A stretch of 32,926 nt of DNA. Source: Solirubrobacteraceae bacterium (lineage in GTDB: Bacteria > Actinomycetota > Thermoleophilia > Solirubrobacterales > Solirubrobacteraceae). Positions 1-32,926 of the stretch are shown here, piece by piece. A program made the position numbers and the translations under genes. The stretch spans positions 1 through 32,926 of the forward strand of contig JAJCYD010000036.1 in the NCBI GenBank assembly GCA_029263125.1, read 5' to 3'. Within the stretch, counting starts at the first letter, position 1; each line of letters starts with the position of its first letter. The notes under the pieces are model-generated. The model saw nothing but the letters and a program-made list of their open reading frames with translations, ran no database searches and had not been told where the DNA came from.

Positions 1-61
1 TCCGGTCGGCATCACGCAACTTGCGGATGACCTGCTCGGGGGTATGCCTGGTGCGCTTCAT
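1..61 (-). CDS. IS3-family transposase OrfA, N-terminal fragment (cut by window edge)
   Basis: Read from position 61 leftwards, the minus strand encodes MKRTRHTPEQVIRKLRDADR before the window ends. This is the characteristic N-terminus of IS3-family OrfA proteins, the helix-turn-helix DNA-binding half of the two-frame IS3 transposase. A GGA-containing ribosome-binding site (AAGGAC on the minus strand) lies about 7 bases before the ATG. Only 20 residues are visible, so intactness and the frameshifted OrfB cannot be judged. The call rests on the strongly conserved KRxRxxPEQVIRKLR pattern. The element would extend left of the window, and its upstream end may lie near position 136, where the minus strand begins TGACCCC, but this end is a guess. 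Confidence 0.75.
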   Translation of the reverse strand, partial: MKRTRHTPEQVIRKLRDADR

Positions 62-136
62 CGTGATCGTCCTTGCTCGCCCATCTTGCAGGGCGCATAG
101 AACTCTCACAAGCACCGGACCGAACCACCGGGGTCA

Positions 137-1560
137 CGCCAATTGGTCTCCCCGGAACTCCGGAGTGTGCCGTGAGCACGACTGTCAGATTCGTTTGTAT
201 CCGAGGCCCCTGGGCGAAGGTTGGTGCGGACCGGTCGATCGAAGGAGGGCAAAGTGGAGACCATCGTGGAGCGTCCCGCCGCGCTGGACGTGCACAAGGC
301 GCAGGTGACCGCCTGCGCGCGCGTGCCGGCAGCGCGCGGCCGGCGCGAGCAGCACATCGCTGAGTTCCCGACAACCGTCCGCGGGCTGTTGGCGCTGCGC
401 GACTGGCTGGCGGGCCTTGGCGTCACGCAGGTCGTGATGGAAGCGACCGGCGTCTATTGGAAGGCACCGTGGGCGATCCTCGAAGACGAGTTTGACTGCA
501 TGCTCGTCAACGCGCGACACGTCAAGCAGGTCCCGGGGCGCAAGACCGACGTCTCTGACGCCGTGTGGCTATGCCAGCTGGCCGAAGCGGGGTTGTTGAA
601 GGCCAACTTCGTGCCGGCCAAGCCGATCCGCCAGCTGCGCAACCTCACCCGCTATCGCAAGACGCAGATCCAGGAGCGCGCCCGCGAAGTCAACCGGCTG
701 CACAAGGCACTCGAAGACGCCGGCATCAAGCTGGACTGCGTCGCCGCGGACATCATGGGCAAGTCCGGGCGCGACATGCTTGACGCGCTGGTCGCCGGCC
801 AGACTGATCTCGACGTCCTGGCGAACCTCGCGCGCCGGCAGATGCGCAAGAAGATCCCCGCTCTGCGCGAGGCGCTCGCGGGCCACTTCGATGCCCATCA
901 TCGCCTCTGGATCGGCGCGATCCTGCGCCACATCGATTTCCTCGACGAGCAGATCGAGCAGCTCGGCGTGATGATCGAGGAGCACATCCGCCCTTTCGAC
1001 CTGGCGGTTGAGCTGCTGTGCACGATCCCCGGCATCCAGCGCCGCGGCGCCGAATGCATCATCGGCGAGATCGGGACCGACATGACGCGCTTTGCGACAG
1101 CACGCCACCTCGCCTCCTGGGCTGGCAAATGCCCCGGCAACGACAAGTCAGCCGGCAAGCGCCGCTCCGGCAAAACACGCGACGGCTCGAAGTGGCTTGA
1201 CTTCGCGCTGGAGGAAGCCGCCATGGCCGCCATCCGCGTCAAGGGCCACTACCTCGAAGCCCAATACCGCCGGCTCAAGCCCCGCCGCGGCCACAAACGC
1301 GCGCTCGGCGCGCTCAAGCACACGATGATCTGCGCGATCTGGCACATGCTCGCCACCGGCGAGACCTACCGCGACCTCGGCCCCGACTACTACACCAACC
1401 GCAACCCCGAACGACAGACCAAACGCCTCGTCGCGCAGCTCGAACGCCTCGGACACCACGTCACACTGACCGAAGAACCCGCGGTGGCGTAGACGGACTT
1501 TTCCTGTCAGGCAGAAGGAGTAGACCCAGACCGCCGGGTGGGCTGTCTCGCTCGGCGTTC
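137..1560 (+). mobile_element. IS110-family insertion sequence (ends not resolved)
   Basis: The element contains one intact DEDD transposase gene plus non-coding flanks. No convincing terminal inverted repeats or target duplications can be seen, which is normal for IS110 elements. The given ends are only estimates: the left end is placed just outside the possible IS3 terminus near 136, and the right end a short way past the transposase stop. The pentamer-to-heptamer CTGTCAG occurs once on each side (near 181 and near 1504), but this may be chance. The left flank of roughly 110 bases before the gene is where a bridge RNA would be encoded if this is an IS110-group (not IS1111-group) member. Confidence 0.5.
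254..1492 (+). CDS. IS110-family DEDD transposase
   Basis: This is a transposase/recombinase of the IS110 (IS116/IS902) family. The N-terminal RuvC-like DEDD domain is intact: D12 (ALDVHK), E63 (VMEATGVYW), and D99 and D102 (KTDVSDAVW). The C-terminal Transposase_20 domain follows, with the IPGIQRRGAE helix-hairpin-helix-like stretch and the LASWAGKCPGNDKSAGK motif near residue 290, which carries the catalytic serine of this family. I chose the GTG at 254 because AAGGAGGG sits 4 bases upstream. An in-frame ATG at 221 would add 11 residues. At about 412 aa it is full length with no stop or frameshift, so the element may be active. IS110-group elements lack clear terminal inverted repeats and carry a bridge RNA in the non-coding left end, which would fall upstream of this gene. 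Confidence 0.96.
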   Translation: METIVERPAALDVHKAQVTACARVPAARGRREQHIAEFPTTVRGLLALRDWLAGLGVTQVVMEATGVYWKAPWAILEDEFDCMLVNARHVKQVPGRKTDVSDAVWLCQLAEAGLLKANFVPAKPIRQLRNLTRYRKTQIQERAREVNRLHKALEDAGIKLDCVAADIMGKSGRDMLDALVAGQTDLDVLANLARRQMRKKIPALREALAGHFDAHHRLWIGAILRHIDFLDEQIEQLGVMIEEHIRPFDLAVELLCTIPGIQRRGAECIIGEIGTDMTRFATARHLASWAGKCPGNDKSAGKRRSGKTRDGSKWLDFALEEAAMAAIRVKGHYLEAQYRRLKPRRGHKRALGALKHTMICAIWHMLATGETYRDLGPDYYTNRNPERQTKRLVAQLERLGHHVTLTEEPAVA

Positions 1561-1617
1561 CTGCAGGGGTACGACGATGAACGCTGTCGGGAGTGGCGCC
1601 TCGACTAACGTGCAGCC

Positions 1618-1812
1618 ATGTCGCGTCGACGAGATGCTCGACCTCAGGGCATGCTCGCGATTGCCGCGGTCGCACTGGCGTTTCTGACGCTGCTGGTCGA
1701 TGACGGCCTCGGTCGCCTCATTCTCTGCGGCGCGATTGGGCTCGCTTACTTCTTGACGATGGTCCGCATCGCAAGACGACACGGCTACAAGCGAGCCTGG
1801 CCGCCGGGTTAG
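1618..1812 (+). CDS. Small two-TM membrane protein, hypothetical
   Basis: A 64-residue reading frame starts at ATG 1618. It begins with a basic stretch (MSRRRDARPQ), followed by two hydrophobic segments at about residues 11-28 and 31-48, and ends in a basic tail (ARRHGYKRAWPPG). The positive-inside pattern at both ends suggests a hairpin with both termini in the cytoplasm. I recognise no family. No good ribosome-binding site is visible before the ATG. It sits just right of the IS110 element with no operon partner. The membrane-protein composition and clean two-helix layout argue that it is real, but the surrounding DNA is sparse and partly decayed, so it could be a remnant. Confidence 0.5.
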   Translation: MSRRRDARPQGMLAIAAVALAFLTLLVDDGLGRLILCGAIGLAYFLTMVRIARRHGYKRAWPPG

Positions 1813-1925
1813 GGATCGTCATCTCGTGGCGGGTGCTGTCCCGCCCGCGGTTCGTTTGCGGACCGGCGTGCGGTCCTAGACGTCAAGCTGAGAGCGACCC
1901 GTCGTTCCTAGTCAAGCGACCATTG

Positions 1926-2501
1926 CTACTGCAGGCTGGTCGGTGGCTCGCCGCGTGTGATGCCCCTGATATCGGGAGGCGCGCCGATCGCTACGACCCG
2001 CTGGGTCCCCGCCGAGCGGAACCCCAGCCGTACCGGCAACCCAGTTGCAGGGCTGACAGGCAACTCGATCGCCCACGCATTCTCGCCGACCGTGGGCTCG
2101 ATGCTCGTGCCGTCGGCGGCGATCACGGTGACTTCTGTGGCGTCGTCGGGTAGCTCACCATGAAATCTGACCAGGCCTGCGTGGAGATTCGGGGCGCAGA
2201 CGTCTACACCCCAGCTTTCTCCGGTCGCCATGTGCTGAAGGTCAGTGACCCCGCCGCCGCCGACCGCGTCATAGATGCCTACAAGGTCATCAGCGGCGGG
2301 CACCATCCAGCTCACGTAGCCCGAGCTCAACTCGAGCACTTTGCGGGACAGGTCGTGGTTCTCGCCGTACACACCGTGGCGCGCGAGGTCCTGGCGTGCC
2401 AGCGGTGGCATCGCATCGTCGGCTCCCCGCGGACGACGAAATGCCTTCAGTAGGCCGTGCTGAGCGGCCGAGACCTCGGTTACTGCGGGTCTACGTGCCA
2501 T
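1926..2501 (-). CDS. Hypothetical protein, exported-type domain common in Solirubrobacterales-like genomes
   Basis: The 191-residue product starts with a stretch around LLKAFRRPRGADDAMPP (about 17-33) and continues into a beta-rich region with VSWMVPAADD, LVGIYDAVGGGG and a last third reading as short strands (TEVTVIAADGT, NAWAIELPVS, VRLGFRSAG). This order, a 'FRRPxxAxDxxP' opening followed by a compact beta domain about presentable voltage-like repeats of G and D residues, resembles a family of secreted proteins of unknown function that I associate with Solirubrobacterales. Those relatives normally carry a signal peptide or TM helix ahead of the FRRP motif. None is visible here, so the gene may have lost its export signal or be truncated at its 5' end. 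Function is unknown. Confidence 0.55.
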   Translation of the reverse strand: MARRPAVTEVSAAQHGLLKAFRRPRGADDAMPPLARQDLARHGVYGENHDLSRKVLELSSGYVSWMVPAADDLVGIYDAVGGGGVTDLQHMATGESWGVDVCAPNLHAGLVRFHGELPDDATEVTVIAADGTSIEPTVGENAWAIELPVSPATGLPVRLGFRSAGTQRVVAIGAPPDIRGITRGEPPTSLQ

Positions 2502-2570
2502 TCCGGCCCAAGACTTCGGCAGGCGAGCAGCGGCGCGTTGAGGAAGGATGGATGCAGGAGGTCCGGACCG

Positions 2571-2786
2571 CTAAGCGCTGCGCTGTCGGCGCGCCCAGAC
2601 GCCGCTCAAGCCGGCTGCGGTCCCAAGCACGGCCGCGACGAGCAACATCAAGCCGGTGGCCTGCTCGACGGACATGCCGCCCCACGCGAACAGCACGACG
2701 AACACCAACGGGAGCAATGCCAGCCAGACGCGCCCCGTGAGAGCACCTACGAACGCCACGAGTGCGGCTGGTACGAAGAAGGACAT
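2571..2786 (-). CDS. Small membrane protein, hypothetical (three hydrophobic segments)
   Basis: Starting at the ATG that reads leftward from 2786, the frame gives a 71-residue, very hydrophobic protein: MSFFVPAALVAFVGAL, then WLALLPLVFVVLFAWGG, then TGLMLLVAAVLGTAAGL, ending in a basic tail (WARRQRSA). Three membrane helices of about 17 residues each are plausible. The open frame extends much further upstream, but that part is low-complexity arginine-rich sequence and overlaps a methyltransferase relic, so I do not accept it as coding. No known family is recognised and there is no obvious partner gene. Confidence 0.5.
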   Translation of the reverse strand: MSFFVPAALVAFVGALTGRVWLALLPLVFVVLFAWGGMSVEQATGLMLLVAAVLGTAAGLSGVWARRQRSA

Positions 2787-2991
2787 GATCGCCACGGCAA
2801 TCGATCGTAGATCACGCAGCAAGGCCCTGCGGCGGCAGCCTGCGCAATCCCGGCAGACGTCGGCTGCGGGACGGCACCGGCGTGGGTCACGGCGTCTCAC
2901 GCACCGCTGAAGGAACGGCTGGCGGGGGGACGGGATCCAGCTCAACGAAGACCGAAGACTGCTGCGTCCAGGCAATCGCGAACGTCGCCTA

Positions 2992-3420
2992 TCAGATTGG
3001 GGACGCGCCCGGCGTGGAGCGTTGCGCCCACGTCGCCTCGACACGGTGCGGGACGCTGACCGGTTGCGGCTTGTCCTCGAGAAACCCGCGGACGATCGCG
3101 AGCGCTTCGTCTCGACGCGGTGCGCGCGAGGGCGGCCATGCAGCTCGTCGAACCGATGACGGCGGTGAAGGCCTGATGCGACCAGACGTGCTCGCGTGTA
3201 GAGATCGCCGTCGTCTTCAACGATCCGAACCGCCTCTCCAAGCCCGCTCGCCAGCCACCTGAGGCAACACGTTCGCTGGCTGCGTCGCTGTCGGGATTGC
3301 GGTAGTCGGCCAGCAGCGAGGACAGCTCGCCGAACCACCGACCACTCGGCCAGATGCCACAGGGTGGCCACGACCCCGTCGGGCCTGAGGACACGCTCGA
3401 TCTCGCTCGGCCGAAGCGGC
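2992..3420 (-). pseudogene. Frameshifted SAM-dependent methyltransferase remnant (C-terminal half)
   Basis: Pieces of a class I methyltransferase appear in successive minus-strand frames. First comes EIERVLRPDGVVATLWHLAE near 3410-3350 (motif IV/post-IV region, where methyltransferases of the Methyltransf_11 type have 'ExxRVLRPGG'). Then a second frame gives WFGELSSLLADYRNPDS and LERRFGSLKTTAIST near 3320-3190. A third frame gives DEALAIVRGFLEDKP and PHRVEATWAQRS, ending at a stop at 2992. The order matches the C-terminal half of one protein, broken by at least two frameshifts. The SAM-binding N-terminal half with its GxGxG motif is not visible, so the gene is both truncated and frameshifted and surely dead. 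Confidence 0.6.
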
Positions 3421-3614
3421 GCGCTCCGCTTCTTGAGAGAAGCGAGTACCGCTGGCCGCCGGTAGGTCGTGTCCCGCTGAGCATTCGGCAGTGGCACGCG
3501 CCGGCTCATCGCTCAGCGCGCGCTTGGGGTCCTGCGGAGCGACCAGCTAGCGGTCACGCGGCGCTTCGGCGAACGGCGAACGGCGCTACCAGCAGACGAA
3601 ACGAACGGTCGTAC

Positions 3615-3935
3615 TTATCGCGGCCCCGGAGTGCCGTGACGGCGCGCCTGGATGCGTCTCTCTCGGCGACGATGATCGCGCACACCGACGATGATCAAGA
3701 TGGGCGCAACTGCTGCCATCCCGATCGCAATGTTGGCGGTCTTTGCGGCGACGTCAAGGACGCCAAGCCCAGCTGATAAGAGCAGCAGGGCGGCCAGTCC
3801 CCAGACCGGCAATCGCCGCTCCGCTGGCGTCATGTCGCTGCAAGCATGACGCCAGCCGCGCCAGAGGGCGCAGCTCCACGTACCCCAGAGGCCCACGGCG
3901 ATGATCGCGACCACAATCGTCAGGGCCAACTCCAT
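3615..3935 (-). CDS. Three-TM membrane protein, hypothetical
   Basis: The frame encodes about 106 residues from the ATG at 3935 (a TTG at 3947 would add four). Hydrophobic segments lie at about residues 3-20 (LALTIVVAIIAVGLWG), 46-62 (WGLAALLLLSAGLGVLDV) and 68-86 (ANIAIGMAAVAPILIIVGV), and the tail is strongly basic (RDHRRRERRIQARRHG). No known family is recognised. It stands alone on the minus strand between a methyltransferase relic and a non-coding stretch. Composition supports a real gene, but it sits in a region with several decayed genes. Confidence 0.5.
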   Translation of the reverse strand: MELALTIVVAIIAVGLWGTWSCALWRGWRHACSDMTPAERRLPVWGLAALLLLSAGLGVLDVAAKTANIAIGMAAVAPILIIVGVRDHRRRERRIQARRHGTPGPR

Positions 3936-4344
3936 GGCCGAAGACAATCAGGTCGCGAGGGGCGCGACGCCGCCAACTGATCATCGGCGCAGGGGCGAAA
4001 AGTGGCTCCCGTCAGACCAAGAGCGAATAGACACCGTAGGCGACCGCCGCCGGGCCCAGGATGAGTTACCGCTCTAGCGAGCGCCGCGGTGCTGGTCGCA
4101 GCAATCAAGCTGTAGTCGCGCGGCCCGGTAGTCGTTCGGCAGTGCGACGAGCCGACGCGTCGGTCAGCGCCGGTTCGTCGTCCCGAAACGGACCAGCCTG
4201 CGGATCCGGCCGCAAGTCAAGCGCGACTACCGCAACCAGGCGAAAGCAGTAGCCGTGTTGAGACCCGCTGGGCGCCGGCGCATCGGCCGCGGTGCCTCGC
4301 TGTGTGCTTCAGTAACGGGCAAGCGGACCGCGCGTTCCAGCGCC
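3936..4344. other. Gap without a convincing gene
   Basis: No intact coding region is supported here. On the minus strand, around 4108-4000, two short frames (AALARAV and then LILGPAAVAYGVYSLLV followed by a stop) would join by a one- or two-base shift into a small membrane-protein C-terminus, so this may be another decayed gene. The rest is arginine- and serine-rich in all frames with no recognisable motif, hairpin with a T-run, or repeat. Confidence 0.4.
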
Positions 4345-4725
4345 TCAGCGTGGCTCGCCATGCTGTCGCGGCGGCCGTTCTCTCGCTAGCTCGAGCATCG
4401 CCGGACCCATCAGTGCTCGCGCCCGTTCCATGCCGGTCGGGTCAGCTTTGAGGCGCTCAATGATGCTCTCGGCTACCACGTCCCGGAGGCCCTGAGCTTC
4501 AGCGGAGGCCAGCTGTTCCAGAAAGCGGAACATGCGCCGCAAAGCTTGGCTGGGCTGCGGACTCGCGTCAGAGAGCAAGTCCTGGACGTGTGGGTAGACC
4601 ACGTCGTCGAAGATGACGTACGCACCTTCTTCCTCCCCACTGCGGGTTTCCCACTCATACGCAGGCTGTAGCTCGGGGAAGTTCTCCAACAGGCCGCCTA
4701 CGACGGTCTCCATCGTGAGTCGCAT
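4345..4725 (-). CDS. DUF7674-like hypothetical protein
   Basis: The 126-residue soluble protein begins METVVGGLLENFPELQPAYE (after a possible four-residue extension MRLT), has an acidic middle (GEEEGAYVIFDDVVYPHVQDLL) and an all-helical second half (ALRRMFRFLEQLAS, VVAESIIERLKADP). The pattern of 'LxxxxPELxxxYE', an aromatic/acidic centre and 'RxFxFLEQ...VxESIIERL' resembles the DUF7674 family. That family is seen as stand-alone small proteins, sometimes beside contact-dependent toxins as presumed immunity proteins. No toxin gene lies next to it here. Two in-frame ATGs are available, at 4725 and 4713, and neither has a strong ribosome-binding site. Function is unknown. Confidence 0.6.
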   Translation of the reverse strand: MRLTMETVVGGLLENFPELQPAYEWETRSGEEEGAYVIFDDVVYPHVQDLLSDASPQPSQALRRMFRFLEQLASAEAQGLRDVVAESIIERLKADPTGMERARALMGPAMLELARERPPRQHGEPR

Positions 4726-5352
4726 CTAGCCATGGTGCCAGCGCCAGCCAAGCCGTCCTGCCCCGCCGCTGTCGCTTCGCAGCACAGGCGGTGGCCCGGC
4801 GTCGGCGCGGCGTTCCGGTTGCCGTTCGGCAGGGGACGCGCCGGCGGCTCTGCAGCAAGGCGCGAGTCGCTCCCGATCTGCCCCTAAAGAACCGGTGTCT
4901 GCGGACATCGAGCTCAGCGTGCTTGTGCGCGCCGACGCGGTGCAACGTGACGAGATGGGCTTCCTGATATGGAGCTCAGGGTCAAGGGGGCCGGCCCGAT
5001 CGGTTGGCGCGCGTCGTGGGCTGAAGCAGCGGATGTCCCTGGGCAGCGACGGTGGATCAGACTGATATTCGCCGATCGGGACGGCATGACTGGGAACCGT
5101 CGGGAGCGCCTCGGAGCAGGCCGTCTGAGACGCTGCTCCGCACGCCGCACGCCGTCATCGACGACACCGCGGGCGTGCTGTTGCTCGCGCTCGAGAACCT
5201 CGAGCATCAGCCCGGAGACAACGGCTCCCGTCATCGCGGGGGGATCGGTTGACGGCTGGTTGGTTGACGCGCAGCGCAGGATTTCTCGTGGCCTGGTTCT
5301 CGTGGCCTGGCGTACCCGCGCGCATGAGACCGTCCGTGTGGTGCGGTCGCGG
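4726..5352. other. 627-base stretch without a recognisable gene
   Basis: All frames here are arginine/alanine/proline-rich and lack motifs, and I accept none as coding. The only structure I see is a perfect tandem duplication of a 14-base unit (TTCTCGTGGCCTGG) at 5283-5310. The region lies between the ends of one minus-strand gene (CBS protein, ending at 5353) and the start of another (DUF7674-like, 4725), so it should contain the latter's promoter. It may be decayed genic DNA like its left neighbour. Confidence 0.4.
5283..5310. repeat. Tandem 14-bp duplication
   Basis: Two perfect head-to-tail copies of TTCTCGTGGCCTGG (5283-5296 and 5297-5310) lie in otherwise non-coding DNA. This probably arose by replication slippage. 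No function is apparent. Confidence 0.8.
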
Positions 5353-5754
5353 TCAGCGGCGGGCGACGTCGCCGACTGCGCCGCTGCGTGTCCAGCAGCG
5401 AACGATGTCGCGCATCGACAAGATCCCGACGATCTCCGAGCCATCCAGGACGACGACATGACGACAGGCCGCGGCGATCATCTGCTCTGCCGCGCGCTCC
5501 AGCGACCAGTCCGCCGCGGCGTACAACAGATGCCCGGACAGATGATCACCAACAAGCTCGGCGTCGGGGTCCTGCCCGGCACCGATCGAACCCAGCAAGT
5601 CGCGCTCGGTGATGATCGCCGGCGCGGGCTGCTCGGCACCGGTCACGACCGCCGCACCGACCTGCCGATCGGTCATTCGGCGAGCCGCGTCACGCAGCGT
5701 GTGCGCCGGTCCGACCGTCACGACGATCGCGTTCATGCCATCACGTACGTACAT
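5353..5754 (-). CDS. CBS-domain-pair protein
   Basis: The 133-residue product is a stand-alone CBS (Bateman) pair. The first CBS runs from about residue 6 (MNAIVVTVGPAHTLRDAARRM) to about 55 (APAIITERDLLGSIGAG), and the second from about 75 (AADWSLERAAEQMIAA) to 125 (GSEIVGILSMRDIVRCW). The two 'IxxERDLL' and 'ILSMRDI' ends are the nucleotide-binding signature strands. Such proteins sense adenine nucleotides or act as small stress proteins, like mycobacterial Hrp1 (Rv2626c). I chose the ATG at 5754 because AAGGTGG lies just upstream and the open frame beyond is non-conserved. A good promoter candidate sits about 45-75 bases upstream. No other gene is co-transcribed downstream. Confidence 0.9.
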   Translation of the reverse strand: MYVRDGMNAIVVTVGPAHTLRDAARRMTDRQVGAAVVTGAEQPAPAIITERDLLGSIGAGQDPDAELVGDHLSGHLLYAAADWSLERAAEQMIAAACRHVVVLDGSEIVGILSMRDIVRCWTRSGAVGDVARR

Positions 5755-5798
5755 CGCCACCTTGCCACCTCGCCACCTCGCTCGTGCTAATTGATACA

Positions 5799-5828
5799 AG
5801 CATAGCGATCTCCCCCGACCCCGGACAA
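5799..5828 (-). promoter_or_regulatory. Candidate sigma-70-type promoter of the CBS gene
   Basis: On the minus strand, TTGTCC (5828-5823) and TATGCT (5804-5799) are separated by 18 bases. They lie in the only AT-rich patch between the cupin gene and the CBS gene. The predicted start near 5792 would leave a leader of about 38 bases before the ATG at 5754. The call is based on consensus only. Confidence 0.45.
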
Positions 5829-5879
5829 CCACGAGATGTGGGTGGCCAGGGTCTCTCCACGGCTTCGGCGGAGAAGACG

Positions 5880-6302
5880 TCAGCCGGGCAGGTCGTCGGG
5901 TCTCGGGACGTCCAGCGGCGGACGGCCGGGGGAGTGGTCATCCCAGGACTCCCACGCCAGGCCGTCCCGACCCTCATGCTCACCGGAGCCGCCGAGCGCG
6001 AGCAGCACGAGCCGCTCGGCGCCGGCGTTCGTGAGCTGGCGCCGCGCGGCGGGGCCGACGCGGACGAGCCGATCGGGGCCGACGACGTGCTCGACGCCCT
6101 CGACGCGGAGCGTCAGCTCACCCTCGAGCACGAGGAAGACCTCCTCCTGATGCTCGTGCGCGTGGATGCGCCCGCGCGCGCGGGGTGGCAGCACGATGAG
6201 GTTGCAGCCGAACGAGCTGACGCCGAGCTCGTGGCGCAGCATCTGACGGCGCGTGGGGGTGTCGCGGTCGAGGGTGGCGAAGGCGAGCGCGTCGTCGGTC
6301 AT
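5880..6302 (-). CDS. Cupin-domain protein
   Basis: The 140-residue protein is a single small cupin barrel. Motif 1 reads IHAHEHQEEVFLVLEGELTL (about residues 46-65), with the metal-ligand pattern H-x-H-x(4)-E and the final G(E). Motif 2 is weaker (VRVGPAARRQLTNAG) and lacks the usual second histidine. A metal site could therefore be incomplete. The C-terminal tail (WDDHSPGRPPLDVPRPDDLPG) is proline-rich and not part of the barrel. The start at the ATG beginning MTDDALAF is preferred because it matches the usual cupin N-terminal extension. No clear ribosome-binding site precedes it. The substrate cannot be inferred, and sugar isomerase-like, regulatory and stress roles are all possible. Confidence 0.88.
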   Translation of the reverse strand: MTDDALAFATLDRDTPTRRQMLRHELGVSSFGCNLIVLPPRARGRIHAHEHQEEVFLVLEGELTLRVEGVEHVVGPDRLVRVGPAARRQLTNAGAERLVLLALGGSGEHEGRDGLAWESWDDHSPGRPPLDVPRPDDLPG

Positions 6303-6528
6303 GGCTTTGCAGCGTAGTTGAGCGCTCAGCGCAACCCGCCGGTGAATCGGTGACCGGCCAGCCGTTGGCCGCTCACGACCCGGCCGTAGATCCGCTGCGC
6401 GCCGGTGAGCAACTCGATCGCCACGACCCTCAACCTCATGCTGCAACGATGCAGGACATGGGAGAATCGGGCAGGCGGCCGGGCGGTCGCAGCGTCAAAT
6501 CCAGTCTCCCCGATCGCCGAACATCGTG

Positions 6529-7446
6529 ATGAAACTCGCCCGCAAGCTCCTGCTGCCGGCCAGCACGGGTCCGCGCGCCGCGGCACTGCTGTGCGTGGCG
6601 GCGGTCGGTGTGCTCGTCGCTGGCCTGATGCACGCGCGGCTGTTTCATCGCGGCTACGGCGAGGTCGAGATCGTCGGGCCGCTCTTCCTGCTCCATGCGA
6701 TCGGGTCGACGTTCGTCCTGCTGGCGCTGCCGGCACGACGCGTCTGGCTGTTCGTGCTCGGCACGGTCTCGATCTGCCTGCCGTCGCTCGTCTCGATTGC
6801 GCTCTCGCACTCGTCGGTCGGGTTCCTCGGATTTCGCGAGGGCGGCTACGACGCTGACGCGCTCGTCATCGTGAGCGCCGAGATCGTCGCGGTCGTCTTC
6901 GCCGTTGCCGGCGGCTTCGCGGCAGCGGGAAGCGCGGCGGGGGGTCGCGGATCAGCCGCAGCTCGCGGCGCACTTGGCGTCCTCCTCGTGGGGGCGATGG
7001 GGTGGGCGATCGCCGGAGTCGGCATGGGCGCCTCGCCAGCCGAGCGCCAGCGGGCGCCGACCGCGGCCGCGATCGACGCTGCTCGCGACCGCATCGCCAC
7101 GGGCACGCAGAGCGTGCGTCGCGGACGCGAGCTCTTCGCCGATCAGGGATGTGACCGCTGCCACTCGATCGCGGCCATCGATGCCGGCGGCAAGCTCGGG
7201 CCACGCTTGGACACGCTCGACGAGGATCTCGACGACAACATCGAGAGCATCGCCGATCCCCGCGAGGACACCGCCGACGGCTATCCGCGACGGCTGATGC
7301 CAGCGGACTTCGACGAGCGCCTCGGCGACGCAGACCTGCGCGCGCTGGCGGCCTTCGTGACGACCGTCTCGGGGGAGCAGGACGATGAACGCGAGGACGA
7401 CGACGGACGACGCGGCCGCGGCCGCGGCAGATCGGGCAGCGGCTGA
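6529..7446 (+). CDS. Membrane-anchored c-type cytochrome
   Basis: The 305-residue protein has a membrane part followed by a cytochrome c domain. Hydrophobic helices lie at about residues 17-34, 48-68, 72-92, 111-134 and 149-167. The soluble C-terminus carries the haem-binding CxxCH motif CDRCH (C208, C211, H212), and the distal methionine is probably M257 in RRLMPADF. The order 'GxxLFADQGCDRCHSI ... KLGPRLD ... LMPADF ... DLRALAAFV' is typical of class I cytochrome c. An odd number of helices from a cytoplasmic N-terminus would place the haem domain outside the membrane. The tail is a charged run (EQDDEREDDDGRRGRGRG). The GTG/ATG pair at 6526/6529 gives two possible starts. No oxidase or complex III gene is adjacent, so its electron partner is unknown. 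The formate dehydrogenase at 10901-15268 is a distant candidate. Confidence 0.85.
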   Translation: MKLARKLLLPASTGPRAAALLCVAAVGVLVAGLMHARLFHRGYGEVEIVGPLFLLHAIGSTFVLLALPARRVWLFVLGTVSICLPSLVSIALSHSSVGFLGFREGGYDADALVIVSAEIVAVVFAVAGGFAAAGSAAGGRGSAAARGALGVLLVGAMGWAIAGVGMGASPAERQRAPTAAAIDAARDRIATGTQSVRRGRELFADQGCDRCHSIAAIDAGGKLGPRLDTLDEDLDDNIESIADPREDTADGYPRRLMPADFDERLGDADLRALAAFVTTVSGEQDDEREDDDGRRGRGRGRSGSG

Positions 7447-7547
7447 CGCTCGCACGTCCCGACCGAGCGTCGACGGTGAGGTGAACGATGGTGACCGCAG
7501 TCCGTTCGACTCAAGAACCGACGGCCCGCGTGGCGTAGCGTTCCGGC

Positions 7548-7838
7548 ATGACGATGGCGGACACCCCAGCCAGCGCGACGGCGCCCGAACCTGCGACCCG
7601 TCAGCGACGGCCCGCGATCCTCGCCGTGGATGACGAGCCCGCGGTGCTGGCGGCCGTGGCGCGCGACCTGCGTCGCGGCTTCGCGGAGCGCTTTCGCGTG
7701 CTGCGCGCCGGCTCTGGGCAGGAGGCGCTCGATCTCCTGCGCGAAACTGGGTCTCAGGGCTGCCCATCGCCTACCACGACGAGCGCCGGGGTGGACGGCC
7801 ACGCGATCCGCACGGAGCGCTTCGGCCCGACCGGGTGA
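7548..7838 (+). pseudogene. Truncated response-regulator receiver domain
   Basis: After a short proline-rich leader, residues 23-66 read AILAVDDEPAVLAAVARDL and then RVLRAGSGQEALDLLRE, the beginning of a receiver domain including the acidic pair DDE that helps bind magnesium. After 'LLRE' (about position 7747) the family pattern stops: the phospho-acceptor aspartate, the conserved Thr/Ser and the Lys are all missing, and the frame ends 30 residues later. This opening ('AILAVDDxPxVxxAVARDLRRxF') is typical of receiver domains fused to thioredoxin-reductase-like flavoproteins, so the gene may be the beheaded start of such a fused protein. No reductase part is present downstream. Confidence 0.7.
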
Positions 7839-7905
7839 CGCGCCGCACCCGGCGGCTGGTCCTGCTCGCCGCGGACACGGCGCCGTGCCGGGTATCGGCG
7901 CCAAA

Positions 7906-8856
7906 TCAGTCGGGGCGCGCGCCCTCCACGGGCTCGTACTCCAGCGCCGCGCGATCCCAGCCGCCGTGCACGGCGGCGGCCTCGTAGGTGCTCTGCAGGA
8001 ACGACAGCAGCGTGGCGTCCGGATCGTCGGCGGTGCGGACCGCTTCGTAGGGCAGCAGGTACTGGCCGAAGTCCGCCGCGTAGAACGCCTCCGCGGGCAC
8101 CACGGCGTGCTCCTTGAAGCCGTCGGGCTCGGGGTAGGCGTAGGCGTAGAATGCGCCCTCCTCGCCGCCGCCGGGCCAGAAGCCGCAGCTGGACAGCTCG
8201 TGGGAGTAGCCCTCGACCATCACCCAGTCGCCGCAGTTCGGCGCGCCGCCCGGATGGCGCGGTGCGCGGGCGCCGGTGAAGCGCGTGCAGGCGAGGTCCA
8301 TCGCGCCCCAGAACAGATGGACGGGGCTGACCTTGCCGGCGAAGCGACCGCGAAACTGCCCCATGACGCGGTCGACCTGTACGAGCTGGCGCCAGAAGCG
8401 GTGCGCCGCGTCGGGGTCATAGGCGTGGTGCGTCTCGTCCTCGGCGAACGGGATCGCCGGGTCGACCTCGTTGGGCGCCGCGCTGATCGCGATCTGGATG
8501 CCCAGCGAGTCCAGGGCCGACATCGTCTCGGCATGAAACGCCGCGACGGACTTGGGCTCCAGCGCCACCGCGGCACGGCGGCCGTCGTCGGCGCTGATGC
8601 GCAGCTCGTGGTCGTGGAAGTCCAGGACCGCCGAGAACGTGCGCGATCCGTGGGGAACGGATCCGGTCGTCAGCCCGCGCGGGGTCACATAGAACGTCGC
8701 CTGCCACCAGTGGTTGAGCATCGGCGCCTCGGCAAGGCGCAGCTTGCCGACGATCTGCAGCCACATGTGCAGCGTCTCGCGGGTGTCCGTCCAGTCCTCG
8801 ACGCGCAGCGAAGGCCACGTGCCGGCCGACGGGCCGGTGTCCGGGGTGCTTGCCAT
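7906..8856 (-). CDS. DUF5996 family protein
   Basis: The 316-residue protein matches DUF5996 along its whole length: WPSLRVEDWTDTRETLHMW near the start, then QIVGKLRLA, NHWWQATFYVTPRGLTTG, the DFHDHELRI stretch, FWRQLVQVDRVMGQFRGRF, and the very conserved GKVSPVHLFWGAMDLACTRF near residue 185. Family function is unknown; proteins are soluble and about 300-320 aa, which fits. There is no signal peptide. It is transcribed on its own on the minus strand, divergent from the VOC gene at 8957, with about 100 bases between the starts. Confidence 0.92.
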   Translation of the reverse strand: MASTPDTGPSAGTWPSLRVEDWTDTRETLHMWLQIVGKLRLAEAPMLNHWWQATFYVTPRGLTTGSVPHGSRTFSAVLDFHDHELRISADDGRRAAVALEPKSVAAFHAETMSALDSLGIQIAISAAPNEVDPAIPFAEDETHHAYDPDAAHRFWRQLVQVDRVMGQFRGRFAGKVSPVHLFWGAMDLACTRFTGARAPRHPGGAPNCGDWVMVEGYSHELSSCGFWPGGGEEGAFYAYAYPEPDGFKEHAVVPAEAFYAADFGQYLLPYEAVRTADDPDATLLSFLQSTYEAAAVHGGWDRAALEYEPVEGARPD

Positions 8857-8956
8857 GTCCAGGTTCCTCTCGTTGCCATGTGCGATGAGTTTGCGGCGCG
8901 GCGCTGGTCTACACCTGCAGTATCCGTGCTCATCCCGATGAGGAGGTCACAGCGCC

Positions 8957-9445
8957 ATGCCGCAGAGGATCGTCCCCAATCTCTGGTTCGACACCGAGGC
9001 CGAGGAGGCCGCGAGCTTCTACGTCTCGGTCTTCAAGGGAGACTCGCGCATCATGAACGTCAGCCGCTACCCCGAGGGCAGTCCGGGCCCGGCCGGCACC
9101 GTGATGACCGTCGAGTTCCAGTTGGACGGGCAGCGCTTCGTCGCGATCAACGGCGGCCCGCAGTTCACCTTCGACGAGGCGGTCTCCTTTCAGATCGACT
9201 GCGAGACGCAGGCGGAGGTCGACTACTACTGGGACGCGCTGACCGAGGGCGGCAGCGAGAGCCAGTGCGGCTGGTGCAAGGACCGCTACGGGCTCTCCTG
9301 GCAGGTCGTGCCGGCGGGCATGGACGAGGTCTTCAACGATCCCGATCCCGCACGGGCGCAGCGTGCCATGCAGGCGATGCTGGGCATGGTCAAGCTCGAC
9401 ATCGGCGCATTGCGACGCGCCGCCGACGGCGTCGAGGTGGCCTGA
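8957..9445 (+). CDS. VOC-family protein, PhnB-like (3-demethylubiquinone methyltransferase-like fold)
   Basis: The 162-residue protein has the PhnB/YjdN-type VOC pattern: IVPNLWFDTEAEEAASFYVSVF at residues 5-26, RYPEGSPGPAGTVMTVEFQLDG, then FVAINGGPQFTFDEAVSFQI, and the ending GWCKDRYGLSWQVVP. Such proteins are often annotated '3-demethylubiquinone-9 3-methyltransferase', but that activity is not supported for this fold; they are better described as VOC superfamily members of unknown substrate. AGGAGGT lies 8 bases before the ATG, a strong ribosome-binding site. A C-terminal tail of helical residues (ARAQRAMQAMLGMVKLDIGAL) is common in this subfamily and probably mediates dimer contacts. Confidence 0.92.
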   Translation: MPQRIVPNLWFDTEAEEAASFYVSVFKGDSRIMNVSRYPEGSPGPAGTVMTVEFQLDGQRFVAINGGPQFTFDEAVSFQIDCETQAEVDYYWDALTEGGSESQCGWCKDRYGLSWQVVPAGMDEVFNDPDPARAQRAMQAMLGMVKLDIGALRRAADGVEVA

Positions 9446-9551
9446 CCGGGGCATCACGATCCGCGAGTTCGCCCCGTCGCAGTCCTGCTCGTGATCAACG
9501 TGGCGCACAACGCCGTTCGGAGCGCGGCTCGGCGGGCGTAAGCTCACCGCC

Positions 9552-10139
9552 ATGCCCGACGACGAGGAGCACCGGCAGCTCATGATGGCCGCCATCGCGC
9601 TGGAGGGCGAAGCGCACACCGCGTTGCTGGCGGGCGACCGCGACGCCGCGCGCGAGACGTATGGCCGCGCCGTCGAGCGCTACAGGGCGTCGTGGGAGCT
9701 CGCGCCGCCCAAGAGCTACGGCCGCCTCGTCGGGCTGATCAAGGCCGGCGTGCTCGGCGGACAGCCGGCCGCCGTGGCGCGCGAAGTGCGCGACAGACTC
9801 AAGGACGACGACAACGCCGAGGGCTCTCCCGTCGCCTCCTATGCGCTCGCCGTCGCGGCGTTGATCGTCGGCGACGGCGAGGACGCGGTCGTCCGGGCGA
9901 CGCGCATGGAGCCGCGCGGGGAGGCCTTCGAGCGCACGGCGGCCGCGCTGAAGGCACTGGCCACCGGGGACGCCGGCGCCTACGAGGCGGCGCTGACGGC
10001 GATCGAAGCGGACTTCGCCGCGCGCACTGAACATCTCACCGGCGTGGCGATCGCCGACACCGCGGTCATGCTCGAGCTGCTGGCCGCCGAGCGCGACCTG
10101 GCGGTCCGGCCGTCGAGCGCGCTCGTCCCTGTCATCTGA
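9552..10139 (+). CDS. Helical-repeat hypothetical protein (TPR-like)
   Basis: The 195-residue soluble protein is almost all alpha-helical, with repeating helix pairs such as MMAAIALEGEAHTALLAGDRDAARETYGRAVERY (about residues 11-45) and later VASYALAVAALIVGDGEDAV, AFERTAAALKALATGDAGAYEAAL and VAIADTAVMLELLAAERDLA. The spacing is TPR-like, but the canonical TPR consensus residues are incomplete. No family name can be assigned. Its last 8 bases overlap the end of fdhD on the opposite strand (convergent). It has no operon partner upstream. A role as an adaptor or scaffold is only a guess. Confidence 0.75.
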   Translation: MPDDEEHRQLMMAAIALEGEAHTALLAGDRDAARETYGRAVERYRASWELAPPKSYGRLVGLIKAGVLGGQPAAVAREVRDRLKDDDNAEGSPVASYALAVAALIVGDGEDAVVRATRMEPRGEAFERTAAALKALATGDAGAYEAALTAIEADFAARTEHLTGVAIADTAVMLELLAAERDLAVRPSSALVPVI

Positions 10140-10896
10140 CGACGCGCTCGGCACCGCTGTAGACGTTCACGCGCTCCTCGCGCGCGAAGCCCGCAAGCGT
10201 CATCCCGCGGTCGCCCGCCAGCGCGATCGCCAGCGACGTCGGCGCGCCGACGCCGACGAGGATCGGGGCGCCCGCGACGGCCGCCTTCTGCACGAGCTCG
10301 AAGGACAGCCGGCCGCTGACGCAGAGGATGTGGTCGTGCAGGGGGAGCAGGCCGTCGCGCAGCGCGCGGCCGACGACCTTGTCCATCGCGTTGTGGCGAC
10401 CGACGTCCTCGCGCACGATCAGCGCCTCGCCCTCGGCCGTGAAGAGTCCGGTGGCGTGCATTCCGCCTGTGCGGGTGAAACCCGGCTGGCTCAGGCGTGC
10501 TGGCAGCGCGCAGAGCAGCGAACGCGCCACGACCGGTCCGGCGGGCAGCACCGGCCCATGGACGGCGACCTCTTCCAGCGAGCCCTTGCCGCACACGCCG
10601 CACGACGACGTCGTGTAGAAGCGCCGCGCACCCGGGTCGTGCAGCAGTGGGCCGCGCACATCGACGGTGTTGATCGCGAGGTCGGCGGTTGGTCCGGCAT
10701 CGTGCGCGCGGTCGATCAGGCCCTCGCCGTGCAGGAACCCGAGCGCGAGCTCCTCGTCGTCGCCGGGGGTGCGCATCGTGACCGTCAGCGCCACGCCGTC
10801 GACGCGGATCTCCAGCGGCTCCTCGACGGCGACCTCGTCGCGCTCCCCATCCCGCAGCACCGCGGCGGTCATCATGCCGGCCACGACGTCGCCCAT
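10132..10896 (-). CDS. fdhD: FdhD, sulfurtransferase for formate dehydrogenase maturation
   Basis: FdhD carries sulfur from a cysteine desulfurase to the molybdopterin cofactor of formate dehydrogenase and is required for its activity. The 254-residue protein contains the conserved CGVCGKGSLE motif (C99 and C102), the mobile-loop cysteines of the family. It also has EEPLEIRVDG near residue 25, LALGFLHGEGLI at 50-61, TGGMHATGLF, and REDVGRHNAMDKVVG, the nucleotide-binding segment. It is the last gene of the formate dehydrogenase operon, starting 4 bases after the stop of the catalytic subunit, which fits its role exactly. The 3' end overlaps the helical-repeat gene on the opposite strand by 8 bases. 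Confidence 0.97.
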   Translation of the reverse strand: MGDVVAGMMTAAVLRDGERDEVAVEEPLEIRVDGVALTVTMRTPGDDEELALGFLHGEGLIDRAHDAGPTADLAINTVDVRGPLLHDPGARRFYTTSSCGVCGKGSLEEVAVHGPVLPAGPVVARSLLCALPARLSQPGFTRTGGMHATGLFTAEGEALIVREDVGRHNAMDKVVGRALRDGLLPLHDHILCVSGRLSFELVQKAAVAGAPILVGVGAPTSLAIALAGDRGMTLAGFAREERVNVYSGAERVVR

Positions 10897-10900
10897 GGCG

Positions 10901-12976
10901 CTACCCGGCGGCCGCGATCGCCGGCGTGCGGCGCGGCTTCTCGGACACCGGCCGCACGTCGACCGCGACGACCTTGTACTCCGGGCACGACGTGTTGACG
11001 TCCGCCGACGGGCCGATCAGCAGGTTCGTGCGGACCTCGGGGAAGTGGAAGGCCGTGAAGACGTGGCCCGGCTCGATGCGCGCGGTCACGTGGGCATGCA
11101 ACTCGATCCGGCCATGGGCGCTTCGCACCGACACGAGCGATCCATCCTCGATCCAGAGCCGCTCCGCGTCGTCTGGATGGATCTCCAGCCACTCCGAGCC
11201 GACGAGGTCGAGGTTGTGTGTTCGCCGCGTCATCGTGCCGGCGTTGTAGTGCTCCAGTCGACGGCCGGTCACGAGGATCACCGGGAATGCGTCTGACACC
11301 TCGCTGCCGGGCGGCTTGTAGGGCAGCGCCGCAAGCAGCGCGCGCCCACCGGGCAGCTCGAAGGCGTCCTCGTAGAGGATCGGCGAGTCCGTGCCGTCGG
11401 CGGCGACCGGCCACTGCAGGCCGCCGCGGCCGATGCGCTCGTGCGAGACGCCGGCCCAGTCGGGCGTCAGCGCGGCGATCTCGTCCATGGCGTCGGCCGG
11501 CGTCTGGAACCCCATGTCGTGGCCGAGCGCCGCGGAGATCGTCGTGAGGATGTCGAAGTCCGTGCGCGCGTCGCCGGGCGGGTCGATCGCCGGCGCCACG
11601 AGCTGGATGCGCCGCTCGGCGTTGGTGAATGTGCCGCCCTTCTCCAGAAACGAGGACGCCGGCAGGACGACGTCGGCGTAGCGCGTCGTCTCGTTCTCGA
11701 AGATGTCCTGCACGACGAGGAGCTCCAGGGACTCCAGTGCGGCGATGACGTGCGTCGTGTCGGGGTCAGTCTGCGCGACGTCCTCGCCGAAGATGTACAT
11801 CGCCTTGAGGTCGCCAGCGACGGCCGCGGAGAACATCTCGGGGATCTTCAGGCCCCGCTCGCGCTTCATGCTCACGCCCCAGCGCTCCTCGAAGCGGCGC
11901 GCAACCGACTCGTCGGCGACCGACTGGTAGCCGGTGAACGTGTCGGGCAGCGCGCCCATGTCCGAGGAGCCCTGGACGTTGTTCTGTCCGCGCAGCGGCA
12001 GCAGCGCGCTGCCCCGCCGCCCGACCTTGCCGCACATCAGCGCGAGGTTGCAGATCAGCCGCACGACCTCCGAGCCATAGCGGTGCTCGGTGACGCCCAG
12101 GCCCCACATGACGCTCGCCTCGCCGGCCTCGGCATAGATGTGCGCGGCGCGCTGCAGGTCGGCCGCGGGCACGCCGCTGATGCGCTGCACGTCGGCGGGG
12201 GTGTAGTCCTCCAGCAGCGCGCGCGTCTCGTCATAGCCCTCGGTACGCGCGGCGAGAAACGGCTGGTCGACGAGCCCGTCGCGCGCCACCACGTGGGCGA
12301 GGCCGAGCATGACCGCGGCATTCGTCCCGGGCCTGGGTGACAGGTGCAGCACGCCGTAGTCGGCCAGCTCGATGCGGCGCGGGTCGATCGTCACGAGCTT
12401 CAGACCGCGCAGGGTCGCCTGCTTGATGCGCGCGCCGGCCACCGGATGTGCCTCGGTCGGGTTCGCGCCGATGAGGATCGCCGCATCGGCGGCCTCGATG
12501 TCGTCGAAGGACCCCGTCGCGCCCGACAGGCCGAAGGACTTGCGCAACGCCCACGATGTGGGGGAGTGGCAGACGCGCGAGCAGTTGTCGATGTTGTGCG
12601 TGCCGATCGCGGCGCGCATCATCCGCTGCATGACGTAGCAGTCCTCGTTGGTGGCGCGCGAGGAGGCCAGGCCGGCGATCGCGTCGGGACCGTCGGCGTC
12701 GCGGATGCGCGTCAGCTCGGAAACGATCAGCGCGATCGCCTCCTCCCAGGAGGCGCGTCGCAGCTCACCGTCGCCGTCTCGGATCAGCGGCGAATCCAGG
12801 CGCTCGCGGTGACGGGAGAACTGGTGGGCGAAGCGGCCCTTCAGGCAGGTGTGGCCCTTGTTCGCCGGTCCGTCGAGCGCCGGCGCGATCGTGATGACCT
12901 TGCCGTCGGAGGCGTGCGCCTCCAGCCGGCAGCCGACGCCACAGTAGCCGCAGGTCGTTGTCAGGTCGCGGTCCAT
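10901..12976 (-). CDS. Formate dehydrogenase catalytic subunit (molybdopterin, NAD-linked type)
   Basis: This is the bis-MGD molybdenum (or tungsten) catalytic subunit that oxidises formate to CO2. The N-terminal [4Fe-4S] motif is complete (C9, C12, C16, C44), with the electron-transfer lysine K46 in CLKG. The active-site cysteine that binds Mo is C136, in NCSRVCHSPT, with the adjacent catalytic H137, so the enzyme is a Cys rather than a selenocysteine form. PLRGQNNVQG carries the formate-positioning arginine of the family. At 691 residues it is a core catalytic subunit without the N-terminal ferredoxin-like extension of FdsA. That part is encoded as a separate gene immediately upstream. The C-terminal molydopterin dinucleotide-binding domain (VILVTGRRLEHYNAGTMTRR) is intact. 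It starts 4 bases after the upstream stop. Confidence 0.96.
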   Translation of the reverse strand: MDRDLTTTCGYCGVGCRLEAHASDGKVITIAPALDGPANKGHTCLKGRFAHQFSRHRERLDSPLIRDGDGELRRASWEEAIALIVSELTRIRDADGPDAIAGLASSRATNEDCYVMQRMMRAAIGTHNIDNCSRVCHSPTSWALRKSFGLSGATGSFDDIEAADAAILIGANPTEAHPVAGARIKQATLRGLKLVTIDPRRIELADYGVLHLSPRPGTNAAVMLGLAHVVARDGLVDQPFLAARTEGYDETRALLEDYTPADVQRISGVPAADLQRAAHIYAEAGEASVMWGLGVTEHRYGSEVVRLICNLALMCGKVGRRGSALLPLRGQNNVQGSSDMGALPDTFTGYQSVADESVARRFEERWGVSMKRERGLKIPEMFSAAVAGDLKAMYIFGEDVAQTDPDTTHVIAALESLELLVVQDIFENETTRYADVVLPASSFLEKGGTFTNAERRIQLVAPAIDPPGDARTDFDILTTISAALGHDMGFQTPADAMDEIAALTPDWAGVSHERIGRGGLQWPVAADGTDSPILYEDAFELPGGRALLAALPYKPPGSEVSDAFPVILVTGRRLEHYNAGTMTRRTHNLDLVGSEWLEIHPDDAERLWIEDGSLVSVRSAHGRIELHAHVTARIEPGHVFTAFHFPEVRTNLLIGPSADVNTSCPEYKVVAVDVRPVSEKPRRTPAIAAAG

Positions 12977-12980
12977 GGGG

Positions 12981-13613
12981 TTACCTCTCGATCATGGCCA
13001 GCAGGGAGATCTCGGTGATCGCGTCGGTCGGGCAGGTGTCGGCACAGGCACCGCACGAGACGCACGTGGAGTCGCGAAAGCCCTGATCCATGCCGGCCGC
13101 GATGTTCGCGTCAAAGCCGCGGCCGACGGCGGTCAGCGCAAAGGCGCCCTGCACCTCGTCACAGGCTCGTACGCAGCGTCCGCAGGAGATGCACAGTTCC
13201 TGGCGCAGCGCCAGGTATGGGTGGCGCAGGTCTTCGCGGCGCTCGTGCACCGCGCCGGGCCAGCGCAGCTCGCCCTCGACGCCCAGGTCCCGCGCGATGG
13301 CGGCAAGCTCGGTGCCCTCGCCAGGCGGCTGGGGCAGCTCGGACAGCACGAGCTCGACCGTCGCCGCCGCGATCCGCCGCGCCGTCTCGTCGCGGGTGTC
13401 GATCACCATGCCGTCGCGACACAGCGTCGTGCACGCCGGCAGCGGCCCCGATGCGCCCCGTACCCCGACCATGCAGACGCGACACGCGCCGAAGGGCTCC
13501 TGGCGCTCGTCGAAGCACAGCGTCGGCACGAACCCGCCGGACAGGCGAACGGCCTGCAGCACCGTCGTGCCGGCCTGTACGTCGACGTCCGAGTCATCGA
13601 CGATGACGCGCAT
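12981..13613 (-). CDS. NuoG-N/HoxU-like iron-sulfur subunit of formate dehydrogenase
   Basis: The 210-residue electron-transfer subunit has a plant-type [2Fe-2S] ferredoxin domain (C33, C44, C47, C61) and a C-terminal pair of [4Fe-4S] motifs (C141, C144, C147, C151; C184, C187, C190, C194). This corresponds to the N-terminal third of NuoG or to the front part of FdsA. The middle region, where NuoG has the His-x3-Cys-x2-Cys-x5-Cys ligands of cluster N5, here reads SELPQPPGEGTELAAIARDLG with no His or Cys, so that cluster is absent. The gene starts at an ATG that shares one base with the upstream stop (TGATG), so translation is coupled. Electrons should run from the catalytic subunit through these clusters to the NuoF-like flavin subunit. 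Confidence 0.93.
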   Translation of the reverse strand: MRVIVDDSDVDVQAGTTVLQAVRLSGGFVPTLCFDERQEPFGACRVCMVGVRGASGPLPACTTLCRDGMVIDTRDETARRIAAATVELVLSELPQPPGEGTELAAIARDLGVEGELRWPGAVHERREDLRHPYLALRQELCISCGRCVRACDEVQGAFALTAVGRGFDANIAAGMDQGFRDSTCVSCGACADTCPTDAITEISLLAMIER

Positions 13614-15268
13614 CAGGCGATTCCCAGCTCGTCGGGGAAGTGTTCGAGCAGGCTGCGGATCGGCGCCGGCATGCCGCTGCCATGCGCGCACAGCGACCCG
13701 AGCTCCAGGGTCTCCAGCAGTGCCTCGAGGCGCTCGCGATCGACGTCCTCGTCCGCCACGAACATCTCGTGCGCGCGGCGCAGGCCGATCCGGCACGGAA
13801 AGCACTTGCCGCAGCTCTCGGTCGCACCGAAGCGCAGCAGGTGCGTGGCGAGCGCGCGCATGTCCGTCGTCTCGTCGAAGGCGACGATCCCGCCATGGCC
13901 GAGCATGCACCCGACCGCGGCGAGGTCGTCGAAGTCAAACGGCGTGTCGAGCAGCGACGCGGGCAGGATCCCGCCGAGCGGCCCGCCGATCTGCAGCGCC
14001 TTGATCTGTTGGCCGTCGCGCAGTCCGCCCGCGAGACCCTCGCACAGCTCGCGCGTCGAGGTGCCGAAGCACACCTCATAGACGCCCGGGCGCTCGAAGC
14101 GCTCGTTGAAGCAGATGAGCTTCGTGCCGGATGTCGGGCCGGGGCTGAGCTGGCCGTAGCGCTCGGCGCCCTCGCGCGCGACGAGCGGGATGTTGCACAG
14201 CGTCTCGACGTTGTTGACGACGGTCGGCAGGCCGTGCAGCCCGCGCTGGGCGGGAAACGGCGGGCGAGCGGATACGGTGCCTCGAAGCCCCTGCAGGCAG
14301 GCCAGCAGCGCGGTCTCCTCGCCGACGACGTATGAGCCGGCGCCCTCGACGATCGTCACGTCAAACGCGAAGTCCGAGCCCAGCACCGAGGCGCCGAGCA
14401 GCCCGGCGCGCCGGGCCACGGCGACCGCCCATTCAAGCGCCGGCTTGGAGCGCGGGTACTCCGAGCGCGTCAACACGAAGCCATGGTCGGCGCCGACGGC
14501 ATAGCCGGCCAGCGCCATGCCCTCCAGCAACAGCTCGGGGCGCTCCTCCATCAACAGCTTGTCGATGTAGGAGCCTGGATCGCCCTCGTCGCCGTTGGCG
14601 ACGATGAACTTGCGCTCGCCATCGGCATCACGCGCGAACTCCCACTTCAGGCCGGCGGGGAAGCCCGCGCCGCCGCGCCCGCGCACCTCGGCGCGCTTGA
14701 CCACGTCCAGCAGCTCCTCGGGCGTCAGCGTGGCGATCGCCCGCGACAGGCCGGCCCAGTCGTGCCCGAACGCCAGCAGCGCCGGACCGTCGAGCGCGCT
14801 GCGCGGCGGTGGCTCGCGTGCCGGCCTGATCGCGCCCGCGAGCACGCGCTCGACGACGCTCGGACCGGCGTCCACCACCTCGCCCTCGCGGACCGCCGGC
14901 GCGCTGTGGCAATACCCGAGGCACACGGTCTCCGCGAGCGAGACCGAACCATCCGCGCTGCGCTCGCCCAGGTCACATCCGAGTGCGTCGCGCAGCTCGT
15001 CGACATGCGCGTCGGCGGTCGCCGCGAAGCACGCCGTGCCCGTGCAGACGCGGATGTGGCGCTCCCCACGCGGCGCCAGCAGGTCGTCGTAGAACGTCGA
15101 GACCCCGTGAACGGCGGCTTCGGGCAGCCCCGAGCGCGCAGCGGCGTCGCGGCGATCCTCGTCTGTGAGCTCGCCGTGGTCGGCGACGGCGGCCTTCAGC
15201 ACCTCCAGAGCCGTGGGGGCCCCGAGCTCGTGATGGCGGCGGATGATCTCGACGAGGTTGCGCGACAT
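13613..15268 (-). CDS. Fused NuoE-NuoF-like NAD-reducing subunit of formate dehydrogenase
   Basis: The 551-residue protein joins two complex I-like modules. Residues 1-150 are NuoE/FdsG-like with a [2Fe-2S] site (C75, C80, C116, C120). Residues 170-551 are NuoF/FdsB-like, with the FMN/NADH-binding glycine motif RGRGGAGFPAGLKW (196-209) and ANGDEGDPGSYIDK (224-237), and the C-terminal [4Fe-4S] ligands ESCGKCFPCRIG plus GSLCAHG. It accepts electrons from the Fe-S subunit and reduces NAD+. It is the first gene of the operon and ends in a one-base overlap with the next gene. The fusion keeps the E and F modules in fixed 1:1 ratio. A promoter must lie in the 67 bases upstream, before the gene at 15336. 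Confidence 0.95.
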   Translation of the reverse strand: MSRNLVEIIRRHHELGAPTALEVLKAAVADHGELTDEDRRDAAARSGLPEAAVHGVSTFYDDLLAPRGERHIRVCTGTACFAATADAHVDELRDALGCDLGERSADGSVSLAETVCLGYCHSAPAVREGEVVDAGPSVVERVLAGAIRPAREPPPRSALDGPALLAFGHDWAGLSRAIATLTPEELLDVVKRAEVRGRGGAGFPAGLKWEFARDADGERKFIVANGDEGDPGSYIDKLLMEERPELLLEGMALAGYAVGADHGFVLTRSEYPRSKPALEWAVAVARRAGLLGASVLGSDFAFDVTIVEGAGSYVVGEETALLACLQGLRGTVSARPPFPAQRGLHGLPTVVNNVETLCNIPLVAREGAERYGQLSPGPTSGTKLICFNERFERPGVYEVCFGTSTRELCEGLAGGLRDGQQIKALQIGGPLGGILPASLLDTPFDFDDLAAVGCMLGHGGIVAFDETTDMRALATHLLRFGATESCGKCFPCRIGLRRAHEMFVADEDVDRERLEALLETLELGSLCAHGSGMPAPIRSLLEHFPDELGIA

Positions 15269-15335
15269 GTGATCGGTCTCGAGTGATCATCGCGCATGGC
15301 CGCAGCGTGGTCCACGGGTATCCGTCTGAGGGGCG

Positions 15336-15566
15336 TCATCTGCGCGGGCGTTCGCATCCGGCGGTGGGGATGCAGTCAAGCGGCGTGCCGGTGATGAGTC
15401 CCAGCAACAGCACGATGAACGTCAGTCCGAGGATCGAGTACAGCGCGACCATCAGCCAGTGCAGGGTCTCGCCCTCGCCGAGGCCGGCCCAGATGCGCAG
15501 GTGCTTGGTCAGAGCGCCGTAGTAGCGCTTGAGCGCGGCGACGATCGTCGTGATGCGATGCCTCAT
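15336..15566 (-). CDS. Small single-TM membrane protein
   Basis: The 76-residue protein has a basic, amphipathic N-terminus (MRHRITTIVAALKRYYGALTK), a membrane helix at about residues 38-59 (WLMVALYSILGLTFIVLLLG) and a short tail with two cysteines (DCIPTAGC). Its ATG overlaps the stop of the S4 gene in the sequence ATGA, so it is translationally coupled and belongs to the aminotransferase/S4 operon. I recognise no family. Its conservation with that pair is worth testing. Confidence 0.7.
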   Translation of the reverse strand: MRHRITTIVAALKRYYGALTKHLRIWAGLGEGETLHWLMVALYSILGLTFIVLLLGLITGTPLDCIPTAGCERPRR

Positions 15567-15787
15567 GCGACCCGCACCTCCTCGCCGTCGACGATCACCG
15601 TGTCGCCCCGGCGCAGCTGGCGCCCGCGGCGCCGCTCGACCTCGCCGTTGACGCTCGCCGCGCCCTCCTGCACGAGCTCGCGCGCATGCCCGCCGGACTC
15701 CGCCATCCCGGCGAGCTTCAGCAGCTGACCGAGGCGGATCGTGTCGTCGGCGATGGCCACGTCTCGCGCGCCGGGGTCCTCAGCCAT
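15563..15787 (-). CDS. S4-domain RNA-binding protein (YaaA/RlbA-like)
   Basis: The 74-residue protein is essentially one S4 domain: IRLGQLLKLAGMAESGGHARELVQEGAASVNGEVERRRGRQLRRGD fits the S4 pattern (residues 17-62), with a short acidic N-terminus and the end TVIVDGEEVRVA. Stand-alone S4 proteins of this size are the YaaA/RlbA type, which bind ribosomal RNA or act in ribosome recycling. It starts 8 bases inside the aminotransferase gene's end and its stop overlaps the next start, so it is the middle gene of a coupled operon. The ATG at 15787 is the only start that gives the family's normal length. Confidence 0.9.
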   Translation of the reverse strand: MAEDPGARDVAIADDTIRLGQLLKLAGMAESGGHARELVQEGAASVNGEVERRRGRQLRRGDTVIVDGEEVRVA

Positions 15788-16979
15788 CGATGCCAACCTC
15801 GACCGCGCGACGAAGCCGTCGCAGGCCCTCGACGATCTCCGCCGGCGCGTGCGTCGTGAACGACAGGCGCAGCGTGCGCGGGTCGGGGTCGGTCGCATAG
15901 AACGGGGCTCCGGGCACGAAGGCGACATCGTGGCGCAAGGCCGTGCGCAGCAACGCGCCAGCATCCCAGCCCTCCGGCAGGCGCGCCCAGACGAACATGC
16001 CACCGTCGGGCCGGTTGAACGTCGATCCGCCCGCAAGCGCGTGGCCCAGGCCATCCAGCAGCGCGTCGCGACGGCGGCGGTACTCGGCGCAGATGACGTC
16101 GATGTGTGCGTCGAGGGTCCCCGTCTGCAGGCAGATACGTGCTGCGTGCTGGTCGACGGTCGACGTGTGCAGGTCCGCCGCCTGCTTGGCGACGGTCAGC
16201 GCGCCGAGCAGCGCCTCGGGCGCGCGCAGGAAGCCCTGCCGCATGCCGGGTGCGAGCACCTTCGACAGCGACGACACGGTGACGGTGCGGTCGCGTGCCT
16301 CGGCGTGGGCCGCGACCGGCTCCAGCGGCTGTCCGTCATAGCGCAGCTCGCCGTATGGGTCGTCTTCGACAATCCAGAGCCCATGCTCGGCGGCGATCTG
16401 CGCCAGACGCCGTCGCCGCGCCCGCGACAGCGTACGGCCGGTCGGGTTTTGAAATGTCGGGATGACGTAGAGGAACTTCGGCGCGTGCTCGGCGATCAGC
16501 GCCGGAAGGGCCTCGGGATCCAGACCGTCCTCGTCGCAGGGAGCGGCGACGAGCCGTGCCCCGGCGAAGGTGAAGGACTGCAGCGCCGCGAGGTAGGACG
16601 GGCTCTCGACGAGGACGGCGTCGCCGGGGTCCAACAGCACGCTGGCGACGAGCCCCAACGCCTGCTGCGAGCCGGTCGTGACGAGGATCTCGTCGGCGTG
16701 CGACGCCAGACCGCGTCCGGCCAAGCGCCGGGCGAGCAGCTCGCGCAGCTGCGGATCGCCCTCGGTGGTCGAGTACTGCAGCGCGCCCGCGACGGAGGTG
16801 GGGGAGAGCGCGGTGGCATAGGCCCCGGCGACCATCTCGGCGGGGAAGAGCTCGGGTGCCGGCAGCCCGCCGGCGAAGGAGATGACCTCGGCGCGCTGTG
16901 TGAGCTTGAGGATGTCGCGCACCGGCGATGACCGCACGTCGCCCAGGCGCTCCGACAGCGATGGCGGCTGCTCGGGCAC
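15780..16979 (-). CDS. PLP-dependent aminotransferase, class I/II (LysN/2-aminoadipate-type)
   Basis: The 399-residue protein is a fold-type I aminotransferase of the group that includes 2-aminoadipate transaminase and the MocR-type domains, without any N-terminal GntR domain. The PLP lysine is K240 in SSLSKVLAPGMRQGFL. TGSQQALGL (102-110) binds the PLP phosphate, FQNPTG (176-181) carries the asparagine that contacts the pyridoxal O3, and EDDPYGELRYDG contains the aspartate for the pyridine nitrogen. The N-terminal ISFAGGLPAPELFP is the substrate-specificity stretch of this group. The start is GTG at 16979. It heads a three-gene coupled operon (S4 protein, small membrane protein). The specific amino acid cannot be inferred. 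Confidence 0.94.
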   Translation of the reverse strand: MPEQPPSLSERLGDVRSSPVRDILKLTQRAEVISFAGGLPAPELFPAEMVAGAYATALSPTSVAGALQYSTTEGDPQLRELLARRLAGRGLASHADEILVTTGSQQALGLVASVLLDPGDAVLVESPSYLAALQSFTFAGARLVAAPCDEDGLDPEALPALIAEHAPKFLYVIPTFQNPTGRTLSRARRRRLAQIAAEHGLWIVEDDPYGELRYDGQPLEPVAAHAEARDRTVTVSSLSKVLAPGMRQGFLRAPEALLGALTVAKQAADLHTSTVDQHAARICLQTGTLDAHIDVICAEYRRRRDALLDGLGHALAGGSTFNRPDGGMFVWARLPEGWDAGALLRTALRHDVAFVPGAPFYATDPDPRTLRLSFTTHAPAEIVEGLRRLRRAVEVGIDG

Positions 16980-17070
16980 GCGCTACATGATCGCGCGCTG
17001 CTCAAGAGCGACCGTCGTTCATGGGATTTGCGGGCGGTTCTGCGATCGCTGCTGCTACCGTGTCGCCCAT

Positions 17071-17087
17071 GGGCAGCGCCGCTGCCC
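17071..17087 (+). promoter_or_regulatory. GC-rich hairpin in the DEAD-box helicase leader
   Basis: A perfect 7-bp stem with a 3-base loop, GGGCAGC-GCC-GCTGCCC, lies 111 bases upstream of the helicase ATG in the divergent region between the aminotransferase and the helicase. If transcription of the helicase starts upstream of it, it is in the 5' leader. Cold-shock helicase mRNAs often have structured leaders, but I cannot tell whether this one regulates. Confidence 0.3.
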
Positions 17088-17197
17088 GCGAGGTTCTTGT
17101 CTCTGAGTGCGCTTATGCGGTTCGGGTCGGCGAATCTCCCGAATCGTTTTGCATGGTCGCCGCGGATGCGTGCGGCCATAGCGAGGAGCAGCTCACT

Positions 17198-18442
17198 ATG
17201 TCTTCGAAGTCCTTCGCCGATCTCGGCGTATCCGCCGTGGTGGTCGATGCGCTCAGGGCGCGCAACATCACCGATCCGTTCGCGATCCAGAACCTCGTCA
17301 TCCCCGATGTCCTCGACGGCCACGACGTCCTGGCCAAGTCGCCCACCGGCTCGGGCAAGACGCTCGCGTTCGCCGTGCCGATCGTCGAGCGCCTGCAGGC
17401 CACCGACCGCCGCCCCGGCGCGCTGATCCTGGCGCCGACGCGCGAGCTCGCGCTGCAGATCGTCGACGACATGACCGAGCTGGCGCATGCTCGTGCGCTG
17501 TCGGTCGCCTGCGTGTACGGCGGCGCCGGCATCCAGCGCCAGATCCAGCAGGCGCGCAAGGCGCACATCCTCGTCGCGACGCCCGGCCGCCTGGAGGACA
17601 TCCTCCAGCGTCGCGCCGTCACGCTGGAGCACATCAAGCTGCTCGTCCTCGACGAGGCCGATCGGATGCTCGACATGGGCTTTCGCCCGGCTGTCGACCG
17701 CATCGTCGCGCGCACGCCGCGCACTCGCCAGACGCTGTTCTTCTCGGCGACGCTGGAGGGCGACGCCGGCACGATCGCCAAGGCCTACACGACCGACGCG
17801 CGCCGCCACGAGCACGTGCCGCCCGTCGATCACGACGCTCCGGAGACCGAGCACCGCTTCGTCAAGGTCCAGCACGAGGCGAAGGTCTCCCATCTCGTCC
17901 GCGAGCTGGGCGACCAGGAGCGCGGGCTGACGATCGTCTTCGTGCGCACCAAGCGCGGCGCCGACCGGCTCGTCAAGCGCCTGCGCGACCACAACGTGAC
18001 CGCGCTGGCGATGCACGGCGACAAGACGCAGTCCCAGCGCGAGAAGGCGCTGGCCCGCTTCGAGCGCGGCGAGGTCGACACGCTCGTGGCGACCGACGTC
18101 GCCGCCCGCGGCATCGACGTGCGCGACGTCACGCACGTCATCAACTACGACATGCCCGAAGATCGCGACGGCTACGTCCACCGCACCGGGCGCACCGGCC
18201 GCGCGGGACGCTCGGGTATCAGCGTCACGTTCGTGCTCGGCGACCAGGCCCGGGACATGAGCAAGATCGCGACGGACCTCGGGCTGCACAAGGAGTTCTC
18301 GCTGAGCGGCATGCCGACGTCAACCGGCGGTGGCGGTGGCGGTGGCGGTGGCCAGGGCCAGCGGCGCCGGCCCCCGCGCCCGGGCCAGCGGCCCGGACGT
18401 CGCGAGCGTGAGGCCTCGCGCTCAGGGCGCAGCGGCCGGTAG
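17198..18442 (+). CDS. DEAD-box ATP-dependent RNA helicase
   Basis: The 414-residue protein contains the complete set of motifs: Q31 of the Q motif, SPTGSGKT (48-55), PTRELA (80-85), TPGR (128-131), DEAD (152-155), SAT (183-185) and HRTGRTGR (328-335). It unwinds RNA duplexes using ATP and probably acts in ribosome assembly, cold adaptation or mRNA turnover. The C-terminus is a flexible tail with a long glycine run (encoded by a GGTGGC repeat around 18325-18352), then an arginine-rich tail (RRRPPRPGQRPGRREREASRSG) that likely binds RNA. I chose the ATG at 17198 because AGGAG lies before it and the helicase family starts 'SFADLGVSxxVVxAL'. An in-frame open stretch upstream (from 17021) has no family similarity. 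Confidence 0.96.
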   Translation: MSSKSFADLGVSAVVVDALRARNITDPFAIQNLVIPDVLDGHDVLAKSPTGSGKTLAFAVPIVERLQATDRRPGALILAPTRELALQIVDDMTELAHARALSVACVYGGAGIQRQIQQARKAHILVATPGRLEDILQRRAVTLEHIKLLVLDEADRMLDMGFRPAVDRIVARTPRTRQTLFFSATLEGDAGTIAKAYTTDARRHEHVPPVDHDAPETEHRFVKVQHEAKVSHLVRELGDQERGLTIVFVRTKRGADRLVKRLRDHNVTALAMHGDKTQSQREKALARFERGEVDTLVATDVAARGIDVRDVTHVINYDMPEDRDGYVHRTGRTGRAGRSGISVTFVLGDQARDMSKIATDLGLHKEFSLSGMPTSTGGGGGGGGGQGQRRRPPRPGQRPGRREREASRSGRSGR

Positions 18443-18491
18443 ACCCGGTTGGGCGCCGGCGCTCGCGCACTGACCGATAGCGTGCGAGCGC

Positions 18492-19283
18492 ATGGAGCCT
18501 GACGTCGCAGCGCTGTTTTCACCCGACGGCGAGGCGATGGTGTCCGCGCCGCACGCGCGCGGGCCGTGGGACAAGCGCATGATGCACGGCGGCGCGCCCT
18601 CGGCGCTGCTGGCCGGTGCGATCGAAGAGACCCAGCCGGGCGAAAACCTCGTCGTGACGCGCCTGACGATCGACTTTCTCAGCGGCGTGCCGCTCGGGCC
18701 GGTGCGCGTCGCGACGCGGCTCGCGCGGCCGGGACGGCGCCTTCAGGTCGTCGACGCGACACTCGATGCCGGCGAGCGGCCGGCCTGCCTCGCGCGGGCC
18801 GTGCGGGTGCGCCGGGCCGAGCTGCCGGGCGCCGACGCGCAGCCGCCCGGCGCTGCGCCGCTGCCCGCGCCCGAGCAGGGGGAGCCGATGACGCCGTTCG
18901 TGCAGGACGGTGAGCAGTACTTCCATCCCGTGGCGTGCGAGATCCGGCGCGTCACCGGCGAGTTCGGCTCCGGCGCGGTCGCGGCATGGATCCGCCTGCG
19001 CTGTGAGGTCGTCGCGGGGGAGGCGCCATCCCAGCTTCAGCGCGTCGCCGCGGCGGCGGACTTCGCCAACGGCCTGAGCTGGATCCTGTCGTTCGAGGAG
19101 TGGCTCTTCGTCAACACCGAGCTGACGATCCACCTCGCGCGCGAGGCGGTCGGCGAGTGGATCGGCCTCGACGCGCGCAGCTCGATCTCGGCCGCCGGCT
19201 TCGGTCTCTCGACGGCGACGTTGCACGACTTGCACGGGACGTTCGGCAGCTGCGCGCAGTCGCTGTTCGTCCAGCCGCGCTGA
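18492..19283 (+). CDS. Thioesterase-family protein (TesB-like acyl-CoA thioesterase)
   Basis: The 263-residue protein has the layout of TesB-type acyl-CoA thioesterases with two hot-dog domains. GPWDKRMMHGGAPSALLAGAIEE near residue 24 includes the HGG motif of the first fold. The second half ends VGEWIGLDARSSISAAGFGLSTATLHDLHGTFGSCAQSLFVQ, where D, S and the final Q are the usual catalytic residues of the TesB group. It would hydrolyse acyl-CoA thioesters in the cytoplasm; chain-length preference cannot be read. The 50 bases after the helicase stop leave room for its own start signals, but a shared transcript is possible. Confidence 0.88.
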   Translation: MEPDVAALFSPDGEAMVSAPHARGPWDKRMMHGGAPSALLAGAIEETQPGENLVVTRLTIDFLSGVPLGPVRVATRLARPGRRLQVVDATLDAGERPACLARAVRVRRAELPGADAQPPGAAPLPAPEQGEPMTPFVQDGEQYFHPVACEIRRVTGEFGSGAVAAWIRLRCEVVAGEAPSQLQRVAAAADFANGLSWILSFEEWLFVNTELTIHLAREAVGEWIGLDARSSISAAGFGLSTATLHDLHGTFGSCAQSLFVQPR

Positions 19284-19353
19284 GTCCGTGCCGCCGGCGC
19301 GTCGCTACGGTGGCCGCGAGAATCGGCTACCACCTGTGTCGGGAGGCGAGAAC

Positions 19354-19735
19354 ATGGACTACAAGCTCGAGGTCATCGGGATCCACGTGTCCGATGTCGA
19401 TGTCTCGCTGACGTTCTACACCGAGCAGGCCGGCTTCTGCCTCGATCACGACATGAGCCCGCGCGAGGGGATGCGCGTGGGCAGATGACACCCACCGGCT
19501 CGGCCTGCTCGGTGGTGATCGGTCAGGGCATGGCGCTCGGTGAGCCCGGATCGGCGATGGGCGCGCAGCTCGTCGTCGAGGACATCGACGCGGCGCGCGA
19601 GGAGCTGGCGGGCCGCGGTGTGGAGATCACCGGGTGCGGCAGCTCGGTCCCGAGGGCTCGACGGGCTCGCGCTTCGCCTTCTTCCACGACCCCGACGGAA
19701 GCGGTTGGGCGGTCCAGGAGATCAAGCGGTCATAA
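19354..19735 (+). pseudogene. VOC-family (glyoxalase-like) gene broken by two single-base deletions
   Basis: A good ribosome-binding site (GGGAGG) and ATG begin a VOC protein, MDYKLEVIGIHVSDVDVSLTFY, that is in frame until GMRVG near 19480. There the expected GTGGTGCAG reads GTGGGCAG, one base short. A second frame then gives [21 protein letters not shown] and [21 protein letters not shown]. Near 19630 another base is missing (GGGGTG to GGGTG), and the third frame continues [20 protein letters not shown] and ends WAVQEIKRS and a stop at 19735. The three pieces add up to one complete protein of about 125 aa. Either the gene died by two recent indels or these are sequencing errors; the second is in a G run, which raises that suspicion. 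Confidence 0.85.
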
Positions 19736-19782
19736 CCGCGCCGCCGTTCGGTCGGCCCGCTTGCGGTGGTGTGCTGGCTTGG

Positions 19783-19800
19783 ATGCCACAGGCGTGGCAT
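19783..19800 (+). promoter_or_regulatory. Inverted repeat upstream of mazE (candidate autoregulatory operator)
   Basis: A perfect 7-bp inverted repeat with a 4-base spacer, ATGCCAC-AGGC-GTGGCAT, lies 24 bases before the antitoxin GTG. It is followed directly by CATACT, which resembles a -10 box. Toxin-antitoxin operons are usually repressed by the antitoxin binding such palindromes, so this is a fitting operator position. Confidence 0.55.
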
Positions 19801-19824
19801 ACTCGGGGCACGTCACGCACGCGC

Positions 19825-20046
19825 GTGAGCACGACCGTTGACGGGCAGCTCCTGTCGCATGCGCGCGACCTGCGCGAAGGGGTGACGGACGCCGCGCTGC
19901 TCGACGAGGCGCTCGCGTGCCTGCTCAGCCGTCATCGTGCGGTCGAGATCGACGCGGCGTACTCGGCATACGACGCCCAGCCGATCTCCGAGCCCGACGA
20001 ATGGGGAGACCTCGCCTCGTTTTGCTCCGCTGCGGCGGCATCGTGA
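19825..20046 (+). CDS. mazE: MazE-like antitoxin
   Basis: The 73-residue protein starts at GTG and reads [43 protein letters not shown]. This pattern belongs to ribbon-helix-helix antitoxins found next to MazF/PemK toxins in actinobacteria. The acidic C-terminal half ([14 protein letters not shown]) is the toxin-binding tail. A longer reading from an ATG at 19783 is possible but would run through the inverted-repeat operator, so GTG 19825 is preferred. The stop overlaps the toxin start in GTGA, ensuring coupled synthesis. Confidence 0.85.
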
Positions 20047-20372
20047 GCGCACTGCCAGCGCGCGGCGAGGTCTGGTGGTGTGAGCTACCCGACATCGGTC
20101 GTCGCCCGGTTGTCGTGCTCTCGCGGGACGCGGCCATCCCGCGACTGCGACGCGCGATCGTGGCGCCATGCACCACCACGGTGCGCGGGCTCCCCAGCGA
20201 GGTGCCGCTGGCGCCGGGCGCTGACCCGATCCCACGGCGGTCTGCGGTCAACCTCGATTCGGTCGAAAGCGTTTCTCTGGGTGTGCTGGTCGATCGGCTC
20301 GGCCGTCTCAGCGATGACCGGATGCTCGAGATCTACGCCGCCCTGGATGTGGCCGTGGCCTGCGGTAGCTGA
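20043..20372 (+). CDS. mazF: MazF/PemK-family mRNA-interferase toxin
   Basis: The 109-residue protein matches Maz[27 protein letters not shown] at the start (beta-barrel with the GRRPVxVxS nucleotide-binding strand), [16 protein letters not shown] in the middle and [24 protein letters not shown] with the conserved N-L-D-x-V/I pattern. It would cleave mRNA at specific short sequences and inhibit growth unless held by the antitoxin encoded just upstream. The start is GTG 20043, overlapping the antitoxin stop. The protein is intact. Confidence 0.93.
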
Positions 20373-20579
20373 TCCGCTTTGCGGCCGGTCGGGCCCGCAG
20401 CACGCGGCCACCGACGTCCGCGCTATATCGCGTTCGTGACGCGGCATTGCTACGTCCCGCGTCAATACGACGACAGGCCGGCGGCCTCGTCCTCCAGTGG
20501 TACTCGCGGCCTCGCCGAGCTACCGCGTGACCCAAACCTGTCGCCGCGGTTCGAGCACCGCTTCCTGGTTCCCTCGCAA

Positions 20580-20663
20580 TGCGGATGAGAGGACTCGAAC
20601 CTCCACGGGGTTGCCCCCACAGCGACCTGAACGCTGCGTGTATACCAATTTCACCACATCCGC
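20580..20663 (-). tRNA. tRNA-Leu (anticodon CAG)
   Basis: Reading the minus strand, the acceptor stem GCGGATG/CATCCGC is perfect, with A as discriminator. The D region (TGGTGAAATTGGTA), an anticodon stem-loop CAGCG-TTCAGGT-CGCTG with anticodon CAG, a long variable arm typical of class II tRNAs (TGGGGGCAACCCCG) and the T arm GAGGTTCGAGTCCTC can all be placed. CCA is not encoded. The long variable arm fits leucine. Confidence 0.95.
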
Positions 20664-20802
20664 TCGCGCGCCCAACCTTAGCAAGGGCACCGTCCTGAAC
20701 CCTACGGACCGCGCCCGTTTCGCGTCTGCCCAGGCGGGAGGCGGCGGGCGTCCGCGCCGGGGCTCGAAGGGCCCTTTGGTACCGTGATCGCGTCCCAACC
20801 GC

Positions 20803-20875
20803 GCCGCTATCGTCCAGGGGACTAGGACGCCGCCCTCTCACGGCGGAAACCCGGGTTCGAATCCCGGTAGCGGTA
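20803..20875 (+). tRNA. tRNA-Glu (anticodon CTC)
   Basis: The acceptor stem GCCGCTA/TAGCGGT has one G-T pair at its first position, as is common in actinobacterial tRNA-Glu, and an A discriminator follows. The anticodon stem-loop CCGCC-CTCTCAC-GGCGG gives anticodon CTC. The T arm CCGGG-TTCGAAT-CCCGG is perfect. CCA is not encoded. The gene faces the tRNA-Leu gene in opposite orientation across about 140 bases. Confidence 0.95.
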
Positions 20876-20931
20876 CTCGAAGGCCCTGCAGGTCATGAGG
20901 CTTTCGCCGTTGAGGCTGGACGGCCCGGACG

Positions 20932-20956
20932 TTTTCACAGCAGCGGATGTGTAAAA
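20932..20956 (+). promoter_or_regulatory. Near-palindrome and possible -10 region before the SufR-like regulator
   Basis: TTTTCACA, an 8-base spacer, then TGTGTAAAA form an imperfect AT-rich inverted repeat (one base inserted in one arm) ending 7 bases before the ATG of the regulator gene. TAAAAT at 20952-20957 could be a -10 box in the right arm. An operator for autoregulation is plausible; the motif resembles the ACA...TGT type of sites used by Fe-S regulators. Confidence 0.4.
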
Positions 20957-20963
20957 TCGGGCC

Positions 20964-21668
20964 ATGGGCACGCCCAAGCCGTCCGGCGATGCGCTGGCAC
21001 AGCCGACGCGCCACCGGCTGTTCGAGCTGCTGGGTGAGCTGCGCCGGCCGGCCGGAACGGAGGATCTCGCTCAGCGCATGGGCCTGCATCCCAACGGCGT
21101 GCGGGTCCATCTCGAGCGTCTACGCGAGGCCGGGCTCGTCGAGCGCGAGCGCACGCGTCAGCCACGGGGGCGGCCGCGAGACATGTGGTCGGTCGCGCCG
21201 CACGCCCGGCCGGGCCCCGAGCCACAGCGGGCGTACGCCGATCTCGGACGCTGGCTGGCGCGCGCGATCTCTCCGACCGCGCGCAGCCTGCGCGACGTCG
21301 AGGCGACCGGTCGGGAGGTCGGCCGCGCGATGGCGGCCGGCGCAGAGGCGGGGACGGCCGAGGAGGCGATGCATGACGCGGTGGCGTCGATGGGCTTCGC
21401 GCCGACGCGCCGGGTCGAGTCCGCGGGCGTCCTGACCTACACGCTGTGCAACTGCCCCTACCGCGAGGCGGTGCGCGAAAACCAGCCCGTCGTCTGCACG
21501 CTGCACCGCGGCATCACCCGCGGGCTGCTGGACGCGATCGCGCCGGAGACGAAGCTGACCGGGTTCGTCGCGCGCGATCCCGTCGCGGCCGGCTGCCTGA
21601 TCGAGCTGAGCGGCGGCCTCGCCGAGCAGGTGGCCGACGCCCTGCCACCCACCGGCGCACCCGGTTGA
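20964..21668 (+). CDS. SufR-like helix-turn-helix regulator with cysteine cluster
   Basis: The 234-residue regulator has an ArsR/DeoR-like winged helix at residues 9-75 (ALAQPTRHRLFELLGEL, DLAQRMGLHPNGVRVHLERL, ERTRQPRGRPRDMWSV). The C-terminal half resembles SufR, the Fe-S-sensing repressor: it has C162, C164, C178 and C211, plus H181, in TLCNCPYREAV, PVVCTLHRGI and AAGCLIEL. Those are likely ligands of an Fe-S cluster or another metal. It is the first gene of a possible operon, followed by a hemerythrin and a CopD-like membrane protein. No suf genes are present nearby, so it is more likely an Fe-S or NO/O2-responsive regulator of its own operon than the suf repressor. Confidence 0.82.
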   Translation: MGTPKPSGDALAQPTRHRLFELLGELRRPAGTEDLAQRMGLHPNGVRVHLERLREAGLVERERTRQPRGRPRDMWSVAPHARPGPEPQRAYADLGRWLARAISPTARSLRDVEATGREVGRAMAAGAEAGTAEEAMHDAVASMGFAPTRRVESAGVLTYTLCNCPYREAVRENQPVVCTLHRGITRGLLDAIAPETKLTGFVARDPVAAGCLIELSGGLAEQVADALPPTGAPG

Positions 21669-21702
21669 CGGTGCTCCGGCGCGCCGGCCCGACGCCAGAG
21701 GC

Positions 21703-22152
21703 ATGAAGCGAGACCCGGCGCTCATCTCGCTCTCGCGCGACCATCACCAGGCGCTCGCGGTCGCGCTGGAGCTGCGCCGCGCGACCACCGCGACGGCGAG
21801 CCGGGCCCGGACGCGGACCCTGCGCTTCTGGGAGACGGCAGGGCGCGAGCACTTCCGGCTCGAGGAGGAGGTGCTGTTCGTGGCCTTCGCCGGTCACGGC
21901 GACCCCCATCACCCGCTGGTCGCTCGCGCCCTGTGCGACCACGTCGCGATCCGCCACCGGATCGACGAGCTCGCCCGCGACGCGGTGCCGGACCCCGATC
22001 GTCTGCGCGAGCTCGGCGTCATGCTCGCCGACCACGTTCGCCTGGAGGAGCGCGAGCTGTTCGTCCTGATCGAGCGGACGCTCCCCAGCGCGCAGCTGGA
22101 GGCCGTCGCCGCCGCCCTGCGGCATGCCGAGGCCGCGGTGAGCGATGGATGA
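21703..22152 (+). CDS. Hemerythrin-domain protein
   Basis: The 149-residue protein is a hemerythrin HHE-type four-helix bundle. Likely di-iron ligands are H14 or H15 (SLSRDHHQAL), H50 and E54 (REHFRLEEEVLF), H79 (DHVAIRHRID) and H116/E120 (ADHVRLEERELF), the pattern expected for the family. Such proteins bind oxygen or nitric oxide or repair Fe-S clusters, like YtfE (RIC). It lies 34 bases downstream of the SufR-like regulator and overlaps the next gene by 8 bases. An iron-based stress or gas-sensing role is likely, but the precise one is unknown. Confidence 0.93.
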   Translation: MKRDPALISLSRDHHQALAVALELRRATTATASRARTRTLRFWETAGREHFRLEEEVLFVAFAGHGDPHHPLVARALCDHVAIRHRIDELARDAVPDPDRLRELGVMLADHVRLEERELFVLIERTLPSAQLEAVAAALRHAEAAVSDG

Positions 22153-22528
22153 CATGTGGACCGCGGTACGGTGGCTGCACGTGCTCGCGATGGCGTTCTT
22201 CGTCGGCGGGCAGCTGCTGCTCGTCGTCGCCGTCGTACCCGTCGCCCGGCGGGCTCCCGATCGCGAGCTGCTGCGCGCGATCGCGCACCGCTTCGGCGTC
22301 GGGACGCTGGTCGCGATCGCCGTGCTGCTGGCGACCGGAAGCGCGATGGCGTTCCACGAGGATCTCTGGGCCAGCGGCAGGCTGCAGCTCAAGCTGATCC
22401 TGGTCGCGCTCGTCGCCGTGCTCGTGATCTGGCACATGCGCCGCCCGGCATGGCACGTCCTGGAGGTCGCGATCTTCGCGGGGTCGCTGGCCATCGTCTG
22501 GCTGGGCCTGACGCTCGTCCACGGCTGA
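22145..22528 (+). CDS. CopD-like four-TM membrane protein
   Basis: The 127-residue protein has four membrane helices, at about residues 5-28, 49-68, 78-96 and 104-124. Histidines in WLHVLAMAFFVGGQ, the loop H and IWHMRRPAWHV are placed as in CopD/YebZ-type and DUF2269 proteins, which can bind b-type haem or copper. It overlaps the hemerythrin gene by 8 bases, so the two are translated together. Haem binding would fit with an electron-transfer or gas-binding role beside hemerythrin, but this is inference. Confidence 0.75.
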   Translation: MDDMWTAVRWLHVLAMAFFVGGQLLLVVAVVPVARRAPDRELLRAIAHRFGVGTLVAIAVLLATGSAMAFHEDLWASGRLQLKLILVALVAVLVIWHMRRPAWHVLEVAIFAGSLAIVWLGLTLVHG

Positions 22529-22588
22529 TCGATCGACCCACGGACGGCGGTCGGGCCATGCCGCCTTGCTGGGAGGGCCGAGCGCTGA

Positions 22589-22617
22589 TAGTTTTCCCAC
22601 CACCAATGGGAAAACTA
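22589..22617 (+). promoter_or_regulatory. Perfect 11-bp inverted repeat before the double-SIS gene
   Basis: TAGTTTTCCCA and its exact reverse complement TGGGAAAACTA are separated by 7 bases (CCACCAA). The repeat ends 3 bases before the Shine-Dalgarno (GGAAGG, 22622-22627) and 16 bases before the GTG start. It is AT-rich in very GC-rich DNA and so stands out. It may be a repressor operator, or an RNA hairpin that would block or regulate translation. There is no T-run, so it is not a standard terminator. Confidence 0.75.
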
Positions 22618-22633
22618 CTCTGGAAGGCTTCGC

Positions 22634-23896
22634 GTGGCTGACCTCATAGACGCCGACCGCGGCTGGGCGCCGGGTCGCGGACCGCTGCTGGACGACCGCA
22701 TCGACGCGCTCCTGCGCGACCGTGAGCGCGCGAGCAGCGCGTTCTTCGAGGACAATGCCGAGCGGATCGCCCGGCTCTGTCACCGGATGGCGGAGCGCTT
22801 CGCGCGCGACGGTCGCCTCGTGGCCTTCGGCGGCGGGCCCGCTGCGCGCTCCGACGCGCGGCACGTGGCGGTCGAGTTCGTTCACCCCGTGATCGTCGGC
22901 AAGCGCGCGCTGCCGGCGCTCGGACTCGCGGGGGAAGGGGGCTCGCTCGCGACGCAGGTCGCGCTCGAGGTCGAGGCCGACGACATCGCGATCGCCTTCG
23001 GCGGCGAGGCCGAGACCGTCGCCGCCACGGCGTCCGCCCGCGCGCGCGGTTGCCTGACGATCGCGTTCGAAGACGACTCGGGCGCCGAGTGGCAGCTCGT
23101 GCCGCCCGCCGGCGCCGAGCCCTTCGTATGCCAGGAGCTCGTCGAGACGCTCTACCACGTGCTCTGGGAGCTCGTCCACGTCTTCCTGGACAACCGAGGA
23201 CTGCTCGAAGGCCGCTCGGCGCGGCCGGTGCACGACAGCGGCGCGTCGAGCTTCCTGTATCCGTTTCTGGGCGAGCAGGAGCACGACCTCGAGGCGATCG
23301 TCGCCGACGTCCGCGCGTCGGTGCTGATGAAGGCCGACGAGACCTGCGCGCTGCGCGCCCGGACCCTCACCGAGGGGCGTCATGCGCTGCTCGCCGCCGC
23401 CGCGCAGCTGCGCGACCGCCTCGACGCCGGCGGCCGTCTGCTGGCGCTGGGCAACGGCGGCTCGGCGACCGACGCGATGGACGTCGTCGCCGACTTCCGC
23501 GCGCCGTTCGCCGACGGCCCGGCCCGGCGCGCGCTGGACCTCACCGAGGACACGTCGATCATCACCGCGATCGCCAACGACATCGGCGTCGACGCGATCT
23601 TCTCCCGCCAGGTGATCGCCCACGGTCGCCGCGGCGACGCGCTGCTGGCGCTGTCGACGAGCGGAAACTCGCAGAGCGTGCTCGCGGGCCTGCGCGAGGC
23701 GCGCACGCGAGGGATGCTGACGATCGCGATGGTCGGCTACGACGGGGGCGCCGTCGCCCGCGACGGGCTCGCCGACCATGTCATCGTCGCGCCCTCGGAG
23801 CACATCCCGCGCATCCAGGAAGCACATGCGAGCGCCTACCACGCACTGCGCGAGCTCGTCGAACGTGCCGATCGCGCACTCCAGAAGGCCGCATGA
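22634..23896 (+). CDS. Double-SIS-domain protein (phosphoheptose-isomerase-like)
   Basis: The 420-residue protein has two sugar-isomerase (SIS) domains. The C-terminal one (about 245-415) is GmhA-like and well conserved, with LLALGNGGSATDAMDVVADF, ALSTSGNSQSVLAGLREAR and IQEAHASAYHALRELVE. The N-terminal one (about 25-190) is degenerate: FGGGPAARSDARHVAVEFVHPV retains the shape but not all binding residues. GmhA converts sedoheptulose 7-phosphate to D-glycero-D-manno-heptose 7-phosphate. SIS proteins of this kind also occur in actinobacterial [NiFe]-hydrogenase maturation clusters, but no hydrogenase genes are in the window. The GTG start at 22634 has a good ribosome-binding site (GGAAGG). 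Confidence 0.88.
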   Translation: MADLIDADRGWAPGRGPLLDDRIDALLRDRERASSAFFEDNAERIARLCHRMAERFARDGRLVAFGGGPAARSDARHVAVEFVHPVIVGKRALPALGLAGEGGSLATQVALEVEADDIAIAFGGEAETVAATASARARGCLTIAFEDDSGAEWQLVPPAGAEPFVCQELVETLYHVLWELVHVFLDNRGLLEGRSARPVHDSGASSFLYPFLGEQEHDLEAIVADVRASVLMKADETCALRARTLTEGRHALLAAAAQLRDRLDAGGRLLALGNGGSATDAMDVVADFRAPFADGPARRALDLTEDTSIITAIANDIGVDAIFSRQVIAHGRRGDALLALSTSGNSQSVLAGLREARTRGMLTIAMVGYDGGAVARDGLADHVIVAPSEHIPRIQEAHASAYHALRELVERADRALQKAA

Positions 23897-24219
23897 CCGA
23901 CGACGCCGGCGACGACCTCGTCGAGCGTCCGCGTCGCGTCATCGGTCAGCGCGACGGCCGCGGGCGCGGGGCGTGCGGCAGCGCGCGCCCCGCGAGGACG
24001 AGGACCTGCGCGCCGAGGACGACGTAGAGGACCACCACCCCGAGGGCGCCCGCCTGAGGAAGGCAGCTCCCGGGCGCCAGCTGAGCGGCTGCGAGCGCGC
24101 TGGACGGCGAGTTCGGCAAGGGCGACGAGCGCGCGGTCACCGAACGGCCGTGACCCGGGGCCGTCGCCGGCCGCGAGCGATCGCGGACGTACTCCTGGAC
24201 GAACCACGAGGGTGGCGGC
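23897..24219. other. 323-base gap without a supported gene
   Basis: No intact reading frame with a start and motif is supported. On the minus strand, around 24080-23946, one frame reads a hydrophobic stretch (GALGVVVLYVVLGAQVLVLAG) that could be a leftover membrane helix, but it has no proper start. The end of the gap holds the RBS-like GAGGGTGG immediately before the CBS gene. Confidence 0.4.
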
Positions 24220-24606
24220 ATGGATCGGTCGCTGGAGTCGGTGGCGGAGGTCATGCGCGCGGGCGTCCTGAGCGTCACGGGGAGAACATCGCTCGCCGCC
24301 GCCGCGCGGGTCATGCGCGAGCACGGCGTGCACGGCGTGCTGGTCGTCGGCGACGAGCACGAGCTGCTCGGCTGGGTGACCGCCCGCGGGCTGCTGCGCC
24401 ACAGCGCCGAGGACTGGCGCCGGTTGCCGGCGGCCGACGCGATCAGCGAGCCGTGCGTCGCGGTCGTCCCGTCGGCCAGCATCCGCGACGCGATCGATGC
24501 GATGACCGGTGCGGATGCGTCGCATCTGGCGGTCGTGCGGCCCGGGGGCGGCGCGCCTGAGGGCGTGATCGCGGATATCGACGTCGTCGCGCACTTGTCC
24601 GGCTGA
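24220..24606 (+). CDS. CBS-domain-pair protein
   Basis: The 128-residue product is a CBS pair: residues 7-57 (VAEVMRAGVLSVTGRTSL, HGVHGVLVVGDEHELLGWVTARGLL) and 70-125 (ADAISEPCVAVVPSASIRDAIDAM, ASHLAVVRPGGG, GVIADIDVVAHL). It follows the double-SIS gene on the same strand after 323 bases. Binding of AMP, ATP or SAM is possible, and in this setting it resembles stress-associated CBS proteins. RBS-like GAGGGTGG precedes the ATG. Confidence 0.92.
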   Translation: MDRSLESVAEVMRAGVLSVTGRTSLAAAARVMREHGVHGVLVVGDEHELLGWVTARGLLRHSAEDWRRLPAADAISEPCVAVVPSASIRDAIDAMTGADASHLAVVRPGGGAPEGVIADIDVVAHLSG

Positions 24607-24624
24607 GGCGCGGCGGGGCGATGG

Positions 24625-25215
24625 TCAGCGACGCCCAGCCGGCTTCCCCTCCCCACGCGGACGGGCGAGCACCCGCCGCCAGTCGACGTTCAGCAGCGTG
24701 GCGAGCAGCGCGAGCATCGCCAGCTGCGCCGCGATGCCCGCCGGCGATCGCAGGCCGTCCAGCAGCGAGTCGCCGAGCGTGGCTTGGGCCGCGTCGGCGG
24801 CACCCACGAACAGCGAGTAGCTGACGACGCGGCCGGCGAAGAACGCCAGCACGAGCGGGCCGATCCGGGCGCCGGTCAGCCCGGCGGCGACGAACAGCTG
24901 CGCCGACGGCACGGGCGACAGCGCGAACAGCGCCAGCCCGGCGACCGCGCCGGCGGGCCGGTCCTCGACCGCGGAGCGCAGCGCTTCGAGGCTCGCGCGG
25001 CGCCGCGCCGACAGCCGTCCTCGCAGCGCGCGGGCGCCGTGCGCCAGGGCCCATCGGCCCGACGCGGCCCCCAACGCGCCGGCGGCGACCAGGGGCACGG
25101 CGGCGACGTCGAGCCCGAGGCGCAGCGCGACGAGCACCGTCCAGGTCGGCGGGCCGAACGCCGGCAGCAGGTTGACCGCGAAGACAACCAGGAACACGAG
25201 CGCCGCGTCTGCCAC
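24625..25215 (-). CDS. VTT/DedA-like membrane protein
   Basis: The 196-residue protein has about four to five hydrophobic helices (VFLVVFAVNLLPAFGPPTW; VPLVAAGALGAASG; AVAGLALFALSPVPSAQLF; IGPLVLAFFAGRVVSYSLF; AAQLAMLALLATLLNV). The pairs 'FGPPTW' and 'ALSPVPSAQLFVAAGLTGARI...FFAGR' follow the re-entrant loop pattern of VTT (SNARE-associated, DedA) proteins. It could be a lipid scramblase or transporter. The start is GTG at 25215. It is convergent with the CBS gene (ending 24606) and divergent from the histidine kinase. Confidence 0.75.
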   Translation of the reverse strand: MADAALVFLVVFAVNLLPAFGPPTWTVLVALRLGLDVAAVPLVAAGALGAASGRWALAHGARALRGRLSARRRASLEALRSAVEDRPAGAVAGLALFALSPVPSAQLFVAAGLTGARIGPLVLAFFAGRVVSYSLFVGAADAAQATLGDSLLDGLRSPAGIAAQLAMLALLATLLNVDWRRVLARPRGEGKPAGRR

Positions 25216-25313
25216 GGTCGCACGCTACGAGTTCGGGCTCCGGGCAACCACCGCGCCGTGCCGCACATGCCTGCGGGTTCCCCGCAACATTGCCACAATG
25301 CGCTCAGCTCAAG

Positions 25314-27035
25314 ATGGCCGACGATCACTGCAGCGACGACCATGTCGACGAGCCGCGGCTGCGCCGCCTGATCGACGTCGGCCGCGGGCTGCTGGCGCAG
25401 CTGGACCCGGAGGCGCTGCTCGACCAGGTGCTCGAGACGGCACGCGAGGTCACGGGGGCCCGCTACGCGGCGCTCGGGATTCTCGACGGCGAGCGGCGCG
25501 AGCTCGAGCGTTTCATCACGCGCGGGATCGACGCGCAGACGCATCGCTCGATCGGCGACCTGCCGCGCGGGCGCGGCATCCTCGGGGTGCTGATCGACGA
25601 TCCGCGACCGGTCCGGATTCCCGACGTCGGCACGCACCCGAAGTCCTACGGCTTCCCGCCCGGCCACCCACCGATGCGCAGCTTCCTCGGCGTGCCCGTG
25701 GTCGTCCGCGGCGAGGCGTGGGGCAACCTGTACCTGACCGAGAAGCAGGGCGGCGGGGAGTTCGATGCCGCCGACGAGGAATCGATCGTGATCCTCGCTG
25801 CCTGGGCGGCGATCGCGATCGAGAACGCCCGCCTGTACGACGCCGTGGCCGCGCGGCGCGACGAGCTCGAGCAGTCCGCCCGGCGCCTGGAGGCAGCGCG
25901 CGCCGTCGCGGTGGCCGTCGGCACCGAGATGGAGCTCGAGCACGTGCTCGAGCTGATCGCCAAGCGCGGTCGCGCGCTCGTGCAGGCCCGCAGCCTCGTG
26001 ATCCTGCTGCGCGAGCGCCAGGATCTCGTCGTCGCCGCGAGCGCCGGGGTCACGGAGCGAGCGACCGGTGCGCGCGTGCCGGTCGAAGGGTCCACGACCG
26101 GCCAGGTGCTGCAGTCGCGCAGCGTGCAGCGGATAGCCGACGTCGGCGCGCAGCTGCGCATCTCCGCCGACCAGCTCGGGGTCGTCGGCGCGCGCACCGC
26201 GCTGCTGGCGCCGCTGACCTATCGCGGCCGCGAGGTCGGCGTGCTCGCGGCATTCGACCGCGGCGCAGACGCGGCCGGCTTCACCGAGGACGACGAGGCG
26301 ACCCTGCGCGCCTTTGCCGCCAGCGCCGCGACCGCCGTCGCGCTGGCGCAGACCGTCCAGCACGACCGCCTGCGCCACTCGCTGGAGGCGGCGGAGGCCG
26401 AGCGCCGGCGCTGGGCGCGCGAGCTGCACGACGAGACGCTGCAGGGCCTCGGCGGGCTGCGCGTGATCCTGACCTCGGCCCGCCGGCGCGAGCAGGATCC
26501 GGACCTCGCGGAGCTGCTGCAGGACGGCGTCGCCCAGGTCGAGCGCGAGATCGAGAACCTGCGCGCGATCATCACCGAGCTGCGTCCCGCGGCGCTCGAC
26601 GAGCTCGGCCTGGCGCCGGCGATCGAGGCGCTCGTCGACCGCGTGCGCGTCGTCGAGGGGCTGACGATCGACGCGACCCTCGAGCTTCCCGCCGGCGAGC
26701 GGCTCGGGCCCGCGCTGGAGACGACCGTCTATCGGCTCGTCCAGGAGGCGCTGACCAACAGCGCCAAGCATGCCCGCGCCGAGCGCGTGCGGATCTCGGT
26801 CGCCTGCGCCGGCGAGCGCCTGGAGGTCGAGGTCGCCGACGACGGCATCGGCTTCGACGTGGACGCCACGAGCAGCGGCTTCGGCGTCACCGGCATGCGC
26901 GAGCGCGTCGAGCTCGGCGGCGGCGAGCTGGCGATCACGCCGAGCTCGTCCGGCACGACGGTGCGCGCCGTGCTGCCGCTGTCAGAGCTCGACGAGCCCC
27001 TGGTCGATGGCATATCGGACGAGATCGGCGCGTGA
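25314..27035 (+). CDS. DosS/DevS-like double-GAF sensor histidine kinase
   Basis: The 573-residue soluble kinase has two GAF domains (about 30-170 and 205-345), a HisKA_3 dimerisation segment with phospho-acceptor H372 (RELHDETLQGLGGLRV), and an HATPase domain with N482 (LTNSAKHARAE) and DDGIGF (509-514). The first GAF contains GHPPMRSFLGVPV and NLYLTEK, with H118 and Y140 exactly 22 residues apart. In mycobacterial DosS these correspond to the proximal haem ligand H149 and Y171, so a haem-based O2/NO/CO or redox sensor is likely. The last 54 bases overlap a LuxR remnant on the other strand, and the final 16 residues (ELDEPLVDGISDEIGA) are not part of the kinase fold. A TTG at 25290 could add 8 residues; the ATG at 25314 is preferred. 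No membrane segment is present. Confidence 0.95.
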   Translation: MADDHCSDDHVDEPRLRRLIDVGRGLLAQLDPEALLDQVLETAREVTGARYAALGILDGERRELERFITRGIDAQTHRSIGDLPRGRGILGVLIDDPRPVRIPDVGTHPKSYGFPPGHPPMRSFLGVPVVVRGEAWGNLYLTEKQGGGEFDAADEESIVILAAWAAIAIENARLYDAVAARRDELEQSARRLEAARAVAVAVGTEMELEHVLELIAKRGRALVQARSLVILLRERQDLVVAASAGVTERATGARVPVEGSTTGQVLQSRSVQRIADVGAQLRISADQLGVVGARTALLAPLTYRGREVGVLAAFDRGADAAGFTEDDEATLRAFAASAATAVALAQTVQHDRLRHSLEAAEAERRRWARELHDETLQGLGGLRVILTSARRREQDPDLAELLQDGVAQVEREIENLRAIITELRPAALDELGLAPAIEALVDRVRVVEGLTIDATLELPAGERLGPALETTVYRLVQEALTNSAKHARAERVRISVACAGERLEVEVADDGIGFDVDATSSGFGVTGMRERVELGGGELAITPSSSGTTVRAVLPLSELDEPLVDGISDEIGA

Positions 27036-27131
27036 GGAGCGGCGCAGCTTCTGCTGGATGTGCGAGCGATGGCTCTCGACCGTGCGGATCGAGAATCGGC
27101 CGATGGCCGTTGCCGAACCGTGGACCTGCAT
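26982..27131 (-). pseudogene. C-terminal remnant of a LuxR/DevR-like response regulator
   Basis: A 49-residue minus-strand frame ends with FSIRTVESHRSHIQQKL, RRSSRADLVRYAIDQGLV and a stop at 26982. This is the recognition helix and last helix of a LuxR-type (GerE) DNA-binding domain, as found at the end of DevR/NarL regulators. The receiver domain and the first helices are missing: upstream (27131-27215) no related frame exists. An ATG at 27131 opens the frame but probably only by chance. The remnant converges on and overlaps the kinase end by 54 bases. A whole regulator would have been the expected partner of the kinase. Confidence 0.8.
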
Positions 27132-27185
27132 GGGCGCGTCTCCGGCTGCATGGGCGGGGGACTGGAGATCGAGGCCGGCTGACCG

Positions 27186-27205
27186 CGGCGCGCCTGCGCG
27201 CCGCC
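27186..27205. terminator. Candidate bidirectional stem-loop terminator
   Basis: A perfect 9-bp inverted repeat, GCGGCGCGC-CT-GCGCGCCGC, lies between the kinase/LuxR-remnant end and the end of the VIT1 transporter gene, which converge. No T-run follows, so it is at best a rho-independent-like hairpin or a stop for both directions in a GC-rich genome. Confidence 0.4.
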
Positions 27206-27218
27206 GGGCGTCAGGCCG

Positions 27219-28010
27219 CTACACGAGTCCCTGCAGCAGCGCGCCGACCACGTAGGCGAGCGCCGCGGCGGCGCCGCCGAGCGCCACGGTCTCCAGCGCC
27301 GAGCGCCAGGGCGGCTGCTGGACGACGCGTGCCTTGAGCATGCCGACGGCCGCGAAGGCGACCATCGCCAGCGCGGCGCTCCATGCGAAGGCGCGGTCGA
27401 TCCGTCCCGGCGTGAGCGCCTCAACGACGAAGATCAACAACGGCAGGAAGCCGAGCGTTACGAACGCGACCAGCGTCGTGGCCGCCGCGCGCAGCGGGTT
27501 GGCGCTGTCCTCGCCGTAGCCGAGCTCCTCGCTCATCATCGTGTCGATCCAGACCTGGCGGTCGGAGGTGATGACCTCGACGACGCGCTCCAGGTCGGCG
27601 CCGTCGAAGCCCTTGTCGGCGAAGATCTGGCGCACCTCCTCGCGCTCGCCCTCGGGGACGAGTCGCACCTGGCGCTCCTCCTCGCGGCGCGCGCGCTGGC
27701 GCTGCTGGTGCTCGGCGCGCGTGCCCAGGAAGTTGGACACCGCCATGCTGAAGCCGTCGGCGACGAGGTTCGCCAGGCCGAGCACGATCACGACGCCACT
27801 GCTCAGGCCGGCACCGGCGACGCCGGCGACGACCGCGAACGTCGTCACGACCCCGTCGATCGCGCCGTAGACGAAGTCACGCAGGTAACGTGGCGGCGGC
27901 GGAGATCGCAGGCGGTCGCGCACGAGCGCCGGCACGTGCTCGGAGCGCAGGTGCTCGATTGGGAGGTCGCCGCCGCTGCGGCCGGCGCGCGTGCTGCTAA
28001 GGATCCTCAT
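27219..28010 (-). CDS. VIT1/CCC1-family iron/manganese transporter
   Basis: The 263-residue membrane protein matches VIT1/CCC1: [59 protein letters not shown] covers the first two helices, including the conserved '[15 protein letters not shown]' and 'GxANLxADGFSMAxxxFL' motifs. A cytoplasmic acidic/charged loop ([23 protein letters not shown]) follows, and then three helices ([56 protein letters not shown]). These exporters move Fe2+ or Mn2+ out of the cytoplasm or into compartments. It sits 26 bases downstream of the universal stress gene, so they probably form one operon. ATG at 28010 is the start; no strong RBS is visible. Confidence 0.94.
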
Positions 28011-28036
28011 CACGGGCTCGCGAGCCAGGCCCCTGC

Positions 28037-28978
28037 CTACGGCACGACCAGCACTGGTCGCTCGGCAGCGTGGGTCAGCCCCGCGGAGACCGAGCCCAAC
28101 ACCGACGAGGACAGCGCCCCGCGGCCGCGGCGGCCGACGGCGATCGCGGCGGCCCGCTCCTCCTCGGCGACGCGCAACAGCACCTCGGAGGCCGGATCGG
28201 CTGACTCTTCGCATCGCGCACGCGCGTTCAGACCCAGCTCCAGCGCGCGCCTTGCTGCCTCTTCGACGGCTTGGCGCTCGCGTTGGGCCTGCTCCTCGTC
28301 GAGGCTGGCGACGATCTCGCGCAGCTCGCGCAGCGGGAGCGCGGCGAGCGCGCGGCCGGTCAGCGTGTGTCGCAGCCCCGACGTCCAGGCGCGCACGACC
28401 ACCAGCTCGCGCCCGGACCCGGACAGCAGGCGCGCACAGGCCATCAGCGTGCGGTCGGCGTCGTCGGAGCCGTCGTGCCCGAGGAGGACGGGGCCGTCGG
28501 AGGCCGGTCCCGTGGCCGGCGCCGGGACGATCAGCACGGGGATCGGGCTCTGGTGCAGCAAACCGGTGGCGACCGACCCCAGCAGCGCCCGCGTCACCGC
28601 GCGGTGCCCGCGCGTTCCGCAGACGACGAGCTCGGCCTGCGACTCGTGCGCGAGCTTCAGCAGCGCCGGCAGCACCGCGCCCTCGGCCTCGAGCACCTGG
28701 GCGGTGGCCCGCAGTCCCGCGGCTGCGGCAGACTCGGCGCCGTCGCGTGCGTCCTCGCCGGCGGTCCGCAGCGCCGCCTCGCGCAGGCGCTGGGCTGCGG
28801 TCGCGATGACCTCGTCGGGCAGCGCCGCGCGCGCGGCCGCGCCCGCGAACGCGCCGAGCCCGTCGGCGACAGCGACGACGAGCGCCTCGGCGCCGGGCAG
28901 CAGGCGACCGGTGACCGCCACCGCGGCCGCCGCGGCGGGGGAAGCGTCGTAGGCGACGACGGCGCGCGGAGCGGACAC
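28037..28978 (-). CDS. Tandem universal stress protein (two USP domains)
   Basis: The 313-residue protein has two USP domains of about 150 residues. The first begins [18 protein letters not shown] and has [35 protein letters not shown], containing the G-x2-G-x9-G(S/T) ATP-binding motif in altered form. The second starts [22 protein letters not shown] and ends [36 protein letters not shown], with the complete G-x2-G-x9-GSxS motif that points to ATP binding. I chose the GTG at 28978, whose product starts [13 protein letters not shown]. An ATG at 29047 would add 23 non-homologous residues. The gene is followed by the VIT1 transporter. USPs are typical of dormancy and stress responses. Confidence 0.93.
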
Positions 28979-29075
28979 GCTGCAAGCATGACGCGACCCA
29001 CCGGCAGGCGCCTCCGTGGTTTTCCGCGCCGACGTGTGGAGCAGCACGGTCGGCGCGGGTGGGGGAAGGGCTAGC

Positions 29076-29300
29076 GTGCCACGTGCTTCAGCTCAAAGAG
29101 TTCAACGACGCACCACCGTCTCCCTGAAGTCGGTCCCGGGCCCGGACGCGCCGATCGCCGAGATCATGCACCACGGCTTCATCGCTCTACCGGCGAGCGC
29201 GACGCTCGCAGACATGGCGTCGACGATGCGCGACAACGAGGTCCATGCGCAGATCGGGGCGCCGCGAGGCGGTGCTCCGAGCCCGCAGCTTGTTCATTGA
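29076..29300 (+). pseudogene. Truncated CBS-domain protein
   Basis: A frame starting at GTG 29076 (with GGGGGAAGGG just before it) encodes about 74 residues. Residues 18-54 (SVPGPDAPIAEIMHHGFIALPASATLADMASTMRDNEVHAQI) are the first half of a CBS domain, with 'IxEIMxxGxIxLPxxATLxDxAxxMxxxxVHA'. After 'HAQIG' the sequence no longer fits (APRGGAPSPQLVH), and the frame stops at 29300, before the first CBS is even finished. It converges with the lipoprotein gene on the minus strand and overlaps its end by 7 bases. Confidence 0.75.
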
Positions 29301-29947
29301 CGCTGACTGAATCGGCGCTGACTCGCAGTGGTCGTGCGTCTCGTGGCGCTCTTGGCGATGACGCCGTGTTGTGTGCGCAGGATCGTGCGGAAGACGATGC
29401 GCTGCTTGACGTGGGGGCCGCTGAGGTCGAACGCGTAGCAGCCTGGACCCGGCAGGACGGTGGAGGTGACCGTGTAGGCCCAGCGGCCGGAGGAGCGGGG
29501 CAGTCGCAGCGCGGGCTGGACCGCGGCGCGCAGAGCCGTGGCCGTTTTCGGATCGGGTCCGTTGAAGAATCCGACGGCTGCGCGACTGCTCAGTGACGTG
29601 GCGCGGACGGTGATCTCGCCGCGCGCGAGCGGGCTGATCGCCCACAGCGTCTTGTGCAGGTACAGGCTGCCGCGCCGGACGTCGTCATCGAGGGTGACGA
29701 CACCGAGCGCAGCGGGTGGCGCCACCGGCATGCCCAGGACGGGGTAGGCGGGGCCGTCACCGAGCGTGATGGCCACCCCTTTTGCCGTTCGTCCTCCGGC
29801 GGTGCGCGGACACGCAGCGGCCGCCTTCGACCCGCTGACCGTCGACGTTGACGTCGCCTTCGACGGACTGCTCGGCGGCGAACTGCCGCAACCGGTCACG
29901 GCGGCGACGGCGCACGCCAGCCCCAACCCGAGCACCGAGAGCTTCAT
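29294..29947 (-). CDS. Lipoprotein of unknown function (third of a trio)
   Basis: The 217-residue protein begins MKLSVLGLGLACAVAAVTGCGSS, with a type II signal peptide and lipobox VTGC cleaved before C20. After a Ser/Thr-rich linker it has a compact beta-type domain (KGVAITLGDGPAYPVLGM; LHKTLWAISPLARGEITVRATSL; RWAYTVTSTVLPGPGCYAFDLSGPH, and a final VFRTIL). The last part, 'GxxxAFDLSGPHVKQRIVF', resembles a beta-barrel/jelly-roll edge, but I recognise no family. It begins with an ATG overlapping the stop of the preceding lipoprotein (ATGA), so it is coupled to it and secreted to the outer face of the membrane. Confidence 0.8.
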   Translation of the reverse strand: MKLSVLGLGLACAVAAVTGCGSSPPSSPSKATSTSTVSGSKAAAACPRTAGGRTAKGVAITLGDGPAYPVLGMPVAPPAALGVVTLDDDVRRGSLYLHKTLWAISPLARGEITVRATSLSSRAAVGFFNGPDPKTATALRAAVQPALRLPRSSGRWAYTVTSTVLPGPGCYAFDLSGPHVKQRIVFRTILRTQHGVIAKSATRRTTTASQRRFSQRQ

Positions 29948-31098
29948 CCGGTCTTGCATGCGCGGTTGCATCGGGCATCGCGAGAGTCGCCGGTGGAAAG
30001 CGCCAAGCCGGTGGCGGCTTTGCGGGCCAGGGCGCGGTCGCTGTCGGTCGCGTCGGGAGCACTGATGACCCAGACGGAGAAGCGGTGGCGCTGGGCTTCG
30101 CCGCCGGCTCGTTCCCATCGCAGCCCGGGCCAGCGGCGCGCCGGATTGGTCGGCGCGGATCGAAAGTCGCCGGGTTGGGGCCAGGGACGGCGCGGTATCG
30201 GCGCGAAGGCGTCGGAGGACGGTCCCTTGCGGTCCTCGCGTACCCACAGCAGGACGCCGTTGGCGGGAAAGGCGTCGAGTGCGCGCGCCGGGAAGGAACG
30301 TGGGAGGCGGCGGGCGGTGCGCGCGCGGCGCGGTGGCGCGGACGCCAGTCCCGGCAACGCACGGTTGCTGGTGAAGAACAGCGTGCGTGGACGGCTGTAG
30401 CGGCGTGGAGACGTGGTGGCTGCGGCGGGCCAGCGCGGTGGGGTGCGGATGCCGTCGCTCGTTTCGTCTTCGAGCGTTCGCCAGCCGGCGTAGGGGTCCG
30501 GTGGCGGCGCGGGCAGCGTGGAGAAGCGCAAGCTGTCGAGGACACGGAGGACCTGCGCGTGGCGTGCCGCGGTGGCGTTCTTGCCCAGCGCGACGTGCAG
30601 TTGGAACGCGCGGCCGGCGGCGCGGAAGCTGATCAGGTAGCTCGGGATCTGCCAGCACTCGAAGTCGGACAGGTCGCGTCGGCGCAGCGCGAAGTGCGCG
30701 GGCCGCGGCGGGAAGCCGCTGCGGCGCAGATGCGCCCAGACCGCGCCGAGCTGCGGGCGGTACTCGAACAGGTAGACGAGAGCGCCGTTGGCCGGGAGAT
30801 CGCGCTCGGCCCGGTCGGGGCTGCAGTTGCCGCCACGCCTGGTCGGGTAGGAGGTCAGCAGCAGGCGCTCGACCGGGTAGGAGACAGCGGTGATCGGCGG
30901 GGCTATGAGCTGCCAGCTGCGGGGATTGCGGACGCTGACCCCGCCGCCCACCTCGGTCCGTGTCGCGCCGTCGCTGGCGCCAGTCGCCGGGGACGCCGGG
31001 TCGATCGTGCTTGAGCAGCCCGCGAGCGCGATCAGGATGCAGGCCGCACCACACAGCAGCGCCGCGCCGACGGAAACCGTGTGAGGGCGCCGCGGCAT
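29944..31098 (-). CDS. Lipoprotein of unknown function (second of a trio)
   Basis: The 384-residue protein starts with a signal peptide and lipobox (ILIALAGC, C28). Two roughly equal halves follow: first a domain with WQLIAPPITAVSYPVERLLLTSYPTRRGGNC and LVYLFEYRPQLG (about 55-190), then a proline/arginine-rich link and a second domain with LFFTSNRALPGLAS, GVLLWVREDRKGPS, DFRSAPTNPARRWPGL and FSVWVISAPDATD. The two halves share the order 'TS-...-ANGxLxxxxE/RxR-...-F' and may be repeats of one domain. Function is unknown. The start is the ATG at 31098, 2 bases after the stop of the first lipoprotein gene; a GTG at 31110 is less likely. Its stop overlaps the next start. Confidence 0.78.
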   Translation of the reverse strand: MPRRPHTVSVGAALLCGAACILIALAGCSSTIDPASPATGASDGATRTEVGGGVSVRNPRSWQLIAPPITAVSYPVERLLLTSYPTRRGGNCSPDRAERDLPANGALVYLFEYRPQLGAVWAHLRRSGFPPRPAHFALRRRDLSDFECWQIPSYLISFRAAGRAFQLHVALGKNATAARHAQVLRVLDSLRFSTLPAPPPDPYAGWRTLEDETSDGIRTPPRWPAAATTSPRRYSRPRTLFFTSNRALPGLASAPPRRARTARRLPRSFPARALDAFPANGVLLWVREDRKGPSSDAFAPIPRRPWPQPGDFRSAPTNPARRWPGLRWERAGGEAQRHRFSVWVISAPDATDSDRALARKAATGLALSTGDSRDARCNRACKTG

Positions 31099-31100
31099 GC

Positions 31101-32171
31101 CTATCCCCACCCGGCTGCGAGCGCGACCGTCACCGATGACCGGTCGGTCGATCCGTCTGCCCGGCGGATCGCGATGAGCACCCTGGCATCCTTGGGATGC
31201 GTGCCCTGCCAGTAGTAGCGGCCGCGATCGGGTGTCACCTTCAGCGGCCCGCGAATCAGTCCGGCGGGCTTCAGGTAGCCCTCCCAGTACCGGGGGCCGC
31301 GACCTCCGAGGCCGCCGGCATGCAAGAGCAGTGCCCGGCCGTTGATCGTCGCCGTCACCCGCTTGGCTGGTTGCTTCAGCCAGACCCCGACCCCGACGCG
31401 GTCACACGCGATCGAGTTGGCCTTCGAGCATGCCACGCCGAGCTGCGGGTCGCGACGCAGGTAGCCCTGGCCGCGATCGGCGAGCCTCGTGGCGGCAGCG
31501 CAGCTGTCTTTGCCAAACGCCAGCCGCAGGTGGGCCGAGCGGCGCCCGGGACTGGTGACGGTCATCGCGAGGCAGCGCGGGCCCGCGACGACGATGCCGC
31601 CAAGGAAGTCGGTGTCGGCCTGCGGGCAGGCGCGGAACGTGACGGATGGGTCGCCGTCGGCCACCCGGTAGGCGCCAGGCGCCCCCGGGCGATCCTGATT
31701 GCGGGCGCGGCGGCCGTAGATGAGCGCCACCGATGACCGCTGCGCCGAGGCGACCGCGAGGGTTGCCTGCGATCCGGCCGCGACGCGCACGACAGCTTCG
31801 CTGACCGCGTAGCTTCCTCGCGGGGTCTGCTGCAGGGTGCGTTGCGCAGCCCGCCGTTGGTGGCCGCTGCCGGGATCGGAGGCGAGGAGTCCCAGCGCTT
31901 CGCGCGCCGGTGCGAAGGCCGCGGCGGGCTGGTCGGCGTACTGCTTGATACACGCGAGCGTGAGCGGTCCGCTGACGACGCTCGTCGCCTTCCAGCCCGA
32001 CCCCAACGGGCTGGGATTGCTCCCGCCCTCGGCACAGCCGACGGTGGAGGACGCGGATCGCGCCGCGGAGGAAGGTGTCAGCGGCCGGCGGCTTTGAGAC
32101 CCGCACGCCGCGATGCTGGTGCAGATGAGCCCGACCACGGCGACTGTGCATCGACACTGCATGCACGACAT
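31101..32171 (-). CDS. Lipoprotein of unknown function (first of a trio)
   Basis: The protein of about 356 residues begins MSCMQCRCTVAVVGLICTSIAACGSQ, a signal peptide with lipobox SIAAC. The mature part holds a Ser-rich linker, a helical segment (QYADQPAAAFAPAREALGLL), and two beta-type domains: one with LAVASAQRSSVALIYGRR and GDPSVTFRACPQADTDFLGGIVVAGPRCLAMTV, and one with VGVGVWLKQPAKRVTATINGRALLLHAGG and a final YYWQGTHPKDARVLIAIRRADG. Many cysteines outside the lipobox suggest disulfides outside the cell. No family is recognised. It heads the lipoprotein operon; a longer open frame upstream (to 32438) is not convincing. Confidence 0.75.
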   Translation of the reverse strand: MSCMQCRCTVAVVGLICTSIAACGSQSRRPLTPSSAARSASSTVGCAEGGSNPSPLGSGWKATSVVSGPLTLACIKQYADQPAAAFAPAREALGLLASDPGSGHQRRAAQRTLQQTPRGSYAVSEAVVRVAAGSQATLAVASAQRSSVALIYGRRARNQDRPGAPGAYRVADGDPSVTFRACPQADTDFLGGIVVAGPRCLAMTVTSPGRRSAHLRLAFGKDSCAAATRLADRGQGYLRRDPQLGVACSKANSIACDRVGVGVWLKQPAKRVTATINGRALLLHAGGLGGRGPRYWEGYLKPAGLIRGPLKVTPDRGRYYWQGTHPKDARVLIAIRRADGSTDRSSVTVALAAGWG

Positions 32172-32450
32172 ACGCGGCCGCGGGCGTCTGAGGTCCCGCG
32201 TGGTGTTGCCACGGACCATTGCGTGGGGGGTGCTGCAGCAGCGATCCAGCGGCGCTTTACCCGCACTCGGGATGCTCGCGCCGGGGTGGCGCTGGGGCAC
32301 AGGCGGGTCGTCACGATCCGGTGGCCGGCGATCACCCGCCCGCAGGTCCGTAGCGCGTGCGGAGCGCGAAGCGTGGGATCTACCGATGTCGGCACCGGCG
32401 GGTCGGCGTACCGTCGTCGCACCAGTCCTCAGGCCCAAGGGAGCGTCCTC

Positions 32451-32645
32451 GTGTTCTCAACGATCATCGCCGGAGTCGACGGCCACGCCGGCGGGCGCGA
32501 CGCCACGGCGCTGGCGGCGACGCTGGCAACCGGCAGCGGCGCGCGCTCGCCCACCGATCCACGTGTGCCCTACCCCGCAGGGGGCGACGCCCGAGATTGC
32601 GACATCGAGCCGCCGACACATCCCAGGGGAGAGGACCGAACATGA
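32451..32645 (+). pseudogene. Truncated universal stress protein
   Basis: From GTG 32451 (with AAGGGAG ahead) the frame reads VFSTIIAGVDGHAGGRDATALAATLA, the first strand and helix of a USP domain. It then loses all similarity (TGSGARSPTDPRVPYPAGGD) and stops at 32645, after 64 codons. The rest of the USP domain is missing. The remnant overlaps the start of the following small gene by 4 bases. Confidence 0.75.
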
Positions 32646-32764
32646 CCACGACGAGCGTTCTGCTGCTGCTGCTGCTGTTCTTCGTCGCGATCGCCATGCA
32701 CCTTCGCGGCCACGGCGGTCAGGCGGGCGGACGTGGCGGCAGCGACGGCCGCGGCCGGCGATGA
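32642..32764 (+). CDS. Very small single-TM protein
   Basis: Forty residues: MTTTSVLLLLLLFFVAIAMHLRGHGGQAGGRGGSDGRGRR. One membrane helix is followed by a His/Gly/Arg-rich tail. A good RBS (GAGAGGA) lies before the ATG. It resembles small DUF2933-like proteins with 'MHxRGHGG' tails found near metal transporters. The stop overlaps the start of the next gene in ATGA, so it is coupled to the amino acid permease. Confidence 0.65.
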   Translation: MTTTSVLLLLLLFFVAIAMHLRGHGGQAGGRGGSDGRGRR

Positions 32765-32926
32765 AGCCGACGAGGCGCAATCCACCGACAAGCCCCGACG
32801 GGATGGACCAGTCCAGCCATCTGGCACCCGAGGACGTCGCGGGCAGCCTGAGCCTGCCCGGCGCCGTGTCGCTGGGCACCGGCGTGATGATCGGAGCCGG
32901 GATATTCGCGCTCACAGGCCAGGCCG
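32761..32926 (+). CDS. APC-family amino acid permease, N-terminal part (cut by window edge)
   Basis: The frame starts at ATG 32761, overlapping the previous stop, and encodes a hydrophilic opening followed by LSLPGAVSLGTGVMIGAGIF and ALTGQA at the edge. 'SLxxAVxLGTGVMIGAGIFALTGQ' is the first transmembrane helix of APC-superfamily amino acid permeases, containing the GxGxxxGAGIF substrate-binding motif. Only about 55 residues are visible. Confidence 0.85.
   Translation, partial: MKPTRRNPPTSPDGMDQSSHLAPEDVAGSLSLPGAVSLGTGVMIGAGIFALTGQA

Follow-up and report, generated by a model that had tools for sequence, protein, structure and literature searches.

What a winged-helix regulator, a di-iron protein and a small membrane protein do together is the question raised by three adjacent genes in a Solirubrobacteraceae bacterium (Table 1). 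The Solirubrobacterales are soil actinobacteria which are hard to cultivate. The window, by which we mean the whole stretch of 32,926 nucleotides that was analysed, is contig C36 (JAJCYD010000036.1) of a 3.75 Mb genome. An earlier note, made from the DNA letters alone, had presented the trio as an operon of a SufR-like Fe-S regulator, a hemerythrin and a CopD-like membrane protein, and as a sense-and-respond unit for NO, O2 or Fe-S damage. The layout described there was confirmed: the three genes lie on the same strand, with a gap of 34 bases between regulator and hemerythrin and an overlap of 8 bases between the hemerythrin and membrane genes, and they are probably co-transcribed. A simple scan of positions 20800-22700 detected no terminator-like site, and the interpretation of operator 2 as a terminator was consequently dropped; a promoter scan was uninformative.

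Table 1. Positions of the genes and operator sites in and around the trio.
Feature	Position	Strand	Remarks
tRNA-Glu gene	20803-20876		upstream of the trio
Operator 1, inverted repeat TTTTCACA-N8-TGTGTAAAA	20932..20956	+	ends 7 bases before the regulator ATG; matrix score 28.6
Winged-helix regulator, ArnR-like, 234 aa	20964..21668	+	C164-x13-C178-x2-H181-x29-C211
HHE (hemerythrin-domain) di-iron protein, 149 aa	21703..22152	+	PF01814, 47.3 bits
Small hydrophobic membrane protein, 127 aa	22145..22528	+	UPF0093, DUF4149 and CopD all sub-threshold
Operator 2, TTTTCCCA-N7-TGGGAAAAC	22592..22615	+	matrix score 20.4; 9-base arms perfect when the preceding G is counted
Tandem SIS-domain protein, 420 aa	22634..23896	+	PF13580, 81.1 bits; starts 18 bases past operator 2

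The N-terminus of the regulator is a winged helix, as proposed (HTH_20, 35.2 bits against a cut-off of 27). No curated full-length family name was reached among the Pfam and NCBIfam profiles, and SufR did not hold as a family name, the equivalog TIGR02702 scoring 17.5 bits, over residues 30-81 only, against a required 178.8. Judged by the regulator protein, the nearest named kin belong to the Solirubrobacterales, Paraconexibacter and Conexibacter among them. The middle gene does encode a hemerythrin, its Pfam score lying above the cut-off of 25.3 bits, and the ligand columns H14, H15, H50, E54, H80, H111 and E115 are invariant in 12 of 12 rows. The label CopD was lost for the membrane protein (NCBIfam NF033808, 10.1 bits against a cut-off of 195); UPF0093 (PF03653, 15.7 against 34.2) and DUF4149 (PF13664, 15.5 against 24.6) were likewise rejected, and comparison with three DUF2269 (PF10027) rows gave a weak hhalign probability of 29%. 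Its H97 is kept in 16 of 16 homologues and its H12 in 15, the exception (L099) being truncated at a contig end, so that possible haem ligands exist, as had been suggested. Searched by sequence against solved structures, the regulator matched winged-helix chains, the hemerythrin one weak TetR-family chain, and the membrane protein nothing.

Four regulator cysteines, C162, C164, C178 and C211, had been put forward as ligands. All are present, and C164, C178 and C211 recur, together with H181, in 21 of 21 sequences (the window's included) and in 46 of 46 aligned regulators, these being the ones among 53 (the window and related loci) that passed a length filter. C162 is a cysteine in just 5 of the 21 and was discarded as a ligand. 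Judged from this pattern, a cluster would be ligated by the three cysteines and probably by H181. An AlphaFold model of the regulator (pLDDT 90.8, pTM 0.69) predicts an ArsR-like winged helix (2p4w) and, over residues 83-218, a C-terminal half resembling the TRAPP subunits TPC6 (2bjn_B; Z 12.7, rmsd 2.8, 129 aligned) and Bet3 (1wc8; Z 11.2, rmsd 3.0, 133 aligned); in the Foldseek ranking alone, the sole TRAPP match was 2pwn, at rank 48 with E 5.5e-3.

This combination recalls ArnR of Corynebacterium glutamicum. According to the available part of its description (PMC12343034), ArnR represses narKGHJI and hmp and senses NO through a [4Fe-4S] cluster, binds DNA in its [4Fe-4S] form while the di-nitrosyl form does not, and has Cys179, 193 and 223, a conserved His and a TRAPPC3-like sensor domain. 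As far as that description goes, the window regulator shares with ArnR a winged helix joined to a predicted TRAPPC3-like sensor half, three cysteines with C-x13-C and a conserved His, and ties to nitrate and NO genes; unlike narKGHJI and hmp, its candidate targets are FdxA, hemerythrin, RIC and M5, a protein of about 400 residues considered below. Since the ligand set and the TRAPP-like fold match, the window protein is ArnR-like in those two respects, and its nearest described relative is ArnR rather than SufR.

The comparison with SufR itself is less close. Rv1460 (SufR), which in the available text needs C203, C216 and C244 (PMC6034842), resembles the window regulator in its winged helix, in three conserved C-terminal cysteines and in autorepression, predicted in our case, but has C-x12-C where the window regulator has C-x13-C, and the SufR-like rows of our tree carry Asp at the window's H181 position. 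This tree, quick and unrooted, held 74 superfamily members: 23 hand-picked Solirubrobacterales and 51 others above 44 bits and 165 aa. Rows reading C-x12-C-x2-Asp form a separate clade (6 rows, SH-aLRT 99%) and those reading C-x13-C-x2-Asn another (7 rows, 100%). The remaining rows, the window protein included, are His-type, with L247 (Asp) and L309 (Glu) as exceptions; row L090 was missed by the residue-pattern script. The presumed ArnR rows (L304-L307) are also His-type, but stand elsewhere in this unrooted tree than the window protein; L305 and L307 read C-x13/14-C-x2-H and have narH in the same stretch.

Matches to the regulator family at E ≤1e-10 occurred in 182 of 396 genomes of the phylum, in differing neighbourhoods. 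Nine His-type members (L211-L214, L216, L218, L221, L224, L234), of which representatives were scanned, adjoin genes for Mrp-type Fe-S carriers and five of the nine also a HesB-type gene, so that the His pattern alone does not mean NO. The Asp-type members L230-L232 adjoin a class-V aminotransferase of cysteine-desulfurase fold and an Mrp-type gene. Two further sets, both His-type, would fit a nitrite/NO theme. In the first, from genomes of 8-9 Mb, L242 adjoins FdxA and a DUF2249 protein, part of which matches hemerythrin below threshold, and L240 a protein similar to the latter. In the second, L310, L313 and L227 adjoin an unnamed family of ~400 aa and a protein of ~855 aa, the one in L310 being an M5-like part fused to cupredoxin/multicopper domains, and L222 adjoins a protein of the ~855-aa type alone.

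Candidate targets were sought through the DNA upstream of the regulator genes. We mapped 73 regulator loci, labelling 11 gene families on the maps, and removed 13 near-duplicates, leaving 60 distinct loci; scanning the named genomes had yielded 52 regulator loci, partly from genomes already covered. An inverted repeat, TTTTcaCA-N7/8-TGTGyAAAA, was spotted by eye, in its N7 form, in the 60 regulator upstream regions. When exact 4-base dyads were counted without a seed, CACA-N7-TGTG and GCCG-N5-CGGC were joint commonest, at 11 of 60 each, and across 200 shuffles the highest dyad count reached was 7. Seeding a matrix with the eye-derived consensus gave 116 sites with scores above 14 across the 737,685 bases of the 60 loci, against 3 for a mirrored matrix and 3, 3, 3, 3 and 5 for five column-shuffled ones; 83 of the 116 (one per gene) or 105 (every site) lie near starts. 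Matrices trained on half of the loci recovered 20/30 and 22/30 regulator upstreams in the held-out halves (42/60), compared with 17/300 and 10/283 unlabelled genes (27/583), though the fit at regulators is partly circular because the seed came by eye from regulator upstreams in this test too. Depending on the counting rule, 43 (≤150 bases) or 44 of the 60 regulators bear a site, and 17 have none within 150 bases. In 34 of the 60 loci the site ends 4-14 bases ahead of the regulator start codon, and where ferredoxin and regulator genes diverge, 14 of the 27 gaps between them contain a pair of sites.

The genes, the repeat with the genes behind it and the conserved residues are read from the sequence, the folds being predicted from it, and the most regular of these genes is that of an FdxA-type ferredoxin, preceded by a site in 41 of 43 cases. 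Sites also precede M5 (5/19), hemerythrin (1/25) and narG (1/13) in the 60 loci. Single-locus target families, named by Pfam/NCBIfam, were drawn from 30 otherwise unlabelled site-bearing genes, a subset of which was scanned. They comprise RIC/ScdA (L072, L116, L142), DUF2249 (L086, L116), FeS_assembly_P (L116, L145), COX1 (L127, L154, L157), COX2 (L076), a NirK-like gene (L088; 185.7 bits, below the cut-off of 296.3) and a chlorite-dismutase family gene in L142, where the gap is common to the regulator; no hmp was recognised among the scanned site-bearing genes. NirK over its cut-off was found in none of 81 genomes, and NirK was rejected for the window's own genome (best 84.1 bits, positions 29-148 of 326). 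The hemerythrin loci of three genomes with a regulator (G064, G039, G030) hold no site over 12. Homologues of the trio's membrane gene elsewhere have a site over 13 at 0 of 19 loci, and the gene was set aside as a general regulon member. In known NO regulons, dnrN (RIC) and the nir genes belong to the core (PMC1274295). As in the NsrR regulons described there, RIC and NirK-like genes would stand under one nitrogen-oxide regulator with a palindromic operator; unlike the present regulator, NsrR is an Rrf2-family protein, with the operator gATGyAT-N5-ATrCATc.

Within the window, operators 1 and 2 are the sole sites scoring over 9. Operator 1 is the only N8 match without mismatch in the whole genome and operator 2, with one mismatch, the genome's best N7 match; no other place has ≤1 mismatch. 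At ≤3 mismatches the genome holds 7 distinct places for N7 and 9 for N8. The mirrored pattern gave 0 rows for N7 and 9 against 10 for N8, so the looser N8 matches are noise. The next N7 match (2 mismatches, matrix 25.0) lies between an M5 orthologue and a divergent cydAB and overlaps the called start of the former; two further, unassigned places, scoring 21.8 and 19.2, occur on contig C43. No site over 11 precedes the genome's narGHJI-narK, and narG was thus rejected as a target here. The right arm of operator 1 overlaps a possible leaderless -10, TAAAAT (20952-20957), which ends 6 bases ahead of the regulator ATG; leaderless promoters of actinobacteria have a -10 placed in this way. Operator 2 makes the tandem-SIS gene a candidate extra target.

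M5 deserves separate attention. Its model (pLDDT 91.6, about twelve long helices) is closest to CcoN of the cbb3 oxidase (3mk7_A, E 2.9e-6, TMq 0.77), with NOR 3ayf lower in the list (E 0.039, TMq 0.63). M5 thus resembles CcoN/NorB haem-copper proteins in its predicted fold and, unlike them, is about 400 aa long and has no significant Pfam or NCBIfam match. H38, H165, H183 and H316 (first-row numbering) are invariant in the 13 rows of an alignment that omits three short matches of 16 and the copy from the window's genome. The 81 genomes (the window's included) contain 18 strong regulator orthologues (≥178 bits) and, in addition, four copies that are diverged or broken; M5 occurs in 10 genomes, nine of which also have the regulator, whether strong or diverged/broken (p 1.6e-5; p 7.2e-4 with the strong orthologues only, both values ignoring kinship). 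All ten M5 loci (~4.2 kb each) have a site over 14, among them the strong site (28.1) of G053, a genome in which no regulator was found. Seven of 11 genomes with NarG over its cut-off have a strong regulator (p 0.0017, uncorrected). For a different membrane family of ~400 aa, formerly termed 'NnrS-like', the name found no support in Pfam or NCBIfam, and the protein has no profile similarity to M5.

We consider it reasonably probable that the window encodes an Fe-S autorepressor of ArnR-like type, which probably responds to NO and has the hemerythrin as an effector. In the mechanism that we infer, from the Fe-S cluster and NO as signal to the sign of repression and every activity named, a winged-helix repressor of the SufR/ArnR superfamily, probably dimeric, would hold a cluster in its TRAPP-like C-terminal domain, [4Fe-4S] by analogy with ArnR, ligated by C164, C178, C211 and probably H181. 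The holo-protein would bind the inverted repeat over its own -10 and before the SIS gene. With the possible -10 lying under operator 1, occupancy of the site should silence the regulator's own gene and those downstream, so that in the window autorepression would extend to regulator, hemerythrin and membrane gene. Given that the [4Fe-4S] form of ArnR binds and its di-nitrosyl form does not, NO would by analogy modify the cluster, take the repressor off the DNA and lift repression from a nitrosative-stress and nitrate-respiration set. In the window's genome this set may comprise the trio and M5, with cytochrome bd as a possible further member; among relatives it may include FdxA ferredoxin, RIC/ScdA, the NirK-like enzyme and an Fe-S assembly factor. 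The hemerythrin would serve to clear NO or to deal with iron, and could act like the hemerythrin-like NO peroxidase of Mycobacterium kansasii, a di-iron protein proposed to counter NO (PMC8913304), although the subfamily may differ. The membrane protein would be an accessory, perhaps haem-binding.

Counting for NO are the operator common to RIC/ScdA, NirK-like, FdxA and Fe-S-assembly genes and the ArnR-type set of three cysteines and a histidine. These also point towards the sensing and responding part of the earlier proposal, while the unit has proved larger than the trio. Counting against the reading are the M5 site of G053 without a regulator, the His-type members beside Mrp-type genes, the two places on contig C43, the siteless nar genes of the window's genome, nar genes within six genes of the regulator in no more than 10 of 60 loci, the rarity of a site at the hemerythrin itself and the siteless regulators.

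The rival which fares best is a general regulator of Fe-S status or oxidative damage, of SufR type, with NO as one of several insults: cluster loss through O2, peroxide or iron shortage would derepress ferredoxin, the Fe-S assembly factor, RIC and hemerythrin. SufR is a neighbouring family, and the three cysteines needed by Rv1460 in the available text (PMC6034842) speak for such a role, as do FeS_assembly_P and FdxA among the site-bearing targets and the nine His-type and six Asp-type members which adjoin Mrp-type genes elsewhere. The C-x12-C-x2-Asp members nevertheless form a clade of their own, TIGR02702 falls short of its cut-off, and nitrogen oxides are suggested by the NirK-like gene, by M5 and by nar genes in the neighbourhood; we judge this account rather unlikely, but to be taken seriously. 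An oxygen or redox switch for the choice between respiratory chains, which would answer low O2 and control cytochrome bd, haem-copper proteins, nar and a hemerythrin serving as O2 store, appears improbable to us. Hemerythrins do bind O2, and both the site between M5 and cydAB and those before COX1 and COX2 would suit it; against it stand RIC, an NO/Fe-damage gene, and the available account of ArnR, whose cluster is lost very slowly in O2 and which is 'not an O2 sensor' (PMC12343034). That the regulator merely happens to precede unrelated genes is the least credible reading, and the one gene that it suits best is the membrane gene, whose homologues elsewhere lack the operator. The presence of the trio at just 2 of 60 loci speaks for it. 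Against it, the regulator is followed directly on its strand by hemerythrin in 12 of 34 cases and has hemerythrin within three genes in 24 of 60 loci, and both trio loci have overlapping hemerythrin and membrane genes and an operator before the regulator.

A search for the trio in relatives, which the earlier note had called for, found it almost absent. The exact arrangement occurs, among the 73 mapped loci, in the window and in L135 (JAAYBF010000104.1) only, the latter with a divergent ferredoxin across a gap that holds two operators, and the trio was accordingly rejected as a conserved unit. As for the other refuting condition in that note, a loss of the cysteines in orthologues, three of the four are invariant and C162 is not, so that the outcome is mixed. 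Within three genes of the regulator, FdxA-like ferredoxin is found in 41 of the 60 loci and M5 in 17; ferredoxin is the most constant partner, yet it is missing at the window locus. Of the 17 other genomes with a strong orthologue, eight have the hemerythrin on the regulator's contig, within ~700 bases (G007, G066, G046, G063, G054 and G023, with G040 and G059 from other orders). Such rarity and shifting partners make the trio a local form of a larger set whose members vary, and it is probably one part of a larger regulon.

How far this regulon may be generalised is a more speculative matter. We propose tentatively, and with more doubt than conviction, an NO-response regulon of the Thermoleophilia (Solirubrobacterales) in which an ArnR-like Fe-S repressor would act on its own 24-25 bp operator, hemerythrin and a minimal M5 would replace Hmp and the classical NO reductase as NO removers, and an FdxA paralogue would be dedicated to the response. 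The open-access literature searched held neither a description of such a regulon nor a paper tying COG2345 to nitric oxide; the novelty lies in the operator and in the genes that it picks out around an ArnR-like regulator of Solirubrobacterales. If our reading is right, it would give this order of soil actinobacteria a regulator of nitrosative stress together with its DNA site and target genes, assign function by regulon to one hemerythrin and one haem-copper-fold protein that lacks annotation, and extend Cys3-His ArnR-like repressors well past Corynebacterium. The operator sequence makes the reading directly testable.

Some kind of small membrane protein recurs in the regulator neighbourhoods. 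Within three genes, 6 of the 60 loci have M18 (sub-threshold DUF4149-like), 5 a DUF2269 protein and 2 the membrane gene of the trio. In the eight genomes that pair regulator and hemerythrin, the last of these was found on a separate contig in three (G063, G054, G059) and otherwise not. One genome without a regulator orthologue (G056) has a hemerythrin and the membrane gene at the end of its nar operon.

The fullest of the mapped loci, L142, carries six predicted operator sites within 14.7 kb. Its genes include RIC, a DUF2249-like gene, a DUF59-like gene and one unnamed ~400-aa membrane gene in succession, as well as a chlorite-dismutase-family gene, the regulator, M5 (a modelled haem-copper-fold membrane protein), hemerythrin, ferredoxin, the DUF4149-like M18, and narH with a partial narG. 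A conserved membrane family of ~330-406 aa (alignment A10) lies close to the regulator in six loci (L142, L072, L086, L116, L128 and L145), and the members scanned lacked a significant Pfam match.

The operator also accompanies M5 elsewhere: in the window's own genome, an orthologue is divergent from cydAB with an operator between them. In G053, a 97% complete genome, no regulator orthologue was found despite an M5 gene with a strong operator (L325). Within the window, an operator-like repeat makes the tandem SIS-domain gene, as judged from sequence, a candidate regulon member.

Features discussed, with coordinates
Feature	Location	Remarks
Stretches of interest, fullest locus	L142 2581-5323; 7001-10153	
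M5 orthologue	L173 4662-8725, with operator and cydAB	contig C14 of the window's own genome
M5 gene	L325 = G053:C1:96620-97819	operator score 28.1
Perfect inverted repeat	window 22592-22615	directly 5' of SIS-domain gene
Tandem SIS-domain gene	window 22634-23896	phosphosugar-isomerase-like
~855-aa protein	L310 6046-10308, with the His-type regulator	
nar operon	L098 6067-11046, with hemerythrin and membrane gene	genome G056
691-aa ORF	window 10901-12976 (-)	weak narG-profile matches

A ~855-aa protein occurs near regulators of the His type (C-x2-H) in L310, L313, L227 and L222. The L310 protein, perhaps a membrane-fused nitrite reductase, combines cupredoxin/multicopper domains with a membrane part that resembles M5.

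G056 is without the regulator, and the operator is absent at L098, where a nar operon ends with hemerythrin and the trio's small membrane gene. The 691-aa ORF of the window probably encodes another molybdopterin oxidoreductase. A third superfamily type (C-x13-C-x2-N ... CC) was observed in L233, L318 and L319, its gene convergent in each with the end of an operon containing narGH.
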